This document shows positions 1 through 64,000 of a DNA stretch of 64,000 nucleotides, in pieces. The stretch comes from Streptomyces thermolilacinus SPC6 (GTDB taxonomy: Bacteria > Actinomycetota > Actinomycetes > Streptomycetales > Streptomycetaceae): positions 3,387,895 to 3,451,894 of the forward strand of contig NZ_ASHX02000001.1 of assembly GCF_000478605.2 (NCBI RefSeq). The letters run 5' to 3'. Under the pieces are notes generated by a model. It did not search any database and was not told where the DNA came from. It worked only from the letters and a program-made list of their open reading frames with translations. The translations under genes and the position numbers were made by a program. Each line of letters starts with the position of its first letter. Positions within the stretch are counted from its first letter, which is position 1.

Positions 1-1123
1 CCTCGCCGACTCGCTGCTGGAGCGGTATCGGGGCGACAACGGCGAATGGCCCACCTCGGTCGGCCTGTCCCTGTGGGGCACCAGCGCGATGCGCACCAGC
101 GGCGACGACGTCGCGGAGGCGCTGGCGCTGCTGGGCATCCGCCCCGTGTGGGACGACGCCTCACGCCGCGTCAACGGCCTGGAGCCGATCCCCCTCGCGG
201 AGCTGGGCCGTCCCCGCATCGATGTGACGCTGCGCATCTCGGGCTTCTTCCGCGACGCGTTCCCGCACACGATCGGGCTGCTGGACGACGCGGTGCGGCT
301 CGCCGCCTCGCTGGACGAGCCCGCCACGGAGAACTACGTCCGCGCCCACGCGCAGGCCGACCTGGCCGAACACGGTGACGAGCGGCGCGCCACGACCCGC
401 ATCTTCGGCTCCCGCCCCGGCACGTACGGCGCGGGCATCCTCCAGCTGATCGACTCGCGCGACTGGCGCACCGACGCGGACCTCGCGGAGGTCTACACGG
501 TGTGGGGCGGCTTCGCGTACGGGCGCGGCCTGGACGGGCGCCCCGCGCGCGAGGAGATGGAGACCGCGTACAAGCGGATCGCGGTGGCCGCGAAGAACAC
601 GGACACCCGCGAGCACGACATCGCCGACTCGGACGACTACTTCCAGTACCACGGCGGCATGGTCGCCACCGTCCGCGCGCTGCGCGGCACGGCGCCCGAG
701 GCGTACATCGGCGACTCGACCCGCCCGGAGACGGTGCGGACGCGGACGCTGGTGGAGGAGACGTCCCGGGTGTTCCGCGCGCGGGTGGTCAACCCGCGCT
801 GGATCGAGGCGATGCGCCGCCACGGCTACAAGGGCGCCTTCGAGCTGGCGGCGACCGTGGACTACCTCTTCGGGTACGACGCCACGACCGGCGTCGTCGC
901 GGACTGGATGTACGACAAGCTGACCGAGGCGTACGTCCTGGACCCGGAGAACCGCGCGTTCCTCCAGGAGGCCAACCCCTGGGCGCTGCACGGCATCGCG
1001 GAGCGGCTCCTGGAGGCGGAGTCGCGGGGCATGTGGGCGAAGCCGGACCCGAAGGTGCTGGAGGCGCTGAAGCAGGTGTACCTGGAGACCGAGGGCAACC
1101 TCGAGGGCGGGGACACCGAGTAG
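1..1123 (+). CDS. cobN: Cobaltochelatase large subunit CobN, C-terminal part
   Basis: The last 373 residues of CobN, the large subunit of the ATP-dependent aerobic cobaltochelatase that inserts cobalt into hydrogenobyrinic acid a,c-diamide during cobalamin synthesis. The frame is open from base 2, so the start lies upstream of the window. Features of the CobN/ChlH C-terminus are visible: 'WGTSAMRT', '[16 protein letters not shown]', '[11 protein letters not shown]', 'WGGFAYGRG' and, near the end, '[15 protein letters not shown]'. The protein ends normally with a stop at 1121-1123. The partner subunits (CobS/CobT or ChlI/ChlD type) are not in the window. Confidence is high because the motifs run in family order without interruption. 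Confidence 0.95.
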
Positions 1124-1323
1124 GTCCGCGCGCAGGGCCCCGCGGGTGTCGTGCGTGTCGTGCGCCAGGGTCCCCGCGCCGTCCACAGGCCGCCCGGCCG
1201 GGTTTCCACAGGCTCGGCCGGGTGTGGTCCTCCCGTCGTACCGTGTGGAGCGGCGACGCTCCGCGGGGTGCGGGCGGGGGCGTTCCGGGTGCCGAGCGGG
1301 CGGGCGGGGCGGAGACTGCCCGT

Positions 1324-2202
1324 ATGAGCGATGACGTGGTGGCCGTCACCGGGGCGAGCGGGCGGATCGGACGGCGGGTGGCCGACCGGCTGGGCGTGGC
1401 CGGAGTGCCGGTGCGGCTGGTGGGGCGCGACCCCGCGCGGCTGCCGGACGTGCCGGGGGCGGTGAAGGCGCCGCCCGCCGCGTACGGGGACGGCGACGCG
1501 ATGCGGGCCGCGCTGGACGGCGCCGACACGCTGTTCCTCGTGTCGGCGCACGAGACGCCGGACCGTGTGGCGGAGCACCGTACGGCCGTGGACGCGGCGG
1601 TCGCGGCCGGGGTGGGGCGGATCGTGTACCTGTCGCTCCAGGGCGCCGCGCCGGACGCGACGTTCACGTTCGCGCGCGACCACTGGCACACGGAGCAGTA
1701 CGTCCGCGCCCACGACGGGCTGGCGTTCACGTTCCTCCGCGACAGCTGGTACCTGGCGGGCATCCCCGCGATGACCGGCAAGGACGGCGTCATCCGGGGC
1801 CCGGCCGGGAACGGCAGGGTGGCCGCCGTGGCGCACGAGGACATCGCGGACGTGGCGGCGGTGGTGCTGCTGGCCCGTGACGGGCGGCACGACGGCGCCA
1901 CGTACGACGTGACCGGCCGCGAGGCGTTCACCCTCGCGGAGGCGGCGGAGGAGATGTCCCGGGCGACCGGCCGGACGATCCGCTACCTCCCCGAGACCCG
2001 CGACGAGGCGTACGCGTCACGCGCCGGGTACGGCGCCGAGCGGTGGCAGCTCGACGGCTGGGTCAGCTCGTACGAGGCGATCGCGCGCGGCGATCTGGGC
2101 GCGGTCTCCGACACCGTCGAACGGCTGGCGGGACACGCGCCCATGACCCTGCGGGAGTTCCTGGCGAAGCACCCGCGCAGCTACGCCCACCTGACGGCGT
2201 AG
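1324..2202 (+). CDS. NmrA-like NAD(P)-binding oxidoreductase
   Basis: A 292-residue atypical short-chain dehydrogenase of the NmrA/SDR5 type. The nucleotide-binding loop 'TGASGRIG' lies at about residues 8-15. It is followed by a Rossmann core with 'LFLVSAHE' and 'RIVYLSLQGA', then 'FTFLRDSWYLAGIP', as in the YtfG/QorB quinone reductase-like branch. No catalytic YxxxK is obvious, as is usual in this branch, so it may be a redox sensor or a quinone reductase. The open frame extends much further upstream, but the ATG at 1324 gives the family N-terminus. It stands alone, transcribed away from cobN after a 200-base gap. Confidence 0.82.
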   Translation: MSDDVVAVTGASGRIGRRVADRLGVAGVPVRLVGRDPARLPDVPGAVKAPPAAYGDGDAMRAALDGADTLFLVSAHETPDRVAEHRTAVDAAVAAGVGRIVYLSLQGAAPDATFTFARDHWHTEQYVRAHDGLAFTFLRDSWYLAGIPAMTGKDGVIRGPAGNGRVAAVAHEDIADVAAVVLLARDGRHDGATYDVTGREAFTLAEAAEEMSRATGRTIRYLPETRDEAYASRAGYGAERWQLDGWVSSYEAIARGDLGAVSDTVERLAGHAPMTLREFLAKHPRSYAHLTA

Positions 2203-2224
2203 CCCTGGGGCGGCCAGTGCCGGG

Positions 2225-2404
2225 TCAGTCCTCGCCGAGGACGATGTGCCAGTCCTGGGCCGCCGGGTCCTCAGGCTCTCTGTCCGTGCGGGCCGGACGG
2301 CAGGTGCGGACTCTGCCCTGGATGTCGCGGTTGAGGGAGATCGGCTGGTGCGCGGCGGGCGTGTCGGCGCCTCCGCCCGCGCCGGGCGCTGTCTGTGTAC
2401 TCAT
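2225..2404 (-). CDS. Small hypothetical protein (59 aa)
   Basis: A short leftward reading frame with strong G/C third-position bias, starting MSTQTAPGAG and ending WHIVLGED. It has no membrane segment, no signal peptide and no cysteine pattern beyond a single Cys. The product is hydrophilic with an acidic C-terminal half. I do not recognise a family. Its start faces the FBP-domain gene, so the 80-base interval holding parS would serve as a divergent promoter region. No clear Shine-Dalgarno sequence precedes the ATG. The codon bias argues for a real gene, and the lack of a recognised family keeps confidence moderate. Confidence 0.4.
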   Translation of the reverse strand: MSTQTAPGAGGGADTPAAHQPISLNRDIQGRVRTCRPARTDREPEDPAAQDWHIVLGED

Positions 2405-2477
2405 GGCGACCGAGTACCCACGCTGTGCGAGGCAAACGGAAAATCATATGCTCCCGTACGGCCCGTTCCGTACGGTT

Positions 2478-2491
2478 GTTTCACGTGAAAC
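2478..2491. promoter_or_regulatory. parS site (ParB-binding palindrome)
   Basis: A perfect 14-bp palindrome GTTTCACGTGAAAC, flanked by T on the left. It matches the ParB/Spo0J parS core as known from Bacillus and Streptomyces. It overlaps the proposed GTG start codon (2485-2487) of the next gene, so ParB binding could also block that start. Confidence 0.85.
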
Positions 2492-3021
2492 CCCTCTCTG
2501 AGAAACAGATCCGTGCGTCCTTCGTGAACTGCTCGAAGGGCGACGCGGCCCGGCTCAAGCTTCCGTCCGACTTCGCCGACCTCCCCTGGGAGGACCTGGA
2601 CTTCCTCGGCTGGCGCGACCCCGGCGCCCCCCTCCGTGCCCATATCGTCCTCCCACCGGACGCCCTGCCGACGGGCCCGGACGGAAGCGGCGGCCCGGTC
2701 GGGGTCACCCTGCGGGTGCCGGAACGAGGCCGTACCAGCGCGGTGAAGTCCAGCCTGTGCCGGATCTGCCTCACCGGGCACGCCTCGTCCGGCGTCACCC
2801 TGTTCTCCGCCCCGCGCGCTGGCGCCGCGGGACGGGACGGCAACACCGTCGGCCTGTACGTGTGCTCCGATCTCGCCTGCTCGCTGTACGTGCGCGGCAA
2901 GCGGGAGCCCGCGCTGCGCACCCGCTACGAGGAGTCGCTCAGCGTGGAGGAGCGGATCGACCGGATGCGGGCCCACCTCCTCGCGTTCGTGGAGAACGTC
3001 CGGCTACCGTCCGCCGCATGA
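2485..3021 (+). CDS. FBP-domain (treble-clef zinc finger) protein
   Basis: A 178-residue protein of the FusB/FBP C-terminal zinc-finger family, which in characterised members binds elongation factor EF-G and rescues stalled ribosomes. Visible features are the N-terminal 'LSEKQIRASFVNCSKG', 'LPWEDLDFLGWRDPGAP', and the treble-clef ligands in 'SLCRICLTGH' and 'CSDLACSLYVRGKR'. The GTG at 2485 is chosen because the family begins with this segment. No Shine-Dalgarno is seen, and the start sits inside parS. Its stop overlaps an ATG (ATGA) that would start the following hydrolase gene. Whether the actinobacterial members act on EF-G is inference from the family. Confidence 0.82.
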   Translation: MKPLSEKQIRASFVNCSKGDAARLKLPSDFADLPWEDLDFLGWRDPGAPLRAHIVLPPDALPTGPDGSGGPVGVTLRVPERGRTSAVKSSLCRICLTGHASSGVTLFSAPRAGAAGRDGNTVGLYVCSDLACSLYVRGKREPALRTRYEESLSVEERIDRMRAHLLAFVENVRLPSAA

Positions 3022-4736
3022 GCACCGGGGGGCGGCACGGGACGGGGGGCCACCGTGCCGCCCCTGCCCGCCGCCCGGCGTGGTGCGCCGCCGCACCGAC
3101 CTGACGGCGCTGTGCACCGCCACCGTGTTCTTCTGGCTGTTGCTCACCCCCTCCCTCGTCCCCCGACCCTGGGTCCTCCAAGGCGTCGTCGGCGGCATCA
3201 CCGCCACGATCGGCTACGCCACGGGAGCGACCGTGTCGGGGCTGGTCAGGGCGGCTCTGCGCCGGAGGGCCGAGGCGCGGGCCCGGGAGGCCCCGGACGG
3301 GTCACGGGACGCCCCCGCCCGGCGGCGGGAGGCTCCGGTCCGCCTCGCGGCGGGGGCGCGCGAGGGTCCGGGGCGCTGGGAGGCTGCGTTACGGGCGCTC
3401 CCGCGGGTCGGGGCCCGGTGGGCGTACTGGCTGCTCAGCCCGCTCCTCACCGGCCGGCTGATCCGGCTCGCCGCCCGCCGCCTCATCCGCGCCCTCGGCG
3501 GCTGGCTGCCCCGACCCGTCGCGGTCGGCGCGGGCCTGGCGCTCACCGCGCCGGCCGTCACGGTCGGCATACGGGACGTCGTGTTCGACCGGGGCATCAT
3601 CGACGTCGCCGACCGGATCGCCGAGACCACCAACCGGGGCACCAAGGACGGCGTCAGCCGCCCCGCCTCCCCGTACGTCTCCGGCCGGCCCCGGCTCGCT
3701 GGTGCGCTGGCAGGATCTCGGCTACCAGGGCCGCAACTTCACCGGCACCACGCCCACCCGCCCCGCCATCAGCGCGTACACCGGCCGTCCCGCCAAGGAC
3801 CCGGTCCGGGTGTACGTCAGCTCCCAGCTGCCGCGCGCCTCCGAGGGCGGGACCGACGAGAACGCGCCGTTCCGCGCGCAGGCCCGCCTCCGTACGGGAA
3901 CTGGAGCGCACCGGGGCGTTCACCCGCGAGGTGCTGGCCGTCGCGGGCACCACGGGCAGCGGCTGGATCGACTCGAACGCCGCCCAGGCGCTGGAGCACC
4001 TGCACGGCGGGACACGGCGGTCGTCGCCGTCCAGTACTCGTACCTGCCGTCCTGGGTGTCGTTCCTCGTGGACAAGGAGAAGGCCGGCAAGGCCACGCGC
4101 GCCCTGACCGACGCCGTACGGGCCCGGCTCGACACGCTCCCGGCCGGTGACCGCCCGAAGCTGGTCGTCACCGGCGAGAGCCTCGGCGCGTACGCGGTGG
4201 AGACGTCGTACGGCTCCGTGGAGGCGCTGCTCGCCGGTACGGACGGGGCCGTGCTGCTCGGCACCCCGCACTTCTCGCCGGTCGCCCGCCAGGTGCGGGA
4301 GGGCCGTGACGCGGGCAGCCCCGTGCGGCGGCCGCAGTACGAGGGCGGGCGGCATGTGCGCGTCGCGCAGCTCCCGGCGGTGGACCTGCGGCGCCCGGCG
4401 GCCGGGCCGTGGGCACGGCCACGCGTGGTGTACCTCCAGAACGCGTCCGACCCGATCGTCCGGTGGTCCACGGACCTGCTGTTCGAGCGGCCCGAGTGGA
4501 TGGACGAGCCGCTGGGCCCGGACATCACACCGGAGATCAACTGGTTCCCGGTCGTGGCGTTCTGGCAGACCACCGTCGAGATGGCCGTCAGTTACGGGGT
4601 GCAGGCGCCGCACGGCCACCGCTACGGGGCCGCCTCCGTGGACGCATGGGCGGCGGTCGTCCCGCCCCAGGGGTGGGCGGAGCAGGACACGCGGCGGCTG
4701 AGGGCGTACATCGCGAGCAGGAGGGCCCCGTACTAG
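3018..4736 (+). pseudogene. Alpha/beta-hydrolase family membrane protein (Abhydrolase_9), interrupted by frameshifts
   Basis: All parts of an Abhydrolase_9 protein (about 560 residues, N-terminal membrane segments then a hydrolase domain) are present, but in three frames. The membrane part ('FFWLLLTPSLVPRPW', 'VTVGIRDVVFDRGI') is in one frame. 'LVRWQDLGYQGRNF' continues in a second after an extra base near 3683-3694. 'RELERTGAFTREV' is in a third after an extra base near 3886-3893. The nucleophile region 'VVTGESLGAY' returns to the second frame after a base is lost in the G run at 4009-4011. An ATGA overlap with the previous stop suggests the true start is 3018, which needs one more lost base near 3077. 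Conservation is otherwise intact, so assembly error is at least as likely as decay. Confidence 0.75.
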
Positions 4737-4814
4737 CGGGGGCCCGGCTACATCCTTCGGCGCAGCGGCGGTTCGTCCCCGGACACGACGAACGGCGGCC
4801 GGGGCGCGCGGACG

Positions 4815-6164
4815 ATGGGACGCATGACGACCAGGGGGAAGAGAGCCGGGACGACGGCGGGCACGCCTACGGGGGCGACGGCCGGGGCGCCTACAGGAAC
4901 GCCCACGGGGACGACGGCGGGCGCGCCGGGACCGGACGGCGGTGGCGGGAGCGGCGGCGGCGGCGGCCGGTTGCCGCTGCTGGACGTGCTGCGCGGTGTC
5001 GCGATCCTCGGCACGCTGATGACCAACGTGTGGATCTTCACAGGCGCGGGCGGCGAGTGGGGCGTCCTGGCCGCCGGTGCGCCGTCGCTGCTCGGCGGCG
5101 GTTCGGCGGGCGACGTGGCGGAGGCCGTGTTCCGGCTGGTCGCGGACGGCAAGTTCCTGTCGATGCTGACGATCCTGTTCGGCGCGGGCCTCGCCATCCA
5201 GTACCGCTCGGCGGAGCGGCGCGGTGAGCCGTGGCCGGGTCGCTACCGGTGGCGGGCGCTGTTCCTGTTCACCGAGGGCACCCTGCACTTCCTGCTGATC
5301 TTCGCGTGGGACGTGCTCATGGGGTACGCCGTGACCGCGCTGTTCACCGCCTGGCTGCTGACCCGTTCGGCACGGGCCCGGCGGCGCGTGACGGCGTGGG
5401 CGCTCGGGCTGCACCTGACGCTCATGGGGCTGCTGACGGCGGCCCTCGCGTACGGGGACGGGGACGCGGGGGCGGGCGGCGGAGTGCCGCGGGAGGTCGT
5501 GGACCTGTACGCGCACGGCGGCTGGGCGGACCTGGTCGCGTTCCGGCTGGAGAACGCCGTCGTCCTGCGCGTCGAGCCGGTGCTGACGTTCGGTCTGCTG
5601 CTGTTCCTGTTCCTGCTGGGCGTGCGGCTGATGCGGGCCGGGGCCTTCGGCGCGGACGCGACCGGACGGCGAATACGGGCGCGGATGCTCCGGTGGGGCC
5701 TCGGCGTGGGCGTGCCGCTGAACGTCGCGTGCGCGCTGGGCGGCGACGCCTGGTTCCTTATGGGCCGGTACGGGGCGGCGCCACTGGTCGCGGTCGGATA
5801 CGTCGGCCTGATCGGGGCGGTCGTGGACCGGGTGCGGCGGCCGGGCCCGCTGACCTCGAGCCTCACGTCCCTGGGCCGTACGGCCCTGTCCGGGTACGTC
5901 CTCCAGAACCTGCTGTGCGGCGTCGTCGCGTACGGCTTCGGCCTCGGGCTCGCGGAGAAGCTCGGCGACGGCGCGGGCGGTGGCGGCGGGCGCGGCTGGG
6001 AGCCCTGGTGGGTGATGGGCCTGTGGGCGGCGGTGTCCGTGCTGCTGCTCGCCGGTTCGACGCTGTGGCTGCGGCGGTTCCCGGCGGGGCCGCTGGAGTC
6101 GGCGCAGCGGTGGGCGCTGAGGCTGACCGAAAAGCGCTCGACAGGCCGAGGCGGATCTTCCTAG
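4815..6164 (+). CDS. DUF418 integral membrane protein
   Basis: A 449-residue multi-spanning membrane protein. After a Thr/Gly/Ala-rich N-terminus of about 45 residues come 'LLDVLRGVAILGTLMTN' and 'KFLSMLTILFGAGLAIQ', the hallmark of DUF418 proteins. The C-terminal DUF418 part has 'GRTALSGYVLQNLL'. Eight or more hydrophobic segments are apparent. The family is related to acyltransferase-3-like membrane proteins, and its function is not established. A second ATG at 4824 is an equally good start. The N-terminal linker is encoded by short ACGGCGGGCACG-like repeats. It appears monocistronic, about 80 bases after the broken hydrolase gene. Confidence 0.85.
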   Translation: MGRMTTRGKRAGTTAGTPTGATAGAPTGTPTGTTAGAPGPDGGGGSGGGGGRLPLLDVLRGVAILGTLMTNVWIFTGAGGEWGVLAAGAPSLLGGGSAGDVAEAVFRLVADGKFLSMLTILFGAGLAIQYRSAERRGEPWPGRYRWRALFLFTEGTLHFLLIFAWDVLMGYAVTALFTAWLLTRSARARRRVTAWALGLHLTLMGLLTAALAYGDGDAGAGGGVPREVVDLYAHGGWADLVAFRLENAVVLRVEPVLTFGLLLFLFLLGVRLMRAGAFGADATGRRIRARMLRWGLGVGVPLNVACALGGDAWFLMGRYGAAPLVAVGYVGLIGAVVDRVRRPGPLTSSLTSLGRTALSGYVLQNLLCGVVAYGFGLGLAEKLGDGAGGGGGRGWEPWWVMGLWAAVSVLLLAGSTLWLRRFPAGPLESAQRWALRLTEKRSTGRGGSS

Positions 6165-6248
6165 GGTCGGTGGTACGGCATCGCGTGTCGGTCACCGTCC
6201 GGGTGAGGCATGGAGGTGCCCGTGAGATGCCCACGGAGGCATTCCACC

Positions 6249-6647
6249 GTGTCAGTAGAGCTCAACCACACCATCGTCGCCGCAAAGGACAAGCGGGAGT
6301 CCGCCGAGTTCCTCGCCCGCATCCTCGGTCTGGAGGTGGGCGCCGAGATGGGCCCCTTCCTCCCGGTGCAGACCGCCAACGGAGTCACCCTCGACTTCGC
6401 GACGGTCCCCGAGGAGCACATCACGACGCAGCACTACGCGTTCCTCATATCGGAGGCCGAGTTCGACGCGGCCTTCGCGCGCATCCGGCAGGCGGGCATC
6501 CCGTACTGGGCCGACCCGCGCCGGGAGCGCCCCGGCCAGATCAACCGCAACGACGGGGGGCGCGGGCTGTACTTCATGGACCCGTCCGACCAGGCCATGG
6601 AGATCATCACCCGCCCGTACGGCAGTGGAGCCGACCCGGCCGCGTAG
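6249..6647 (+). CDS. VOC (glyoxalase-like) family protein
   Basis: A 132-residue single-domain vicinal-oxygen-chelate protein. It begins MSVELNHTIVAA, followed by 'SAEFLARILGL', and ends with the typical strand 'GLYFMDPSDQAMEIITRPYG'. The GTG at 6249 is chosen because GGAGG lies nine bases upstream and the family normally starts here; the open frame continues upstream without such support. Candidate metal ligands are His7, His55 or His59 and the Glu in 'AMEII', but the substrate cannot be read from the sequence. It is convergent with the carboxypeptidase gene. Confidence 0.85.
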   Translation: MSVELNHTIVAAKDKRESAEFLARILGLEVGAEMGPFLPVQTANGVTLDFATVPEEHITTQHYAFLISEAEFDAAFARIRQAGIPYWADPRRERPGQINRNDGGRGLYFMDPSDQAMEIITRPYGSGADPAA

Positions 6648-6737
6648 CTGCCTGGCTGCGAAGCCGAGCCCCGCGCCGCCGCCCGGCCGTGTGGCAGCGC
6701 CGCCGTGTCCCGCCCGGCCGTGTCAGGCCCGGCCGCG

Positions 6738-8258
6738 TCACCGCCCGGCCGTCGTATCCGACGGGTTCCAGCGGGCCGTGCGCCGCCGGGCCAGCCACAG
6801 GGTCGCGGCGGCCACGCACGCCGAACCGACCATCAGGAGCGGTACCAGCGGGCTCGGCGGCCGCGCGCCGTGTGCCATGGCCGCTGTCGCCCGGGCGTCC
6901 GTACCGTCCGGGCGGTCCGCGGCGGGACCGGCGGCGCCGGGGGGCACGTCACCGGAGGGCGCGGCGGCGTTCCCGGAGGCCGTACGGGCGGAGCCGTCGG
7001 ACCCGGCACCCGCACCGGCCGCCGGGCCGGACACGGAGCCCCGGTCGTTCGCCTCACCGGAAGCCGCGGCCCCGCCCGTCGCCGGGGTCCTGCCGGGGGC
7101 TCCGGCGGCGAGGGTCGCCCGGCCGGGCTCGGGCGCGGACGGGGCGGCGGGGGTCTTCGGGCCCTGCGACACGAGCCGGGTGGCGGGCGGCGGCAGCAGC
7201 GACCCGACGGGCCGGACCTTCGACCCGTGCGCGAACCCCCAGTCCAGCAGCTCCCTGGCCTCCTCGTACACCGCGCGCTGCCCGCCGGACGGGTTCATGA
7301 CCGTGACGACGAGGGTGCGCCCGTCGCGCCGGGCGGCGGCGATCAGGGTGTGGCCGGCGCCGCTCGTGTAGCCGTTCTTCACCCCGAGGACGCCGGGGTA
7401 CTTGGCGATGCCGTCCTCGCCGGTGAGCAGCCGGTTCGTGTTGCGGATGCCGTACGACCAGCCGCCGGCGGGGAACGACGCGTACGGCAGGGCGCAGTAC
7501 CGGGCGAAGTCCGGGTTCCGCAGCCCCTCGCGGCCGAAGACGGCGAGGTCGTACGCGGACGAGACCTGGCCCGGCGCGTCGTACCCGTCCGGTGACACGA
7601 CCCTCGTGTCCAGCGCGCCGAGCGCGCGGGCGGTGGCCTCCATCTGGCGCGCGGTGGCCTCCCAGCCGCCGTTGAGACCGGCCAGCACGCGGACGGCGTC
7701 GTTGCCGGAGTGCAGGAACACCCCGCGCCAGAGGTCCGCGATCTTGTACGTCACGTCCTCCTTCACCCCGACGAGGCTGCTGCCCGCGCCGATCCCGGTC
7801 AGCTCCCGCTCGGAGACCGTGTGCTGGGCGGTCTGCGACAGCTTCGGCAGGACGGTCAGCGCGAACAGGGCCTTCAGGGTGGAGGCGGGCGGCATCTTCT
7901 TGTGGGCGTTGTACGCGGCGAGGACGTTGCCGGTACCGGCGTCCGCGACGAGCCAGGAACGCGCCGAGAGGGACGGCGGCGCGGTGGCGCCGGGCGGGAG
8001 CCGCACCTGCGTACCGGGCCGGTGCAGCACCGCCGGATCGACCCGGGCACCGGGACGGGGCGGCATGGGCTCCCCGGGCCGGGGGGAGGTGCGGGCGGCT
8101 GCGGCGGCCGTCGTGGCTGCGGTGGCGGCCGCGGTCCCGGTGGCGGTCGTGGCCGCGGCCGAGGCGGCGGAGGACAGCACGAGGAGGGGGAGGAGCAGGG
8201 CGAGCAGGAGGAGGGTGGCGAGGCCCGCGGCGGTCCGGGGCGCGGAGCTGACGATCAT
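6738..8258 (-). CDS. D-alanyl-D-alanine carboxypeptidase (class C low-molecular-weight PBP)
   Basis: A 506-residue exported penicillin-binding protein that would trim pentapeptide side chains in the cell wall. A long hydrophobic signal lies at residues 10-35. The serine peptidase motifs are in order: SxxK as S126-T-L-K129, SxN as S184-G-N186, and the third motif as K294-N-G296 rather than the textbook KTG. From about residue 345 the chain is a Pro/Ala/Gly-rich linker, ending in a single membrane segment (about 470-490) and a basic tail, so the enzyme is probably anchored at both ends or retained after processing. The ATG at 8258 is the only sensible start. It is convergent with the VOC gene. 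Confidence 0.92.
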   Translation of the reverse strand: MIVSSAPRTAAGLATLLLLALLLPLLVLSSAASAAATTATGTAAATAATTAAAAARTSPRPGEPMPPRPGARVDPAVLHRPGTQVRLPPGATAPPSLSARSWLVADAGTGNVLAAYNAHKKMPPASTLKALFALTVLPKLSQTAQHTVSERELTGIGAGSSLVGVKEDVTYKIADLWRGVFLHSGNDAVRVLAGLNGGWEATARQMEATARALGALDTRVVSPDGYDAPGQVSSAYDLAVFGREGLRNPDFARYCALPYASFPAGGWSYGIRNTNRLLTGEDGIAKYPGVLGVKNGYTSGAGHTLIAAARRDGRTLVVTVMNPSGGQRAVYEEARELLDWGFAHGSKVRPVGSLLPPPATRLVSQGPKTPAAPSAPEPGRATLAAGAPGRTPATGGAAASGEANDRGSVSGPAAGAGAGSDGSARTASGNAAAPSGDVPPGAAGPAADRPDGTDARATAAMAHGARPPSPLVPLLMVGSACVAAATLWLARRRTARWNPSDTTAGR

Positions 8259-8632
8259 TCAGCCACGGTAGGAAGCGGGTCCGGGGTGCGCCCGTCGGCG
8301 TGCACCAACCGGTGGACGCCGCACCCCCACCCGGGTGCGACCCTCACGCGGCGCCCGGGGACCCGTACCCGGGGGGCCGCTCGTCCGGGCGGCGCTGGCG
8401 GGGGGCGTCCGCCGGGCCCGCTGGGTGGGGCGCCCGCCGGGCCCGCGTATCCGCCGGGGCCGTGGGATGGGGGGTGCCTGCCGGGCCCAGGGGTGGGGCC
8501 GTGCGAGGGGCCGCAGGGGGGTTGTCATTCGGATGGCGGCGCCAGGGGGCTTCCGGGGAGCAGGGGGTGGCCGGGGCTGATATTCCGGAGAAGTAAGCGT
8601 CCGTGGGGGGCTTGCCGAGTGGAGGGCCACCT
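8259..8632. other. Intergenic region without a recognised gene
   Basis: A 374-base divergent interval between the carboxypeptidase and the membrane-channel-like protein. It is very G-rich on the plus strand in its right half, with repeated GGGGTG and GGGCC runs. No reading frame has convincing codon use and no clear operator was seen. The only evident element is GGAGGG six bases before the ATG at 8633. Confidence 0.5.
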
Positions 8633-9445
8633 ATGACCCAGTACGTCTCGACCACCAGCCTTGCGGTGGACTTTCAGCAGGGCATCACCGACGCCTGGTC
8701 GAGGGTCGCCACGTTCGTCCCGAAGTTCGTGGCCTTCCTGGTCATCCTGGCCATCGGCTGGTTCGTGTCCAAGATCATCGCCAAGGTGGTGGACCGGGTC
8801 CTGCGGAAGGTCGGCTTCGAGCGGCTCAGCGAGCGCGCGGGCTCCGACCGCATGCTCGCGAACTCCCAGTACGACGCCACCGGCATCGTCAGCAAGGTCG
8901 TCTACTACGGGCTCCTCCTGGTCACCCTCCAGCTCGCCTTCGGCGTCTTCGGGCCGAACCCGATCAGCGGCATGATCGACAGCATCGTCGCCTGGCTGCC
9001 GAAGGCCCTGGTCGCGCTGGTCCTGGTGGTCGTCGCGATGGCCATCGCCAACGCCGTCCGCAACATCGTGCGCGGCGTCCTCTCCGGCGTCTCGTACGGC
9101 AACACCGTCGCCACCGTCGTCTGGGGCGTGATTATCGCGCTCGGTGTGATCGCCGCGCTGGGCCAGGCCGGTATCGCCACGGCCGTCACGCAGCCGGTGC
9201 TGTACGCGGTGCTCGCCGCGGCGGCCGGCATCCTGATCGTCGGCGTCGGCGGCGGCGCGATCGTGCCGATGCGGCAGCGGATGGAGCGCTGGATGAGCTC
9301 CGCCGAGCAGGAGTCGGCCAAGGCCAAGGCCGGTACAGGGGCGTACATGGCCGGCCGTGAGGACGCGATGAGCCAGCAGCGGCGGGAGCAGGAGCGCCAG
9401 CGGCGCGGGATGGGCGGCGGCACGGGCGGCGCGAACCGGATGTGA
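8633..9445 (+). CDS. Mechanosensitive-channel-like TM-helix repeat protein
   Basis: A 270-residue membrane protein of the conserved TM-helix (MscS-like) type. It has an N-terminal segment 'FVPKFVAFLVILAIGWFVS', an amphipathic stretch 'RVLRKVGFERLSERAG', and further hydrophobic helices around residues 85-105, 115-140, 160-185 and 190-215. The C-terminus is hydrophilic and Gln/Arg-rich. It lacks a recognisable cytoplasmic MscS beta domain, so gating by membrane tension is only a family-level suggestion. ATG 8633 has GGAGGG six bases upstream; the longer open frame upstream has no support. Confidence 0.8.
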   Translation: MTQYVSTTSLAVDFQQGITDAWSRVATFVPKFVAFLVILAIGWFVSKIIAKVVDRVLRKVGFERLSERAGSDRMLANSQYDATGIVSKVVYYGLLLVTLQLAFGVFGPNPISGMIDSIVAWLPKALVALVLVVVAMAIANAVRNIVRGVLSGVSYGNTVATVVWGVIIALGVIAALGQAGIATAVTQPVLYAVLAAAAGILIVGVGGGAIVPMRQRMERWMSSAEQESAKAKAGTGAYMAGREDAMSQQRREQERQRRGMGGGTGGANRM

Positions 9446-9523
9446 TCCGGTCCCTCCGGGCGGAAGGACGGCCCAGCTCCGGGACCCGGTACCGGGCCGG
9501 GAGCGCGGGCCCGGAGGCCAGGG

Positions 9524-9934
9524 TCAGTCCGGATCCAGGTCGCGGTCCTGGTCGAGGCCGAGGCCGAAGTCTAGGTCCGGGTCCCGTACGCCGTGCGCGT
9601 CGAGCGGGCCCCGGGCCTCGGCCCGGGCGCCCAGCAGGTCGTACCGGCGTATCAGCCAGCAGATGGCCGTCAGTCGGCAGACGGCGAAGTCGTACCCCGG
9701 CGGCTCGTCCCAGCCGGTCTCGGCGAGCGCGTCGAGGAAGCCGAGCGCGTAGTCGGAGAGCGCCTCCTCGTCCGGCGGCCCCGGCACCAGCTCCGGGCCG
9801 ACGGCGCCGATGCGCTCGCGCAGCGCGGCCACGTGCTGGTCGACGGCGGCGACGAAACCGGGCTCGAAGGCGAACTCGGCCAGGCGCGGCGCGAACGTCG
9901 TGGCGACGGTGGTGAGAGGCGACAAGGAAGGCAC
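9524..9934 (-). CDS. DUF6401-like hypothetical protein
   Basis: A 136-residue soluble protein starting at GTG with 'PSLSPLTTVATTFAP'. It looks largely helical ('LAEFAFEPGFVAAVDQHVAALRERI', split by short loops), with 'YDFAVCRLTAICWLIRRYDLL' near the end and an Asp-rich tail. It resembles Streptomyces proteins grouped as DUF6401, some of which occur near natural-product clusters. No such cluster is visible here, and I assign no function. It is divergent from the SsgA-like gene across a 200-base gap. Confidence 0.6.
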   Translation of the reverse strand: MPSLSPLTTVATTFAPRLAEFAFEPGFVAAVDQHVAALRERIGAVGPELVPGPPDEEALSDYALGFLDALAETGWDEPPGYDFAVCRLTAICWLIRRYDLLGARAEARGPLDAHGVRDPDLDFGLGLDQDRDLDPD

Positions 9935-10133
9935 TCGCCCACGTTAGGCGGAGGGCGGCCGCCCTGAAGACCCCCAAAGGCGACATGCGACACATCTCAC
10001 GCCCAGCGGGCGGTAGTTGATCAATGGGTACGGTCCGGGCGGATTCCTCGTCGGCAGGATAGGGGCCGCTCCTGAGGGGCACTTGGGAGGGAACTTCTTT
10101 CGGAGCCCGCCCCTGAGACCTCGGGAGGAACCC

Positions 10134-10496
10134 ATGAACGCGGTCCTGCACGACAAGCTCTTCATGCGCCTTCACGAACTGCCGGTGCTGGCCCATATGA
10201 CCTACGACGAGAACGACCCGTACGCGGTCCGCGTGGCGTTCACGGACGGTGAGTACGTGTACGCGGAGTGGCGCCTCGACCGGGGGATGCTCCGGGAGGG
10301 GATGCGGCGCGAGGTCGGCGAGGGAGATGTCCGAATCTGGCCGGGTGTCCATATAGAACTGTGCGGCGAGGCCGACTTCACGGTCGGCGAGGAGTCGCTG
10401 GCGCGGTTCCTGGAGCGTACGTACGAGGTGGTGCCCGAGGGTGAGGAGCGGGTCGATGTGGACGGCCTCGTCACTCGCCTCCTGACCGCGGGCTGA
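10134..10496 (+). CDS. SsgA-like sporulation/cell-division regulator (SALP)
   Basis: A 120-residue SsgA-family protein, found only in morphologically complex actinomycetes. Members control where septal peptidoglycan is made; SsgB recruits FtsZ. Family landmarks are '[13 protein letters not shown]', '[12 protein letters not shown]', 'GDVRIWPG' and the C-terminal '[14 protein letters not shown]'. It is slightly shorter than SsgA or SsgB (about 136). The ATG has GGGAGGAA four bases upstream. Which SALP subgroup it belongs to cannot be settled by eye. It is an important marker for the host being Streptomyces or a close relative. Confidence 0.85.
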
Positions 10497-10636
10497 GCCG
10501 ACGGCGGGGCGCCTGAGCGGCAGCCGAGGGCGTGGAGAGGTCGTCGCACGCCTCCTGGGGCGATGCGGGACGGGACGGGGTGCGCGGCCGGGGCGGACAG
10601 GTCTTCCGAAGCCGCCGGGTCCTAGGCTTTCCGGCC

Positions 10637-11134
10637 ATGAGCCCGAGCCCGAGTCCCCGTCCGAGCCCGCGACCGAGCCCGAGGCCGCGCATCGGCCTGC
10701 GGCGACGAGCGGCCGGTGGTGCCGCGCTCGACGGGGCGGTGCTGGGGGCCGTGGCCCTGGGCGGGGCGCTGGGCGCGGGGGCGAGGTACGGCGTGGCGGT
10801 GGCGCTGCCCACCGGGCAGGACGGGTTCCCCTGGGCGACGCTGTGGACGAACGTCGCGGGCTGCGCGCTGATGGGCGTGTTCATGGCGCTGCTGGACGAG
10901 GCGCGGCGCCCGCACCGGCTGCTGCGGCCCCTGGTCGGTACGGGCATGCTGGGCGGGTTCACGACGTTCTCGGCGTACGCCCTGGAGACCCGGGCGCTGC
11001 TGGAGGGCGGCCGTGCGGTGACGGCGTTCGCGTACCTGGCGGGCACGCTGGTCGCGGCGCTGCTGGCGGTGGCGGTGGCGGCGTGGGCGACTCGGGGCGC
11101 GGTGGCGCTGGTACGGAGGAGGCGGGCGGCATGA
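10637..11134 (+). CDS. crcB: Fluoride channel CrcB/Fluc, first copy
   Basis: A 165-residue small membrane protein of the CrcB/Fluc family, which exports fluoride as a dual-topology dimer. Four hydrophobic segments and the signature '[13 protein letters not shown]' are visible, with '[11 protein letters not shown]' for the conserved Asn region. The first 25 residues are a Pro-Ser-Arg repeat unusual for the family. The stop overlaps the next start (ATGA), so translation of the three genes crcB-DUF190-crcB is probably coupled. Paired crcB genes generally encode the two halves of a heterodimeric channel. Confidence 0.9.
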
Positions 11135-11631
11135 CCGGTACGGCCCGGGTGCCGTCGGGTGCGGCTACGCGGCTGACGGTCCTCGTCGGGGAGGCGGACC
11201 AGTGGCGCCACAGGCCGCTGTACGCGGAGATCGTGCACCGCGCCCACGAGGCGGGCCTCGCGGGGGCGAGCGTGTTCCGGGGCGTGGAGGGCTTCGGCGC
11301 GTCGTCGCGGGTCCACACGTCACGGCTGCTGTCGCTGAGCGAGGACCTGCCGGTGGCGGTGGTGATCGTGGACGAGGACGCGCGGGTGCGGGAGTTCCTG
11401 CCCAGGCTGGAGGGCCTCGTGGACGGCGGCCTGGTGACGCTGGAGCGCTGCGAGGTGGTGCGGTACGGGGACGGAGCCCCTGGTGCGGGCCCGGGTTCCG
11501 GTGCGGGCGGTGACCCGCGCGCGGGCGGTGCGGGGTCCGGTGCGGGCGGCGGCTCCGGTACGGGTGATGGCTCCGGTTCGGGCGGCGGCTCCGGTACGGG
11601 CGGTGCGGGCGGCGGGGGCGTGGCCGGGTGA
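11131..11631 (+). CDS. DUF190 domain protein between two crcB genes
   Basis: A 166-residue protein with a DUF190 domain (about residues 8-115): '[22 protein letters not shown]', '[12 protein letters not shown]' and '[14 protein letters not shown]'. This ferredoxin-like, PII-resembling fold is often encoded beside crcB, so a role in fluoride sensing or channel control is inferred from context. The last 45 residues are an almost pure Gly/Ser/Ala tail encoded by degenerate GGTGCGGGC-like repeats, not normally part of DUF190. It overlaps both neighbours by four bases (ATGA and GTGA). Confidence 0.85.
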
Positions 11632-11990
11632 CGTGGCTGCTGGTGCTGGTGGGTGGCGCGCTGGGCGCCCCGCTGCGGTACCTGACCGACCGGGCGGTTC
11701 AGTCGCGGCACGACTCGGTGTTCCCGTGGGGCACCCTGACCGTCAACGTCCTGGGCTCCCTCGTGCTGGGCGTCCTCGCGGGCGCGGCGGTGGCGTCCCC
11801 GGCGTACGCCCTGCTGGGCACCGGCCTGTGCGGGGCGCTCACGACGTACTCGACGTTCTCGTACGAGACGCTCCGCCTGACCAGCGCGGGCTCCGCCCGG
11901 TACGCGGCCGCCAACGCGGCGGTGACGGTCGCCGCGTCCCTGGGCGCGGTGGCGGCGGGCGTGGCGCTGGGGCGCGCCCTCGGGGGGTGA
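11628..11990 (+). CDS. crcB: Fluoride channel CrcB/Fluc, second copy
   Basis: A 120-residue CrcB protein with four hydrophobic helices and the signatures '[13 protein letters not shown]', '[11 protein letters not shown]' and '[11 protein letters not shown]'. It starts at a GTG that overlaps the stop of the DUF190 gene. Compared with the first copy it is shorter and closer to the family standard, with the usual Asn-x-x-Gly-Ser. The two probably assemble together to expel fluoride. It is the last gene of the operon; the next gene starts about 80 bases on without an obvious terminator. Confidence 0.92.
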
Positions 11991-12074
11991 GCCGCGCCGG
12001 ACGCCCTCCGGCGGCACGGGGGCAGGCACGGGGGGCCGTCACCACGCGGGTTGCGGGCGGTCCAGACTGAACGC

Positions 12075-12938
12075 GTGGAGGACGCGGTGGCGAGGGCGCA
12101 GAAGTCGCAGAGGGCGGATACGGCCGCGATGGCGGAGCTGGCGGAGCGGCTGGTCCGGGTCGGCGGGGTCGTCGGGGTGTGCCTCGGCGGGAGCCGGGCC
12201 CGCGGGACGCACCGGGAGGACTCCGACTTCGACCTGGGCCTGTACTACCGGGCGCCCCCCGACACCGGCGCGCTGCGGCGACTCGCGGCCGAGCTGACCG
12301 GCACCGACGTGGAGGTGACCGAGCCGGGCGGCTGGGGGCCCTGGGTGGACGGCGGCGCGTGGCTGACGGTCGGCGGGCGGCGGGTGGACTGGATCTACCG
12401 GGACGTCGACCGGGTACGGCGCGTCTGGGCCGAGTGCCTGGCCGGGCGGTACGAGGTCGGCGCGCAGGCCGGGCACCCGCTGGGCGTGTACGCGCACGCG
12501 TACGTCGGGGAGCTGGCACTGGGCCGGGTCCTCGCCGACCCGACCGGCGAACTGCGGGCCTTGCGCGGGCGGTTGCACCCGTACCCGGCTCCGCTGCGGG
12601 ACGCGCTCGTGGCCAACGCCCGCTGGGAGGTGCCGTTCACCCTGGGCGTCGCCCGCAAGGGGGCGGCGCGCGGGGACGCCTTCCACGTGGCCGGGTGCCT
12701 GTTCCGCGCGGTCGGCCTGCTGGTCCACGCCCTGCACGCCCACGCCGGGGCCTGGCTGATCAACGAGAAGGGCGCCGTGGACGAGGCCGCCCGCCTCCCC
12801 GCCGCGCCCGCCGGTTTCGCCCGGCGCGCCCACGCCCTGTTCGCCGCGCCGGCGACGACCCCGGAGGCCCTGCACGCCACCCTGGACGCCGCCGACCACC
12901 TGGCGTCCGAGGTCCTGGAGGCCCTGGGGGCGGGGTGA
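12075..12938 (+). CDS. Nucleotidyltransferase-domain protein
   Basis: About 287 residues with a polymerase-beta-like nucleotidyltransferase domain. The motif 'GGSRARGTHREDSDFDL' gives the GS plus D-x-D metal-binding signature, and 'VDWIYRDVDRV' supplies a likely third acidic residue. The C-terminal half is helical ('NARWEVPFTLGVARKGAA', 'FRAVGLLVHALHAHAG'), like the substrate-binding part of aminoglycoside or MNT-type transferases. The start is uncertain: GTG 12075 is used here; TTG 12051 and ATG 12129 remain possible. No antitoxin-like HEPN partner is adjacent, so a toxin-antitoxin role is not supported. Confidence 0.75.
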   Translation: MEDAVARAQKSQRADTAAMAELAERLVRVGGVVGVCLGGSRARGTHREDSDFDLGLYYRAPPDTGALRRLAAELTGTDVEVTEPGGWGPWVDGGAWLTVGGRRVDWIYRDVDRVRRVWAECLAGRYEVGAQAGHPLGVYAHAYVGELALGRVLADPTGELRALRGRLHPYPAPLRDALVANARWEVPFTLGVARKGAARGDAFHVAGCLFRAVGLLVHALHAHAGAWLINEKGAVDEAARLPAAPAGFARRAHALFAAPATTPEALHATLDAADHLASEVLEALGAG

Positions 12939-13146
12939 CCAAGCCCCCGTCCGTGTACCTGCGCCCCGACTGCGCGGCAGGGTGGCGCGCCGCCTCCGCT
13001 GTGGCTGCGTTTCCCCTGGTCGTGCGGGACCGAGACCTTGAGGCACAGCGGACCTCTGGAGCGCCACGTCCAACGCCTCATGTACCCGTGGGGCCCCCAG
13101 TCGGGGCGCACCGGGCCAGCACGGGGCCACCGCGCCCGAGCCGGGC

Positions 13147-13743
13147 TCACCCCGCCAGGTACGCCAGGCTCGTCGCGGCGCCCAGGGCCGCGCCCGCCAG
13201 GACCTGGGCCGCCGTGTGGTAGCGGAGCGCCACGCGGGACCAGCAGACGGCGGCCGTCATGGCGTACGCGGTGAGCCACCACGCCGAGTGGACGCACGCC
13301 AGGAGCGTGACCACCGATGACGCGACGGCCGAGTCCACGGAGATCTTCCACACCGTGTTGACGGCCAGCAGCCCCACCGTCATCGCCCACAGCGCGAGCA
13401 TCGCGACCAGGATGCCGGTCGGCGCCCCGCCCAGGACCATGACCAGGGAGCCCGTACCGATCGAGCCGAGGATCACGAAGAAGATCGGCGCCCGTTGGGT
13501 GCGGTCCACGACGTGCCGGTCGCCCCACCGACCCCGGCCCCGTTCCCACTCGATGTACGCCGCCGGGACGATGCCCGCGCACAGCGCGCCGAGCAGCCCC
13601 CACAGCAGGCCCGTCCAGTGGCCCGCCGCGAAGCCGCCGACGGCGAGCATGCCGACGAGCAGGACATTGCGCGGCTGGAGGACGTCGGTGACCCGCCGGG
13701 CCACGGTCTCCACCGGGTACGCGGACACGGGCGGGGCCGTCAT
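13147..13743 (-). CDS. PAP2-like membrane protein, last gene of the EspR-ImmA cassette
   Basis: A 198-residue membrane protein with five or six hydrophobic segments. Near its end, 'SRVALRYHTAAQVLAGAALG' matches the third PAP2 phosphatase motif (SR-x5/6-H). The other motifs are degenerate: 'DRTQRAPIFF' stands where K-x6-RP is expected and 'KISVDSAVAS' where PSGH is expected. Catalysis on lipid phosphates is therefore uncertain. The ATG overlaps the stop of the upstream gene (ATGA), a strong sign of coupling to the MAB_1171c-type protein. Confidence 0.75.
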   Translation of the reverse strand: MTAPPVSAYPVETVARRVTDVLQPRNVLLVGMLAVGGFAAGHWTGLLWGLLGALCAGIVPAAYIEWERGRGRWGDRHVVDRTQRAPIFFVILGSIGTGSLVMVLGGAPTGILVAMLALWAMTVGLLAVNTVWKISVDSAVASSVVTLLACVHSAWWLTAYAMTAAVCWSRVALRYHTAAQVLAGAALGAATSLAYLAG

Positions 13744-14948
13744 GCGAGCAGCCGCCTCGCGCGCTCCTCCGGTATCGACCGGTACGCCTCCGCCACCCGC
13801 ACGAGCCATGCCACCTCACCGTCCTGGTCCGTCGCCTGCCGGGTGTCGAACTCCGCCGCCTCACCGGCCTGCGCGCCCGCCGCCTTCGCCGCCAGCGCCG
13901 CCTTGATCCAGTACGCGTCCGCCACAGGCCCCGCCGAGCCCGCCGCCTCCCGGGCGGCCGGGAGCAGTCCGTGCGGCACGTAGTGGCGCAGCTTCTCCAC
14001 GGCGTCCGCGATGTCCGCCGCCCACCGGTCCACCCGCAGGTCGGCGGGGGTGCCGAAGCGGGTCAGCTCCCGCGCCAGCGACGCGGGCGGCGCGAACGGC
14101 TGGTCGGGGAACGCCGCCATCAGCTCCCGCCACAGCGGGTGCAGCGCCACCTGCGCCCGCCAGAGCCGCACCCGCCGCCAGCCGCTGCGACACGCCGGGA
14201 TGGACGCGCCGACCGCGAACAGCGCGAACAGCAGCACCTGGGCCGCCTCCGTCGCCTTGTCGAAACCCTCGGCGAAGCCGGCGGTCGGCTCCTCCGCGAC
14301 GCTGATCCACAGGAACAGCGTGCGGCTCACCGTGTACGCGACGCCGATGAACATCGCCGCCGTCATCATCCCGAGCCCCACCCGCAGGTGCCGCAGCGGC
14401 GCGTTGGCCGTCGCCAGCGCCCACTGGTACGCGCACACGGCCGACGCGGCGCCCAGGTACACGTAGAACACCGTCATGTAGAGCGAGGCGCCCCACTGTC
14501 CCGCGTGGTCCGACACGAACCGGTCCGAGGGGACGGAGCGGTCCACGACGGTGAAGAACAGCACGGTCAGCAGGACCAGCGTCGCCACGGACGCCTTCGC
14601 CGCGACGTGCTGGATCATCCGCGCGAAGCGGACGTGCCGCGGGACGGTCCCGCCGTCCGGGTACGAGCCGTAGATCGCCACGATGTAGCTGAGGATCGCC
14701 AGGATCGCGACCGTCGCCGTGTAGTGCTTGATCAGTACGGCGAGGTCCACCACCGGGCTGTTGTTGAGGCTGGTCCGCACGATGTGGGTCTTCGTCCACA
14801 GGGCGGCGGCGAACCCGGCGTAGCAGCCCCACAGGGCGCGGCGGCGCTTGTCCTCCTCGTCGCCCCACAGCGCCGCGGGCATCCGCCACAGCGCCACGGC
14901 CGTCATCAGGGCGGCCACCAGGTAGCCGGCCAGGTCCAGGGCAGTCAA
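13740..14948 (-). CDS. MAB_1171c-type putative membrane transporter
   Basis: A 402-residue protein with about seven N-terminal membrane helices (residues 1-235) and a cytoplasmic, helical C-terminal domain. The TTG start at 14948 has GAGGA nearby and gives the normal N-terminus 'TALDLAGYLVAALMTAVAL'. It resembles the family named after mycobacterial MAB_1171c; 'transporter' there is only putative. It follows the metalloprotease gene by 37 bases and overlaps the PAP2-like gene. The constant co-occurrence with an EspR-like regulator and an ImmA/IrrE-like protease suggests a signalling or cell-envelope stress module. Confidence 0.78.
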   Translation of the reverse strand: MTALDLAGYLVAALMTAVALWRMPAALWGDEEDKRRRALWGCYAGFAAALWTKTHIVRTSLNNSPVVDLAVLIKHYTATVAILAILSYIVAIYGSYPDGGTVPRHVRFARMIQHVAAKASVATLVLLTVLFFTVVDRSVPSDRFVSDHAGQWGASLYMTVFYVYLGAASAVCAYQWALATANAPLRHLRVGLGMMTAAMFIGVAYTVSRTLFLWISVAEEPTAGFAEGFDKATEAAQVLLFALFAVGASIPACRSGWRRVRLWRAQVALHPLWRELMAAFPDQPFAPPASLARELTRFGTPADLRVDRWAADIADAVEKLRHYVPHGLLPAAREAAGSAGPVADAYWIKAALAAKAAGAQAGEAAEFDTRQATDQDGEVAWLVRVAEAYRSIPEERARRLLA

Positions 14949-14985
14949 TTCGCGTCCTCGTGGGGGGAGGGGGTCCGTGGGGTGG

Positions 14986-15567
14986 TCAGTCGCGCCGGAA
15001 CAGGCCCCGGCGGGGGTGGGCGACCGGTCTGGACAGGGAGTTGGCGAGCCGCCCCACCATGTCGTCGCTCGACACGTCCCGCGCCAGCCGGGGGATCAGC
15101 GAGGCGCCGAGCTCCGCCATCCGCTCGTCGTGCGTGTCGTACTGGGCGCGGGCCTGCACGGTGGTGCCCGCCTCCATCATCCGGGAGATCAGCGACGTGT
15201 CGAACACGGGCAGCAGACGCCGCAGTTGGTCCGCGTCGAGCGACGTGCCGTGGTCGAACCACTCGTGGCACAGCTCGTGCAGGATGACGTGCTGCGTCTG
15301 GTACGTGGTGGGGCGGCGCCGGTACAGGACGAAGCTCGTGTTCCCGGCCTTCAGCCGGAGCCCGCAGGCGGAGTTGACGCGCGCGAGGCGGTCGGGCAGC
15401 TCCCGCAGGACGATGCGGCGGCCCCGCGCGGCCTCCATGTTGGCGATGAGCTCGGGGATGCCGAACGGCGCCGGGATCGGAAGGTCGGCCAGCCGGGCCT
15501 CGCACTCTCTGCGCAGCGCGCGCATGGACCGCGTGGCGCGCGTGGTCCGCGTGGATCGCTGGGACAT
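14986..15567 (-). CDS. ImmA/IrrE-like metalloprotease
   Basis: A 193-residue protein with the zinc-protease motif 'HVILHELCHEW' (HExxH) at about residues 92-102 and the preceding segment 'SFVLYRRRPTTYQTQ', as in COG2856 proteins. Characterised members cleave a partner XRE-type repressor (ImmA on ImmR, IrrE on DdrO). ATG 15567 is preferred because AAGAGG lies five bases upstream; a GTG 24 bases earlier lacks such support. The adjacent upstream gene encodes an EspR-like HTH protein, the obvious candidate substrate, but cleavage here is inference. Confidence 0.82.
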   Translation of the reverse strand: MSQRSTRTTRATRSMRALRRECEARLADLPIPAPFGIPELIANMEAARGRRIVLRELPDRLARVNSACGLRLKAGNTSFVLYRRRPTTYQTQHVILHELCHEWFDHGTSLDADQLRRLLPVFDTSLISRMMEAGTTVQARAQYDTHDERMAELGASLIPRLARDVSSDDMVGRLANSLSRPVAHPRRGLFRRD

Positions 15568-15719
15568 CGAGACCTCTTGATCGTCAGCCACGTGGGGTGT
15601 GACCTGCGAACTGCGAGTCTAGCCAAGCGGATGCGGACGCGCGTTCGTCAACGGCCTTCCGCGCCGCCCGCCACCTCGTCCCGCGCAGCAGCGCCCGCCG
15701 GGCGGCCCGCCGCCCTGCC

Positions 15720-16202
15720 TCACGCGCCGTCCGGCGTGCCGCCCGCCTGGTCGCCCTCCGCCGTGCCGGAAGGGCCGCCTCCCTGCGCCTCCTTGAGCAG
15801 CGACAGTGCGAACTCCAGCAGCTCCGGGGGCAGTCCCGCGTCGTCCACGCCCCGCGCCGCGAGGCCGCTGATCTCACCCGTACGGCGCTTCACCAGGAAC
15901 TGGAGGCCCGCGACGACGTCGTCCACGACCTCCGACTCCTCCTTGAAGAACCGCCAGTCCACGCCGAAGCCGAGGCCGAGCGCCTTCAGGATGTCCTCGG
16001 ACGGGTGGGTCACCTTGCCCGCCAGGATGTTGGAGAAGTAGCTGTGCGAGAGGGAGCCGCCGCGCTCCCTGACCAGCTCGGAGAAGGCCCGGCCCGAGAC
16101 CTTCTGGCCGGGGAAGGTCTTCTCCACCATGTAGGCGACCTTCTGCTGAAGCGTTCTCAGCTCGGGTGCCGCGGTGCGCTCCCCGCCGTTGCCGTCGTCC
16201 AT
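15720..16202 (-). CDS. EspR-like helix-turn-helix regulator
   Basis: A 160-residue DNA-binding protein. An XRE-type HTH occupies about residues 20-85 ('VSGRAFSELVRERGGSLSHS', 'SNILAGKVTHPSEDILKAL'), followed by a helical dimerisation part with 'VVDDVVAGLQFLVKRRT' and 'LPPELLEFALSLLKEA'. This arrangement is that of mycobacterial EspR. The C-terminal 20 residues are a disordered Gly/Pro/Asp tail. It heads a leftward set of four genes, 130-150 bases before the protease gene, and is divergent from the potassium transporter. Confidence 0.82.
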   Translation of the reverse strand: MDDGNGGERTAAPELRTLQQKVAYMVEKTFPGQKVSGRAFSELVRERGGSLSHSYFSNILAGKVTHPSEDILKALGLGFGVDWRFFKEESEVVDDVVAGLQFLVKRRTGEISGLAARGVDDAGLPPELLEFALSLLKEAQGGGPSGTAEGDQAGGTPDGA

Positions 16203-16758
16203 CCCGGTCCCCACGTTCGCGTCCGCCGCTGCTGCGCGGTCAATCAACGGGCCCGTACTGTACCGATCCCGGCCCGGGCGGTTCAGGTCCGGAACGGGCT
16301 TGCGCAAACACTCTACGTCACTGTTAACTCGAAAAAACATGGACAGGGGGCCACGAGGGGAGTCCCTTGTCCGTACGGGAACGCGTGTGCCCGGACCGAC
16401 CCGAACGGCCCGGGCGCACGCGGCCCCGCAGCGCCGTCCGCGCGCCCGTTCCCCGTACGCGCCCGGCACGCCCCGCGCCCGTTCTCCCCTGTACGCCCCC
16501 GGCCCGTACGCACCCCGCGCCCCGGCCCGTACGCGCTCGCCCCGCGCCCGTACCGCCCTCGCCCGCGCCGGTACGCGCCTCCGTCCCGTACGCGCCCGCC
16601 TCCCGCGCCCGCACGCGCCCCGCGCCCGCACGCGCGTGCGGCGCCGCGCGTACCGTGGCGTGCCGGCCTCCGTGGCGGTGGAGGCGCCGCCGGGTAGGGT
16701 GACCCCCCGGCCCGCGCGGTGGTCGCCGGGCGGGACGACGGAAGGGCCGGAGACCGCG
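16203..16758. other. Divergent intergenic region with a C-rich, CGTACGC-repetitive segment
   Basis: A 556-base gap between the EspR-like gene and the TrkH-like gene. The left 130 bases contain the only A/T-rich patch (around 16305-16340, with GTTAAC and a run of A), a plausible promoter area for the leftward cassette. From about 16370 to 16660 the plus strand is an extreme C-rich string with many GTACGCCCC/CCCGTACGC-like units and almost no G runs. It shows no convincing reading frame in either direction. A transcribed C-rich leader for trkH is possible. Confidence 0.5.
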
Positions 16759-18132
16759 GTGGCTGGACGTGCGACAGGGGTGGGGCACCGGCTGTTCGCC
16801 GCCCATCCGGCCCGCACGCTGGTGCTGGCGTTCGCCGTGGCCGTCCTCGTCGGCACGGGCCTGCTGTCGCTGCCGCTCGCCACCGCGGACGGGCACTCCG
16901 CCGGTTTCGTCACGGCCCTGTTCACCGCCACGTCCGCCGTGTGCGTCACCGGCCTGGTCGTGGTGGACACGGGCACGTACTGGAGCGGCTTCGGCCAAGG
17001 GGTCATCCTGGCCCTCGTCCAGGCCGGCGGCTTCGGCATCATGACGATGGCCTCGCTGCTCGCGCTCCTGATCTCCGGGAGGCTGCGGCTGCGCCTCCAG
17101 CTGACGGCGCTCGCCGAGACGAAGACCTTCGGCATCGGGGACGTACGCCGGGTGCTGCTCGGCGTCGCAGGGACGACCGCCGCCGTGGAGCTGGCCGTGA
17201 GCGCCGTGCTCGCGCTGCGGTTCCGCTTCGGGTACGACATGCCGGTGGGGCAGGCCGCGTACCACGCGTTCTTCCACGCCGTGTCGGCCTTCAACAACGG
17301 CGGCTTCGCCCTGCTCCTGGACAGCGTCGTCCCGTACCGGACCGATCCGCTGGTGACGTTGCCCATCGCGGCCGCCGTCATCCTCGGCGGCATCGGTTTC
17401 CCCGTCCTGCTGGAGCTGCTGCGGCACCGCAGGCGGCGGCTGACCACGGGACGGCGCGGCTGGACGCTCCACACCAAGCTGACCATCGTCACCACGGCCG
17501 CCCTGCTGTTCACCGGCACCGCCCTGACCACCCTGCTGGAGTGGGGCAACCCCGACACCTTCGGCCCGCTCCACTGGAGCGGGAAGCTGCTGAACGGCTT
17601 CTTCCACTCCGCGATGACCCGCTCCGGAGGCTTCAACGCCGTCGATGTCGGCGCGATGGAAGCCTCCACCCTGCTGATGACCTGCACGCTGATGTTCGTG
17701 GGCGGCGGCAGCGCGGGCACGGCGGGCGGCATCAAGGTGACCACCTTCGCGGTGCTGGCCGCCGCGATGGTCGCGGAGGCGCGCGGCGAGCCCAACTCGA
17801 CCATCATGGGCCGCCGTCTCGCCCCGCACGCGCTGCGCCAGGCCCTGACGGTCGCGCTGCTCGGCGTCGGCTTCGTGATAGCGGCGACGCTCGCGCTGCT
17901 GACCGTGGTGAAGGCGCCGCTGGAGGCCGTGCTGTTCGAGGCGGTCTCGGCGTTCGCGACCGTCGGTCTGTCCACCGGGATCACGGCGGACCTGCCGGTC
18001 TCCGGGGAACTGATCGTGATCCTGCTCATGTTCGTCGGCCGGCTCGGCCCGGTCACCCTCGTCTCGGCCCTCGCCCTGCGGGAGCGCAAGCGCCGGTACG
18101 AGCTACCCGAGGAGCGACCTGTCATTGGGTGA
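16759..18132 (+). CDS. TrkH/KtrB-type potassium channel subunit
   Basis: A 457-residue membrane protein with the four M1-P-M2 repeats of the Trk/Ktr/HKT superfamily. Selectivity-loop glycines are visible in 'TATSAVCVTGL', 'SAFNNGGFAL', 'SAMTRSGGFNAVDVG' and 'SAFATVGLSTGIT'. 'GGGSAGTAGGIKVTT' is the conserved hinge region of the third repeat. GTG 16759 is chosen because GGAG lies six bases upstream and the protein then starts at family length. Its end overlaps the start of the RCK-domain gene by eight bases, so the two form a transporter-regulator pair importing potassium. Confidence 0.93.
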   Translation: MAGRATGVGHRLFAAHPARTLVLAFAVAVLVGTGLLSLPLATADGHSAGFVTALFTATSAVCVTGLVVVDTGTYWSGFGQGVILALVQAGGFGIMTMASLLALLISGRLRLRLQLTALAETKTFGIGDVRRVLLGVAGTTAAVELAVSAVLALRFRFGYDMPVGQAAYHAFFHAVSAFNNGGFALLLDSVVPYRTDPLVTLPIAAAVILGGIGFPVLLELLRHRRRRLTTGRRGWTLHTKLTIVTTAALLFTGTALTTLLEWGNPDTFGPLHWSGKLLNGFFHSAMTRSGGFNAVDVGAMEASTLLMTCTLMFVGGGSAGTAGGIKVTTFAVLAAAMVAEARGEPNSTIMGRRLAPHALRQALTVALLGVGFVIAATLALLTVVKAPLEAVLFEAVSAFATVGLSTGITADLPVSGELIVILLMFVGRLGPVTLVSALALRERKRRYELPEERPVIG

Positions 18133-18838
18133 CTACCTGCACCATCTGCGCGGCAGGCGCCGCAAGCGCCTCGCCGAGACCGACACGGGCGACCAGCGGG
18201 TCGCCGTCATAGGGCTGGGCCGGTTCGGCAGCTCGCTGGCCCACGAGCTGACCCGGCGCGGCTGGGACGTCCTCGGCATCGACACGGACGCCCGGCTGGT
18301 CCAGAAGGTCAGCGACGTCCTCACCCACTCGGCCGTCGCCGACTGCACCGACCCCGAGGTGCTGGAACAGCTCGGCGTGCACGAGTTCACCAGCGCCGTC
18401 GTCGGCATCGGCACGGACGTGGAGGCGAGCATCCTCATCGCCGCGAACCTGCTCGACGCCGGGGTCCCCAACATCTGGGCCAAGGCCATCAGCCGCCAGC
18501 ACGGGCAGATCCTGAAGCGGCTCGGCGTCCACCACGTGGTGCTGCCCGAGCACGAGATGGGCGAGCGGGTCGCGCACCTGGTGACCGGGCGGATGCTCGA
18601 CTTCATCCAGTTCGACGACGACTACGCGCTGGTCAAGACGGTCGCCCCGGACATCGCGACGGGCGTCCCGCTCGGCGAGAGCCAGGTCCGCAGCCGGTGG
18701 GGCGTGACGGTCGTCGGCATCAAGCGGCCGGGTCAGGACTTCACGTACGCGACGGCCGAGACGGTCATGGAGCGCGGTGACGTCATCGTCGTCACCGGCA
18801 AGACGCATGCGGTGGAGTCCTTCGCGGAGCTGAGCTGA
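18125..18838 (+). CDS. TrkA/KtrA-type RCK regulatory subunit
   Basis: A 237-residue cytosolic regulator with an RCK_N domain ('VAVIGLGRFGSSLAHEL', about residues 25-145; the acidic residue after beta-2 is the D in 'GIDTDARL') and an RCK_C domain (about 150-235, ending 'GDVIVVTGKTHAVE'). It binds nucleotide and gates the TrkH/KtrB pore. The start is a TTG within the end of the pore gene, with GAGGAG about ten bases upstream. Overlap and order make a two-gene ktr operon certain in practice. Confidence 0.92.
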   Translation: MGDYLHHLRGRRRKRLAETDTGDQRVAVIGLGRFGSSLAHELTRRGWDVLGIDTDARLVQKVSDVLTHSAVADCTDPEVLEQLGVHEFTSAVVGIGTDVEASILIAANLLDAGVPNIWAKAISRQHGQILKRLGVHHVVLPEHEMGERVAHLVTGRMLDFIQFDDDYALVKTVAPDIATGVPLGESQVRSRWGVTVVGIKRPGQDFTYATAETVMERGDVIVVTGKTHAVESFAELS

Positions 18839-18898
18839 GCCGAGCTGAGCTGCGGCGAGCCGAGCTGAAAACGAGCTGAGCCGCGTCGAGCTGAGCTG
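18827..18898 (+). repeat. GAGCTGAGC-type short tandem repeat
   Basis: About 72 bases made of GAGCT, GAGCC and GAGCTGA units repeated with small changes. It starts within the last codons of the RCK gene and runs through the stop codon into the intergenic space. The five-base periodicity is not an inverted repeat, so it is unlikely to be an intrinsic terminator. Slippage-prone DNA is the simplest reading. Confidence 0.7.
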
Positions 18899-19041
18899 GA
18901 CGGAGCCGGACAGGGCCGGAGCCGGGCATCCGGGGCCGGCCGGGCGCCCTGGCGCGGCCCCGGGACGTTGCCGCGCGCCATCCCGTAAGGGTGGTTAACG
19001 TGGCAAACCGGAAATCACTCGTGAACCGTGAGGGGATCGTC

Positions 19042-19848
19042 ATGGCCGGACCGACCGAGGGCATGCCCATCTGGGCGGACGCGATGTTCACCGACCTGGA
19101 GGGCGCCAAGGCCTTCTACGGCGACGTGCTGGGCTGGACCTTCGGCGAGGAGGCCACCGAGTACGGCAACTACACGCAGGCGTACGCCGACGGCAAGGCG
19201 GTCGCCGCCGTCGTGCCGCCCATGCCGGACCAGGGCGCCGAGACCCCGCACTCCGCCTGGTGCCTGTACCTCGCGACCGACGACGTGGAGGAGACCGCGC
19301 GGAAGGTGCGGGACAACGGCGGCGAGGTCCTCATGGGGCCCATGGCGGTCGGGGAGTTCGGCTCGATGCTGATCGCCCGCGACCCGGGCGGCGTCACGTT
19401 CGGCGCCTGGCAGCCGGGCACCCACCGGGGCTTCGAGGCGCGGTCCGTGCCGGGCGCGTACGCCTGGTCGGAGATCTACACGCGGGACGCGGCGAAGGCC
19501 GACGCGTTCTTCCCCGCCGTCTTCCCGTACGCGGTGAAGCGCATGCCGGACGAGCACATCGACTTCAAGGTCCTCCAGCTCGGTGACGACCCGGTGCTCG
19601 GCCGGATGAAGATGGGCGAGGAGTACCCGCCGGAGGTGCCGCCGTTCATCAGCGTGTACTTCGCCGTCGAGGACGTGGACGCGGCGGTCGGGCGGGCCAC
19701 GACACACGGCGCGAAGGTCGTGTACGGGCCGATGACCAGCCCGTTCGGCCGGTTCGCGGCGCTGGTGGACCCGCAGGGCGCGCCGTTCGCGCTGATCGAC
19801 GAGACGACGACGGAGGGCGAGATGCCGGACCTGGTCCCGGACGCCTGA
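19042..19848 (+). CDS. Two-domain VOC family protein
   Basis: A 268-residue protein with two glyoxalase/bleomycin-resistance folds. The first half has 'WADAMFTDLEGAKAFYGDVLGW' and 'MLIARDPGGVTFGAWQPG'; the second has 'AWSEIYTRDAAKADAFF' and 'FAALVDPQGAPFALI'. This matches the CFP32-like (Rv0577) group of actinobacterial hydrolase-like VOC proteins. ATG 19042 has GAGGGG six bases upstream. The residues usually binding metal are poorly conserved, so a ligand-binding role is as likely as catalysis. Confidence 0.88.
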   Translation: MAGPTEGMPIWADAMFTDLEGAKAFYGDVLGWTFGEEATEYGNYTQAYADGKAVAAVVPPMPDQGAETPHSAWCLYLATDDVEETARKVRDNGGEVLMGPMAVGEFGSMLIARDPGGVTFGAWQPGTHRGFEARSVPGAYAWSEIYTRDAAKADAFFPAVFPYAVKRMPDEHIDFKVLQLGDDPVLGRMKMGEEYPPEVPPFISVYFAVEDVDAAVGRATTHGAKVVYGPMTSPFGRFAALVDPQGAPFALIDETTTEGEMPDLVPDA

Positions 19849-20060
19849 CCTGCGCCTGACGGCGTCGTACGCCTCCGCGCCGCAGGAGTCCCGTACGCCC
19901 CGTGCCCGCGCGCCGGGGAACCCCCGTACACCTCCGCGCCCCGCTCCGACGGCTCTCCCGCCGCTCCGGAGCGGGGCGCGGGTGTACCTAGAGACAGAAG
20001 GGGCCAAACGGGCATACCGTGGAATTCACTCGGACGCTACAACCGCAGGAGGCGGACGCC

Positions 20061-20756
20061 ATGACATTCGTGCAGGTCATCGACTGCCGGACGCAGCAGG
20101 TGGACGCGCTGAACAGCCTGATGGACGACTGGGTCGAGGCGACCCGGGGCAGGCGGACGGCCACCCACTCGATCGTCGCCAAGGACCGCTCCGACGCCTC
20201 GCACGTCGTCGAGATCGTCGAGTTCCCCTCGTACGAGGAGGCCATGCGCAACTCCCACCTCCCGGAGACCGACCGGATCTACCGGGAGCTGGTGGCCCTG
20301 TGTGACGGCGAGCCGTCCTTCACGGACCTCGACGTCGTGCGGGACGAGCAGTTGAACAAGGCGCTGGTGAAGGAGTTCTTCGACCGGGTCGTCAACGGCC
20401 GTGACATGGAGGCGTTGGAGGAGCTGTGCGCCGCCGACTACCGGGAGCACGACCCGTCCCTGTCGTCCGAACCGCTGGACCTCCAGGGCGCCAAGGAGCA
20501 GAACGGCGAGCTGATGGACGCGTTCGAACCGCGCGTCACGCTGGACCGGATCGTCGCCGAGGGCGACCTCGTGTGCGTCGGAATAGACTTCCGGGGCCAC
20601 CACAGCCGCGAGTACCGGGGCATCCCGGCGACCGACCGGGAAATGACGGGCACAGGTCATGCCACGTTCCGCTGCGCGGACGGCAAGATCGCGGAGAGCT
20701 GGTGGAACTGGGACGAGGTCGGCATGCTGCGGCAGCTGGGCGTACTGGACACCTGA
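20061..20756 (+). CDS. SnoaL-like ester cyclase domain protein with N-terminal monooxygenase-like fold
   Basis: A 231-residue protein. Residues 1-95 look like a dimeric alpha/beta-barrel (ABM-type) domain ('FVQVIDCRTQQVDALNSLMDDW', 'HVVEIVEFPSYEEAM'). Residues 97-231 are a SnoaL/NTF2-like domain ('LVKEFFDRVVNGRDMEALEELC', 'GHATFRCADGKIAESWWNWDEVGMLRQLG'). Both folds bind small hydrophobic ligands. SnoaL proteins include polyketide cyclases, but no polyketide genes are nearby, so the substrate is unknown. AGGAGG precedes the ATG by eight bases. It is convergent with the MerR gene. Confidence 0.8.
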   Translation: MTFVQVIDCRTQQVDALNSLMDDWVEATRGRRTATHSIVAKDRSDASHVVEIVEFPSYEEAMRNSHLPETDRIYRELVALCDGEPSFTDLDVVRDEQLNKALVKEFFDRVVNGRDMEALEELCAADYREHDPSLSSEPLDLQGAKEQNGELMDAFEPRVTLDRIVAEGDLVCVGIDFRGHHSREYRGIPATDREMTGTGHATFRCADGKIAESWWNWDEVGMLRQLGVLDT

Positions 20757-20792
20757 CCGGGACACCGCAGCCCGGTCCGTACGGCTCCGGGG

Positions 20793-21203
20793 TCAGCCGA
20801 CCGGGTCGAGGTGGCCGCGCAGGGTCGCGGCGAGGTCCTCCGCCCTGCGGAGCCGCACGCGCAGCGCCTCGCACCGCGCCTCGACGGCCTCCCGGTACGT
20901 GCCGAGGCGGGCCAGCAGCCGCTCCCGCTCCTCCCCCTCCGGCGGGTCGTCCGTCGAGGCGAGCCGGGCGGTGACGTCCAGTACCTCGCGCATCTCGTCC
21001 ACGGTGAAACCGAGGGGCCTCATCCGCGCCGCCGCGAGCAGCCGTTCGACGTCCTGCTCCGTGTACAGCCGGAACCCGCCCTTGGTGCGGGCCGACGGCG
21101 CGGCGATGCCCGCGTCCTCGTAGTGGCGGATCGTGCGCAGCGACAGGCCGGTCCGCTGGGCCACCTCGCCGATCCGCATGTGCCACCGCTGGTCGTCCGC
21201 CAT
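20793..21203 (-). CDS. MerR-family transcriptional regulator
   Basis: A 136-residue MerR regulator. The winged HTH is at residues 10-75 ('IGEVAQRTGLSLRTIRHYEDAGI', 'FRLYTEQDVERLLAAARMRPLGF'). The coiled-coil follows at about 95-130. There is no cysteine-rich C-terminus, so it is not a metal sensor of the classic type. It sits alone between the SnoaL-like gene and the PH-domain gene, and its target cannot be seen. The start at 21203 places the HTH at the normal distance from the N-terminus. Confidence 0.85.
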   Translation of the reverse strand: MADDQRWHMRIGEVAQRTGLSLRTIRHYEDAGIAAPSARTKGGFRLYTEQDVERLLAAARMRPLGFTVDEMREVLDVTARLASTDDPPEGEERERLLARLGTYREAVEARCEALRVRLRRAEDLAATLRGHLDPVG

Positions 21204-21321
21204 CGCCGCGCCCGCCTGCCTCGTCGCCGCCCGCGCGAGCCCGCGAGCCCGCGCGCCCACTGGAGCGGCCCAGCTTACGTACGGGCCCCGCCGCCGCCGG
21301 GACGACGGCGGCGCGGCGCGG

Positions 21322-21687
21322 TCACCGTGCCACGAACTGCGTAAGGATCGCCTGCACCTCGTAGATGTCCACGCCCTTGGTGAACGTCTTCTGGACCGGC
21401 ACCTGGCTGCCGCTGATCCAGATCTTCAGCTCGGCGTCGAGGTCGAACGTGCCCGCCGTCTCCACCGCGAAGTGCGTGATGCTGCGGTACGGGATCGAGT
21501 GGTACTCGACCTTCTTGCCGGTGATGCCCTGCTTGTCCACCATGATCAGTCGGCGGTCGGTGAACAGGATCGTGTCGCGGATCAGCAGGTACGCCGCGTG
21601 GACCCGCTCGCCGGGGCCGAGCAGCCGCGCGTAGTCCTGCTGCGCGCTCGCCGGGTCCACGGTGTGGGCGTTGCCGCACAGTGCCAT
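21322..21687 (-). CDS. Bacterial PH-domain protein
   Basis: A 121-residue protein consisting of one bacterial Pleckstrin-homology (PHb, DUF1696) domain: 'GERVHAAYLLIRDTILFTDRRLIMVD', 'VEYHSIPYRSITHFAVETAGTFD' and a C-terminal helix 'VDIYEVQAILTQFV'. Such proteins form ring-like oligomers, and their role is not settled. The leader contains TCGTACGA, an eight-base palindrome inside a longer imperfect one, in the divergent promoter region shared with the lectin gene. Confidence 0.85.
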   Translation of the reverse strand: MALCGNAHTVDPASAQQDYARLLGPGERVHAAYLLIRDTILFTDRRLIMVDKQGITGKKVEYHSIPYRSITHFAVETAGTFDLDAELKIWISGSQVPVQKTFTKGVDIYEVQAILTQFVAR

Positions 21688-21822
21688 GAGAACCCCCGTG
21701 ATCGATTCGTACGATCGTCGCACTGTACCGTCGCGGGACGGTGCGACGCAGGACCGTGCGGACGGGCCGGGGGCGGCCGTGCCGGGCAAGGACAAGGGCG
21801 AGGGCGAGGGGCGAGGAGCAGG

Positions 21823-22875
21823 GTGAACCAGCAACCGTACGGCGAGGACCCGCAGAGGTGGGACCCGGAGGCGACGGAACTCCTCCCGCCCACGAGGGCG
21901 TCGTACGGACCGCCCACCCCCGAGGCCCCTCAGGCCCCTTACGGGGCGGAGAACTCCTACGGGTCTCAGAACTCCTACGGGTCCGAGAACTCCTACGGGT
22001 CTCAGAACTCCTACGGGTCCCATAACCCCTATGGGCAGGGCCCGCATCCCGCCGACCCGCACGACCCGCAAGGGCAGTACGAGCCGTACGGCCCAGGCGG
22101 CCCAGGCGGCCCCGGCGGGTACGGCTCGTACGGTGGCCCGGCGCCCGTGGAGGCGACGCGGCCGCTGCCCCGCATCGAGGACGACCTCCCGCCCGGCCCG
22201 CCCGCCTCGCCGGTCCCGCCCCGCCGCACCGGCAGGAGCGGACCGCCCAGGGCGGTGCTCGTGGGCGCCGCGATCGTCGTGTGCGCGGCCGCGGGCCTGG
22301 CGATCGGCGCCGTGCTGGGCGGGGGCGACGGCGACGACGCCCCCGAGGCGGCCCCCGCCTCCGCCCCGGCTGTCGCGCCCACCCCGTCAGCCGCCCCCGA
22401 CCCGGCCCCGACGCCGTCCCCGACCCCCACCCCGACTCCGACGCCGCCGCCGGTACCGGCAGGCACGTTCGTGCTGGTGGAGCCCGCGACGGGCCGGGCC
22501 GCCGACGTGCAGGGTGCCGCCACCAACGACGGCGCGCCCGTCCTCGCCTGGGAGCGCCACGGCCAGCCGAACCAGCAGTGGCAGGTGGTGGACCTCGGCG
22601 ACGGCCACGTCCAGTTGCGGGCCGTCCACTCGGGGCTGTGCCTCCAGCCCGTCGATCCGCTCGGCCCCGGCGCGGTCGTCGTGCAGCGGCCGTGCGTGGA
22701 CAGCGACGCCCAGCGCTGGGTGCCGACGCCGTCCGCCGACGCGGCGACCCACACGTTCGCCCTGAAGGGCTGGGGTCTCGCCCTGGCGCCGGCCGGCCCG
22801 GAGAACGGCTCCCCGCTGAGCCTCCAGGCGCCCGACGCCGCCAACCCGCGGGGCTGGGCGCTCCAGGCGCCGTAG
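21823..22875 (+). CDS. Membrane-anchored ricin-type beta-trefoil lectin protein
   Basis: A 350-residue protein. The N-terminal 130 residues are Pro/Gly/Tyr/Asn-rich, with five tandem (Q/E/H)NSYGS-type hexapeptides. One membrane helix follows ('AVLVGAAIVVCAAAGLAIGAVLG', about 148-170), then a Pro/Thr linker and a C-terminal RICIN lectin domain (about 220-350) with 'NQQWQVVDL', 'SGLCLQPVD' and 'AQRWVPTP'. The topology suggests a cytoplasmic low-complexity arm and an outward carbohydrate-binding domain. GTG 21823 has GGAG upstream. The next gene starts nine bases after the stop. Confidence 0.85.
   Translation: MNQQPYGEDPQRWDPEATELLPPTRASYGPPTPEAPQAPYGAENSYGSQNSYGSENSYGSQNSYGSHNPYGQGPHPADPHDPQGQYEPYGPGGPGGPGGYGSYGGPAPVEATRPLPRIEDDLPPGPPASPVPPRRTGRSGPPRAVLVGAAIVVCAAAGLAIGAVLGGGDGDDAPEAAPASAPAVAPTPSAAPDPAPTPSPTPTPTPTPPPVPAGTFVLVEPATGRAADVQGAATNDGAPVLAWERHGQPNQQWQVVDLGDGHVQLRAVHSGLCLQPVDPLGPGAVVVQRPCVDSDAQRWVPTPSADAATHTFALKGWGLALAPAGPENGSPLSLQAPDAANPRGWALQAP
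21949..22038 (+). repeat. 18-bp tandem repeat, five copies, in the lectin gene
   Basis: Five head-to-tail units of GAGAACTCCTACGGGTCT. Units 1 and 3 are identical, as are units 2 and 4; the fifth has diverged. The repeat is in frame and encodes (E/Q)NSYGS hexapeptides, so copy number can change without breaking the frame. The alternating order suggests duplication of a 36-bp pair. Confidence 0.9.
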
Positions 22876-22883
22876 ACACCGCC

Positions 22884-23636
22884 ATGCGTGCGTGGTTCGC
22901 TCGTGGTGTGGAGGCGCCCGAGGACCGCGCGCTGCCGCCGCGCGTGGAGGCGGTGCTGGACGACACCGTCCGCGCGTACTGGACGGCACGGGAGCGGCAG
23001 CACGTACGCGATGTCTACGCCGGGGTGCGGATCAAGAAGTTCCCCGAGGACCTGCGGATGATGGAGCACCTGATGTGGCTCTCCCGCAGCCAGGTCGTCG
23101 TGGAGCTGGGCACGCACTTCGGCGGTTCCGCGCTGTGGTTCCGCGACCGGCTGCGCGCCCTCGCCGGGTACGGGCGGGTGCCGCGCGACGTGCGGGTCGT
23201 CACGCTGGACCTGCGCCAGGACAAGGCGCGCGCCGCCCTTTTGGCCGCCGACCCGTCGTACGAGGACGGGATCACGCTCCTGGAGGGTGACATCACCGAC
23301 CCGGAGACGGCCCTGAGGGCCCGGGCGGCGTTCCCGGAGGGGGCGCGGTGCCTGGTGGTGGAGGACACCCTGCACACGTACGGGACGACGGCGGCCGCGC
23401 TGCGGAACTTCGCGCCGCTGGTGCCGGTCGGCGGGTTCTTCGTGGTGGAGGACGGCATCGTGGACGTGCCGGAGCTGCGGCCGCCGGACATGCCGGGCGG
23501 GGTGCTGCCGGCCGTACGGGACTGGCTGGCGGGACCGGACGGCGCGGACTTCCGGCAGCGGCGCGACCTGGAGCGGTACGGCCTGACGTGCCACGTGGGC
23601 GGCTGGCTGGAGCGGGTGCGGCAGGGCCCGGCATAG
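22884..23636 (+). CDS. CmcI-type class I methyltransferase
   Basis: A 250-residue SAM-dependent methyltransferase of the cephalosporin-hydroxylase/CmcI family. It has 'VVVELGTHFGGSALWFRDRL' (SAM-binding loop), 'VRVVTLDLRQDK' (acidic residue after beta-2), 'CLVVEDTLHTYGTT' and 'GGFFVVEDGIVDVPEL'. In CmcI the D-x-x-H region binds a metal; here 'VEDTLHTY' is similar. It lies nine bases after the lectin gene and 28 before the Raf-inhibitor-like gene. The substrate is unknown; rhamnosyl methylation is one family role. Confidence 0.8.
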   Translation: MRAWFARGVEAPEDRALPPRVEAVLDDTVRAYWTARERQHVRDVYAGVRIKKFPEDLRMMEHLMWLSRSQVVVELGTHFGGSALWFRDRLRALAGYGRVPRDVRVVTLDLRQDKARAALLAADPSYEDGITLLEGDITDPETALRARAAFPEGARCLVVEDTLHTYGTTAAALRNFAPLVPVGGFFVVEDGIVDVPELRPPDMPGGVLPAVRDWLAGPDGADFRQRRDLERYGLTCHVGGWLERVRQGPA

Positions 23637-23664
23637 GGGCGCGGCTCAGGGGTACTGCGGCGGC

Positions 23665-24117
23665 ATGGCCGGTATCGATCTGAAGAGCTCCGCGTTCAGC
23701 GACCACGCGCCCATCCCGCGCCGCCACGCGCTGGAGGGCGAGAACGAGCCGCCGCCGCTGACCTGGTCCGGCGTCCCGGACGACGCCAGCGAACTGGTCC
23801 TGCTGTGCGAGGACCCCGACGCCCCCTCCGGGACGTTCGTCCACTGGGTGGCCGTCGGCATCGACCCGCACACCGGCGGCAACGCCCCGGGGCGGCCCCC
23901 CGAGGGCGGCACCGAACTCGTCAACGGCTTCCACCGGCGCGGCTGGGGCGGCCCGCACCCGCCGCCCGGCGACGAGGCGCACCGCTACTTCTTCCGCCTG
24001 TACGCCCTCCGGGAGCCGTGCGTCCTGCCCGACGAGCCGACCGCCGAACAGGTGCACCGGGCCGTCGAGCCGAAGGCCGTCGCGAGCGGCACCCTCGTCG
24101 GCGTGTACCGGCGCTGA
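23665..24117 (+). CDS. YbhB/YbcL (PEBP, Raf-kinase-inhibitor-like) protein
   Basis: A 150-residue PEBP-fold protein: 'PPPLTWSGVPDDASELVLLCEDPDAP', 'FVHWVAVGIDP', 'GWGGPHPPPGDEAHRYFFRLYAL'. The conserved D-P-D-A-P and G-P-x-PP-x-G-x-H-R-Y motifs that line the anion pocket are intact. The bacterial function is not defined. It is followed six bases later by the archease gene, so the two are probably co-transcribed. Confidence 0.9.
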   Translation: MAGIDLKSSAFSDHAPIPRRHALEGENEPPPLTWSGVPDDASELVLLCEDPDAPSGTFVHWVAVGIDPHTGGNAPGRPPEGGTELVNGFHRRGWGGPHPPPGDEAHRYFFRLYALREPCVLPDEPTAEQVHRAVEPKAVASGTLVGVYRR

Positions 24118-24123
24118 CGCGCC

Positions 24124-24570
24124 ATGGGCGGCGAGGTGCCGGTGCGGCGGCGCGGCGAGGGCGGGCACCGGACCGTGCCGCACACCGCCGACCTGCGGAT
24201 CGAGGCGTGGGGCGCGAGCCGCGAGCAGTGCCTCGGGGAGGCGGTGCTCGGCCTGGTGGAGTCCTTCGCCGACGTGTCGGCCGCGCACGCCGACGCGGTA
24301 CGGCGGTTGCGGCTCGCGCAGGAGAGCGACGAGGACCTCCTCGCCGACCTGCTGGACGAGGTGGTCTACCGGCTGGACGCGCACGGGGAGGTGCCGGTGG
24401 ACGTGGAGGTCGAGGCGACGGACGAGGAACTGGACGTACGCCTGGCGGTCGCGCCCCTGACGCGCGTACCGGTCACCGGGTCGGTGCCGAAGGCCGTGTC
24501 GTGGCACGAGCTGCGCATGGGCCCGGACCCGTACGGGTGGTGGTCGTGCGCGGTGACGGTGGACGTGTGA
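24124..24570 (+). CDS. Archease
   Basis: A 148-residue archease, the activator that speeds up RtcB RNA ligation and guanylylation. It has the family start 'HRTVPHTADLRIEAWGAS', 'LVESFADVSA', 'DLLADLLDEVVYRLDAHGEVP' and the closing 'WHELRMGPDPYGWWSCAVTVDV'. The metal-site residues (Asp in 'TADL' and the C-terminal Asp in 'VDV') are present. It faces rtcB, which lies 94 bases away on the other strand, so the pair is co-located but not one operon. Confidence 0.93.
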   Translation: MGGEVPVRRRGEGGHRTVPHTADLRIEAWGASREQCLGEAVLGLVESFADVSAAHADAVRRLRLAQESDEDLLADLLDEVVYRLDAHGEVPVDVEVEATDEELDVRLAVAPLTRVPVTGSVPKAVSWHELRMGPDPYGWWSCAVTVDV

Positions 24571-24575
24571 GGGGT

Positions 24576-24605
24576 TCCCGTACGGGAGGCGGGTCCCGTA
24601 CGGGA
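24576..24605. repeat. Two TCCCGTACGGGA palindromes between archease and rtcB
   Basis: The perfect 12-bp palindrome TCCCGTACGGGA occurs at 24576-24587 and again at 24594-24605, in the 94-base gap between two convergent genes. Each could fold as a short hairpin, and together they may act as a bidirectional transcription stop. Confidence 0.6.
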
Positions 24606-24664
24606 CGGGTGACCGTCGTCGTACGCGCGTGGGCCCCGTAGGGGAAGCCCCTCCGGCAAGCCCC

Positions 24665-26083
24665 CTACCCCTTCACCACGCCCAGCGGTTCGAGCCGGGC
24701 CACCCTGCGGCACAGCCCGGCGCCCTCGCTGGCGGCGACGACCTCCGTGACGTCCTTGTACGCCTCGGGCACCTCCTCCGCGAGTCCGCGCATGGAGAGG
24801 GGCCGTACGGCGATCCCGGCGCCCTCCAGGCGGGCGCGCAGTTCCTTGCCGGTGACCGTGCGGGCGGCCTGGTGGCGGCTCATGACGCGGCCGGCGCCGT
24901 GGCAGGTGGAGTGGAAGGCGTCCCCGCCGGGCACGCCCGCCAGGACGTACGAGGCGGTGCCCATCGTGCCGGGGATGAGCACCGGCTGGCCCATGTCGCG
25001 CAGGTCCTCGGGGAGTTCGGGGTGGCCGGGCGGGAACGCGCGGGTGGCGCCCTTGCGGTGCACGCACAGGCGGCGCGGCTCGCCGTCCACCCGGTGGGTC
25101 TCGATCTTGGCGAGGTTGTGGGACACGTCGTAGACGAGGTCGAGCCGTACGCCCGCCTCCCGCCGGAACACGCGGCGTGCGGCGTGGGAGAGCAACTGGC
25201 GGTTGGCCCGGGCGTAGTTGGCGGCGGCGGCCATGGCGCCGACGTACGCGCGGCCCTCGGGCGAGTCCACGGGCGTGCAGGCGAGCTGCCGGTCGGGGAC
25301 GTCGATGCCGTACCGGGCCATCGCGCGGTCCATGGCCCGCACGTGGTCGGAGCAGATCTGGTGGCCGAGGCCGCGCGAACCGCAGTGGATCATCACGCAG
25401 ACCTGCCCGGCGGCGATCCCGAACGCCTCGGCGGCGGCCGGGTCGTACACCTCGGTGACGGTCTGGACCTCCAGGAAGTGGTTGGCGGAGCCGAGGCTGC
25501 CCACCTGGCCGAGGCCGCGTTCGCGGGCGCGGGGGCCGACCTGGTCCACGTCGGCGTCGGCGACGGCGCCGCCGTCCTCGCAGCGCAGCAGGTCGCGTTC
25601 GTCGCCGTGGCCCTGCTCGACGGCGTAGCGGGAGCCGCCGCGCAGGACGTGTTCGAGCTGGCGGGGGCCGTCGAGCCGCCACACCCCGCCGGGCCCGGCG
25701 CCGCGCGGCACGGCGCGGCCGAGGCCGTCCATGACGGCGCCGAGGGCGGGGCGCAGGGCGTCGCGGTCGCAGTCGGCGGCGAGGAGCCGTACCCCGCAGG
25801 AGATGTCGAAGCCGACGCCGCCGGGCGAGACGACCCCGCCGCCGGCGATGTCCGTGGCGGCGACCCCGCCGATGGGGAAGCCGTAGCCCCAGTGGATGTC
25901 GGGCATGGCGTACGAGGCGCCGACGATGCCCGGCAGGGTCGCGACGTCGGCGACCTGCCGCAGCGACTGCTCGGCGTCCCTCAGGAGCCCGCGCGAGGCG
26001 AACACGATCCCGGGCACCCGCATGGCGCCCCGCGGCTCCACCCGGTACCGGTACGGCCGTTCCTCGACGATGTCCAGTCCCAC
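24665..26083 (-). CDS. rtcB: RNA-splicing ligase RtcB
   Basis: A 472-residue RtcB, which joins RNA 2',3'-cyclic phosphate (or 3'-phosphate) ends to 5'-hydroxyl ends with GTP and manganese. Motifs in order: '[17 protein letters not shown]', '[12 protein letters not shown]' (metal-binding Asp and Cys), '[13 protein letters not shown]' (His ligand), '[12 protein letters not shown]', 'NLAKIE', and '[13 protein letters not shown]', whose CHGAGR histidine is the guanylylation site. GTG 26083 gives the normal start '[16 protein letters not shown]'. The frame is open far upstream only because a frameshifted small gene precedes it. No rtcA cyclase or rtcR is nearby. Confidence 0.95.
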
Positions 26084-26111
26084 GCGCGCCGAGTGCCCCC
26101 AGGGGCTCCCC

Positions 26112-26437
26112 TCACACCGTGGGCGCGGCACCGTTCCGGTGGCAGAAGCAGCCGCAGGTGATCGAGAAGAACGGCTCCTCGTCGGGGCCGGGGTCGTCGG
26201 AGGCGTACACCTCCAGGGGGGCGCACAGGGAGTGCAGCGCGTCCTGGCACTCGCGGGTGCGGTTGGACACCTGTGGGCGTTCGTCCGGCAGTGGCGGGAA
26301 GCACGGGGCGCAGCCGGGCAGGCGTACACGGTCCAGCCGGGCCCGGAGTCCTGGTGGACCTCGGACACGACGACGGGGGAGCCGGTGACCCGGCCGCACC
26401 GCACGCACATGCGCACGGGCCGCCGCCGGGACGTCAT
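26112..26437 (-). pseudogene. Small zinc-ribbon-like protein, one frameshift
   Basis: Reads [19 protein letters not shown] and then '[10 protein letters not shown]' in one frame, then '[16 protein letters not shown]' and '[14 protein letters not shown]' in another. Restoring one C in the run complementary to 26317-26319 joins them into a 108-residue protein with CxxC and CPGCAPC pairs, a likely zinc ribbon. It may alternatively be two overlapping genes meeting at the GTG of 'VSNRTREC'. The ATG overlaps the stop of the preceding gene. It ends 28 bases before rtcB, suggesting co-transcription. No function is known. Confidence 0.55.
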
Positions 26438-26758
26438 CCGGGAACCCCCGCCCCGTGGAGGTCGCGGTCGTCCAGGTCGATGCCGAAGTCGGCGGCGAGC
26501 ACGAGGGCGGTACGCCGCCACGCCTGCCGGTGCCGCGCCTCGTACGCGGCCAGGTAGGGGCCGTACCAGCGGGGTCGCCGCCCCGTCGATGGGCCCGTCG
26601 GCCCCGTAGGGCGACCGGTGACGGGGCAGTGCGGGCGCCGGGGCCCCGAACTCCCGCCGCTCCGCGACCACGACGCACCCCAGCCGGGCCCGCCGCCTCC
26701 CGGACCCGGGCACGAGGAAGTCCAGGACCCGGTGTAAGAACGCGTGGATAATGCCCAT
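26434..26758 (-). pseudogene. Conserved small protein with TTA codon, one frameshift
   Basis: Begins [14 protein letters not shown] with AAGGAG eight bases before the ATG, and continues to 'TPLVRP'. After removal of one base in the G run at 26557-26560 it goes on as '[20 protein letters not shown]' and '[16 protein letters not shown]', a C-terminus I recognise from small Streptomyces proteins of unknown role. Codon 8 is TTA (26735-26737), so translation should need the bldA tRNA. The stop overlaps the start of the next small gene (ATGA). The single-base defect in a homopolymer may be a sequencing error. Confidence 0.6.
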
Positions 26759-26849
26759 GTCGTCAGCTCCTTGTTAGCTGGTGGCCACGCCCCCGGACGG
26801 CTCCACCCGTCGCGGGGGTCTCCTGCTCGTGCTGACTGTACGCCACTCG

Positions 26850-26887
26850 GAACGTCCTGGCACGTCCCAGCACGCGAAAGGACGTTC
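26850..26887. promoter_or_regulatory. Inverted repeat upstream of the GntR gene
   Basis: GAACGTCC (26850-26857) and GGACGTTC (26880-26887) form eight-base inverted arms 22 bases apart, about 47 bases before the proposed ATG. They are candidates for an operator of the small GntR regulator, or for a looped stem. GntR sites are usually more compact, so the assignment is weak. Confidence 0.4.
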
Positions 26888-26933
26888 AGTCATGGCCTAT
26901 GTTGTCATGGGCTGTGCACTTAGGGTCCAAGTC

Positions 26934-27182
26934 ATGATCGAGATCGACCGCGAGAGCATCACCCCGATGTACCTGCAACTGGCCTCTGCCCTGCGGGAAC
27001 GCATTCGGCGCGGCGAGATTCCGGTCGGCCGTCGCATCCCCTCGCACTACGAGCTGGAACAGGAGACGGGCGGAGCCGTCAGCCGTCGAACCATCAAGTC
27101 CGCCATCGAGGTGCTCCAGGGCGAGGGCCTCGTGCAGGGCGTTCAGGGCAAGGGCGTCTTCGTCGTCGCGAAGCCCGACTGA
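26934..27182 (+). CDS. Small GntR-family regulator (DNA-binding domain only)
   Basis: An 82-residue protein that is almost entirely a GntR winged HTH: 'PMYLQLASALRERIRRGEIPVGRRIPSHYELEQETGG' in two blocks, then 'SRRTIKSAIEVLQGEGLVQG' and 'GKGVFVVAKPD'. It lacks the ligand-binding domain of FadR, HutC or YtrA types. Such minimal GntR proteins are common in actinobacteria, some as transfer regulators of integrative elements. ATG 26934 fits the family start 'MIEIDRES'; ATG 26892 would add 14 residues. No Shine-Dalgarno is seen, so the mRNA may be leaderless. Confidence 0.8.
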   Translation: MIEIDRESITPMYLQLASALRERIRRGEIPVGRRIPSHYELEQETGGAVSRRTIKSAIEVLQGEGLVQGVQGKGVFVVAKPD

Positions 27183-27382
27183 CGCACTCGCTCCACACGC
27201 GCTCACACCCTGCGAACGCCCCGCACCCGTGACGTGCCGATGCGGCGCTTGCCGCGCTCCGGCGCGGGGAGCACGGCGGCGCTGACGGGGGTGGGAAAGC
27301 TCGGCAGAGCTCCGGAGAACTCACGGGATGTCGCACTGAGGCGCTTGAGTCTCCAGCCACCGGAGGGTTCAGGATCCTGCTC

Positions 27383-28291
27383 ATGGAGGACGAACACCCC
27401 GACGTGCTCACCATTGGCCGGCTCGCGCACCGCACCGGACTTTCGGTGCGTACCCTGCGCTTCTGGTCGGACGAGGGGGCGGTGCCGCCTGTGGCCCGCT
27501 CCGCGGGCGGCTACCGGTTGTACGACGCCGGGTCCGTGGCCCGCGTCGAGCTGGTCCGCACCCTGCGGGAGCTGGGCCTCGGGCTCGACGACGTGTGTCG
27601 CGTCCTGAGCGGCCGCACCACGGTCGCCGAGGTCGCCGACGCGCATGTGGCCGCGCTCGACGCGCGGATCCGCTCGCTCAAGGTGAGCCGGGCCGTCCTC
27701 TCCACCGTGGCGAAACGGGGCTCGACCGTTGAGGAGACAGCACTGATGAACCGGTTGGCGCGGCTTTCCGCCGCCGAGCGCAAGCAGATCATCGACGAGT
27801 TCAAGGAGGAGGTGTTCGGCGGCCTCGACGACCCGCGCCTGCGCGACCGCATGCGCGCCTTCAGCATCGAACTGCCCGACGATCCCACACCTGAGCAGGT
27901 CGACGCCTGGATCGAACTGGCGGAACTGGTGCGGGACCCCGGCTTCCGCGCCCGGTTGCGCACATGGATGGAGCTCAACACGCCCGCACCGGGGCAGGGC
28001 CGTCCCAGCGGGGCGTCCATCTGGTGGGCCAGGCAGATCGTGCAGACCGTCGCGGAGGTCAGAGAAGGCGGGGTCGCTCCCGAGGGGCCGGCGGCGGCCG
28101 AGCTGCTGTCCGAGCTGTTCGGTGACGCCGATCGGGCCGCCGTGCTGCGCAGCCTGGAGGCCGGGATCGAGGCAGGAGCGGAGCACTACCGCAGGCTCGT
28201 CGCCCGTGTGCGCGGGCAGGACGCGTCGCCCGACGCGACCGAGGAGCTGGAGTGGCTGGCGCGGGCCCTGCGCGCCGCGGGCCGGACCTGA
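27383..28291 (+). CDS. MerR-family regulator with a large C-terminal domain
   Basis: A 302-residue regulator: N-terminal MerR HTH (residues 8-75; 'IGRLAHRTGLSVRTLRFWSDEGAVPP', 'GYRLYDAGSVARVELVRTLRELGL'), then a coiled coil and a helical C-terminal domain of about 190 residues ('LMNRLARLSAAERKQIIDEF', 'SIWWARQIVQTVAEV'). The extended domain probably binds an effector and resembles TipA-like or drug-sensing MerR proteins only in layout. It stands alone, and the 200-base region upstream holds no gene. Confidence 0.82.
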   Translation: MEDEHPDVLTIGRLAHRTGLSVRTLRFWSDEGAVPPVARSAGGYRLYDAGSVARVELVRTLRELGLGLDDVCRVLSGRTTVAEVADAHVAALDARIRSLKVSRAVLSTVAKRGSTVEETALMNRLARLSAAERKQIIDEFKEEVFGGLDDPRLRDRMRAFSIELPDDPTPEQVDAWIELAELVRDPGFRARLRTWMELNTPAPGQGRPSGASIWWARQIVQTVAEVREGGVAPEGPAAAELLSELFGDADRAAVLRSLEAGIEAGAEHYRRLVARVRGQDASPDATEELEWLARALRAAGRT

Positions 28292-28311
28292 CCGCGTCGG
28301 CACACCGGCGC

Positions 28312-28347
28312 CGACTGGTGGGACGGAGCGCTCCGTCCCACCAGTCG
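28312..28347. terminator. Bidirectional terminator palindrome
   Basis: A perfect 36-bp palindrome: CGACTGGTGGGACGGAGC directly followed by its reverse complement. It lies 20 bases after the MerR stop and about 100 bases after the end of the convergent prenyl synthase gene. RNA from either side would form an 18-bp stem. There is no T tract, as is common for Streptomyces terminators. Confidence 0.8.
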
Positions 28348-28448
28348 CGGGTCGCGGACTGTTCGGACCCTTGGGGCCTCCCGAAGTGGTGCCCGTTCGC
28401 TGCCCGTTCTCATGGACCGAGCCAGGCGCGCCCCTGGGGTGCGGGTGA

Positions 28449-29687
28449 CTACACCGCCCGGTGCAGCAGGAAGGCCAGCAGGGCGTCGAGGTCGCGGGAG
28501 GGGCCCGGGCGCAGGGGGACGGCGCGCAGGCAGCGGCGGGCCGCGGCGAGCTGGTCCACCGCCTCCCGCATCGTCGCCGCGCGGCCGCCCGCCCGCTCCA
28601 CCAGTGACGCGGCCCGCGCGGCCACCGCCGGGTCGTCCAGCGTGCCGGCGGCGTCCACCGGGTCCGGCGACGGCGCCTCGGGTGTGCCCGGCCGGCCGGG
28701 CGCGGGTGCGCCCGGTGCGGCGGCTTCCAGCAGCGCGGCCAGCTCGCGGGACTCGGGCGTCCCGGCGGCCAGCGCGGCGAGCACCGGGTACGTCTTCTTG
28801 CCCCGCCGCAGGTCGCCGTGGACGGGCTTGCCGGTCACCGCCGGGTCGCCCCACACCCCCAGCAGGTCGTCCACCGCCTGGAACGCCACGCCCAGGTGCC
28901 GCCCCGCCCGGTCCAGCGCGGCCACCGTCGCCTCGGGCGCGCCGCCCAGCAGCGCCCCGAGCGCCGCCGCGCACCCCAGGAGCGAGCCGGTCTTGTGCTC
29001 GGCCATCACCCGGTACGCCTCGGGCCGTACCGCGTCGGGCCCCGTCCACGGCCGGTCCTCAAAGCACAGGTCGTCCGCCTGGCCGCGCACCAGGTCGGTG
29101 AGCGTCTCGCCGAGGCGCCGCACGGCCGGTCCTGTGTGCGTGCTGGGCACCTCCGCGAGGCTCTGCACGGCCAGCGCGAACAACGCGTCACCGGCCAGGA
29201 CGGCGGGCCCGGTGCCGTACGCCTTCCACACCGTCTCCCGCTGCCGCCGCAGCGCGTCGCCGTCCATGATGTCGTCGTGGAGCAGCGAGAACGCGTGGAC
29301 CAGCTCCACCGCCACCGCGCCCGCCACGGCGACCCGCCCGTCCGCGCCGACCGCCTCCGCGCCCAGCACGGCGAGGGCCTGCCGTACGCCCTTCCCCTCC
29401 GACGCGCCCGGCTCGGGCGTGCCGTCCACATCGGCCCAGCCCAGCGAGAACGCCGCCATCTCCCCGGTCCACGGGTGCAGCCGCCCCACCGCCCCGGCGA
29501 GCGCGGGCCGTACGAGCGCACGGCACCGCAGCAGCAGCGCGTCGGCCTCCCCGCGCGCCCCCGCCCCCACGCCCGCCCGGTCCGCGCCCGAGCCCGCAGG
29601 GCCCGCACCCTCCAGGCCCGCGCCCGCCAGGCGACCGCCTCCGTCCGCAGCGACGGCCGCAGGCGCCCCCACCGAAAGGAACCCCAT
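28449..29687 (-). CDS. Polyprenyl synthetase (isoprenyl diphosphate synthase)
   Basis: A 412-residue trans-prenyltransferase that would condense isopentenyl diphosphate onto allylic diphosphates. The first Asp-rich motif is 'LLHDDIMDGD' with the usual following 'RRQRETVW'. The second is the variant 'DDLLGVWGDPAVTGKPV' then 'DLRRGKKTYPVLAAL'. The first 45 residues and the 320-350 region are Gly/Ala/Pro-rich and probably disordered. ATG 29687 overlaps the stop of the TPR gene (ATGA). The variant second motif and disordered N-terminus recall prenyltransferases that are cargo of family 2 encapsulins, but no shell gene is here, so that link is speculative. Confidence 0.88.
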   Translation of the reverse strand: MGFLSVGAPAAVAADGGGRLAGAGLEGAGPAGSGADRAGVGAGARGEADALLLRCRALVRPALAGAVGRLHPWTGEMAAFSLGWADVDGTPEPGASEGKGVRQALAVLGAEAVGADGRVAVAGAVAVELVHAFSLLHDDIMDGDALRRQRETVWKAYGTGPAVLAGDALFALAVQSLAEVPSTHTGPAVRRLGETLTDLVRGQADDLCFEDRPWTGPDAVRPEAYRVMAEHKTGSLLGCAAALGALLGGAPEATVAALDRAGRHLGVAFQAVDDLLGVWGDPAVTGKPVHGDLRRGKKTYPVLAALAAGTPESRELAALLEAAAPGAPAPGRPGTPEAPSPDPVDAAGTLDDPAVAARAASLVERAGGRAATMREAVDQLAAARRCLRAVPLRPGPSRDLDALLAFLLHRAV

Positions 29688-30784
29688 CACCGCACCCCCT
29701 CCCCGTCGCTCACCGGCAAGGGCCCCACGCCCAGTTCGGCGGCGGCCTTCTCCACCATGTCGCGGGCGTGGCGCAGCCCGATCCGGTCGAGGGTGACGCG
29801 CAGCGCGGCCAGTTCGGCGGCCGTCTCGGAGGCGTCGCGGCCCAGCCGGGCCCGGGACTTGGCGAGGCCGAGGCGGGACAGCGCCGTACCGCGCGGCTCC
29901 TCCATCTCGCGGAACTCCGCCAGCGCCAGCGCGTACATGACGCGGGCCTCCTCGTACCGGCCCGCCCGGTACAGGACGTTGCCGCGCATCTTGTGGTTGT
30001 ACGCCAGCGCGCTGGACAACTTCATGTCACGGCACACCACTTCGGCCTCCGACAGCAGCCTCAGCGCCCGCTCGGTGTCCCCGTCCCGTACGGAGACGAC
30101 GTCCGCGATGCCGCGCAGCGCCCAGGCCCAGCCGCGCCGGTCGTCGGCCCGGTCGGCGGTCTCGGCGGCCTCCTCGAACAGCGCGAGGGCCTTGTCGTAC
30201 GAGCCGGTGTTGCGGTGCATCTGCGCGATGCCCTCCAGGGCCCACACGGTGTGCCGGGCCTCGCCGCGCCGCCGGGCCTCCGCGAGGAGCTGCTCGTGCA
30301 GCTCGCCGACCGCCTGGTAGTCGCCCTGTATCCGCCCCGTCTCGGCCAGCCCCGCGAGTGAGTACCCGCGTACGACGACGTCCCCGCCGCGCTCGCCCGC
30401 CTCGGCCGCGAGGCGCAGCAGCCGGTACGCGAGGGCGAGGGCGCCGCGCTGCCGGGCGAGGGTGCCGCCGCTCCACAGGGCCCACGCCATGGCGCCCACG
30501 TCCCCGGCGTCCCGCGCGGCCCGGTAGCTGGCCTTCCACGCACGGTCGGCGTCCTCGACGCGCCCGAGCCGCCGGTACGCCTCCGCGACGGCGAGCCCGC
30601 ACCGCGCGACCTCCGCCCGTTCCCCGGCTGCCTCGGCGGCCCGCAACTCCCGTATGCCGCGCTCCAGTACCTCCGTCAGCGAGGAGTTCACCGACAGTGA
30701 CCCGAGGGCCCCCTGGTACTCCGGCGCGAACGCCTTCCCCCGCGCTCCGGCATTCGCCGTCGCCGCTGTCTGACTTATCGTCAC
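29687..30784 (-). CDS. Tetratricopeptide-repeat protein coupled to the prenyl synthase
   Basis: A 365-residue all-helical protein with about six to seven TPR units. Clear ones are 'RCGLAVAEAYRRLGRVEDADRAW', 'WALEGIAQMHRNTGSYDKALALF' and 'HKMRGNVLYRAGRYEEARVMY'. The N-terminal 40 residues are not repeats. GTG 30784 has GGGAG six bases upstream. Its stop overlaps the synthase start, so the two are translated together. A scaffold or regulatory partner of the prenyl synthase is the natural inference, but no biochemical role is visible. Confidence 0.82.
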   Translation of the reverse strand: MTISQTAATANAGARGKAFAPEYQGALGSLSVNSSLTEVLERGIRELRAAEAAGERAEVARCGLAVAEAYRRLGRVEDADRAWKASYRAARDAGDVGAMAWALWSGGTLARQRGALALAYRLLRLAAEAGERGGDVVVRGYSLAGLAETGRIQGDYQAVGELHEQLLAEARRRGEARHTVWALEGIAQMHRNTGSYDKALALFEEAAETADRADDRRGWAWALRGIADVVSVRDGDTERALRLLSEAEVVCRDMKLSSALAYNHKMRGNVLYRAGRYEEARVMYALALAEFREMEEPRGTALSRLGLAKSRARLGRDASETAAELAALRVTLDRIGLRHARDMVEKAAAELGVGPLPVSDGEGVR

Positions 30785-31270
30785 ATGCGCTCCCTGGTGC
30801 GTCCGTTACTGGTCAAGACGGTATGAGCGCCAAGGGGTTCCAAAAGTCAGCCGCAGTGTGGGCCAGAGGTCATACCTGAGTGCTACACGACCACCCTCCG
30901 TCATCACAGAGACGTACGGGTCCGCGCCCGGCGCCGCGTGCCGGGACCGTCAGCGGAACGCCTCGTCCGTGAGGATGTGGAGCGGGCCGACCAGAGTGGC
31001 GCCGCTGACGATCTCGCGGCGGTCGATCATGGCCACAGGTTTCACCCACCTGTTCCCGGAGACCGGCCGTTCCCCGTGCCGCTCTCGACGCGCGCTCGCC
31101 CCGTCAGACCGCCGGTGCGGGGGCTCGCAGCGGGGGAGCAGCCTGCGGGGGTGTGGGCGGGGGGTGTGGGGGCGGTGGGGGCGTACGAGCCCGCCGCCCC
31201 CACCAGGCCGGTGCCCCCTGCCGGGCCCCTTGCTCGCGCTGCCCGGCCCAGCGGGCGTGGGGCACGGGGG
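30785..31270. other. Intergenic region, at most a tiny leftward frame
   Basis: A 486-base interval. A 26-codon leftward frame (30950-31030) beginning MIDRREIVSG and ending TDEAFR has good codon bias but no recognised family and no ribosome site; it may be a gene remnant. The right half (31100-31260) is G-rich on the plus strand with GGGGGTGTGGG repeats and holds no credible gene. The left end contains the promoter of the TPR operon. Confidence 0.45.
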
Positions 31271-32170
31271 TCAGGTGGTCAGGGTCTCGGGGGTGAGGTG
31301 GGATAGGCGGGTGGGGTCGGTGAGGATGTCGAGGGACGTGATGCGCCTGCCCCGCACCGTGAAGGACATCACCGAGATCACCCGGCCCTCCGCCAGCGCC
31401 ACCACGCCGGGCGTGCCGTTGACCAGCACCGGGAGGGCGGCCTCCGCGAGGCGGGCGAAGACGACCGCCTGGGACGCGACCGTCGTAGCGCCGCGCCGCA
31501 GCACGCTCGGGCGCAGGCCGCCGCCGTCGGAGCGGGCCACCACGTCCGGGTCCAGCACGGCGACCAGCGCGTCCAGGTCGCCGCCCCTGGCCGCCGCCAG
31601 GAACGCCGCCACGACCTCCCCGCGCCGGGCCGCGTCGCCGTCGCCGTTCGGCGCGGGCGCCGCCGCCCGCACCCGCCGCCGGGCGCGGCTGGCCAGCTGC
31701 CGGGACGACGCCTCCGTGCGGCCCAGCACCTCCGCCACGTCCTCGAACGGCACCGCGAACAGGTCGTGCAGCACGAAGGCCAGCCGCTCCGCCGGGGCCA
31801 GCGTGTCCAGGACGATCATCAGCGCGAGGCCGACCTCGTCCGCGAACAGCGCCTCCTCCTCCGGGTCCGGCCCCGACACCCGGCTCACCACCGGGTCGGG
31901 CAGCCGCACCCGCCCGTCCTCCCCGTGCAGCGGCTCCTCGCGGCGCGCGGTACGGGACCGCAGCTGGTTCAGGCAGACGCGGCCGACGACGGTGGTGAGC
32001 CAGCCGCCGAGGTTCCGTATCTCCTCCGGCTCGGCGCGGGACAGCCGCAGCCACGTCTCCTGCACGGCGTCCTCCGCCTCGCCGAGCGAGCCCAGCATCC
32101 GGTAGGCCACGGCGCGCAGCCGGGGCCGGTGCTCCTCGAACCGCCATGCCAGGTCCGTGTTCTCGCCCAT
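31271..32170 (-). CDS. ECF41-type RNA polymerase sigma factor (SigJ-like)
   Basis: A 299-residue extracytoplasmic-function sigma factor. Region 2 is 'FEEHRPRLRAVAYRMLGSLGEAEDAVQETWLRL'-like (residues 11-45) and region 4 is 'LAPAERLAFVLHDLFAVPFEDVAEVLGRT'-like (about 120-150). A C-terminal SnoaL-like domain follows (about 185-299) with 'FLAAARGGDLDALVAVLDPDV', as in the ECF41 group, where this extension modulates activity and replaces an anti-sigma factor. ATG 32170 gives a normal N-terminus. No carboxymuconolactone decarboxylase or oxidoreductase partner, typical for ECF41, is adjacent. Confidence 0.9.
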   Translation of the reverse strand: MGENTDLAWRFEEHRPRLRAVAYRMLGSLGEAEDAVQETWLRLSRAEPEEIRNLGGWLTTVVGRVCLNQLRSRTARREEPLHGEDGRVRLPDPVVSRVSGPDPEEEALFADEVGLALMIVLDTLAPAERLAFVLHDLFAVPFEDVAEVLGRTEASSRQLASRARRRVRAAAPAPNGDGDAARRGEVVAAFLAAARGGDLDALVAVLDPDVVARSDGGGLRPSVLRRGATTVASQAVVFARLAEAALPVLVNGTPGVVALAEGRVISVMSFTVRGRRITSLDILTDPTRLSHLTPETLTT

Positions 32171-32478
32171 CTGCCGCCACCCCCGGGGCTCGCCGCGTCC
32201 TGCCGCCGTGAGGACGATACGGCGCGCGGGCGACCCGCGGGAGGTGGTTGGCGACGTACCGCCGTACGGCACGGTGTCCGGCGGGGCGCGGCGGGTGGTC
32301 GTGGGCGCCTCCCCAGTCCCGTACCCCCGCGGTGCCCCGGAGCACGCGCGCCCCCGGCCCCGGTTCCGGCACCTGTCCCCCCCCCCCGCCGCGCGCCCGG
32401 TCCCGCCGTGTGCCCGGTGTACGCGCCCGGCCCCGGCCCGCGCCCGTGTATGGCGAGAACCACCCGTGGGCCATTTCG
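32171..32478. other. Divergent intergenic region between sigma factor and TetR
   Basis: About 308 bases with a run of ten C near 32383-32393 and otherwise unremarkable GC-rich DNA. It must contain the promoters of the ECF41 sigma gene and the TetR operon. Frames open across it have poor codon use. No -10/-35 pair could be picked with confidence. Confidence 0.4.
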
Positions 32479-32505
32479 GTGAGCGTGCTCAGTGAGTATG
32501 CTCAC
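32479..32505. promoter_or_regulatory. TetR operator candidate covering the start codon
   Basis: Two nested palindromes share one centre at 32492. The outer arms are GTGAGC (32479-32484) and GCTCAC (32500-32505). The inner arms are CTCA and TGAG around a single G. The 27-bp dyad has the size expected for a TetR dimer pair and covers the ATG at 32498, so binding would block both transcription and translation of the TetR-monooxygenase operon. Confidence 0.75.
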
Positions 32506-33250
32506 CGACATGTCCCGGACACCGACGCCGCCCGTCCCGACAGGCGCCGTCCCCACAGGCCCCCTCCCGCCAGGCCCCTCCGTGGAGGGCCGCGTCGCGA
32601 CGGGGCCCCCGGAACGCCCCGCCGGGGTACGGCAGCAGCGCAAGCGGCAGACGCGGCAGGCACTCCTCGGTGCCGCCCGACGGGTGCTGGAGCGGCGCGG
32701 CATGGGCGGGCTCACCACACGGGAGGTCGCCGCCGAGGCCGGGGTCGCCGCCGGGACCTTCTTCGTCCACTTCCCCGACCTCAACACCCTGGTCGAGACC
32801 CTCCTCGACGAGCACGTGGGCCAGGCGCTCGACCGGGCCCTGCGCACGCTGTCCGACGACGGCGACCTCGTGGCGCGCCTCGTGCACGTCGCCGCCGAGC
32901 TGTACGCGAGCTACGACCGCGAGCCGGAGCTGTCCCGCCAGTACATCTCCGCGTCCCTCTTCCACCACCACCCCGACGGCCCGGCGGAGCGCCGCATGGC
33001 CGAGTTCCGGGAGTGGGTGAGCGGCGAGTTCGCGCGGGCCGCCGAGGCGGGGGCGGTGCCGCCGCTGGACCCGCTCCTGGGGTTCACCTCGTACTTCTCC
33101 CTCTACTTCGGCGTCCTCGTCGCCGGACTGCGCGGCGAACTGGACCGCGAGGCCCAACTCGCCGTGCTGGACGCGGCGTTGCGGCGGCTCGTCGGTGGCG
33201 GGGGGCCCGGCGGCGGTGGCCGCGCGGCGCGGGAAGGGCGGACGGCGTGA
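32498..33250 (+). CDS. TetR-family repressor of the adjoining monooxygenase
   Basis: A 250-residue TetR regulator: HTH at about residues 50-95 ('TRQALLGAARRVLERRGMGG', 'TTREVAAEAGVAAGTFFVHFPDLNTLVETLL') and a helical ligand domain to about residue 235. The first 40 residues are Pro/Thr/Gly-rich. Possible starts are GTG 32492, ATG 32498 and ATG 32510, all within or near the palindromic operator. The stop overlaps the GTG of the FAD monooxygenase (GTGA), so the repressor and the enzyme form one unit, probably induced by the enzyme's substrate. Confidence 0.88.
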   Translation: MLTDMSRTPTPPVPTGAVPTGPLPPGPSVEGRVATGPPERPAGVRQQRKRQTRQALLGAARRVLERRGMGGLTTREVAAEAGVAAGTFFVHFPDLNTLVETLLDEHVGQALDRALRTLSDDGDLVARLVHVAAELYASYDREPELSRQYISASLFHHHPDGPAERRMAEFREWVSGEFARAAEAGAVPPLDPLLGFTSYFSLYFGVLVAGLRGELDREAQLAVLDAALRRLVGGGGPGGGGRAAREGRTA

Positions 33251-34482
33251 CGCACCCGGACCCGGGGCGGCCCGGGCACCCGGACCCTGAGCCGCTCAAG
33301 GTCCTCGTCGCGGGCGGCGGCATCGGCGGACTGGCCGCCGCGCTCGCCCTGACGCGCGCCGGGCACGAGGTCACCGTCGCCGAGCGCGCGCCCCGGTACG
33401 AGCCCGCGGGCGCCGGTATCGTCCTGGCGCCCAACGCCCTCCACGTACTCGCCGCCCTCGGGGTCGATCTCGCCCCGCACAGCCTGGCGCTGCCGTCGCT
33501 GGACGTGACGGCGGCGGACGGCACAGTGCTGCGGAGCGTCGAGCCGCAGCACTTCGGCCCCGGGTACGGGCCCACCCGCGCCCTGTCCCGTACGGCCCTG
33601 CAGTCGGCGCTCCTGGACGCCCTCCCGGCCGCCGCCCGGCCGGTGAACGGCCGCTCCGTGGCCGCCGTGCGGGACCGGGGCGACGCGGTGACCGTCCGGT
33701 TCGCCGTCACCCCCGATACGCCTGGCACGGCCGCGGCCCCGAGGCCCGGCACGGAGGCGTACGAGGAGACGTACGACCTCGTCGTGGGCGCCGACGGCAT
33801 CCGCTCCACCGTCCGCGACCAGATCACCGCCCGCCCCGCCGCCCTCCGCTACAGCGGCGCGACCTGCTGGCGCGGCCTCACCGACAACCCCGGCGTGACC
33901 CGCGCCGTCGAGTCCTGGGGGCCCGGCACCAAGACCGGCCTCGTGCCGCTGCCGGACGGCCGCCTGTACTACTTCTACGTCCGTACGGCTCCACGCCGCG
34001 CCCCCGCGCCCGCGTGGCCGGACGGGTTCCGCCGCGCCTTCGCCCACCACCGGGGCGTACCGGCCCGCCTGCTCGACGCCCAGGACGGGCCGCCGCCGCT
34101 CCACCACGACCTGGAGGAGCTGTACGCGCCGGTGTGGGGGCGCGGGCGGGTGCTGCTCCTCGGCGACGCGGCCCACGCGATGACCCCGAACCTGGGGCAG
34201 GGCGCGGCGATGGCCGTCGAGGACGCGTACGCCCTGGCGCTGGCCCTCCGCCCGGGTGGCGTGACGGGCGCGGCGGAACGGTACCGGGCGCTGCGGCACC
34301 GCCGGGTGCGGGCCGTCCAGCTGGCCTCCCGGCACGCCGGGTCGGTCAGCGGCTGGCGCAACCCGGTGGGGCGCGCCCTGCGGGAAACGGCGATGCGCCG
34401 CATGCCGGACGCGCTCACGGCACGCCAGTACCGGGGCCTGGTCGAACCGGCCCTCGCACTGCTGCGCCGACCGTCGGCGTAA
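33247..34482 (+). CDS. FAD-dependent aromatic-type monooxygenase
   Basis: A 411-residue flavoprotein of the PHBH/UbiH class A monooxygenase family. The dinucleotide-binding 'VAGGGIGGLAAALALTRAG' is near the N-terminus, the DG motif is 'VVGADGIRSTVRD' at about residue 180, and the GD motif is 'LLLGDAAHAMTPNLGQGAAMAVEDAYAL' at about 300-327. Substrate candidates are aromatic compounds or antibiotics; the sequence does not decide. It is translated from a GTG overlapping the TetR stop and is the last gene of that operon. Confidence 0.9.
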   Translation: MTHPDPGRPGHPDPEPLKVLVAGGGIGGLAAALALTRAGHEVTVAERAPRYEPAGAGIVLAPNALHVLAALGVDLAPHSLALPSLDVTAADGTVLRSVEPQHFGPGYGPTRALSRTALQSALLDALPAAARPVNGRSVAAVRDRGDAVTVRFAVTPDTPGTAAAPRPGTEAYEETYDLVVGADGIRSTVRDQITARPAALRYSGATCWRGLTDNPGVTRAVESWGPGTKTGLVPLPDGRLYYFYVRTAPRRAPAPAWPDGFRRAFAHHRGVPARLLDAQDGPPPLHHDLEELYAPVWGRGRVLLLGDAAHAMTPNLGQGAAMAVEDAYALALALRPGGVTGAAERYRALRHRRVRAVQLASRHAGSVSGWRNPVGRALRETAMRRMPDALTARQYRGLVEPALALLRRPSA

Positions 34483-34545
34483 CGGCACCGGCGGCGCGGC
34501 GCCGCCGACGGGCTCGGCCGGGCCGCGGGTGGCGCGTCGGCGGGC

Positions 34546-34845
34546 TCAGCCGCGCTGCGTGTGGTGCGTCGGCGGGCTCAGCACCGCGCCGCCGCCCTCC
34601 TGCACGGCCTCCACCGCGAGCTGGTGCAGCGTGCGGCTCTCCTCCTCGGAGTGGCACGGCACGGGACTGCCGGCCATCGTGTACCAGTCGGAGCCGCCGC
34701 TGTACTGGATCGCGACGTCCGCCTCCGACCCGGACCAGGTGGTGTGGACGCTGAGGTTGCCCGTGAGCACCCCCAGCTCGACGGTGCGGACGCCGCCCGT
34801 CCCCGCGAAGACGTTGACCGTCGTCCAGGACGCCCATCCGGTCAT
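34546..34845 (-). CDS. Hypothetical protein (99 aa)
   Basis: A 99-residue protein beginning MTGWASWTTVNVFAG. It looks like a small beta-rich domain ('VRTVELGVLTGNLSVHTTWSG', 'ADVAIQYSGGSDWYTMAG') followed by a helix 'SRTLHQLAVEAVQEGGG'. There are no membrane segments and no motif I recognise. It stands between the monooxygenase and the phosphatase, transcribed against both. Codon bias and composition indicate a real gene. Confidence 0.65.
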   Translation of the reverse strand: MTGWASWTTVNVFAGTGGVRTVELGVLTGNLSVHTTWSGSEADVAIQYSGGSDWYTMAGSPVPCHSEEESRTLHQLAVEAVQEGGGAVLSPPTHHTQRG

Positions 34846-35039
34846 AGCCGCACCTCTTTCGCCGTACCGCGTGCCCGCCGTAGGGAATGGTCGCGCTGGT
34901 CAGAGGGGGGCAGATGAGGTTTGTCCAGCGCTTACCGGGAAAGTCGACAGAGCGTTCGTCGGTCCTGCTACCCACCATGCGCTCCGTGCCCCGGCCGCGT
35001 CGAGCGGAGCGGAGCGCAGCCCCTGGACCGGGAGGCCCC

Positions 35040-36683
35040 ATGGATTCCCACAAGGCCCCGAACCGGCCCCCCGACCCGGACGAGCCCCTCCCCGGGCCCG
35101 CCCCGGACGAGCCCACGCCCGACCCCGAGGCCGCCGCCCCCGGCCCGGACCCCGAGGCCACCGACCCCGAGCCGGACCCGCCCCCGGAGCCCGAGCGCCC
35201 CCCTGCCCCCGTGGCGCACTCGGCGCTCGGCGCGGAACTGTCGCTGGGCCCGCACCCACCGACGACCGGCGAACCGCCCCCCGCCCCCGAGCCGCCCCCA
35301 GCGGCGCAGCCCCCGGCCGAGCCACCCCGAGCCCAGCCACCCCCCAGTCCCGAGCCACCTCCAGTCCAGCCACCCCCCAGTCCCGAGCCACCTCCGCGGG
35401 ACCGCCTCCAGGGCCTCCTGGGCGCCGTCATGGCCATCAGCGGCGAGCTGGAGCTGCCCCTCGTACTGGACCGCATCGTGCGCACCGCCATGGACCTGGT
35501 CCACGCCCGCTACGGCGCCCTCGGCGTCCTGAACGACGACGGCACCGAACTGGCCGAGTTCCACACCGTCGGCCTCACCGACCAGGAGCGCGCCGACCTC
35601 GAAGGCGTCGGGCTCCCGCACGGCCGCGGCCTCCTCGGCACCCTCATCCACCACCCGGAACCGCTCCGCGTCGACGACATCCGGGCCCACCAGCACTCCG
35701 CGGGCTACCCGCAGGGGCACCCCCCGATGCGGACCCTCCTGGGCGTCGCCATCAGCGTGCGCGGCGAGATCTACGGCGACCTGTACCTCTCCGACCGCCT
35801 CGACGGCCGCCCCTTCGACACGCACGACCAGGACGTCGTCGTCGCCCTCGCCGCCGCCGCCGGGATCGCCCTCGAGAACGCCCGCCTCTTCGACCACGTA
35901 CGGTCCGGCGCCGAGCGGTTCCAGCGCCTGCTCCTGCCGCGCCTGCCCGACCTGCGCCCGTACGAGGGCGCCGCCCTGTACCAGCCCGCCGCCAGCCCCG
36001 CGCAGGTCGGCGGCGACTGGTACGACGCCGTTCTGCTGCCCGACCTGGCGTGCGGCGCCGTCATCGGGGACGTCGTCGGGCACGACCTCCAGGCCGCCGC
36101 CGCGATGGCGCAGACCCGCAACATGCTCCGCGCGCTCCTGTACGACCGCCGCACCCCGCCCAGCGCGGTCCTGACCGCCCTCGACCACACCCTCCACGCC
36201 ATCACCGACGCGCCCGTCACCACCGCCTGCCTCGCCCGCATCGAACCGGCGGCGGGCGGCGGCGACAGCGGCTGGGAGCTGCACTGGAGCAGCGCGGGCC
36301 ACCTGCCGCCGCTGCTCCTCGCGCCCGGCCACCGACCCCGGTACCTGCACGCCGAGCCGGGCCTGCCGCTGGGGGTGGACCCCGACCGGCCGCGCCCCGA
36401 CCACACGTATCCGCTGCCGCCCGGCGCGACGCTGCTGTTCTTCACCGACGGGCTCGTGGAGCACCCGGCCCACTCCATCGACCGGGGCATGGACGCCCTC
36501 GCGGAAATCGCCGGGCCCCTCGCTGAAGGCCCGCTCGGGGCGTTGTGCCAGGTCCTGTGCGGTGAGCACCCCAGCGACGGCCACGACGACATGGCGGTCC
36601 TGGCGCTCCGAGTCCCGCAGGGGGGTATATCCCGGCGGATGACGGGGACCCGTGGAAGTCAGGAGACGAGCCGCGAGCGATGA
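35040..36683 (+). CDS. GAF-SpoIIE (PP2C-type) serine phosphatase
   Basis: A 547-residue protein. Residues 1-120 are Pro/Glu-rich and disordered. A GAF domain follows at about 125-285 ('VMAISGELELPLVLDRIVRTAMDLVHARYGAL' region, 'GVAISVRGEIYGDLYLSDR'), then a SpoIIE/PP2C phosphatase at 300-530 with the metal-binding signatures 'VGGDWYDAV', 'IGDVVGHDLQAAAAM', 'LFFTDGLVEHP' and 'GHDDMAVLAL'. Such Streptomyces proteins dephosphorylate anti-sigma-factor antagonists. ATG 35040 has GGGAGG four bases upstream. The stop overlaps the start of the following small gene. Confidence 0.9.
   Translation: MDSHKAPNRPPDPDEPLPGPAPDEPTPDPEAAAPGPDPEATDPEPDPPPEPERPPAPVAHSALGAELSLGPHPPTTGEPPPAPEPPPAAQPPAEPPRAQPPPSPEPPPVQPPPSPEPPPRDRLQGLLGAVMAISGELELPLVLDRIVRTAMDLVHARYGALGVLNDDGTELAEFHTVGLTDQERADLEGVGLPHGRGLLGTLIHHPEPLRVDDIRAHQHSAGYPQGHPPMRTLLGVAISVRGEIYGDLYLSDRLDGRPFDTHDQDVVVALAAAAGIALENARLFDHVRSGAERFQRLLLPRLPDLRPYEGAALYQPAASPAQVGGDWYDAVLLPDLACGAVIGDVVGHDLQAAAAMAQTRNMLRALLYDRRTPPSAVLTALDHTLHAITDAPVTTACLARIEPAAGGGDSGWELHWSSAGHLPPLLLAPGHRPRYLHAEPGLPLGVDPDRPRPDHTYPLPPGATLLFFTDGLVEHPAHSIDRGMDALAEIAGPLAEGPLGALCQVLCGEHPSDGHDDMAVLALRVPQGGISRRMTGTRGSQETSRER
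35334..35399 (+). repeat. 33-bp direct repeat in the phosphatase linker
   Basis: Two head-to-tail copies of a 33-bp unit beginning CAGCCACCCCCCAGTCCCGA, encoding the proline-rich segment PPPSPEPPPVQ. It is in frame, so length variation between strains would lengthen or shorten the linker before the GAF domain. Confidence 0.8.
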
Positions 36684-37147
36684 GGATGGGGTGTACGCGA
36701 ATGACGACCCGCCATGCGCCGCCAACGCGAGCACGAGCGAGCCGGATAGGGGTCCGCGCCGTGGACGAGGTCGAGTCCGCGTACCGCACCCTCGCCACCG
36801 AGGTCACCAAAGTCACCGGAGCTGCCGAAGCCACCGGAGCTGCCGAAGCCACCGGAACGGCCGGAGCCGCCGAGGCGGTCCGGGCCGTGCGACCGGAGCC
36901 GTTCCAGGCCGTGTCCGAGGGCGCCGCCGACGCCTACCGCTGGGCGCTGGCCCGCAAGGAGCACGGCCCGGTCACCGGCGCGCCCGCCCACGACGTACCG
37001 GACCTGTGGCGGCTCACCGCGGAGGCGGACGCCGCGGCGGTGCTGCTGGACGACCCGGTGTGCCCCCCGGACAAGCGCGCGTACGTACGGGGTGTGCACG
37101 ACGCCCTGGCCTGGCTCTGCGGCCAGAGCGACGAACACGCGGTCTGA
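36680..37147 (+). CDS. Hypothetical protein following the phosphatase
   Basis: Up to 155 residues if the ATG overlapping the phosphatase stop is used; ATG 36704 or GTG 36761 ('VDEVESAYRTLATEVTKV') are alternative starts. Residues 45-65 are a Glu-Ala-Thr-Gly repeat. The C-terminal half is helical ('ADAYRWALARKEHGP', 'KRAYVRGVHDALAWLCGQ'). I recognise no family. Overlap with the phosphatase gene suggests co-translation. Confidence 0.6.
   Translation: MRMGCTRMTTRHAPPTRARASRIGVRAVDEVESAYRTLATEVTKVTGAAEATGAAEATGTAGAAEAVRAVRPEPFQAVSEGAADAYRWALARKEHGPVTGAPAHDVPDLWRLTAEADAAAVLLDDPVCPPDKRAYVRGVHDALAWLCGQSDEHAV
36812..36865 (+). repeat. 18-bp tandem repeat, three copies
   Basis: Three adjacent units of G(T/C)CACCGGAGCTGCCGAA; the third has diverged. 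In frame it encodes (V/A)TGAAE hexapeptides in the small protein after the phosphatase. Confidence 0.85.
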
Positions 37148-37224
37148 ACCCCGCCCGCCCGGACCGCGTCCCTGTCCTGCCTGCCCCCGAAGGGCTCACC
37201 GCTCCCGCAGGGGCCACCGCCCCG

Positions 37225-37278
37225 AAGGGCTCAACGCCCTCCAAGGGCTCAACGCCCTCCAAGGGCTCACCGCCCCCA
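37225..37278. terminator. Tandem GGGCTCAACGCCC hairpin repeats between convergent genes
   Basis: AAGGGCTCAACGCCCTCC occurs twice without change (37225-37242, 37243-37260) and a third time with changes. Each unit contains the arms GGGC and GCCC around a five-base loop, so several small stems can form. It lies between the convergent hypothetical and MerR-like genes, where a terminator is expected. Confidence 0.55.
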
Positions 37279-37315
37279 CCAGCACGCCCCCACCAGGGTC
37301 ACAACCCCCGCAGGT

Positions 37316-37684
37316 CTACCCCTCCGCGTCCGGACCACCCTCCGGCCCCCGCCCCGGCCCCGCCCCCTGGTTCCGCAGCCGCTCGTTGAGGCGCAGGGCC
37401 TCCTCCAGCTGGTCCTCCAGGATGATGATCCGGCAGGCCGCCTCGATGGGGGTGCCCTGGTCCACCAGCTCACGGGCGCGCGCGGCGATCCGCAGCTGGT
37501 AGCGCGAGTACCGGCGGTGGCCGCCCTCCGAGCGCAACGGGGTGATCAGCCGAGCCTCGCCGAGCGCCCGCAGGAACGCCGGCGTGGTGCCGATCAGCTC
37601 CGCGGCTCGTCCCATCGTGTAAGCCGGGTAGTCGTCGTCGTCGAGATTGTCGGCGGCGGGGTTGCGCCGCGCTCCTGGAGCCAT
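37316..37684 (-). CDS. MerR-like HTH regulator divergent from csp
   Basis: A 122-residue regulator with one MerR-type winged HTH at about residues 22-80 ('YTMGRAAELIGTTPAFLRALGEARLITP', 'HRRYSRYQLRIAARARELVDQGTP'), a helix 'IILEDQLEEALRLNERLRNQG' for dimerisation and a disordered Pro/Gly tail. It resembles the small MerR-like proteins encoded beside cold-shock genes in Streptomyces. It is divergent from the csp gene with a 371-base interval containing a GGGAAATTTCCC palindrome, a plausible target. Confidence 0.82.
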   Translation of the reverse strand: MAPGARRNPAADNLDDDDYPAYTMGRAAELIGTTPAFLRALGEARLITPLRSEGGHRRYSRYQLRIAARARELVDQGTPIEAACRIIILEDQLEEALRLNERLRNQGAGPGRGPEGGPDAEG

Positions 37685-37831
37685 GCGCGCCTTTCGTCCT
37701 GGGCGTCCGGGCGAGGCCCGCCACCTGGGCGGACACGGACCTCGCGCGGGAACCGTATCCGCCGCGAGTGGCAAAAGTCTATTCCGGCCGGTGCAGATTC
37801 CCGTCGGACAGCGGGGCAGAAATCCTCCAGC

Positions 37832-37843
37832 GGGAAATTTCCC
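37832..37843. promoter_or_regulatory. GGGAAATTTCCC palindrome in the regulator-csp interval
   Basis: A perfect 12-bp palindrome with further symmetry-like flanks (GC before, CGC after), in an unusually A/T-rich stretch midway between the MerR-like gene and csp. It is a candidate operator for either promoter. MerR-type proteins bind such dyads between -35 and -10, but I cannot place a promoter precisely. Confidence 0.5.
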
Positions 37844-37918
37844 CGCCCGAATTCCGTGCAGACGCGAAATCCGCGTGCTAGTGTCGATGTCAGTTGCAGT
37901 TGTGGTTCCCAGAGCTTC

Positions 37919-37954
37919 AAAGTGCCCCCTCGCCTCACGGCGGAGGAGCACTTT
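37919..37954 (+). promoter_or_regulatory. Strong hairpin with T tail in the csp leader
   Basis: AAAGTGC (37919-37925) pairs with GCACTTT (37948-37954), and the inner CCCTCGCC / GGCGGAGG segments pair imperfectly across the loop. It is followed by T at 37955 and TGTGTGG. It lies in the leader about 100 bases before the csp ATG, downstream of a possible -10 TAGTGT (37879-37884). It looks like an attenuator or a temperature-responsive structure rather than the end of another gene. Confidence 0.6.
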
Positions 37955-38055
37955 TGTGTGGCCGGTTCTTTCGATCCGGCACGGGGCAATCATCGCGGCG
38001 ACGCGAGGCTCGCGCAGTGCGGGTCCAGAAAATTCCCCGTGAGGAGAAAAAGATT

Positions 38056-38259
38056 ATGGCTACTGGCGTAGTGAAGTGGTTCAACGCGGAAAAGGGCTTC
38101 GGCTTCATCCAGCAGGACGGTGGCGGTGCGGACGTGTTCGCCCACTACTCGAACATCGCGACCAACGGTTTCCGCGAGCTGCAGGAAGGCCAGAAGGTCA
38201 GCTTCGACGTGACGCAGGGCCAGAAGGGCCCGCAGGCGGAGAACATCGTCCCCGCCTGA
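38056..38259 (+). CDS. Cold-shock domain protein (CspA family)
   Basis: A 67-residue single cold-shock domain that binds single-stranded nucleic acid. RNP1 'KGFGFIQQ' and RNP2 'DVFAHYS' are intact, and the start '[13 protein letters not shown]' is canonical. GAGGAG lies nine bases before the ATG. The long leader (more than 150 bases if transcription begins near 37890) with a stable hairpin suggests control after transcription starts. It is followed by a strong terminator, then by the DEAD-box helicase gene. Confidence 0.97.
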
Positions 38260-38282
38260 CGACTTGGCGTTCCGACGCCGCC

Positions 38283-38310
38283 GGGGCCCGCACCTTGGGG
38301 TGCGGGCCCC
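38283..38310 (+). terminator. Terminator after csp
   Basis: GGGGCCCGCACC, loop TTGG, GGTGCGGGCCCC: a perfect 12-bp stem 24 bases after the csp stop. No T run follows immediately, but the stem is strong enough to separate csp from the helicase gene. Confidence 0.85.
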
Positions 38311-38423
38311 GCGCCGTCGTTTCCCGGCGCCGCCGCCCGGCCTCGGCCGGGCGGCGAGCCGCCGACCGCCCGGCTGAATCGAGGGCCGTCAATTCCTCGA
38401 TATCCGTATTGAGGAATATTCCC

Positions 38424-40040
38424 ATGGCCCGTACGTCCCCTTCCCGGGGTCACTACTCGGGGACCCGCCAGGCTGCCGCCTCGCAGGCCCGCCGAGTCAA
38501 GAACAATCAGCCCGACAGCGGTTCGAATCCCGCCAAGTCGGCGAAGCCCGCGACGGGCTCCGCGACCGCGGCGAAGCAGCCGAAGTCGGCCGCCGCCGCC
38601 TCGTCCAAGCCGCCCCGGTCCTCGGGTGCCCGCTCCGCCGGCGCCTCCCGGTCCGCCAAGTCCGGCTCCCGGACGACGTCGCGCCGCCGAGCCACCCCGC
38701 CGCCGCCCGGTGACTTCACCCTGCCGGTGACGCACACCCCGCCGCTGCCGCCCGTCGAGGCGTTCGCGGACCTCGGCCTCCCGCCCGCCATGCTGCGGGC
38801 CCTCGAAGCCGAAGGGGTGACGGTCCCGTTCCCCATCCAGGCGGCGACCCTCCCGAACTCCCTCGCCGGCCGTGACGTGCTGGGTCGGGGCCGTACCGGC
38901 TCCGGGAAGACCCTCGCGTTCGGCCTGGCCGTCCTCGCCAGGCTCGCCGGTACCCGCGCCGAGCCGAAGCGGCCCCTCGCGGTCGTCCTCGTCCCCACAC
39001 GGGAGCTGGCGCAGCAGGTCACCGACGCCCTCGCCCCGTACGCCCGCGCCCTCGGGCTGCGGCAGGCCACGGTCGTCGGCGGCGTGTCGATCGGCCGCCA
39101 GGTCTCCGCGCTGCGCGGCGGCACGGAGGTGCTGGTCGCCACCCCGGGCCGCCTGAAGGACCTCGTCACGCGCGGCGACTGCGTGCTGGACGACGTCGGC
39201 ATCACCGTCCTCGACGAGGCCGACCAGATGACCGACATGGGCTTCCTGCCGCAGATCACCGGCCTGCTGGAGCTGACCAGGCCCGACGGGCAGCGGCTGC
39301 TGTTCTCGGCCACCCTGGACCGGAACGTCGACTCCCTCGTACGGCGCTACCTCCACGACCCCGTCGTCCACTCCGTGGACCCGACGGCCGGTGTGGTCAC
39401 GTCGATGGAGCACCACGTCCTGCACGTGCTGGAGACGGACAAGAACGCCACGGCCACCGAGATCGCCGCCCGCGACGGCCGCGTGATCATGTTCCTGGAC
39501 ACCAAGCACGCCGTGGACCGGCTCGTGAAGCACCTGCTCAAGAGCGGTGTACGGGCGTCCGCGCTGCACGGCGGCAAGTCGCAGCCGCAGCGGACCAGGA
39601 CCCTGTCCCAGTTCAAGGACGGCGACGTCAACGTCCTCGTCGCCACGAACGTCGCCGCGCGCGGCATCCACGTGGACGACCTGGACCTCGTGGTGAACGT
39701 GGACCCGCCCGGCGACCACAAGGACTACCTGCACCGCGGCGGCCGCACGGCCCGCGCGGGCGAGTCCGGCAGCGTCGTCACGCTCGTCCTGCCGCACCAG
39801 CGGCGTGAGATGGACAGCCTCATGCACCACGCGGGCATCCGCCCCAGGACGACCGCCGTACGGTCCGGCGACGCCGAGCTGATCCGCATCACCGGCGCGC
39901 GCACGCCGTCGGGGATACCGGTCGTGATCGCGCCGCCCACGCCCCCCGCCCAGGCGTCCGGCAGGCCGGGCTCCTCGTCCTCCTCGTCCAGGCGCCGCCG
40001 GACCGGAACGCGGCGCCGCCGCGCCCCGCGTCCGCAGTGA
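38424..40040 (+). CDS. DEAD-box RNA helicase
   Basis: A 538-residue helicase. A basic, Ser/Ala/Lys-rich N-terminus (1-95) precedes the core: Q motif near 'FPIQAATLP', motif I 'GRTGSGKT', Ia 'PTRELAQQV', Ib 'ATPGRL', II 'DEAD', III 'FSAT', IV 'VIMFLDTKHA', V 'VATNVAARGIHVDDL', VI 'HRGGRTARAG'. The C-terminus is again basic and low-complexity ('SSSSSRRRRTGTRRRRAPRPQ'), suited to RNA binding. GAGGAA precedes the ATG by seven bases. Position next to csp fits a cold-induced helicase that unwinds structured mRNA. Confidence 0.96.
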   Translation: MARTSPSRGHYSGTRQAAASQARRVKNNQPDSGSNPAKSAKPATGSATAAKQPKSAAAASSKPPRSSGARSAGASRSAKSGSRTTSRRRATPPPPGDFTLPVTHTPPLPPVEAFADLGLPPAMLRALEAEGVTVPFPIQAATLPNSLAGRDVLGRGRTGSGKTLAFGLAVLARLAGTRAEPKRPLAVVLVPTRELAQQVTDALAPYARALGLRQATVVGGVSIGRQVSALRGGTEVLVATPGRLKDLVTRGDCVLDDVGITVLDEADQMTDMGFLPQITGLLELTRPDGQRLLFSATLDRNVDSLVRRYLHDPVVHSVDPTAGVVTSMEHHVLHVLETDKNATATEIAARDGRVIMFLDTKHAVDRLVKHLLKSGVRASALHGGKSQPQRTRTLSQFKDGDVNVLVATNVAARGIHVDDLDLVVNVDPPGDHKDYLHRGGRTARAGESGSVVTLVLPHQRREMDSLMHHAGIRPRTTAVRSGDAELIRITGARTPSGIPVVIAPPTPPAQASGRPGSSSSSSRRRRTGTRRRRAPRPQ

Positions 40041-40145
40041 CGCCCCGCCGAACCGAGGCACCTTCCGGCCGCCGCGCCGGGGTGGTACCTCACCGTCGCA
40101 CCGAGGTGCGCCCGTCCCACCGCCCCGACCCCCTGTGAGGCAACC

Positions 40146-40427
40146 ATGCGCTGTGTGATCGCCCGCTTCCCGTTCGACTTCGTGGCGAGCGAGGTGGAGG
40201 CGCTGATGGCCAACGTCAAGCCGGAGCCGGCGACCGGCCCGTGCGTGGTCATCGGCCGCCGTACGTACCCGGTCAAGCAGGTCGGGGAGATCATCACCCG
40301 CCAGGACCGCCGCGACTTCACCGCCCTGGAGGTGACCAGGGCGCTGCGCCGCCTCGGCTTCACCTGCGTGAACCAGGCGGCCCCGGCCCCGGCGCCCGCC
40401 CCGGCCGTCGGTGACCTGCTGGGCTGA
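40146..40427 (+). CDS. SCO5918-family protein
   Basis: A 93-residue protein: 'MRCVIARFPFDFVASEVEAL', 'CVVIGRRTYPVKQVGEIITRQDRRDFTA' and 'VTRALRRLGFTC', matching the Streptomyces family named after SCO5918, which is encoded next to the csp-helicase block. The Ala/Pro tail is disordered. No biochemical role is known. It is probably co-expressed with the helicase, 105 bases upstream. Confidence 0.85.
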   Translation: MRCVIARFPFDFVASEVEALMANVKPEPATGPCVVIGRRTYPVKQVGEIITRQDRRDFTALEVTRALRRLGFTCVNQAAPAPAPAPAVGDLLG

Positions 40428-40446
40428 GCCCCGCCGCACGCTCATG

Positions 40447-40490
40447 GACGCCAACCGCCCGGTCACCCCGGGCGGTTGGCGTCTTTTGTT
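40447..40490 (+). terminator. Intrinsic terminator with T tail
   Basis: A 16-bp perfect stem (GACGCCAACCGCCCGG and its complement) with a five-base loop, directly followed by TTTTGTT. It ends the cold-shock block and also insulates the leftward gene beyond it. It is the most canonical Rho-independent terminator in the window. Confidence 0.93.
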
Positions 40491-40509
40491 GTCAGGTCGG
40501 CCGTGCGGG

Positions 40510-40884
40510 TCAGTCGTCGGTGTAGCTGAAGTCGCCCACCGTCCAGGCGCTCACGTCCTCGATGGCCACGCGGTACATGCCGCCTGTCTCCGGGATGCCG
40601 AGCGTGCCCTGGAGGATCCGCGCCACGTGGAAGTGCAGGTGCGTCGGCGCGCCGTCGCGCGGCGGGTGCGAGCCCCCCTCGGGGCCGGCGAACACCCCCG
40701 CGAACCGGCTGAGCCGCTCCGAGTCCCGCAGGACCTCCGCCACCCGCTCCCGCCACGCGGCCTCCGGGGCGAGCCGTCCCGTGATGACCGCACCGTTGAC
40801 CACGACGGTGAGCGACATCTGATTGGACTGCTCCGACTCGACGGTGGCCGCGACATTCACGAGCAGTGCATCAGGCTTCGTCAT
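40510..40884 (-). CDS. Hypothetical protein (124 aa)
   Basis: A 124-residue soluble protein, 'TKPDALLVNVAATVES' through 'MSLTVVVNGAVITGRLAPEAAWRERVAEVL' to 'THLHFHVARILQG'. The 'LTVVVNGAVITGRL' strand pair and the later 'VAIEDVSAWTVGDFSYTDD' give a beta-rich fold. I cannot name a family with confidence. It is transcribed towards the terminator of the cold-shock block. Confidence 0.65.
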   Translation of the reverse strand: MTKPDALLVNVAATVESEQSNQMSLTVVVNGAVITGRLAPEAAWRERVAEVLRDSERLSRFAGVFAGPEGGSHPPRDGAPTHLHFHVARILQGTLGIPETGGMYRVAIEDVSAWTVGDFSYTDD

Positions 40885-40958
40885 GCCCCGAACTTACAAG
40901 CCCGAGCCCCCGAGTGGGGCGTGCACCCCCCACGTCGCTTCCGCCGGGGCCCGTGGTG

Positions 40959-41357
40959 TCAGGATTCGCCCGCCGTGGAGCCGCCGCCCCGGGGCCCGTC
41001 CGCCCGGGGGTCATCACCCGTACGCGCCTCGGTGCCACGGGCTTCGCCGGTGCGGCGGTCATCGCTGCGTTCTTCGCTCGTGCGGGCTTCGCCGGAGTGG
41101 CCCTCGCTCGTGCGCTCGTCGCCGTACGCGCGTTCGCTGCTCTCCAGCCAGGAGCGGGCCGGGCCGGCCGGGCGGCTCGTGTCCACGGTGAGGCGCAGCA
41201 GCGTGCCGCCCTCGGGGCCGGCCGGGTAGCTGCGCTGTTCGGTCGTGTCGAAGCAGCGCCGCACCACCTCCGCCACCCGGCGGGCCACCTCGGGCGTCGC
41301 GGCGACGACCCGCACGTCCGCGTGGCCCGGAGAGGGCAGTTCGGTGTCGTCCTGCAC
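40959..41357 (-). CDS. Hypothetical protein with charged repetitive tail
   Basis: A 132-residue protein beginning at GTG 41357 ('QDDTELPSPGHADVRVVAATPEVARRVAEVV'-like in two blocks, then 'TEQRSYPAGPEGGTLLRLTVDT'). GGAGG lies six bases upstream of that GTG. Residues 85-132 are a degenerate Ser/Glu/Arg/Gly repeat ('DERTSEGHSGEARTSEE'). The globular half resembles a small conserved Streptomyces family of unknown function; the tail seems strain-specific. Confidence 0.65.
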   Translation of the reverse strand: MQDDTELPSPGHADVRVVAATPEVARRVAEVVRRCFDTTEQRSYPAGPEGGTLLRLTVDTSRPAGPARSWLESSERAYGDERTSEGHSGEARTSEERSDDRRTGEARGTEARTGDDPRADGPRGGGSTAGES

Positions 41358-41705
41358 GGAGGCCTCCTCGATGACGGGCTTCTCATCCTGCCGCCTCCGC
41401 CCCCGTACGGCATCCGGACGCTCACGTTCCGGTGAACCCGCGCCCTGCGGCCGGTCGTGCCCCCCGCGGCCCTCCCGGCCCCGCCCGCGGCACCCGTCTG
41501 CCGCCTCCACGGCTCGTCACCGCCCAGCGGGTCGGCGACAGGCACGTGCCGCGCGGTCCCACGACGGAACACCCTTACACGACCCGCCCGTTGTGCACGG
41601 CGACAGCGGTGCGAGCGGGGGTGGGGCCGGGGATGCGGGCGCGGCCCTCGGCCACGCCCGCATCCCTCCGGTGTCAGTCCCCCGGTGTCAGGGCTCCCCC
41701 AGGTG
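41358..41705. other. Intergenic region without a gene
   Basis: A 348-base interval between two leftward genes. The right end has three GGTGTCAG units spaced 15-18 bases apart (41668-41710), just after the pectate lyase stop, which could be part of its termination region. No frame shows credible codon use and no operator was recognised. Confidence 0.45.
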
Positions 41706-43055
41706 TCAGGGCCGGACGGTGCCCTGCTCGGTCAGGAGCCCGGCGCCCGCCGTGCGGGCCAGTTCGGCGGGCAGGGACGCGGCCGAGGTCTGGAGGCCTG
41801 CCGTCAGGGTGGGCGTCCAGTTCACGGTCGTCTTGAGCTTCTTCGACGAGGACGCGTTGTAGGCGGCCACGACATCGGTCACCGTGCCGTTCACGGTGTT
41901 GCCGCGCCCGGCGACGGCGCCCGTGCCGTCGCCGCTGAGCAGCTGCGACACCTTGCGGTCGGAGGACAGCGTCCAGGCGTTGTGCTCGGCGACGATCTGC
42001 GCCTTCGCGCGCGCGTTGACGCTGTAGCCGTGCGCGTAGCCGTTGAGCTTCGTCGTGTCGTAGTGGTTGTTGTAGAGGTGGATCCGGCCGAGGCGCGCCA
42101 GTGGGGCGCGCTGGGTGATGCCGCGGAAGACGTTGTGGTGGAGGGTGACCCGCAGCTTGCCGACGCTGTCGGTGTCGCTGCTGCCGATGAGCATCGTCTT
42201 GTCGTGGCTGTGGAACACGTTCCGCTCGACGGTCACCAGGTCGGAGCCGTTGGTGATGTCGAGGGCGCCGTCGTGGACCTGGTACTTGCGCCCGAAGTAC
42301 GACTTGAGGGCGCTGTCGTAGAGCGGGGCGTCGGTGAACGTGTTGTGGTCGGCCCACACATGGGTGGCGCCGCGCAGGGTGACGGAGTCGTACGCCGAGT
42401 TCCACTCGCCCTTCGAGCCGTCCGTCGGGTCCCACTGCGGGAAGCAGTCCTCGGTGGCGCTGAGGGTGAGGTTGCGGATGATGACGTTGTCTGCGTTCTG
42501 CACGGCGACGCTGCCGCCCTTGATCCCGGCGCCCGTACCGGGGACACCGACGAGGGTCGTGTTCGACGGGACACGGAACACGATGTTCTTCGCCTGCTTG
42601 GCGGCCGCGGCCTTCCGGGCGTTCTCCTGCGTGCCGGACGGCTTCTTCGAGCGGCCCCACACGGCGGGGTCGTACGCCTTGAGGTACGCGTCGAGCGAGT
42701 AACCGGTCCCGGCGGCGTAGTCGGCGCAGGTGCTGCCGCCGTTCGCGTCGATCAGGCCCTTGACGCGGATGATGCGCGGCGCCGTGTCGGAGCCGGAGCC
42801 GAGGGCCTTCGCCAGTTCGGCGCGGTTGGTGACCGTGAACACGTGCGCCGCGTCGGCCTTCGCACCGCCGGTCGTACCGGAACCGGCGGCCGCCCAGCCG
42901 TCGTTGGCGGGCAGCGTCTGACGGGCCAGCTCGACGGCCGCGCTCGCGCTCGTCACGAACGGCACGGCGGCCAGCCCGGCGGCCGCCACGGCCGCGGCGG
43001 AGAACAGCGCCGTACGCCGCCGGGCACGGGACCGGCGATGGGTGGGGGATGCCAC
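41706..43055 (-). CDS. Secreted pectate lyase (PL1-type)
   Basis: A 449-residue exported polysaccharide lyase that would cleave polygalacturonate by beta-elimination. The signal peptide carries 'RRSRARRRTALFSAAAVAAAGLAAVPFVTSASA' characteristics: a twin-arginine-like basic start, a hydrophobic core and an A-x-A cleavage site. The parallel beta-helix carries 'DNVIIRNLTLSA', 'AYDSVTLRGATHVWADHNTFTD', 'DGALDITNGSDLVTVERNVFHSHDKTMLIG' (in blocks), 'LRVTLHHNVF' and 'RAPLARLGRIHLYNNHY', which supplies the catalytic Arg region. Calcium ligands fall in the D-A-L-D-I segment. It is a single gene. Confidence 0.93.
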   Translation of the reverse strand: MASPTHRRSRARRRTALFSAAAVAAAGLAAVPFVTSASAAVELARQTLPANDGWAAAGSGTTGGAKADAAHVFTVTNRAELAKALGSGSDTAPRIIRVKGLIDANGGSTCADYAAGTGYSLDAYLKAYDPAVWGRSKKPSGTQENARKAAAAKQAKNIVFRVPSNTTLVGVPGTGAGIKGGSVAVQNADNVIIRNLTLSATEDCFPQWDPTDGSKGEWNSAYDSVTLRGATHVWADHNTFTDAPLYDSALKSYFGRKYQVHDGALDITNGSDLVTVERNVFHSHDKTMLIGSSDTDSVGKLRVTLHHNVFRGITQRAPLARLGRIHLYNNHYDTTKLNGYAHGYSVNARAKAQIVAEHNAWTLSSDRKVSQLLSGDGTGAVAGRGNTVNGTVTDVVAAYNASSSKKLKTTVNWTPTLTAGLQTSAASLPAELARTAGAGLLTEQGTVRP

Positions 43056-43166
43056 AGATGAGTCCTTAAACGATCAGGCGACCCCGTGGACCGGGGCTTC
43101 CACCCACCAGTGGTCCCCGCCCCCGAAAAGGTTGCCGCCCCTCGTGGCCCGCGCCCGCGTGCCCGC

Positions 43167-43577
43167 CTACCAGTCGCGCCACCGGTCGGTGATCTCGTGG
43201 CGGCCCATGCCGTTCCGTGCCGCGAGGGCCGCCACATCGACGCCGTGCCCGGTCAGCGTCCGGTCGATGTACGCGCACAACTGCTCGCGTTCGCCGGTCT
43301 CGTACCCGCAGTGTCCGCGTTCCGCCTCCGTGTCGTGGACCGCGTTGAGAGCCAGGACGACCCGCTCGATCACCCCGTACACGTCCTGGTCGGACGGGTC
43401 GGTCAGTCGGCGCACGTCCTCCTCGAAGGCCCGCAGCGCGTCGTCGGTCGGCGTCAGCAGGAGGTCGGGCCAGAGCTCGGTGGCGCCCGCGCACTCGGGG
43501 TCGAGTTCGCCCGCGGCCACCTCCAGCGCCTCCTGGGCGATGGACGCGCGCCAGCGGTCCGTGGGTCGGTTCGCCAT
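43167..43577 (-). CDS. Hypothetical protein (136 aa)
   Basis: A 136-residue soluble, acidic protein, 'NRPTDRWRASIAQEALEVAAGE' and 'DVYGVIERVVLALNAVHDTEAE' and 'EQLCAYIDRTLTGHGVDVAALAARNG', ending 'ITDRWRDW'. It is mainly helical. It resembles small Streptomyces proteins of unknown role that occur beside secreted enzymes, but I do not recognise a named family. The start at 43577 follows the first in-frame ATG after the region of poor codon use. Confidence 0.7.
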   Translation of the reverse strand: MANRPTDRWRASIAQEALEVAAGELDPECAGATELWPDLLLTPTDDALRAFEEDVRRLTDPSDQDVYGVIERVVLALNAVHDTEAERGHCGYETGEREQLCAYIDRTLTGHGVDVAALAARNGMGRHEITDRWRDW

Positions 43578-43642
43578 GCGGGGGACTGTACGCCCGTGGC
43601 CGCGCGGCGGGTGTCCGGCGGCCACGGGCGGGGCCGGGTGGG

Positions 43643-43858
43643 TCAGGAGAAGAGGACGGAGCGGACGAGGAGGCGGTCGGAGGCGCCCGCGCCCGGGTCG
43701 AGGGTGCGGAAGGTGTCACCCTCGCAGCCGGCCCGCAGGAAGGCCGTGGCCGTCGCGTCGGCCGGGTTCTTCGGGTCGTACGCCGGGGTCGGCTCGTCCG
43801 TGTGGGCGCCGGGCAGGTTCACGCAGGTGAGGCTCGGCGGGTTGAGCCCTCCACTCAC
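43643..43858 (-). CDS. Possible small CDS or gene remnant
   Basis: A 71-codon frame from GTG 43858, 'SGGLNPPSLTCVNLPGAH' through 'YDPKNPADATATAFLRAGCEG' to 'DRLLVRSVLFS'. It has two cysteines and a clear protein-like composition, but no start signal. A second frame just upstream (43860-43920, 'PYKRQKKRFSVGLAG') could be its N-terminus after a frameshift. It may be the end of a small secreted protein. Confidence 0.35.
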   Translation of the reverse strand: MSGGLNPPSLTCVNLPGAHTDEPTPAYDPKNPADATATAFLRAGCEGDTFRTLDPGAGASDRLLVRSVLFS

Positions 43859-44087
43859 CCGCCAGGCCCACGGAGAATCGTTTCTTCTGGCGTTTGTACG
43901 GCACCCACGGCGGCACCATGGCGCCGCGCACCGCGTGCCGGCCGCCCGCGCGGCGGGGGCCGCTTCCTCCCGGGGTCGTAGCGCTGCTCGGCCGGGCGGG
44001 GGAGCGGTCCCGGCCCGCAGGGCGATGCCCGGCGGCCCGGCGACTGGGAGCGTCGGTGGCGGACCCCCACCCGAGGCGAGGACGCGC

Positions 44088-45176
44088 ATGCAGCCGACCC
44101 GGCCCCCTGCCACACCGCACCACGGACGACTCGACGTCCCACGGCCCCCGGCCACACCGCACCACGGACGGCCCGGCGCCCGCTCATCCCCCGGGGGCCG
44201 GTGGGCGCGGCTGCGCCGGGTCGGCGGGTTCGGAGCCGCGGTAGCGGTGACGCCGTACCTCCTGATCAAAGTCGTCTGGTCGTTCGGACTGCTCGTCCCC
44301 ACCGCGGAGATGGCCGGTGCCGACTGGCGGCTGGTCAACGCGGTGACCGCGCTGCTCGCCGCCGTCGGTGTCGCCCTGGCCCTGGCGTTCACCAGGCCCT
44401 GGGGCGAGCGGCTGCCCGCCTGGCTGGTGGCCCTTCCCGTGTGGGTGGGCACCGGGCTGCTCGTCCCGATGCTGCCGCTGGCGCCGCTGCTCGGCCCGGC
44501 CGCCATGAACCGCGACCAGGAGGCCGGTTCCCCGGACTTCTGGGTGTACGAGCAGGTCCTCGTGATGGTGTCGCTGGTCGGCGTCGGGGCGGGCCTGCCG
44601 CTGGCCCTCGTCGGCTACGCCAGGGCGCGGTGGCCGCACGCCCTGGGCGGCCCGCTCGCGCTGGGCTGCCCGGTCGCGCTGGGCGGCCCGGTCGGCGGGA
44701 CGCGGCGGCTCCAGGTGGCGCTGGCCAGGGCGGTCGCGGCCGGGTGCGCCGTGCTCGGCGGCGTCAAGGCGTACTGGGCGTCCGGCGGCGTCGTCGGCCT
44801 GGACGCGGGCGCGCTGGAGCGGCGCGACCTGTGGTGGCACCTCCTGTCGGCCAGCACGGCGGTGTGGGCGCTCGCCGGGGCCTGGGCGGTCCTGGTCCTG
44901 GCCACCGGGCGCGGGGCCCGCCGGTTCGTGCCGCCGATGGCCGTGACCTGGGTGTCGTCGGGGACGCTCTTCGCGTACGCCGTCTACGGCCTGCTCACCC
45001 TCACCGGCATGCAGCAGCCGTCACCTGAGCTGCCCCTCGCGGCGGCGGCCACCAGGGAGGGCGGCATGGTCCTCGGCGTGACCATGGGCCTCACGCTCCT
45101 CCTGGTCCTCCACGACCGCCGCCTCCTCCACGACCGGCGGGGTGCCCTCCACGACCGGCCGGGCGCCTCGGCCTGA
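44088..45176 (+). CDS. Multi-spanning membrane protein of unknown function
   Basis: A 362-residue protein. The first 45 residues include a duplicated PPATPHHGR motif. About eight hydrophobic segments follow ('AAVAVTPYLLIKVVWSFGLLV', 'LVNAVTALLAAVGVALALAF', 'LLVPMLPLAPLLGPAA' and others). It ends in a basic 'LHDRRLLHDRRGALHDRPGA' repeat. It resembles uncharacterised Streptomyces integral membrane proteins. ATG 44088 has a GAGG-GAGGA stretch upstream. No neighbours suggest a pathway. Confidence 0.7.
   Translation: MQPTRPPATPHHGRLDVPRPPATPHHGRPGARSSPGGRWARLRRVGGFGAAVAVTPYLLIKVVWSFGLLVPTAEMAGADWRLVNAVTALLAAVGVALALAFTRPWGERLPAWLVALPVWVGTGLLVPMLPLAPLLGPAAMNRDQEAGSPDFWVYEQVLVMVSLVGVGAGLPLALVGYARARWPHALGGPLALGCPVALGGPVGGTRRLQVALARAVAAGCAVLGGVKAYWASGGVVGLDAGALERRDLWWHLLSASTAVWALAGAWAVLVLATGRGARRFVPPMAVTWVSSGTLFAYAVYGLLTLTGMQQPSPELPLAAAATREGGMVLGVTMGLTLLLVLHDRRLLHDRRGALHDRPGASA
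44100..44172 (+). repeat. 42-bp-spaced direct repeat at the start of the membrane protein gene
   Basis: A 31-base segment beginning CGGCCCCCTGCCACACCGCA recurs 42 bases later (44142-44172) with two changes. It encodes the twice-occurring PPATPHHGR in the N-terminal tail. Confidence 0.8.
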
Positions 45177-45291
45177 CGGGCCGCCCTGGGCCTGACGGGG
45201 TGCGGGGCCGGTATGAGGGCGGGGGCCGGGGTGGCGCCGGGCGGCCAGGCCGACCCGTGGGCGATCCCGGCGGTCGCGAGCCGTCGCGGGG

Positions 45292-45807
45292 TCAGACGAT
45301 CGCGGGGCTGCGGCGCTCCACGAGCACGACATCGCGCCATACCCCGTGGTGGCGGCCGATGCGCTCGCGTACGCCGATCACACGGAAGCCCGCCCGGCGG
45401 TGGACGGCGAGGCTCGGGGCGTTCTCGGGGAATATCCCGGACTGGACGGTCCACACCCCGGCCGCGTCGGTGGACTCGGTCAGCGCCTTGAGCAGGGCGG
45501 ACGCCACGCCTCGGCCCCTGGCGGCGGGGTGCACGTACACCGAGTGCTCGACCACCCCGGCGTACGCGCACCGGTCCGAGACCGGGGCCGCCGCCACCCA
45601 GCCCAGTACCGTCCCGGTCGCGTCCAGGGCGACGAAGCGGTGTTCCCGCAGCTTGGCGGCGTCGAACGCCTCCCAGGTCGGCGCGGCCGTCTCGAACGTG
45701 GCGTCGCCCTCGTCGATGCCCGCCTGGTAGATCGCCAGGACGTGCTCGGCGTGCTCCTCGGTCAGCGGTACGACGAGCACGCCCGTCGGGTCCTCCGCGC
45801 TGGACAT
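45292..45807 (-). CDS. GNAT acetyltransferase, ArsN/phosphinothricin-type
   Basis: A 171-residue GNAT enzyme close to phosphinothricin (bialaphos) and arsinothricin N-acetyltransferases: 'IYQAGIDEGDATFETAAPTWEAFDA', 'YAGVVEHSVYVHPAARGRGVASALLKAL' (acetyl-CoA loop R-G-R-G-V-A) and 'SGIFPENAPSLAVHRRAGFRVIGVRERIGRH' in blocks. It lies 22 bases after arsR in the same direction. In ars operons this position is held by ArsN1, which detoxifies arsinothricin; that makes arsinothricin or a related phosphinate the best guess for its substrate. Plain phosphinothricin resistance is the alternative. Confidence 0.85.
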   Translation of the reverse strand: MSSAEDPTGVLVVPLTEEHAEHVLAIYQAGIDEGDATFETAAPTWEAFDAAKLREHRFVALDATGTVLGWVAAAPVSDRCAYAGVVEHSVYVHPAARGRGVASALLKALTESTDAAGVWTVQSGIFPENAPSLAVHRRAGFRVIGVRERIGRHHGVWRDVVLVERRSPAIV

Positions 45808-45829
45808 GGCCTGCCCCCCCCTGTACTGG

Positions 45830-46201
45830 TCAGCTCGCCGCGCTGGTGGCGAGGAGCCTGCCCATCGCGGCGAGCACGGACGGCTCGACCCGGTAGTACA
45901 CCCACGTCCCCCGGCGCTCCGAGGTGAGGAGCCCCGCGTCCTTGAGCTTCTTCAGGTGGTGCGAGACGGTCGGCTGGGAGACGCCGACGTCGGAGATGTC
46001 GCACACGCACGCCTCGCCGTTCTCGTGGGAGGCGACGGCGGAGAACAGCCGCAGGCGCACCGGGTCGCCGAGCGCCTTGAACATCTTCGCGGCGTGCTCG
46101 GCCTCCTCCGCGTTCATCGGCCGTTCGGTCACCGGCGGGCAGCACGGCGCCACGCCCTGGGCGGCGGGGTCGAGCAGCGGCAGCGCCTTCACGTTCGACA
46201 T
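45830..46201 (-). CDS. arsR: ArsR-family metalloregulator
   Basis: A 123-residue ArsR/SmtB repressor. The winged HTH is at about residues 40-105 ('FKALGDPVRLRLFSAVASHENGEACVCDI', 'GVSQPTVSHHLKKLKDAGLLTSERRGTWVYYRV'). The thiols suited to As(III) are the C-x-C of 'ACVCDI' and the N-terminal 'APCCPP'. Its ATG lies inside a 32-bp operator-like element, so the mRNA is probably leaderless and autoregulated. The acetyltransferase gene follows at once. The ArsO-like gene upstream has its own copy of the element. Confidence 0.92.
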   Translation of the reverse strand: MSNVKALPLLDPAAQGVAPCCPPVTERPMNAEEAEHAAKMFKALGDPVRLRLFSAVASHENGEACVCDISDVGVSQPTVSHHLKKLKDAGLLTSERRGTWVYYRVEPSVLAAMGRLLATSAAS

Positions 46202-46225
46202 ACGTCTATGTTGACATACGTCGAA
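46194..46225. promoter_or_regulatory. ArsR operator candidate over the arsR start
   Basis: A 32-bp element with outer inverted arms TTCGAC and GTCGAA. It also contains GACATACGTC twice as a direct repeat (46197-46206 and 46213-46222) around TATGTT. It covers the arsR ATG. A diverged copy of the whole element stands before the ArsO-like gene. Confidence 0.78.
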
Positions 46226-46312
46226 CCAACCGGACAGGTCCTCTTGCGGGATCGGAGTCCGGCACGCGCCGAGGGTAGGGCCGGGGCCAGTTCCCGGCGC
46301 GGGGCCGCCGGG

Positions 46313-47359
46313 TCACCCCTCCGACAGCCGTGCGGCCAGGCGGCGCGCGAGGCGGTTGGCGTCACGGCCGACACCGCGCAGGGCGTTGGAGGACAGGCTC
46401 CGCTGCCACTCCAGCCCGACGAAGCCCAGGCGGGGGTGGCCGGGCGGGGTGCCGTCGCGGTGGCGTGGGCACCCGCGTTCGTCCAGGACCCCCAGGCCGT
46501 CGAGGTACGGCAGGTCGGGGCGGTAGCCGGTGGCCAGCACGATCGTGTCGACGTCCTCGCGTGTTCCGTCCGGCCATGTGACGGTGCGGCCGTCGGCGCG
46601 GTCGAACATCGCCCGCCGGTCCGGTGCGCCCGAGGCGAGCGCGACGCGGTAGCGGCCGTCGTCGATGACCGGCTGCGGCGGAGGCGTGCGCAGGAAGCGG
46701 CCGAGCGGCGCGTTGTCGAGGCCGGTCAGGGTCAGCCAGAAGTGCAGGTCACGACCGAACGGCCGCTGCGGGGCGAACCGTACGGGGCGTCGGCTGGCGA
46801 GCGTCACCCGGCCGCCCCGGGCCAGCTCGACGGCGATCTGCACCGCCGAGTTGCCGGAGCCGACCACCAGGACCCGCTGCCCCGCGAAGGGTGCGGGCTC
46901 CCGGTACTCGGCGGCGTGGAGCACCGTACCCGTGAAGCCCGGCAGGTCCGGCCGGTGCGGTCGGCCGAACGTCCCGGACGCCGCGACCACCGCCCGCGCC
47001 GCCAGCCGCTCACCCCCGGCGGTGTGGAGGACGTAGCCGCCCGCCTCCTCGCGTACGCCGGTGACGCGGCGCCCGGTCCGTATCTCGGCGTCGAGGCGCG
47101 CGGCGTACGCGGTGAGGTACTCCACGATCTCGTCCCGGTGCGGATACCGGTGCGGATCGCCGCCGAACGGCATGCCGGGGAGCGCGCAGTACCGGGCGGG
47201 CGAGAAGACGGTGAGGCTGTCGTAGTAGCGCGGCCACGACCCGGCGGCCCGCTCCGACGCCTCCAGCACGACCGGCCGCAGGCCCTCCCGTATCAGCGCG
47301 TACGCGGTCGCCAGACCGGCCTGGCCACCCCCGACCACCGCGACGTCCACGTGTTTCAC
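46313..47359 (-). CDS. ArsO-like flavin-dependent monooxygenase
   Basis: A 348-residue flavoprotein with two dinucleotide-binding motifs, 'VAVVGGGQAGLATAYAL' (FAD, residues 4-20) and 'VLVVGSGNSAVQIAVELA' (NADPH, about 155-172), plus the BVMO/FMO-like 'GSWPRYYDSLTVFSPARYC' and 'TIVLATGYRPDLPYL'. This is the pattern of ArsO, a monooxygenase found in ars operons whose reaction is not firmly established. GTG 47359 is chosen because it gives the normal start 'KHVDVAVVG'; it sits within a parS palindrome. An operator identical in layout to that of arsR lies just upstream. Confidence 0.85.
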   Translation of the reverse strand: MKHVDVAVVGGGQAGLATAYALIREGLRPVVLEASERAAGSWPRYYDSLTVFSPARYCALPGMPFGGDPHRYPHRDEIVEYLTAYAARLDAEIRTGRRVTGVREEAGGYVLHTAGGERLAARAVVAASGTFGRPHRPDLPGFTGTVLHAAEYREPAPFAGQRVLVVGSGNSAVQIAVELARGGRVTLASRRPVRFAPQRPFGRDLHFWLTLTGLDNAPLGRFLRTPPPQPVIDDGRYRVALASGAPDRRAMFDRADGRTVTWPDGTREDVDTIVLATGYRPDLPYLDGLGVLDERGCPRHRDGTPPGHPRLGFVGLEWQRSLSSNALRGVGRDANRLARRLAARLSEG

Positions 47360-47366
47360 GTGAAAC
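47353..47366. promoter_or_regulatory. parS site (second copy)
   Basis: A perfect GTTTCACGTGAAAC with a T on its left, identical over 15 bases plus the following C to the copy at 2478. It again overlaps a GTG start, that of the ArsO-like gene (47357-47359 on the minus strand). Confidence 0.85.
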
Positions 47367-47372
47367 CCCCAC

Positions 47373-47404
47373 TTCGACGCATGTCTATGTTGACGCACAT
47401 CGAA
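47373..47404. promoter_or_regulatory. ArsR operator candidate upstream of the ArsO-like gene
   Basis: A 32-bp element that matches the one over arsR at most positions: TTCGAC, then GTCTATGTTGAC unchanged in the middle, then TCGAA at the end. It lies 14 bases upstream of the GTG of the ArsO-like gene and next to parS, so one repressor probably controls both transcripts. Confidence 0.75.
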
Positions 47405-47591
47405 TCAGGGTCCATGTCGGCAGCGCAAGGCGACTGACGTCGCCATCTCGGGGCCCGCCACGAGCGCCGCCGCAACCCGGCAGGGCACGCCCCCGAATAC
47501 CCCCGGGCCGGACAGGCCGCTGCACCCCCATGCCCGCGCTCTCGATCGCGGGCGCCGCCCACCGTCAGTGGCCTCGCCTGGCCTCGGGGCC

Positions 47592-48092
47592 ATGAGCATG
47601 ATCGGGGAGTACCTGCGCGTCACGCCTGGCGACCTCGACCGGGCGGTCCGGGATCCGGGCTGGGCACTGGACTTCGCCGATGAGGTCCAGGACGCGGAGG
47701 ACGAGCCGGGGCCCTCGCCCGCCGCGGCCCGCCACTTCAGCACGTACAAGACCTGGGCCCTGCTCGGCTTCCTGCCGGCGCGCGCCGGCTTCCCGGTGAA
47801 CGTCGTCCATGGCGGGGAACCGCTCGCCGGGGACCAGGACTGGGGTTACGGGCCGCCGAGGTGCCTGCGGGCGGAGCGGGTCCGGCTCGCCGCGCGGACG
47901 CTCCGCGCGACCGGGTACGACCGGCTCGTCAGCGGAGTCGACCCCGCGGACCTGACCAAGGCCGAGGTGTACCCCCTCATATGGGACGAGCCCGGCGCGC
48001 TCGAATGGGGCCGCCCCTGGTACGAGGATCTGACCCGCTTCTTCGAAGCCGCCGCCGAGGCGGGCGACGCCATGCTCGTCTGGCTCGACTGA
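47592..48092 (+). CDS. DUF1877 (YfbM-like) protein
   Basis: A 166-residue soluble protein with the DUF1877 layout: start 'SMIGEYLRVTPGDLDRAV', 'FSTYKTWALLGFLPAR', 'WGYGPPRCLRAERVRLAARTL', and 'YDRLVSGVDPADLTKAEVYPLIWD' in blocks, ending 'WYEDLTRFFEAAAEAGDAMLVWLD'. The family is widespread with no known reaction; some members are immunity-like. ATG 47592 matches the family start. It stands alone between leftward genes. Confidence 0.88.
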   Translation: MSMIGEYLRVTPGDLDRAVRDPGWALDFADEVQDAEDEPGPSPAAARHFSTYKTWALLGFLPARAGFPVNVVHGGEPLAGDQDWGYGPPRCLRAERVRLAARTLRATGYDRLVSGVDPADLTKAEVYPLIWDEPGALEWGRPWYEDLTRFFEAAAEAGDAMLVWLD

Positions 48093-48204
48093 GACGCGGT
48101 CCGGCGGCATCACCGGTCCGGGCCCTGCGACTGCCGAGGGTCCGCCCCGGCATAGGGCGCATGCCCGCGCCGAGCCGAAGCGGCGCCCACCGGGCCCGGA
48201 GGGC

Positions 48205-48663
48205 TCAGCCGAGGTCGAACTCGTTCGGGGGCAGGCCGAGGGTGTGGCAGGCGTCCCGTACGACCGCCTGCTCGGTCTGGTCGAAGTCGCCGTCGGCGCC
48301 GCCGATGACGATGCCGATCTGGATGACCGCCCGGGCCTCCGCGGGCTTCTTCCGCGCCTTGGCGACCTCCTGCATGACGCTGATCCTGCCGAGCGCGAAG
48401 TCGGCGGTCAGCTTTCCGAGGTTCTCCTCGAAGCGGCGGTGCAGGTCGTCGGCGGGGAAGTTGCGCAGTACGTCGTTGGTGGCGATGAGCTGGGCGACCC
48501 GCTGCCGTTCCGACGGGTCGATCGTGCCGTCGGCGGCGGCGACCAGTGCGCACATCGCCATGGCGGCGTCGCGGAACGCGCCGCTGGTCAGTTCGTTCTT
48601 CTTCGCCGTCAGCTGGGTCTGCATCATCGACGCGGACTCCTTGAGGCGGTCCCAGAGGGCCAT
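48205..48663 (-). CDS. TerB-family tellurite-resistance-like protein
   Basis: A 152-residue TerB/TerB-like helical protein: 'LWDRLKESASMMQTQLTAKKNELTSGAFRDAAMAMC' region, 'LVAAADGTIDPSERQRVAQLI', 'DVLRNFPADDLHRRFEENLGKL', 'VIQIGIVIGGADGDFDQTEQAVVRDAC'. The two acidic loops AADGTID and GADGDFD are the metal-binding sites of TerB. Tellurite resistance proper usually needs TerC/TerD, which are absent here; TerB alone is linked to membrane stress responses. An 18-bp inverted repeat lies about 90 bases upstream of its start. Confidence 0.92.
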   Translation of the reverse strand: MALWDRLKESASMMQTQLTAKKNELTSGAFRDAAMAMCALVAAADGTIDPSERQRVAQLIATNDVLRNFPADDLHRRFEENLGKLTADFALGRISVMQEVAKARKKPAEARAVIQIGIVIGGADGDFDQTEQAVVRDACHTLGLPPNEFDLG

Positions 48664-48751
48664 GCGGGCTCCTTCGCAGCCGGGCCGGCCGGGCTCCCTC
48701 GCAGCCGGCCGGGCCGGTCCGGGCCGGAGGCAGCCCGGCCCGGACCGTTGT

Positions 48752-48769
48752 TTCTACAATAATGTAGAA
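48752..48769. promoter_or_regulatory. Inverted repeat TTCTACA-N4-TGTAGAA upstream of the TerB gene
   Basis: Seven-base arms around ATAA, 89 bases before the TerB start and just beyond the Spo0M stop. The same arms occur upstream of the small helical gene at 50216, and nowhere else that I found in the window, so a shared regulator is likely. The TACA/TGTA core is like BlaI/CopY operators. Confidence 0.7.
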
Positions 48770-48779
48770 GCTAGCAGGC

Positions 48780-49787
48780 TCAGCCCTCGTCGTCCTCGTC
48801 GCCCTCGAAGAAGTCGCCGACCTCGTCCACGACTTCCGCCGCGACCAGCCCGCCCGCCACGCCCACCGCGAGCCCGGCCGCTCCGGCGGCGACGGCTGTG
48901 CCCATGCCGGGCCCCGAGCGGTGGCCGTGGCCCTCGTGCCCGTACGGGGCGTGCGCACCCTGCCCGTTCGCGTCGTGCGACCCGTGCCCGTACGCGCCCG
49001 GGGTGCCGTGCGCAGGGCGGTTCTCCACGAGGTGGCGCACCCATGACTCCACCTCGCGGGTCCAGTCGGTGCGGGCGACGTCCTGGTGGCCGACCGTGAA
49101 CCGGGCCAGGGCGTCATGACCGCCGGAGAACGGTCCGCCGCGCTTGTCGGCCTCCAGGACGACCTCCATGCCGTCGGGCCCGGCCAGGAAGGTGAGTTCG
49201 AGCTCGTTGATCCGCTGCGCGTACTCCAGCGACGGGCTCAGTTCGATCTCCTGGTAGAACGGCAGCCGCTGGCCCGTCCCGCCGATGCGGCCGTACTCCA
49301 GGTCCGCCGACCTGAAGCCGAAGCCCAGCTGCCCGAACGCCTCCAGGACCGCCTCCTGCGCGGGCAGCGGGCCCACCGTGAGCGGGTCCAGGTCGCCCTT
49401 GTCCTTCGCGCCGGCCACGCCCAGCTCGGTACGGACCCCGAGGACGATGCCGAGCGGCTGCCCGTACAGCTCGCTGACCGGCGTCTCCCACGGCAGCGTC
49501 ACATCGAACGGCACGCTCCGCCGCTCGCCCTCCGCCAGCCGGAAGCCGCCCGCCACGGTGAACCGTTCGAAGGCGACGACGCCCTCGCTCTCGCCGTCGC
49601 CGTGCTCCGCCTCGACGCGCGCGACGAGTTCCAGGGTGATGTGCTCGATGTCGAAGTCGGCGTTGCCGCCCTTGAGATGGACCTCGCCGGTCAGGGAGCC
49701 GCCGGGCCGGACCGCGCCGGGCGTCAGGACCGTGTCCACCGAGGGGCCGCCGATGCCCATCGAACCGAGCAGTCGCTTGAACACCAT
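48780..49787 (-). CDS. Spo0M-like sporulation-control protein (arrestin fold)
   Basis: A 335-residue protein. Residues 1-250 form a Spo0M/SpoOM domain: 'VFKRLLGSMGIGGPSVDTVL', 'GSLTGEVHLKGGNADFDIEHITLELVARVE' region, 'SVPFDVTLPWETPVSELYG', 'LGVRTELGVAGAKDKGDLDPL'. Residues 270-305 are a Gly/His/Ala-rich linker ('YGHGSHDANGQGAHAPYGHEG'), then a glycine-zipper-like hydrophobic stretch 'GTAVAAGAAGLAVGVAGGLVAAEV' and an acidic end. In Bacillus, Spo0M affects sporulation control. ATG 49787 is preferred over the GTG four codons earlier. Confidence 0.9.
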   Translation of the reverse strand: MVFKRLLGSMGIGGPSVDTVLTPGAVRPGGSLTGEVHLKGGNADFDIEHITLELVARVEAEHGDGESEGVVAFERFTVAGGFRLAEGERRSVPFDVTLPWETPVSELYGQPLGIVLGVRTELGVAGAKDKGDLDPLTVGPLPAQEAVLEAFGQLGFGFRSADLEYGRIGGTGQRLPFYQEIELSPSLEYAQRINELELTFLAGPDGMEVVLEADKRGGPFSGGHDALARFTVGHQDVARTDWTREVESWVRHLVENRPAHGTPGAYGHGSHDANGQGAHAPYGHEGHGHRSGPGMGTAVAAGAAGLAVGVAGGLVAAEVVDEVGDFFEGDEDDEG

Positions 49788-49878
49788 CGTGGCGTTCACT
49801 CCTTCGTGAATCCGTGTTGCCGTACGGGGAGAAGGCCGCCGCCGTCCACGGGGGCGGGACGGCGGCGGCCCCTCGGAA

Positions 49879-50100
49879 CTACTTCGACGCCGCGTCCAGA
49901 GCGGCCAGCGCCTGGGCCCAGCGGACGTACTTCAGGTCGGCGAGGTCGGCCACCGTCCTCACCCCGAACGCCTCCCGGAGCAGCTCGCCGTCCCGCTCGG
50001 AGACCCCCTTCAGCGCGCCCACCGGGGCGGCGAGGATCTCCGGCAGGCTCTTGTCGGCCCACGCCTTGTCCAGCACCTTGTCCAGCTCTATCGAAGCCAC
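49879..50100 (-). CDS. Small helix-hairpin-helix-like protein
   Basis: A 73-residue protein starting at GTG 50100 with GGGAGGG six bases upstream. It reads 'ASIELDKVLDKAWADKSLPE', 'APVGALKGVSERDGELLREAFGVRTVADLADLKYVRW' in blocks. The segment G-x-S-x-x-D-x-x-L-x-x-x-F-G-V-x-T-V-x-D-L is a helix-hairpin-helix pattern. I recognise it as a conserved small Streptomyces protein without assigned function. It heads the leftward set with the Spo0M- and TerB-like genes, and an 18-bp inverted repeat lies about 115 bases before it. Confidence 0.75.
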   Translation of the reverse strand: MASIELDKVLDKAWADKSLPEILAAPVGALKGVSERDGELLREAFGVRTVADLADLKYVRWAQALAALDAASK

Positions 50101-50215
50101 GAAGGCCCTCCCACGGGTATGTCGGATCGGCTGCGGCACGGCGGCGCCGCGGGACGGCCCGATCGACCAACCGGGCCGCCCCGTCGCGTTTCTGACGCGC
50201 CGTGACACGCTAATG

Positions 50216-50233
50216 TTCTACACGCATGTAGAA
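50216..50233. promoter_or_regulatory. Inverted repeat TTCTACA-N4-TGTAGAA upstream of the small HHH gene
   Basis: Identical arms to the element at 48752, here around CGCA, in the promoter region of the leftward small helix-hairpin-helix gene. The immediate surroundings are locally less GC-rich, as promoter regions here often are. Confidence 0.7.
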
Positions 50234-50675
50234 GCATAGGGGGAGTCGGGGGCTCGCGAGGGCAACCAGGAGGTGAACGAAAGGGATACGAAGGCACGGC
50301 CCCGCCCCGCCGTCGGCCACGCCGGGACGCCACACGTGAACGGACAGGCGGGGCGGCACCCGCATGCGCAATGCCGGGCCGGCCGTACCTCCGGCACGCC
50401 GCCCGTACGGCACCTCGGCGGGCACGCCCGTACGGCACCTCCGACGTGGCGCCCGGACCGCGCACCGACCTGCGGCCATAGCGGCCACGCACCCGCCCAG
50501 CGCAGCCAGCGCACCCAGCGCCGTCATCGCCGCCATCGCCACCAGCGGCCCTCCAGCGCGCCCAAAGCCCCCCCACGCCCCACCCCCCGCCGCTCAACCC
50601 CTCACGCCCAGGGCGGTTCAGTACGATGTACCGCCTCGTGCGACCGGCGGGGCCGAGAGGTGGGAGGCGACGGGC
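50234..50675. other. Intergenic region with GCCCGTACGGCACCTC repeats and a possible BlaI operator
   Basis: A 442-base interval with no credible gene. GCCCGTACGGCACCTC occurs at 50401-50416 and 50426-50441. At 50613-50634 the arms GCGGT and ACCGC enclose GTAC-GAT-GTAC, 42 bases before the BlaI-family start. Because BlaI-type repressors bind TAC(A)...(T)GTA dyads, this is a reasonable autoregulatory site. Confidence 0.5.
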
Positions 50676-51080
50676 ATGACCGTGCGGAACCAGGGCGGCA
50701 CCGGCGAGCCGCCCCGCCGCCGAGGCCAGGGCGAGCTGGAGACGCAGGTGCTCGCCGTCCTGTGCGGCGCCCCGGGCCCGGTCACCGCCGCGTACGTCCA
50801 GGAACGCCTCGGGGACGACCTCGCGTACACGACCGTCGTGACCATCCTGACCCGGCTGCACGCCAAGGGCGCCGTATCCCGCGAGCGGGCGGGCCGGTCC
50901 TTCCAGTGGACGGCCGTCGCGGACGAGGCCGGCCTGGCCGCGCTGCGGATGCGCCGCGTCCTGGACGCGGAGTCCGACCGCGAGGCGGTGCTCGCCAGCT
51001 TCGTGACCGCCCTGACGCCGGGCGACGAGCGGCTCCTGCGCGACCTGCTGGCCCAGACGGCGGACGAGGACGAAAGCTGA
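50676..51080 (+). CDS. BlaI/MecI/CopY-family repressor
   Basis: A 134-residue repressor: N-terminal winged HTH 'QGELETQVLAVLCGAPGPVTAAYVQERLG' and 'AYTTVVTILTRLHAKGAVSRERAGRSFQW' (residues 18-80), then a C-terminal dimerisation helix pair 'AVLASFVTALTPGDERLLRDLLAQ'. In the BlaI system an M56-type sensor protease triggers cleavage of the repressor, and an M56 gene follows seven bases on. The pair is therefore a two-gene sensing unit; no beta-lactamase gene is nearby. GGGAGG lies eight bases before the ATG. Confidence 0.92.
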   Translation: MTVRNQGGTGEPPRRRGQGELETQVLAVLCGAPGPVTAAYVQERLGDDLAYTTVVTILTRLHAKGAVSRERAGRSFQWTAVADEAGLAALRMRRVLDAESDREAVLASFVTALTPGDERLLRDLLAQTADEDES

Positions 51081-51087
51081 GGGCCGC

Positions 51088-52017
51088 ATGGGTGTCTTCG
51101 TCTTCCTGCCGCTCGTCCTGCCCTTAACGGCCTGGCCGATGGCCCGCCTCGCCGAACAGCACCTCCACCCCCGCACGGCCACCTGGCTCCTGACGGTCGT
51201 CGCGGCCGTTCTCGCCGTGTGCAGCACCCTGTGCCTGGCGCTGCTGATGGTGGTCGGTACGGCCCAGCTGCCCGGCAACCCGCTGCCGGACGCGTGGTCG
51301 GACCCGGAGGTGCGCAAGGCGCTCCCGTACGACGAGGTCGCGGGCCGCGCGGCCATCCCCGCCCTGGCCGCGGTGGTCGTGGCCTGCGGCAGGACGGCCT
51401 GGCGCCACCACCGGGTGCGCAGGCGCGCGGCGAAGGCCCTGGCGGAGCTGCCGGACCGGCCGGTCGCCGTCCTGCCCGACGACACCCCGTACGCGTACGC
51501 GCTGCCCGGCCGACGGGACCGGGTCGTCGTCACCACGGGGCTGCTGGCCGCGCTGAACGGTGCCGAGCGCCGCGCCCTGTTCGCCCACGAGCGGGCCCAT
51601 CTGGCGGGCCGCCACCACCGGTTCCTGCTGGCCGCCCGGCTCGCCGCCCGAGCGAACCCGTTCCTGCGGCCGCTGTGGACGGCGGTGGCGTACACGACCG
51701 AGCGGTGGGCCGACGAGGACGCGGCCACCCGGGTGGGCAGCCGCAGGCTCGTGGCGCGGGCGGTCGGCAAGGCGGCGCTCGTGTCGCGCGGTGCGCCCTC
51801 CGCCACCCTCGCGGGCTTCGCGGTGGCGGGGCCGGTACCGCGCCGGGTGGCGGCGCTGCTGGGCCCGGCGCCCTCGACGCGGCTGTGGCCGCCGGTGTTC
51901 ACGGCGGTCGGCCTGGCCGCGTGGGGAGCCGCCGCGGGCGCCACGGCGTCGGCGTTGTCGTCCGCCAACGCGGCGGTGAGCCTCTTCCTCGTCCTGAAGG
52001 CGGCGACGCCGCTCTAG
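51088..52017 (+). CDS. M56-family membrane metallopeptidase with TTA codon
   Basis: A 309-residue membrane protein with the zinc motif 'FAHERAHLAGRHHRFLL' (HExxH) at about residues 168-173, two N-terminal membrane helices, one helix near residue 90 and one or two at the C-terminus. It lacks the penicillin-binding sensor domain of BlaR1/MecR1, so the signal it senses is unknown. Codon 13 is TTA (51124-51126), which makes translation dependent on the bldA tRNA and thus on development. It directly follows the BlaI-like repressor, its probable partner. Confidence 0.9.
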   Translation: MGVFVFLPLVLPLTAWPMARLAEQHLHPRTATWLLTVVAAVLAVCSTLCLALLMVVGTAQLPGNPLPDAWSDPEVRKALPYDEVAGRAAIPALAAVVVACGRTAWRHHRVRRRAAKALAELPDRPVAVLPDDTPYAYALPGRRDRVVVTTGLLAALNGAERRALFAHERAHLAGRHHRFLLAARLAARANPFLRPLWTAVAYTTERWADEDAATRVGSRRLVARAVGKAALVSRGAPSATLAGFAVAGPVPRRVAALLGPAPSTRLWPPVFTAVGLAAWGAAAGATASALSSANAAVSLFLVLKAATPL

Positions 52018-52061
52018 CCGTACGGGCCGGGGCGCAGCCGTGGCGGACCACGCCCGGCCGC

Positions 52062-52847
52062 TCAGAGCTCCCGCGCCCGCCGCGGCAAGGTGAGGATCTC
52101 GGCCCCGTCGTCCGTGATGGCGATCGTGTGCTCGCTGTGTGCCGTCCGGCAGCCCGTCGCGCTGCGCAGCGTCCACCCGTCGGCATCGGTGACGAGCTGC
52201 GCGGTGTCCGCCATGACCCACGGCTCAAGCGCCAGCAGCAGCCCGGGGCGCAGGGTGTATCCGCGCCCGGGCCGGCCGGCGTTCGGGACGTGCGGGTCCT
52301 GGTGCATCGTCGATCCGATGCCGTGCCCTCCGAAGTCGGTGTTGATCGCGTACCCCGCCTCGCCGAGGACCGTGCCGATAGCGTGGGAGATGTCGCCGAC
52401 GCGGGCCCCGGGCCGGGCTGCGGCGATCCCCGCGGCCAGCGCGCGCTCGGTCGTCTCGATCAGCGCGACGCTCTCCGCGTCCCGCGCGTCGCCCACCAGG
52501 AAGCTGATCGCGGCGTCAGCGGCGACCCCGTCCTTGGAGACGGCGAGGTCGAGGGTCAGCAGATCGCCGTCGGCGAGCGTGTAGTCGTACGGACGCCCGT
52601 GGAGTACGGCGTCGTTGACTCCCGTGCAGATGTAGTGGCCGAACGGGCCGCGGCCGAAGGACGGCGCGTAGTCCACGTAGCAGGACACGGCGCCCGCCTC
52701 GACGATCAGGGCCTTGGCCCACCGGTCGATGTCCAGCAGGTTCGTGCCGGCCGCGCAGCGGCTCCTGAGCGTGTCCAGGATGTCGGCGACCAGGGCGCCC
52801 GTCTCTCGCGCCCGGGCCAGCAGGGTGGGGTTCAGGATCTCGATCAT
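52062..52847 (-). CDS. map: Type I methionine aminopeptidase
   Basis: A 261-residue MetAP that removes the initiator methionine. The five metal ligands are seen in 'LTLDLAVSKDG' (Asp), 'AADAAISFLVG' (Asp), 'FGGHGIG' (His), 'LLALEPWVM' (Glu) and 'TAHSEHTI' (Glu); the substrate His is in 'GHYICTGVND'. Streptomyces normally has more than one map, with the essential one in the ribosomal protein region, so this is probably an accessory copy. It is divergent from a small HTH regulator across 64 bases. Confidence 0.95.
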   Translation of the reverse strand: MIEILNPTLLARARETGALVADILDTLRSRCAAGTNLLDIDRWAKALIVEAGAVSCYVDYAPSFGRGPFGHYICTGVNDAVLHGRPYDYTLADGDLLTLDLAVSKDGVAADAAISFLVGDARDAESVALIETTERALAAGIAAARPGARVGDISHAIGTVLGEAGYAINTDFGGHGIGSTMHQDPHVPNAGRPGRGYTLRPGLLLALEPWVMADTAQLVTDADGWTLRSATGCRTAHSEHTIAITDDGAEILTLPRRAREL

Positions 52848-52876
52848 GCGGCGCCTTCTCTCCTGCCAATAACTAT

Positions 52877-52904
52877 ACCGGCCATACTTTACCGGTACTA
52901 GAAT
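52877..52904 (+). promoter_or_regulatory. Promoter and dyad before the small HTH gene
   Basis: ACCGG (52877-52881) and CCGGT (52892-52896) form an inverted repeat ten bases apart, followed by the -10-like TAGAAT at 52899-52904. The ATG at 52912 is only eight bases from the -10 element, so the transcript is probably leaderless. The dyad suits autorepression and possibly control of map on the other strand. Confidence 0.65.
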
Positions 52905-52911
52905 CCGCCCC

Positions 52912-53220
52912 ATGGTCAGGTTGCCGCTCACGCCCGCAGAGGTCGAACGAGGACAGCGCCTCGGCGCCCTCCTGCGCCGGGCCAGGGGAGAGCGCTCGAT
53001 GCTCGATGTCGCGCTCGCCGCCCACGTCTCACCGGAAACCCTCCGGAAGATCGAGACGGGTCGCGTCGCCACCCCCGCGTTCCCGACCATCGCGGCGATC
53101 GCCGACGTCCTCGGCCTCTCCCTCGACGCGCTGTGGGCCGAGATCAGCGGTCCGCGCCCGGACGAGGGCGTCGGCCCGGCGGGCCCCGCGCGCCAGGAAC
53201 CGGAGCGGCTGGCCTCGTAA
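52912..53220 (+). CDS. Small XRE-family HTH regulator
   Basis: A 102-residue protein with an XRE-type HTH at residues 14-75 ('QRLGALLRRARGERSMLDVALAAHVSPETLRKIETGRVATPAFPTIAAIADVLGLSLDALW' in blocks) and a short disordered tail. Such proteins are often autoregulatory. It is divergent from map, with a dyad and a -10 element between them, so regulation of the aminopeptidase is a reasonable inference. Confidence 0.88.
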   Translation: MVRLPLTPAEVERGQRLGALLRRARGERSMLDVALAAHVSPETLRKIETGRVATPAFPTIAAIADVLGLSLDALWAEISGPRPDEGVGPAGPARQEPERLAS

Positions 53221-53360
53221 GACGTACGCCGCCGGGGCCGCCCCGAGCGGGGCTGCCGGGGGCCGACAACTTCCGGGACGGCAGGGTGCCGTGCATGTCT
53301 GCACGTCTGCAGGCCCGCACGTCGGGGTGGAGCGCCGCACCGGGAAGGAGGCCAGGCCGG

Positions 53361-53711
53361 ATGGCCGAGTCCGTGGGCGAAATGATCACGGACCTCGTAC
53401 CGCTGCTCATGCGGCCGCTGATGGCGCTGGCGGGCCGTGCCTACTGGCGAAGGCCCGGCGACGCACCCGCCGTGGCGACGGGCGGGCCGGTCTGGCTGAT
53501 GCGCTGCTGGGCCGTCGGGTTCGGGGTCCTCGGGCTCACGGTGGCGGCGCTCGGCGGGTACGGCCCGCTCGGCCGCGAGGAGCCCGTCGCGATCGGACTG
53601 GTGCGCCTGTCGGCGGTGGCGGTCGTGATGTCCTCGAGGGCGGCGGCGGCCGTTTTCCGGCTGCGCGCGCGTCGTGCGGCACCGCGCCCGCCGCGACCGG
53701 GGGACGGGTGA
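53361..53711 (+). CDS. Small membrane protein
   Basis: A 116-residue protein with two hydrophobic segments ('MRCWAVGFGVLGLTVAALGG', 'PVAIGLVRLSAVAVVMSS') after an amphipathic N-terminus, and a basic Arg/Pro-rich C-terminus. No family is recognised. AAGGAGG lies nine bases before the ATG. Its stop overlaps the GTG of the next small membrane protein gene, so both are made together. Confidence 0.7.
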   Translation: MAESVGEMITDLVPLLMRPLMALAGRAYWRRPGDAPAVATGGPVWLMRCWAVGFGVLGLTVAALGGYGPLGREEPVAIGLVRLSAVAVVMSSRAAAAVFRLRARRAAPRPPRPGDG

Positions 53712-54001
53712 ACACCCGGCAGGGCGGCCTCGACGACGCGCGAGCGGCGACCACCGCCGTACCAGGGCGCCGTGGACCGGCGTACGGTGCGGATGTGAAG
53801 GGAACGCGCCGCTGGACCGAGGCCACGTCGATGACGGCGTGGTGGGCCCTGCTGACGGTCGTCCTGTGGGTGCCGGCCACGCTGCTCGGCCACGGAACGA
53901 CCTTGTGGGGCTGCGCGGCGTCGGCGGCCGTGTTCGTCGCCCTGGGGGAGGCCGGCGACTGGCTGCGCCGCCGCCGTCGAGCCCGCCGCGTACGGCGCTG
54001 A
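53708..54001 (+). CDS. Small membrane protein, second of a pair
   Basis: A 97-residue protein from a GTG overlapping the preceding stop (GTGA). After a polar segment of about 40 residues come two hydrophobic helices ('MTAWWALLTVVLWVPATLLG', 'LWGCAASAAVFVALGEAGDWL') and a basic 'RRRRRARRVRR' end. A later start at GTG 53795 would remove most of the polar part. Neither gene resembles a known toxin or holin closely enough to name. Confidence 0.62.
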   Translation: MNTRQGGLDDARAATTAVPGRRGPAYGADVKGTRRWTEATSMTAWWALLTVVLWVPATLLGHGTTLWGCAASAAVFVALGEAGDWLRRRRRARRVRR

Positions 54002-54067
54002 GAGCGCCGTACGCCCAGGAGCACTCCGGCCGCTGATCTGCCCACACCCGTCGCTTTCACTCGACTC

Positions 54068-54199
54068 CATTGCAATGAAGGCGACCTCCTCGTTGCATTA
54101 GACCTCAGTGTCGTTGCAACAAAAAGATCCCTCTGGCCTTGCTAAACAAGCTTTGCTTGCAACAAGGACGTTGCCTACACCGTCAAGGCAACGTAGCGT
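54068..54199 (+). promoter_or_regulatory. Cluster of TTGCAA boxes and promoter before the DUF4097 gene
   Basis: An unusually A/T-rich stretch holding CATTGCAATG (54068-54077), GTTGCATTA (54092-54100), GTTGCAAC (54113-54120), CTTGCAAC near 54157, and the inverted pair CGTTGCC (54169-54175) and GGCAACG (54187-54193). The last pair lies across a plausible promoter, TTGCCT at 54171-54176 and TAGCGT at 54194-54199 with a 17-base spacer. Several repressor dimers could bind here. Confidence 0.65.
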
Positions 54200-54238
54200 T
54201 TCCAATGTCAGAAACGAAACGCGCACCGGGAGAGCACG

Positions 54239-54904
54239 ATGCAGAAGTTCGACACGCCCAGCCCGATCTCCGCCGTCCTGGCCGTCCCCGCCGGACGCGT
54301 CCAGCTCATCGCCGCCGACCGTGCCGACACCACCGTCGAGGTCCGGCCCGCCAACCCCGCCAAGAAGCGCGACGTACAGGCGGCCGAGCAGACCACCGTC
54401 ACCTACGCCGACGGCGTCCTGCGGATCGACGCCCCCGAGCCCCGGAACCAGCTCGTCGGCCCCACCGGCTCCCTGGAGGTCACCGTCCGGATGCCCGCCG
54501 GCTCCCACGTCGAGGCCAGGGCCGCGGCCACCGAGCTGCGGGGCGTCGGCCGCCTCGGGGACGTCGCGTTCGACGGCGCGTACCGGCAGATCAAGCTGGA
54601 CGAGGCGGCGAGCGTCCGCCTCACGGCGATCGACGGGGACGTCGAGGTCGGCCACCTGGGCGGCCCCGCGGAGATCAGCACCGCGCGGGGCGACATCCGC
54701 ATCGCGGAGGCGGTACGCGGCACGGTCCAGCTCCGCACCCAGTCCGGCGACATCACGGTCGGCGCCGCCGCGGGCGTCTCGGCGGCCCTGGACGCGGGCA
54801 CCGGGTACGGCCGCGTCAGCAACGCCCTCAGGAACGACGGCACCGTCGGACTCGACATCCGCGCCACCACCTCCCAGGGCGACATCACGGCCCGCAGCCT
54901 CTGA
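54239..54904 (+). CDS. DUF4097-family beta-strand-repeat protein
   Basis: A 221-residue right-handed beta-helix-type protein (DUF4097/DUF4098 adhesin-like): short repeating strands such as 'SISAVLAVPAGRVQLIA'-like start, 'LEVTVRMPAGSHVEARAAATEL', 'IKLDEAASVRLTAIDGDVEVG', 'TVQLRTQSGDITVGAA' and the end 'TTSQGDITARSL'. No signal peptide or membrane helix is seen, so it is probably cytosolic. It is the first gene of a pair with an alpha/beta-hydrolase, downstream of the TTGCAA-box region. Confidence 0.85.
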   Translation: MQKFDTPSPISAVLAVPAGRVQLIAADRADTTVEVRPANPAKKRDVQAAEQTTVTYADGVLRIDAPEPRNQLVGPTGSLEVTVRMPAGSHVEARAAATELRGVGRLGDVAFDGAYRQIKLDEAASVRLTAIDGDVEVGHLGGPAEISTARGDIRIAEAVRGTVQLRTQSGDITVGAAAGVSAALDAGTGYGRVSNALRNDGTVGLDIRATTSQGDITARSL

Positions 54905-54982
54905 AGCAGCGGCACACGCGCGACCAGGACAACAACCCGTACGGGACGAGAAGCCCGAAGCAACAGCGACCAGGGGGAACAC

Positions 54983-55813
54983 ATGACGAAGAACAGCACG
55001 CCCTCGACCGACCCGTCCTCGGACATCCCGGCGTGGACCGGCATGGTGCCGGTGGACGACACGGCCCTGGCGGTCACCGACACCGGCGGCCCCGGCATCC
55101 CCGTCGTCTACCTCAACGGCCAGTTCGCCACCCAGGGGTACTGGCGGCGCACCATCGCCGACCTCGGCCCGGAATGGCGGCACATCACGTACGACGAGCG
55201 GGCGCGCGGCAAGTCGAAGCGCTCGGCGGACTACTCCTTCGAGGCCGCCGTCCGGGACGTCGGCACGGTGCTCGCGGCCAGGGGCGTGGAGCGGGCGTTG
55301 CTGGTGGGCTGGTCGTACGGCGCGTACGTCGCCGCGCACTGGGCCCACCGGAACCCGGACCGCACCCTCGGCGCGGTGCTGGTGGACGGCGCGTTCCCGT
55401 ACGACTGGATGGACGAGGCGATGGAGCAGCGGATACGGAAGCTGTTCCGGCGCCTGGGCTGGATCATGCCGCTGCTGCGCCCGACGGGCCTGACCCCGCG
55501 CATGACCGCGGAGCAGCAGGCGAACAGCAACATCGAGCTGGGCAGGCTCGGCGGCGCGCGGGAGCTGACCCCCGTACTGGAGGGCCTCACCGTCCCGACG
55601 CGGTACGTGGTCGCCTCGGGTACGTCCTTCGGAAGCCGCGGCGACGAGCAGGAACGGATCCGCGCCGGCCTGGACCCGGTGACCGCCCGCAACCCGAACG
55701 TCAAGGTGAGCGCGAAGGTCGCGAGCAACCACGGCGCGATCCTGCGCAAGGACTACCGGGCCATAGCCAAGGCCGTACGCGAGACCGCCACCCTCGGCCG
55801 AACAGCCCGCTAG
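54983..55813 (+). CDS. Alpha/beta-hydrolase
   Basis: A 276-residue hydrolase. The oxyanion segment is 'VVYLNGQFATQGYW', the nucleophile elbow is 'LVGWSYGAYVAAHWA' (G-W-S-Y-G, Ser at about 112), and the terminal His is in 'KVASNHGAILRKDY'. The acid residue is probably the Asp in the late strand region 'GDEQERIRAGLDP'. It follows the DUF4097 gene by 78 bases in the same direction. Such pairs in Streptomyces are usually under a TetR repressor; none is adjacent here. Confidence 0.9.
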   Translation: MTKNSTPSTDPSSDIPAWTGMVPVDDTALAVTDTGGPGIPVVYLNGQFATQGYWRRTIADLGPEWRHITYDERARGKSKRSADYSFEAAVRDVGTVLAARGVERALLVGWSYGAYVAAHWAHRNPDRTLGAVLVDGAFPYDWMDEAMEQRIRKLFRRLGWIMPLLRPTGLTPRMTAEQQANSNIELGRLGGARELTPVLEGLTVPTRYVVASGTSFGSRGDEQERIRAGLDPVTARNPNVKVSAKVASNHGAILRKDYRAIAKAVRETATLGRTAR

Positions 55814-55928
55814 CCCGGACCCCCACCCCACCGCCGGGAGCCGGTCAACACCCCCCGCTCCCGGCCCCACCGCACCCCGCCCGCGACCCCCCGCGCTCTG
55901 CGCACGCACCAGGCGCAGGCGCGCGCTG

Positions 55929-56441
55929 ATGCCTGATCAGCCCGAGAGGCGAACCTTGCCCGCGAGCAGGGCATGCAACGACCTGCCTGTCACCGGCACG
56001 GAGGCATCGCCGTGCCTGACAGGTATGGCGAACACGCTCGACTCGGAGGCGGGGAAGCGGCCGTCGTCCTGCCGGCCTTCCTGCGACCGACCTCCGGCGG
56101 CACCTCGGCTGGTACGCGGAGAAGGGGCCGGACGTGCTGCTGTTCGTGGGGAGAAGGGCAAACCGTTCCGGCGGTCGACCTCCGGGCGCAAGTGGCGCCG
56201 CGGCCCCCCGCAGGACTTCCGGCTCTACGACCTTCGTCACACCCGCCACACCCTCGCGCCCCGCTCGGGCGCCACGTTCAAGGACACGACGGTCCGCGCG
56301 GCCCAGTCCACCGAGAAAGCCGCGCTGATCTACCAGCACTCCGACCACGAGCGGCAGAGGGAGGTCGCCGCCGGGCTCGACCGGCTCGTGCAGAGCGAGC
56401 GCGAGAAGGCATCGGGCACGCAACGGGCACGGGAGACCTGA
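55929..56441 (+). pseudogene. Tyrosine-recombinase (integrase) C-terminal remnant
   Basis: The catalytic end of a phage-type integrase is recognisable: 'FRLYDLRHTRHTLAPRSGAT' (box II), then 'STEKAALIYQHSDHERQREVAAGLDRLV', which carries the nucleophile-region Tyr. Upstream, 'HLGWYAEKGPDVLLFVG' and 'EKGKPFRRSTSGRKWRR' are in different frames, and the N-terminal two thirds are missing. The usual 'G-H-S-S' box has decayed to 'RAAQSTEK'. It abuts tRNA-Gly, where such elements insert, so this is the scar of a lost integrative element or prophage. Confidence 0.82.
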
Positions 56442-56460
56442 GCTGCTCCAGACAACAGAT

Positions 56461-56488
56461 AAGGCCCTGGTCGCTGAACCAGGGCCTT
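56461..56488. terminator. Hairpin between integrase remnant and tRNA-Gly
   Basis: AAGGCCCTGGT, loop CGCTGA, ACCAGGGCCTT: a perfect 11-bp stem, eight bases beyond the 3' end of the tRNA gene on the other strand. It can terminate the tRNA transcript and is ideally placed to have been part of an attachment site. Confidence 0.8.
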
Positions 56489-56496
56489 CGTCGTGG

Positions 56497-56567
56497 AGCG
56501 GGTGACGGGAATCGAACCCGCGCTCTGAGCTTGGGAAGCTCATGTTCTACCATTAAACTACACCCGC
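56497..56567 (-). tRNA. tRNA-Gly (anticodon CCC)
   Basis: A 71-nucleotide cloverleaf on the minus strand. The acceptor GCGGGTG pairs with CACCCGC, the anticodon stem TGAGC/GCTCA encloses the loop TTCCCAA (anticodon CCC), and the T arm carries GGTTCGATTCC. The discriminator is T, and CCA is not encoded. The 3' end points at the integrase remnant. Confidence 0.95.
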
Positions 56568-56788
56568 GCGGCGGCCGGAGATCCGGGCCGCATCGTCGCT
56601 CACTGTACCTCATCCGCAGCCCTCCGGTGAATCGCGCCGTGGGGTTTCCGTGTGTCGGGTGGGGTGATCCCGGCGACGGCGGTGGGGAGTTGGGGCGTAG
56701 GGTGAGGGACGGAGTGCCGCCTGGAGTGGTGTCCTGTTGATCCCCTAATGTGGCTGTCTCGTCCACCGCTTGTTGGGGAAAGGGCTTG

Positions 56789-56971
56789 ATGGACTCCATG
56801 GAGCGAACCGTCGTCCGGTGTGCCGAAGGGCATGTGTTCAGTACCGCGACGTTCCCGATGCAGAACCTCGGTGCCGGGCGGATCGGGCCCGGGCGGCTCC
56901 TTCGCTGTCCCCGGTGCGCGCGGCTGCGGAGCGCCGTGCCCGTGAGCGCGGGAGCGGGCGGCCGCGGATAG
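56789..56971 (+). CDS. Small zinc-ribbon-like protein (60 aa)
   Basis: A 60-residue protein, 'MERTVVRCAEGHVFSTATFPMQ' in two parts and 'GPGRLLRCPRCARLRSAVPV'. The Cys-x3-His and CPRC pairs would hold one zinc ion. I recognise it as a small conserved Streptomyces protein of unknown function. A purine-rich GGGGAAAGGG stretch precedes the ATG. It lies between tRNA-Gly and dcd. Confidence 0.65.
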   Translation: MDSMERTVVRCAEGHVFSTATFPMQNLGAGRIGPGRLLRCPRCARLRSAVPVSAGAGGRG

Positions 56972-57067
56972 CGGAAGGCCGTACGTCCGGCTCGTCGTCG
57001 CTGGTGGGAGAGCGCGCGGCGCCTGTCCGATTGGGGCGGGCCCGCGCGCTCTGCGTATCCTCGGGAC

Positions 57068-57643
57068 GTGCTTCTCTCAGACAAGGACATCCGGGCCGAG
57101 ATCGAATCCGGACGGGTGCGGATCGACCCGTACGACGAATCCATGGTGCAGCCCTCGAGCATCGACGTGCGGCTCGACCGCTACTTCCGGGTGTTCGAGA
57201 ATCACCGCTACCCCCACATCGACCCGGCCGTCGAGCAGGCCGATCTGACCCGGCTGGTGGAGCCGGAGGGGGACGAGGCGTTCATCCTCCACCCGGGCGA
57301 GTTCGTGCTCGCCTCCACGTACGAGGTCATCTCCCTGCCCGAGGACATCGCCTCCCGGCTGGAGGGCAAGAGCTCCCTCGGGCGGCTCGGTCTCGTCACG
57401 CATTCGACCGCGGGTTTCATCGACCCCGGGTTCTCCGGACATGTGACCCTGGAATTGTCGAACCTCGCGACCCTGCCGATCAAGCTGTGGCCGGGAATGA
57501 AGATCGGCCAGCTGTGCCTGTTCCGCCTCAGCTCGCCGGCCGAGTTCCCGTACGGCAGCGAGCGGTACGGGTCCCGGTACCAGGGGCAGCGCGGGCCCAC
57601 GGCCTCGCGGTCCTTCCAGAACTTCCATCGGACGCAGGTGTGA
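57068..57643 (+). CDS. dcd: dCTP deaminase
   Basis: A 191-residue dCTP deaminase making dUTP for thymidylate synthesis. The family motifs '[20 protein letters not shown]', '[18 protein letters not shown]', '[14 protein letters not shown]', '[36 protein letters not shown]' (in blocks; catalytic Glu in 'VTLELS') and '[10 protein letters not shown]' are all present. The actinobacterial enzyme may be bifunctional (dCTP to dUMP), which cannot be settled here. It starts at GTG. The phosphoribosyltransferase start lies two bases after the stop, so both nucleotide enzymes share a transcript. Confidence 0.97.
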
Positions 57644-57645
57644 GC

Positions 57646-58143
57646 ATGAGTGGTGTACGGGAGAACCTCACGTACGAAGGGTTCGGCCGCGCGGTGCGCG
57701 AGCTCGCCCAGACCATCGCGGACGACGGGTACGAGCCCGACGTCGTGCTGTCCATCGCCCGCGGCGGCGTGTTCGTCGCCGGTGGTCTCGCGTACGCGCT
57801 GGACTGCAAGAACATCCACCTCGTGAACGTGGAGTTCTACACGGGCGTCGGCACCACGCTGGAGATGCCGGTCATGCTCGCGCCCGTCCCGAACGCGATC
57901 GACTTCAGCAACAAGAAGGTCCTCATCGCCGACGACGTCGCCGACACGGGCAAGACGCTGAAGCTCGTCCACGACTTCTGCCTCGACCACGTCGCCGAGG
58001 TCCGCTCCGCGGTCATCTACGAGAAGTCCCAGTCGCTCGTGAAGTGCGAGTACGTGTGGAAGCGCACCGACGACTGGATCAACTTCCCCTGGAGCGTCGA
58101 GAAGCCCGTCGTCAGGCGTACCGGGCAGGTTCTCGACGCCTGA
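57646..58143 (+). CDS. Purine-type phosphoribosyltransferase
   Basis: A 165-residue type I phosphoribosyltransferase with the PRPP loop 'VLIADDVADTGKTLKLVHD' (about residues 87-105) and 'VVLSIARGGVFVAGGLAYAL' for the pyrophosphate loop. The C-terminal 'DDWINFPWSVEKP' matches xanthine/guanine (Gpt-like) salvage enzymes, where a Trp stacks on the base. The base specificity is inferred. It lies two bases after dcd and is followed by a strong terminator. Confidence 0.9.
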   Translation: MSGVRENLTYEGFGRAVRELAQTIADDGYEPDVVLSIARGGVFVAGGLAYALDCKNIHLVNVEFYTGVGTTLEMPVMLAPVPNAIDFSNKKVLIADDVADTGKTLKLVHDFCLDHVAEVRSAVIYEKSQSLVKCEYVWKRTDDWINFPWSVEKPVVRRTGQVLDA

Positions 58144-58163
58144 GTGGCGTGCGTGTACGTGTA

Positions 58164-58195
58164 AGGGCCCGCGACCGGTGGCGGTCGCGGGCCCT
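58164..58195. terminator. Terminator after the dcd operon
   Basis: AGGGCCCGCGACCG, loop GTGG, CGGTCGCGGGCCCT: a perfect 14-bp stem with partly pairing flanks (CGTGT and ACACG). It lies between the dcd operon and the convergent Yip1-family gene and should stop both. Confidence 0.9.
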
Positions 58196-58216
58196 CACAC
58201 GTACCCCTCCGGGCCC

Positions 58217-59143
58217 CTACAGGGTGCCCAGCTTGATCAGGGACAGCAGCGCCACCAGCTGGATCGCCGACGCGCCCAGGGCCTTCGGCCACGGCAGGTC
58301 GTGCGACTTGCTGACCATCGACGTGAACAGCGCGCCCGCCGCCACCCACGACAGCCAGCCGATCACCTGCACCAGCGGGTTCTCTCCGCCCAGGAACATC
58401 GCGAACAGCAGGCGCGGGGCGTCCGTCATCGACATGATCAGCATGGACAGGCCCACCGTCGGCTGCCACGCCCCGTTGCCGCCGAGCTGGCGCGCCAGGG
58501 TGTGGGTCACCGCGCCCAGGATCAGACCGCCGACGACGAACATCAGGGCGGTGATCAGGACGGCGGGGACCGCGGTCGCGAGGGTGGAGTTGATCGTCTC
58601 CTCGCGGGCCTTGTCGAAGCCGAACAGCGCCATCAGGCCGTAGACGAAGGTGACCACCAGCGCCGGCACCCACACGGCGTGGTCGCGCATCTGCCAGAAC
58701 GTCGGGCCCGGGCGCATCACGATGCCCGTCAGGAGCTGCTGCCACGGCAGGCGCGGGCCCGACGGGGCGGCGTCGCCCGCCTGGTACGTGTCCGGCGGGC
58801 CGTACGGGTCCTCGTTGACGCTGAACACCTGGGTGTGGCCCGGGTTGTTCGCGGCGTGCGCGTGGGGCGCGTACGGCTGCTGGGGGTGGTGCGGGTGCTG
58901 GGGGTGGTGCCCGCCCTGGTGCTGCGGGTGGTGCCCGCCCTGCTGCTGGTACGGGTCGCCGAAGTACTCCGGCTCGCCGTGCGTGCGGCCGTCGCGCGGC
59001 CACTGCTGTTGCGGCGACGCGTACGACGGCGGCGCGGGCGGGTTGCCGTTGCCGTACGGCCCCTGCCGCGTGTGCGGGGCCTGCTGCCCTTGTTGGTGCG
59101 GGGTGCGGTTGTCCCGGCCGCGTCCGATCCTGAATCCAGCCAC
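58217..59143 (-). CDS. Yip1-family membrane protein with His/Gln-rich N-terminus
   Basis: A 308-residue protein. Residues 1-130 are low-complexity, with 'QQGGHHPQHQGGHHPQHPHH' at the centre. Residues 135-308 carry a Yip1 domain with five membrane helices ('LLTGIVMRPGPTFWQMRDH', 'ALVVTFVYGLMALFGF', 'AVPAVLITALMFVVGGLILGAV', 'LSMLIMSMTDAPRLLFAMF', 'VIGWLSWVAAGALF'). The bacterial function is unknown. The His cluster may bind metal. It converges on the dcd operon. Confidence 0.88.
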   Translation of the reverse strand: MAGFRIGRGRDNRTPHQQGQQAPHTRQGPYGNGNPPAPPSYASPQQQWPRDGRTHGEPEYFGDPYQQQGGHHPQHQGGHHPQHPHHPQQPYAPHAHAANNPGHTQVFSVNEDPYGPPDTYQAGDAAPSGPRLPWQQLLTGIVMRPGPTFWQMRDHAVWVPALVVTFVYGLMALFGFDKAREETINSTLATAVPAVLITALMFVVGGLILGAVTHTLARQLGGNGAWQPTVGLSMLIMSMTDAPRLLFAMFLGGENPLVQVIGWLSWVAAGALFTSMVSKSHDLPWPKALGASAIQLVALLSLIKLGTL

Positions 59144-59260
59144 GTCAACGAACGTACCCGGTCCGGCGGGTGGGGGCGTACCCGGTGGCGTGACAGGACG
59201 TCATTGCTGCTGACCTGTGACATCCCCTAGCTGGTGTCCCCTAGGGGTCGGGAGGTATGC

Positions 59261-59314
59261 GGAGGGGGTGCGTCCGCCGGAGGGAGTACGTCCCCCGGAG
59301 GGGGTGCGTCCGCC
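59261..59314. repeat. 18-bp tandem repeat, three copies, intergenic
   Basis: GGAGGGGGTGCGTCCGCC (copies 1 and 3 identical; the middle copy GGAGGGAGTACGTCCCCC), head to tail in the gap between the Yip1 and Fe-S protein genes. It is not coding on either strand as far as I can judge. Confidence 0.88.
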
Positions 59315-59367
59315 CGGCGGGTGCGTGGGGCGAGGGGCCGTTGGGGAGGGGCAGGGGGCGTTCCGGT

Positions 59368-59439
59368 GGGGCCGTACGGGAGGGGCCGCGCCCGCCCCCG
59401 TGGGGGGCCGTACAGGAAGGGCCGCGCCCGCCCCCGTGG
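59368..59439. repeat. 36-bp tandem repeat, two copies, intergenic
   Basis: Two adjacent 36-bp units that begin GGGGCCGTACGGGAGGGG and GGGGCCGTACAGGAAGGG and then share an identical second half containing CCGCGCCCGCCCCCGTGG. It ends about 50 bases beyond the stop of the leftward Fe-S protein gene, so it may lie in that gene's 3' untranslated region. Confidence 0.85.
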
Positions 59440-59491
59440 GGGAGGACCCGGCCCTGAGACCGTCCCGGTGCCCGAAGGCCGCCGAGGCGTA

Positions 59492-61771
59492 CTACTTCGC
59501 CGGCTCCGGCTCCGCGGCCTCGTCGGACTCCGGGGCCTCGGGCGCCGGGGTCTTCACCGACTCCAGGAGGAGCTGCGCCACGTCCACGACCTGGAGCGAC
59601 TCCTTGGCCTGTCCCTCGTTCTTCTTGCCGTTCACCGAGTCCGTCAGCATGACCAGGCAGAACGGGCACGCCGTGGACACGATGTCCGGGTTGAGCGACA
59701 GGGCCTCGTCGACGCGCTCGGTGTTGATGCGCTTGCCGATGCGCTCCTCCATCCACATCCGCGCGCCGCCGGCGCCGCAGCAGAAGCCGCGCTCCTTGTG
59801 GCGGTGCATTTCCTGCTGGCGCAGGCCGGGGACGGCGGTCATGATCTCGCGCGGCGGCGTGTAGACCTTGTTGTGCCGGCCCAGGTAGCACGGGTCGTGG
59901 TAGGTGATCAGGCCGTCGACCGGGGTCACCGGGACGAGTCGGCCCTCGTCGATGAGGTGCTGGAGCAGCTGCGTGTGGTGGATGACCTCGAACTCGCCGC
60001 CGAGCTGCGGGTACTCGTTCGCGATCGTGTTGAAGCAGTGCGGGCAGGTCGCGACGATCTTCTTCGCGGACTTCGGCTTCCTGGTCGAGGGCTCGTCCTC
60101 GTCCTCGCCGAACGCCATGTTCAGCATCGCGACGTTCTCCTGGCCGAGCTGCTGGAACAGCGGCTCGTTGCCCAGGCGCCGCGGCGAGTCACCGGTGCAC
60201 TTCTCGTCGCCGCCCATGATCGCGAACTTGACGCCCGCCATGTGCAGCAGCTCCGCGAAGGCCTTGGTGGTCTTCTTGGCGCGGTCCTCCAGGGCGCCGG
60301 CGCAGCCGACCCAGTACAGGTAGTCGACCTCGGTGAGGTCCTCGATGTCCTTGCCGACGATCGGGACCTCGAAGTCGACCTCCTTGGTCCACTCGACGCG
60401 CTGCTTCTTCGCCAGGCCCCAGGGGTTGCCCTTCTTCTCCAGGTTCTTGAGCATCGTGCCCGCCTCGGACGGGAACGCGGACTCGATCATCACCTGGTAG
60501 CGGCGCATGTCGACGATGTGGTCGATGTGCTCGATGTCGACCGGGCACTGCTCGACGCAGGCGCCGCAGGTGGTGCAGGACCACAGGACGTCCGGGTCGA
60601 TGACGCCGTTCTCCTCGGCGGTGCCGATCAGCGGGCGCTCGGCCTCGGCGAGGGCGGAGGCGGGGACGTCCTTCAGCGCCTCGGCGGACGCCTTCTCCTC
60701 GCCCTCCATCGTCTTGCCGCCACCGGCGAGCAGGTACGGCGCCTTGGCGTGCGCGTGGTCGCGCAGCGACATGATCAGCAGCTTCGGGGAGAGCGGCTTG
60801 CCCGTGTTCCAGGCGGGGCACTGCGACTGGCAGCGGCCGCACTCGGTGCACGTCGAGAAGTCGAGGATGCCCTTCCACGAGAAGTGCTCGACCTGGGAGA
60901 CACCGAAGACGGTCTCCTCGGCGCCCTCCTCGTCGTCGAAGACGGTCTCGAAGTCGATCTCCTTGCCGCCGGAGGTCATCGGCGGCAGGGCGCCCAGCGC
61001 GGTCTCGCCGGTGGCGTTGCGCTTGAACCAGATGTTCGGGAAGCCGAGGAAGCGGTGCCACGCGACGCCCATGTTGGTGTTGAGCGAAACCGTGATCATC
61101 CAGATCAGGGAGACGCTGATCTTCACCATGGCGGCGAGGTAGATCAGGGTCTGCAGGGTGCCGAGCGACAGCCCCTCGAAGGCCAGGACCAGCGGGTACG
61201 AGACGAAGTACGCCGCCTCGTAGGAGTCGACGTGGTGGATGGCGCCCTCAAGGCCGCGCAGGACCAGGATGGCGAGGCCGATGGTGAGGATGACGTACTC
61301 GACGAAGTACGCCTGCCAGGCCTTGGAGCCGGCGAAGCGCGACTTGCGGCCCGGACGGGACGGCAGGCTCAGCAGGCGGATGACCATGAGGACGGCGATG
61401 CCGACCACGGTCATCAGGCCGATGAACTCGATGTACATCTCGAACGGCAGGAAGCCGCCGAGCAGGGGCAGCGTCCAGTCGGCCTGGAAGAGCTGCCCGT
61501 ACGCCTGCGCCAGCGTGGGCGGAAGGGTGAGGAAGCCGACGGCGACGAACCAGTGCGCGAAGCCGACGATCCCCCAGCGGTTCATCCGGGTGTGACCGAG
61601 GAATTCCCGGACCACGGTGACCGTGCGGGCCTTCCAGTTGTCGGTGCGGCTGCCGGCCGGCACGGGCTGGCCGAGCCTCACGAACCGGTAGATCTGCGCG
61701 ATCGCTCGGGCAAAGAGCGCAACGCCGACCACGGTCAGGGTCAGCGACACAATGATCGCGGCGAGTTGCAT
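59492..61771 (-). CDS. Membrane-bound heterodisulfide-reductase-like Fe-S oxidoreductase
   Basis: A 759-residue protein. Residues 1-250 hold about five membrane helices. Two [4Fe-4S] ferredoxin motifs follow, 'CTECGRCQSQCP' (about 320) and 'CTTCGACVEQCP' (about 415). Two CCG domains close the protein ('GCAGALEDRAKK', 'CPHCFNTIANEYPQLGG', 'DPCYLGRHNKVY', 'GFCCGAGGARMWMEE', 'CPFCLVML'). This is the layout of HdrD/GlpC-like proteins joined to a NarI-like membrane anchor, as in EtfQO-type quinone reductases. It probably passes electrons between a soluble donor and menaquinone. It is a single gene; the C-terminal 25 residues are acidic and disordered. Confidence 0.93.
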   Translation of the reverse strand: MQLAAIIVSLTLTVVGVALFARAIAQIYRFVRLGQPVPAGSRTDNWKARTVTVVREFLGHTRMNRWGIVGFAHWFVAVGFLTLPPTLAQAYGQLFQADWTLPLLGGFLPFEMYIEFIGLMTVVGIAVLMVIRLLSLPSRPGRKSRFAGSKAWQAYFVEYVILTIGLAILVLRGLEGAIHHVDSYEAAYFVSYPLVLAFEGLSLGTLQTLIYLAAMVKISVSLIWMITVSLNTNMGVAWHRFLGFPNIWFKRNATGETALGALPPMTSGGKEIDFETVFDDEEGAEETVFGVSQVEHFSWKGILDFSTCTECGRCQSQCPAWNTGKPLSPKLLIMSLRDHAHAKAPYLLAGGGKTMEGEEKASAEALKDVPASALAEAERPLIGTAEENGVIDPDVLWSCTTCGACVEQCPVDIEHIDHIVDMRRYQVMIESAFPSEAGTMLKNLEKKGNPWGLAKKQRVEWTKEVDFEVPIVGKDIEDLTEVDYLYWVGCAGALEDRAKKTTKAFAELLHMAGVKFAIMGGDEKCTGDSPRRLGNEPLFQQLGQENVAMLNMAFGEDEDEPSTRKPKSAKKIVATCPHCFNTIANEYPQLGGEFEVIHHTQLLQHLIDEGRLVPVTPVDGLITYHDPCYLGRHNKVYTPPREIMTAVPGLRQQEMHRHKERGFCCGAGGARMWMEERIGKRINTERVDEALSLNPDIVSTACPFCLVMLTDSVNGKKNEGQAKESLQVVDVAQLLLESVKTPAPEAPESDEAAEPEPAK

Positions 61772-61934
61772 GGGGGCTCCTCGGGCCTGCGAGGTGGGGG
61801 TTCCGGCATTACTAAGCGGTAACTTATGGGGTTCGACTGACGAGCGTACCCAGTTATTCCGCCGCACTGTAGCCGCGCACGCGGTGATCTGCGTCGCTCA
61901 GGTGAGCCTGACCGCCGCCCCTCACCGCCGCCCC

Positions 61935-62465
61935 TCACCGCCGTCCGCGCCGCGCTTCGCGCGCGAGGGCCACGGGGGTGCGGAGCAGCAGAGCGGCGTC
62001 CAGTCCCATCCCATGGTGCTCCACGTAGTGCTGGTCCAGCAGCAGCGGCTCGTCCCAGGGGAGCGTGGAGCCCCTTCTGACCCGCGCCAGGCCGGTCATG
62101 CCCGGCTTGACGAGCTGCCGCCATGTCGCGTCCGCGCCGGGGGCGCCGGGCGGCAGCGGTGCGGGGCCGACGAGCGACATCTCGCCGCGTACGACGTGGG
62201 GCAGCCGGGACAGCGCGTCGAGGCGCAGCCGCCGTACGGGCAGTGTGCGCAGTGTGAAGGGGTGGCCGTGCAGGCCGGTGACGGTTTCCCGTACGAGAAC
62301 GCCCTCGTCGCTGGTGCGCGTGCCGGGGCGGCGGCGCAGGGCGCGGGCGGCCGCGGCGGCGAGCAGGGCGGGGGCCGCGAGGGTGAGGAGTGCGGAGCCG
62401 AGGGTGAGATCCAGGAGGCGCTTGGGGTGCATGGGCACGACACCTGACCGTTCTGGGGAGCTCAT
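61935..62465 (-). CDS. Short bacterial sugar transferase
   Basis: A 176-residue protein of the undecaprenyl-phosphate sugar phosphotransferase family: one N-terminal membrane helix ('RLLDLTLGSALLTLAAPALLAAA'-like), then 'RLRLDALSRLPHVVRGEMSLVGPAPLPPG' and 'KPGMTGLARVRRGSTLPWDEPLLLDQHYVEHHGM' in blocks. Family members have D-E-L-P-Q-L-x-N-V-L-x-G-x-M-S-x-V-G-P-R-P; here 'LDALSRLPHVVRGEMSLVGPAP' keeps most of it but lacks the final Arg. It is shorter than the usual 200 residues. ATG 62429 is an alternative start. It may be a degenerate enzyme. Confidence 0.78.
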   Translation of the reverse strand: MSSPERSGVVPMHPKRLLDLTLGSALLTLAAPALLAAAAARALRRRPGTRTSDEGVLVRETVTGLHGHPFTLRTLPVRRLRLDALSRLPHVVRGEMSLVGPAPLPPGAPGADATWRQLVKPGMTGLARVRRGSTLPWDEPLLLDQHYVEHHGMGLDAALLLRTPVALAREARRGRR

Positions 62466-62609
62466 GGCGGGTGGCGGGTGTTTGTCCGGAACATTCGCCG
62501 AAGGGGGTGGAAGGTGTGGAAGGTTGGGAAGGTCCGGTGTGCAGCACCCTAGGCGGAGCGGTACGCCGGACCGGCGCGGCACACCGTGTTGCGTATAAAC
62601 ACCGGATAA

Positions 62610-64000
<1,391 letters not shown>

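What the first reader, a model, noticed from the sequence alone, without database searches (positions are those of the whole stretch)
13147..16202. Four-gene cassette: EspR-like regulator, ImmA/IrrE protease, MAB_1171c-type protein, degenerate PAP2-like protein
A DNA-binding protein and a HExxH protease of the kind that cleaves repressors are followed by two translationally coupled membrane proteins. The layout fits a membrane signal passing through a protease to a transcription factor. Nothing of this kind has been assigned a function as far as I know, and the PAP2-like protein has lost two of three phosphatase motifs, hinting at a sensor role. It is my best candidate for an undescribed system.
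Basis: partly seen in the sequence, partly recalled or inferred. Interest (0 to 1): 0.8.

Follow-up and report, generated by a model that had tools for sequence, protein, structure and literature searches.

The report
Membrane sensor-protease-repressor module, swappable enzyme
In this Streptomyces genome four neighbouring genes look like one copy of a common but apparently undescribed actinobacterial switch, in which a membrane protein is paired with a repressor-cutting type of protease, an EspR-like DNA-binding protein and one exchangeable small-molecule enzyme; if that reading is right it would be a new way for these bacteria to sense chemicals.

Summary
In detail: a minus-strand operon of EspR-family regulator, ImmA/IrrE-type metalloprotease, DUF6545 (MAB_1171c family) membrane protein and PAP2-like protein. 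All four occur together in 55 of the 61 Streptomyces loci fetched with DUF, while flanking genes change.

The larger finding lies outside the window. In 120 DUF6545 neighbourhoods fetched from 69 actinobacterial genomes (129 DUF6545 reading frames), the protease is directly upstream in 111 and within 3.5 kb in 121; an EspR-type regulator is within 3.5 kb in 92. In nine chosen genomes protease and DUF6545 copy numbers are equal or differ by one; nine of ten DUF6545-less genomes have no protease.

The gene after DUF6545 is often an exchangeable small-molecule enzyme: FAD oxidoreductase, PAP2-like, P450, SDR, amidase and others. Its class follows the DUF6545 tree closely, but P450 and PAP2 carriers each fail to form one clade.

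Best reading: a ligand-gated membrane protein controls a dedicated protease that cleaves an EspR-like regulator, and the fourth gene handles the ligand. Receptor function, cleavage and ligand are inferred. The PAP2 protein sits in the enzyme slot; its C2 histidine is an invariant aspartate, so "sensor" is unsupported.

The parts
15720..16202 (-). REG: EspR-family DNA-binding regulator, 160 aa, first gene of the operon
   Evidence: ORF; EspR (3r1f) E 4.5e-44 with the 71-member family profile, E 2.7e-4 with the orthologue profile
14986..15591 (-). PROT: ImmA/IrrE (M78)-type metalloprotease, 201 aa from GTG 15591 or 193 aa from ATG 15567; HELCH 97-101 and Glu148 in the 193-aa numbering
   Evidence: H97 E98 H101 E148 invariant in 97 aligned rows; HExxH in 112 of 112 wider members; fold matches CapP Z 8.2, IrrE Z 7.4; M78 in 30 of 97 members
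13740..14948 (-). DUF: MAB_1171c-family / DUF6545 membrane protein, 402 aa; seven long helices in the model, then a cytosolic helical DUF6545 domain (about 260-391)
   Evidence: NF042915 150 bits over cut-off 100; PF20182 E 4.3e-24; AlphaFold2 model pLDDT 74.3
13147..13743 (-). PAP: PAP2-like membrane protein, 198 aa, overlaps DUF stop by 4 nt; C2 His replaced by Asp137
   Evidence: PF01569 E 0.0077, below cut-off; alignment of 41; comparison with other clades
16299..16331 (-). conserved non-coding block CGAGTTAACAGTGACGTAGAGTGTTTGCGCAAG, about 96 nt upstream of REG; imperfect dyad GTTAACA-N11-TGTTTGC; putative REG operator/promoter
   Evidence: within 3 mismatches in all 57 fetched orthologous loci that have REG; one copy in the own genome at up to 3 mismatches; one copy in each of 18 of 150 Streptomyces genomes
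16332..16375 (-). hairpin followed by six T, conserved C-rich loop; terminator-like on the REG sense strand
   Evidence: compensatory changes in 6 of its 13 predicted pairs in 28 aligned sequences; no Rfam match

Best explanation
The cassette is one copy of a widespread actinobacterial signalling module. The membrane protein DUF (7TM-DUF6545) acts as a receptor for a small, probably lipophilic, molecule. Its cytosolic DUF6545 domain controls the dedicated ImmA/IrrE-type protease (PROT). When activated, PROT cleaves the EspR-like regulator (REG). REG normally sits on the conserved dyad upstream of its own gene, so cleavage changes transcription of the operon. The fourth, exchangeable gene encodes an enzyme that makes, alters or removes the ligand; here that slot holds a PAP2-like protein with an altered active site. 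Shown: gene content, order, conservation, co-occurrence, active-site conservation, EspR homology, a single-copy conserved upstream element, and coupling of enzyme class to DUF6545 lineage. Predicted only: the seven-helix model. Inferred: ligand binding, control of the protease, cleavage of REG, operator function, and the enzyme-ligand link.
For: 55 of 61 orthologous loci keep all four genes while flanks change. PROT is directly upstream of DUF in 111 of 129 reading frames and within 3.5 kb in 121; REG within 3.5 kb in 92. Copy numbers PROT:DUF in nine chosen genomes: 1:1, 1:1, 8:8, 6:7, 11:11, 9:10, 10:9, 7:7, 3:4; of ten DUF-less genomes nine have no PROT and one a marginal hit. HExxH and Glu are invariant in 97 rows. 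The fold is closest to CapP, IrrE and PprI, proteases whose known substrates are HTH repressors (PMC10904395, PMC10233336, passages read). REG is EspR family. DUF models as seven long helices plus a cytosolic domain, and its most conserved columns lie mainly after the last of them (L269, L272, D315, A345). The gene closely following DUF is mostly a small-molecule enzyme; in 63 control gene pairs none of its main families reaches two members. Enzyme class needs 12 changes on the DUF tree (minimum 10, shuffled mean 38.5), and one clade is rejected for P450 (p 0.0001) and PAP2 (p 0.0008). The upstream element is single copy in each genome that has it.
Against: No direct evidence of ligand, receptor activity or cleavage. 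REG is not within 3.5 kb in 37 of 129 cases, including a Streptomyces PROT-DUF-FAD locus seen in 13 survey loci, so the protease may cut something else there. NCBI calls DUF a putative transporter, and no solved structure matches DUF by sequence or by Foldseek at E 0.001. The GPCR-like match (Z 17.1, rmsd 3.9, 255 aligned) is only moderately above what helical bundles give. A simple hydropathy scan finds six separate segments, not seven; model helix 31-53 is below its threshold. Both models rest on shallow alignments of close orthologues (pLDDT 74.3 and 67.7). The enzyme-lineage link is also expected from vertical inheritance of operons. One downstream type is a regulator (NsdA-like), some are unknown, and 32 of 119 DUF genes have their next gene on the other strand. 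The only protease-DUF6545 fusion (L258) occurs in one genome and lacks the membrane part; its nearest relatives keep separate genes.
Confidence: 0.5

Rival explanations
1. Substrate-induced detoxification or catabolic switch: DUF senses an external compound (antibiotic, lipid, xenobiotic), PROT removes the REG repressor, and the fourth enzyme degrades the compound. Same wiring as the best explanation, but the ligand is foreign rather than a signal made by the cell.
For: Downstream classes include amidases, amidohydrolases, a beta-lactamase-family protein, FAD oxidoreductases and P450s. In PMC8707978 (passages read) the M. abscessus MAB_1171c mutant shows about half the biofilm mass, cefoxitin MIC 4 against 16 and clarithromycin 0.5 against 2 for the parent, with amikacin unchanged; several other mutants in that table show similar values.
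Against: SDRs and a methyltransferase fit synthesis as well. The window clade's PAP2 protein has an altered active site kept invariant.
Confidence: 0.2
2. DUF6545 is a transporter (as NCBI names it) that exports the fourth enzyme's product, and REG/PROT is a stress-responsive on-switch of the CapH/CapP or DdrO/IrrE kind (DNA damage through ssDNA), with no receptor function for DUF.
For: NCBI name; PROT fold is closest to CapP and IrrE/PprI; CapP and PprI are stimulated by ssDNA (PMC10904395, passages read).
Against: Tie between PROT and DUF is tighter than between either and REG. Odd number of helices in the model with a conserved cytosolic domain. No PADLOC match for the window proteins.
Confidence: 0.15
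3. Toxin-antitoxin-like or phage-defence cassette in which PROT or the fourth gene is an effector kept silent by REG.
For: Two plasmid relatives of PROT are annotated as toxin or regulator component. HTH-ImmA pairs govern CBASS and ICEs (PMC10233336, passages read).
Against: No PADLOC family for the four window proteins; no match to DUF in 50,697 phage records; the fourth slot mostly holds metabolic enzymes; conserved orthologues with changing flanks.
Confidence: 0.05

Closest known systems
ImmR/ImmA of ICEBs1 and TnSmu1, DdrO/IrrE(PprI), CapH/CapP
   Same: HTH regulator beside an ImmA/IrrE-type HExxH metalloprotease; the protease model is closest to CapP, IrrE and PprI
   Different: Regulator is EspR family; a dedicated DUF6545 membrane protein and often one small-molecule enzyme are added; the four window proteins match no defence family
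EspR of Mycobacterium tuberculosis
   Same: Full-length homology of the regulator family (E 4.5e-44)
   Different: EspR is titled a nucleoid-associated protein and ESX-1 regulator in the PDB; here the regulator sits next to a protease and a membrane protein. I did not examine the EspR locus itself
MAB_1171c family putative transporter / DUF6545
   Same: Window protein is a member by curated cut-off
   Different: Read here as a membrane receptor tied to a protease; no transport assay appears in the passages read of PMC8707978
BlaR1/MecR1-BlaI
   Same: Works alike in outline: membrane sensing leads to proteolysis of a repressor (recalled; BlaR1 appears only at Z 3.6)
   Different: There the protease domain is part of the membrane sensor (recalled); here protease and membrane protein are separate, and families differ
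PAP2 phosphatases
   Same: C3 block with His and a C1-like block (motif names recalled)
   Different: C2 His is an invariant Asp in this clade; score below Pfam cut-off

Membership tests
ImmA/IrrE (M78) repressor-cleaving module | HExxH zinc motif with distal Glu | tested here: met
   HExxH in 112 of 112 wider members and 58 of 58 called orthologues, the window's own copy L001 among them; H97, E98, H101, E148 invariant in the 97-row alignment, which holds the window and 96 of the 112 (16 short, long or near-duplicate calls left out)
ImmA/IrrE (M78) repressor-cleaving module | M78 fold/sequence family | tested here: met
   Best solved matches CapP Z 8.2, rmsd 3.7, 127 aligned, and IrrE Z 7.4, rmsd 3.7, 107 aligned, though Foldseek gives E 0.006 at best; PF06114 in 30 of 97 relatives at E 0.01, not in the window protein itself
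ImmA/IrrE (M78) repressor-cleaving module | HTH regulator encoded beside the protease | tested here: met
   Window and 57 REG-PROT pairs in the 61 fetched loci; in the wide survey REG within 3.5 kb of DUF in 92 of 129
ImmA/IrrE (M78) repressor-cleaving module | Protease cleaves the regulator | not testable with these tools
   needs biochemistry
EspR family | Full-length sequence homology to EspR | tested here: met
   E 4.5e-44 with the 71-member profile; E 2.7e-4 with 40 orthologues
EspR family | Nucleoid association and DNA bridging | not testable with these tools
   needs ChIP or single-molecule work
MAB_1171c family (NF042915) / DUF6545 | Curated score cut-off | tested here: met
   150 bits against 100; 86 bits against 24.4
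MAB_1171c family (NF042915) / DUF6545 | Transport activity implied by the name | not testable with these tools
   no assay; none seen in the passages read
PAP2 phosphatase | Pfam gathering score | tested here: not met
   16.4 against 27.2 bits
PAP2 phosphatase | C2 motif histidine | tested here: not met
   Asp137 in the window, invariant in the 41-row alignment; His in the 12 relatives of other clades compared
PAP2 phosphatase | C3 motif histidine | tested here: met
   H176 invariant and His in the rows; the position where PAP2 usually has Asp (recalled) is Gln
CBASS-type CapH/CapP defence control | Adjacent defence genes | tested here: not met
   No PADLOC match for the four window proteins; flanks are TrkH/TrkA and a nucleotidyltransferase-domain protein, the latter with only weak, below-cut-off matches to MntA and HalB; flanks were not scanned with PADLOC
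GPCR-like 7TM receptor | 7TM fold match | tested here: inconclusive
   Z 17.1, rmsd 3.9, 255 aligned, but no Foldseek match at E 0.001 and helical bundles often reach Z 14
Gamma-butyrolactone (AfsA) signalling | AfsA gene beside the module | tested here: not met
   0 AfsA matches in the own genome; in 40 genomes the nearest same-contig pair I found by eye was about 25 kb

The most novel reading that the evidence does not exclude
A large, unrecognised class of actinobacterial chemical-signalling systems: many lineages of membrane receptors, each with its own protease and mostly an EspR-like repressor, and each paired with the enzyme that makes or destroys its own ligand, so that the fourth gene predicts the chemistry of the signal. 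M. tuberculosis EspR might then be a relative that parted from its receptor and protease (its locus was not examined).
Probability: 0.3. Interest if true: 0.9.

Novelty: new variant of a known kind. Interest (0 to 1): 0.72.

Why it matters
DUF6545 proteins occur in 166 of 199 sampled Streptomyces genomes (up to 11 copies) and in 71 of 394 sampled Actinomycetes genomes, with no established function that my eight paper searches found. If they are receptors that act through a dedicated protease, they give Streptomyces many uncharacterised chemical inputs that could bear on silent metabolite pathways. The module gives a concrete substrate, protease, operator and enzyme to test, and shows that relatives of EspR, known from tuberculosis biology, occur beside repressor-cutting types of protease.

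Tried and rejected
Gamma-butyrolactone link: one plasmid module lies beside a P450 and an ScbR-family regulator (L261), but AfsA genes were not near DUF6545 genes in 40 genomes (positions compared by eye) and the own genome has none, so I dropped it.

Phage or defence origin: no phage record with DUF, no PADLOC match for the window proteins.

Protease-DUF6545 fusion as proof of contact: found once (L258); a search of 343 Streptomyces genomes showed no second full-length fusion among the matches listed (the list is cut), and the nearest relatives have separate genes; counted as weak.

Known RNA family for the hairpin: none at E 1. Which strand is transcribed, and whether the hairpin is a terminator, attenuator or small RNA, I could not settle.

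Shared operator across clades: other clades have other conserved upstream blocks; no common motif was established. That the 18 genomes with the element all carry the cassette was checked by eye for three only (G107, G380, G375).

Not listed by the structure search is not excluded: no bacterial 7TM sensor stood among the rows shown for the DUF model.

Paper searches (8 answered): only PMC8707978, PMC10904395 and PMC10233336 were opened, passages only; all others seen as search listings. Limits of the survey: gene calls came from my own simple codon-usage caller, families were widened by iterated profiles on the fetched loci, downstream classes were named from one or a few representatives, 5 of the 129 DUF frames are short (hit under 250 aa) and 10 loci hold two frames, so counts may shift by a few. 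Of the 71 class genomes with a match, G000 and G497 and a few second matches were not fetched. Rows dropped: 49 rows with no or other downstream gene and 7 near-identical FAD rows before the tree (120 to 64 rows); the clade tests there were chosen after seeing the quicker tree.
Full report
Observation. The window lies in a 6.45 Mb genome whose closest loci are all from Streptomyces. Four genes on the minus strand read REG (16202-15720), PROT (15591 or 15567-14986), DUF (14948-13740) and PAP (13743-13147), with DUF and PAP overlapping by 4 nt. DUF passes the curated cut-offs of NF042915 (MAB_1171c family) and PF20182 (DUF6545). REG and PROT are too divergent for significant single-sequence hits but are placed by profiles and structure. 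The REG family matches EspR full length (E 4.5e-44 with 71 members; 2.7e-4 with close orthologues only). The PROT model is closest to CapP, IrrE and PprI (Z 8.2 to 6.2; Foldseek E 0.006 at best), with Peptidase_M78 hits in 30 of 97 relatives. In the 97-row PROT alignment only H97, E98, H101 and E148 are invariant, the expected zinc-protease signature, and HExxH is present in 112 of 112 wider members.

Conservation of the cassette. A scan of genome contigs with DUF returned 61 loci, all Streptomyces. All four genes are present in 55 of 61. The exceptions are L003 and L049 without PAP (in L049 what looks like a decayed remnant), L032 with DUF alone, L039 at a contig edge, L056 without REG and PROT, and L062 with PAP and a DUF remnant. 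DUF and PAP overlap or nearly abut (gap up to 10 nt) in 48 of 57 pairs.

Wider survey. PF20182 occurs in 166 of 199 sampled Streptomyces genomes and 71 of 394 sampled class genomes (29 of 137 genera). I fetched 120 neighbourhoods from 69 of those 71 genomes. Among 129 DUF reading frames in 119 of these loci (L182 gave none by profile; 10 loci hold two frames, 5 frames are short), PROT is directly upstream on the same strand in 111 and within 3.5 kb in 121; REG is upstream in 68 and within 3.5 kb in 92. In a chosen set of 19 genomes, PROT:DUF copy numbers are 1:1, 1:1, 8:8, 6:7, 11:11, 9:10, 10:9, 7:7 and 3:4; of ten genomes without DUF nine have no PROT and one a marginal match (E 6e-6) (the PROT search scored 150 first-look candidates per genome). 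The protease is therefore tied to the membrane protein more tightly than to the regulator.

The exchangeable fourth gene. Of 119 DUF genes with a called next gene, 87 have it on the same strand: FAD oxidoreductase 27, PAP2-like 16, P450 8, SDR 5, amidase 4, amidohydrolase 3, REG 3, a second DUF 3, alpha/beta hydrolase 2, NsdA-like regulator 2, two classes with one each (one beta-lactamase-family) and 12 singletons, among them a methyltransferase and an MpaB-like oxygenase (classes are similarity clusters named from representatives). As a control I compared the 63 genes within 100 nt after DUF (A7; frames labelled DUF or REG left out) with 63 genes that follow another gene the same way in these loci (A8). 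In A7 FAD_binding_3 matched 16, PAP2 7, SDR 5, amidase 4, P450 4 and amidohydrolase 3, and single members matched DUF222, Thiamine_BP and PadR; in A8 none of the former reached two members, the commonest being SGL and BPD_transp_1 with 4 each (tables show the 25 commonest families). A7 rows are not independent: many FAD rows are close relatives. On a maximum-likelihood tree of 64 DUF proteins (49 rows with no or other downstream gene and 7 near-copies dropped), enzyme class needs 12 changes (minimum 10; shuffled mean 38.5); one clade is rejected for P450 (p 0.0001) and PAP2 (p 0.0008), while FAD forms one clade. Changes may be gains or losses, and these tests were chosen after seeing a quicker tree. 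That quicker tree of all 120 rows, with no and other kept as states, needed 43 changes (shuffled mean 74.3) and split FAD and others more often. Membrane-protein lineage and enzyme class thus largely travel together, with more than one exchange. Vertical inheritance explains part of this.

The window's own fourth gene. PAP belongs to this slot. The 12 relatives in other clades that I compared keep the C2 histidine (WKxSxH-like), whereas the Streptomyces clade has an invariant Asp at that place. C1-like and C3 blocks are conserved. It may have altered chemistry or be a pseudoenzyme; a sensor role has no specific support.

Membrane protein. AlphaFold2 with 43 close orthologues gave mean pLDDT 74.3 and pTM 0.56: seven long helices in the first 280 residues, the last running into a helical cytosolic domain. 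A simple hydropathy scan of the window protein finds six separate segments and misses model helix 31-53, so seven is a prediction. VIA-align matches GPCR 7TM bundles (Z 17.1, rmsd 3.9, 255 aligned), which may be only a shared arrangement; Foldseek gave nothing at E 0.001. Across 120 members the best conserved columns are mainly in the stretch after TM7 (L269, L272, D315, A345), which fits variable sensing and a conserved output. The first part of the C-terminal tail is rich in Lys/Arg (8 against 3 acidic), as expected inside the cell.

Regulatory DNA. Upstream of REG lies a nearly invariant block CGAGTTAACAGTGACGTAGAGTGTTTRCGCAAG (window 16299-16331), preceded by a hairpin with six T (16332-16375). 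Its core is within 3 mismatches in all 57 fetched orthologous loci that have REG and in none of the four that lack it. It is found once in the own genome at up to 3 mismatches and once in each of 18 of 150 Streptomyces genomes. Two loci with a REG about 50% identical to the window's (L057, L058) keep the block but not the same hairpin. In 28 aligned sequences the hairpin shows compensatory changes in 6 of its 13 predicted pairs, and it matches no Rfam family. I read the block as a dedicated REG operator or promoter; this is inference. Other clades have their own conserved upstream blocks.

Mechanism. Related proteases (PprI, ImmA, CapP) cleave HTH repressors and relieve repression (PMC10904395 and PMC10233336, passages read). 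The simplest reading is that DUF replaces the DNA-damage input with a membrane input. Confidence in this wiring is 0.5. Against it stand the REG-less loci (37 of 129 without REG within 3.5 kb), the absence of any biochemical data, and the fact that the only protease-DUF6545 fusion is in a single genome.

Literature. 'MAB_1171c' gave one paper: a M. abscessus mutant with about 50% less biofilm and lower cefoxitin and clarithromycin MICs, amikacin unchanged, described there as a transporter (PMC8707978, passages read). 'DUF6545' gave none. Six further combinations listed nothing whose title or abstract start describes this module. The library holds open-licence PMC papers only, so a description elsewhere is possible.

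Verdict. The more important result is the general module with an exchangeable enzyme. I class it as a new variant of a known kind (repressor plus ImmA/IrrE-type protease), interest 0.72.

Noticed in passing
window 16332-16375 (-): Hairpin plus T6 with a strongly conserved C-rich loop (ACTCCCCTCGTGG) and covarying stem just before the REG element; no conserved promoter-like sequence was seen upstream of it in the alignment, so its role (terminator, attenuator, small RNA) is open.
   Followed up: partly
L211, L222, L227, L234, L243, L245, L247, L249-L254: A recurrent Streptomyces PROT-DUF-FAD oxidoreductase locus (13 survey loci) without any REG nearby; its protease substrate must be elsewhere.
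   Followed up: partly
L189, L194, L218, L225, L215, L238, L241, L255: A divergent gene of cluster c21 sits upstream of REG in these loci; one c21 member (L218:9098-10051) matches the MmyB-like ligand-binding domain PF17765; c21 occurs near DUF in 11 survey loci.
   Followed up: no
L261 and L260 (plasmid records): A DUF6545 module beside a P450 and an ScbR-family regulator, and another directly after a fabG gene.
   Followed up: partly
L261 and L263 (plasmid records): In both the gene right after DUF is annotated as a NUDIX hydrolase, another class in the fourth slot.
   Followed up: no
L258:6281-7963 (-): Single reading frame joining the protease domain to the DUF6545 domain without the membrane part, in one genome only; may be a deletion product.
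   Followed up: yes
L185, L191: Reordered module: DUF first, then REG and PROT downstream.
   Followed up: no
window 10739-11990 (+): Two small membrane-protein genes around a short gene, which look like a CrcB-type fluoride exporter pair (recalled from sequence, not tested).
   Followed up: no
window 16759-18838 (+): TrkH and TrkA potassium-uptake genes divergent from the cassette; also found near the cassette in a few relatives (TrkH in 3 of 61, TrkA in 2 of 61 fetched loci).
   Followed up: no
window 12051-12938 (+): Nucleotidyltransferase-domain protein (PF01909), weakly like MntA antitoxins and below that cut-off, next to the cassette but not conserved there.
   Followed up: no
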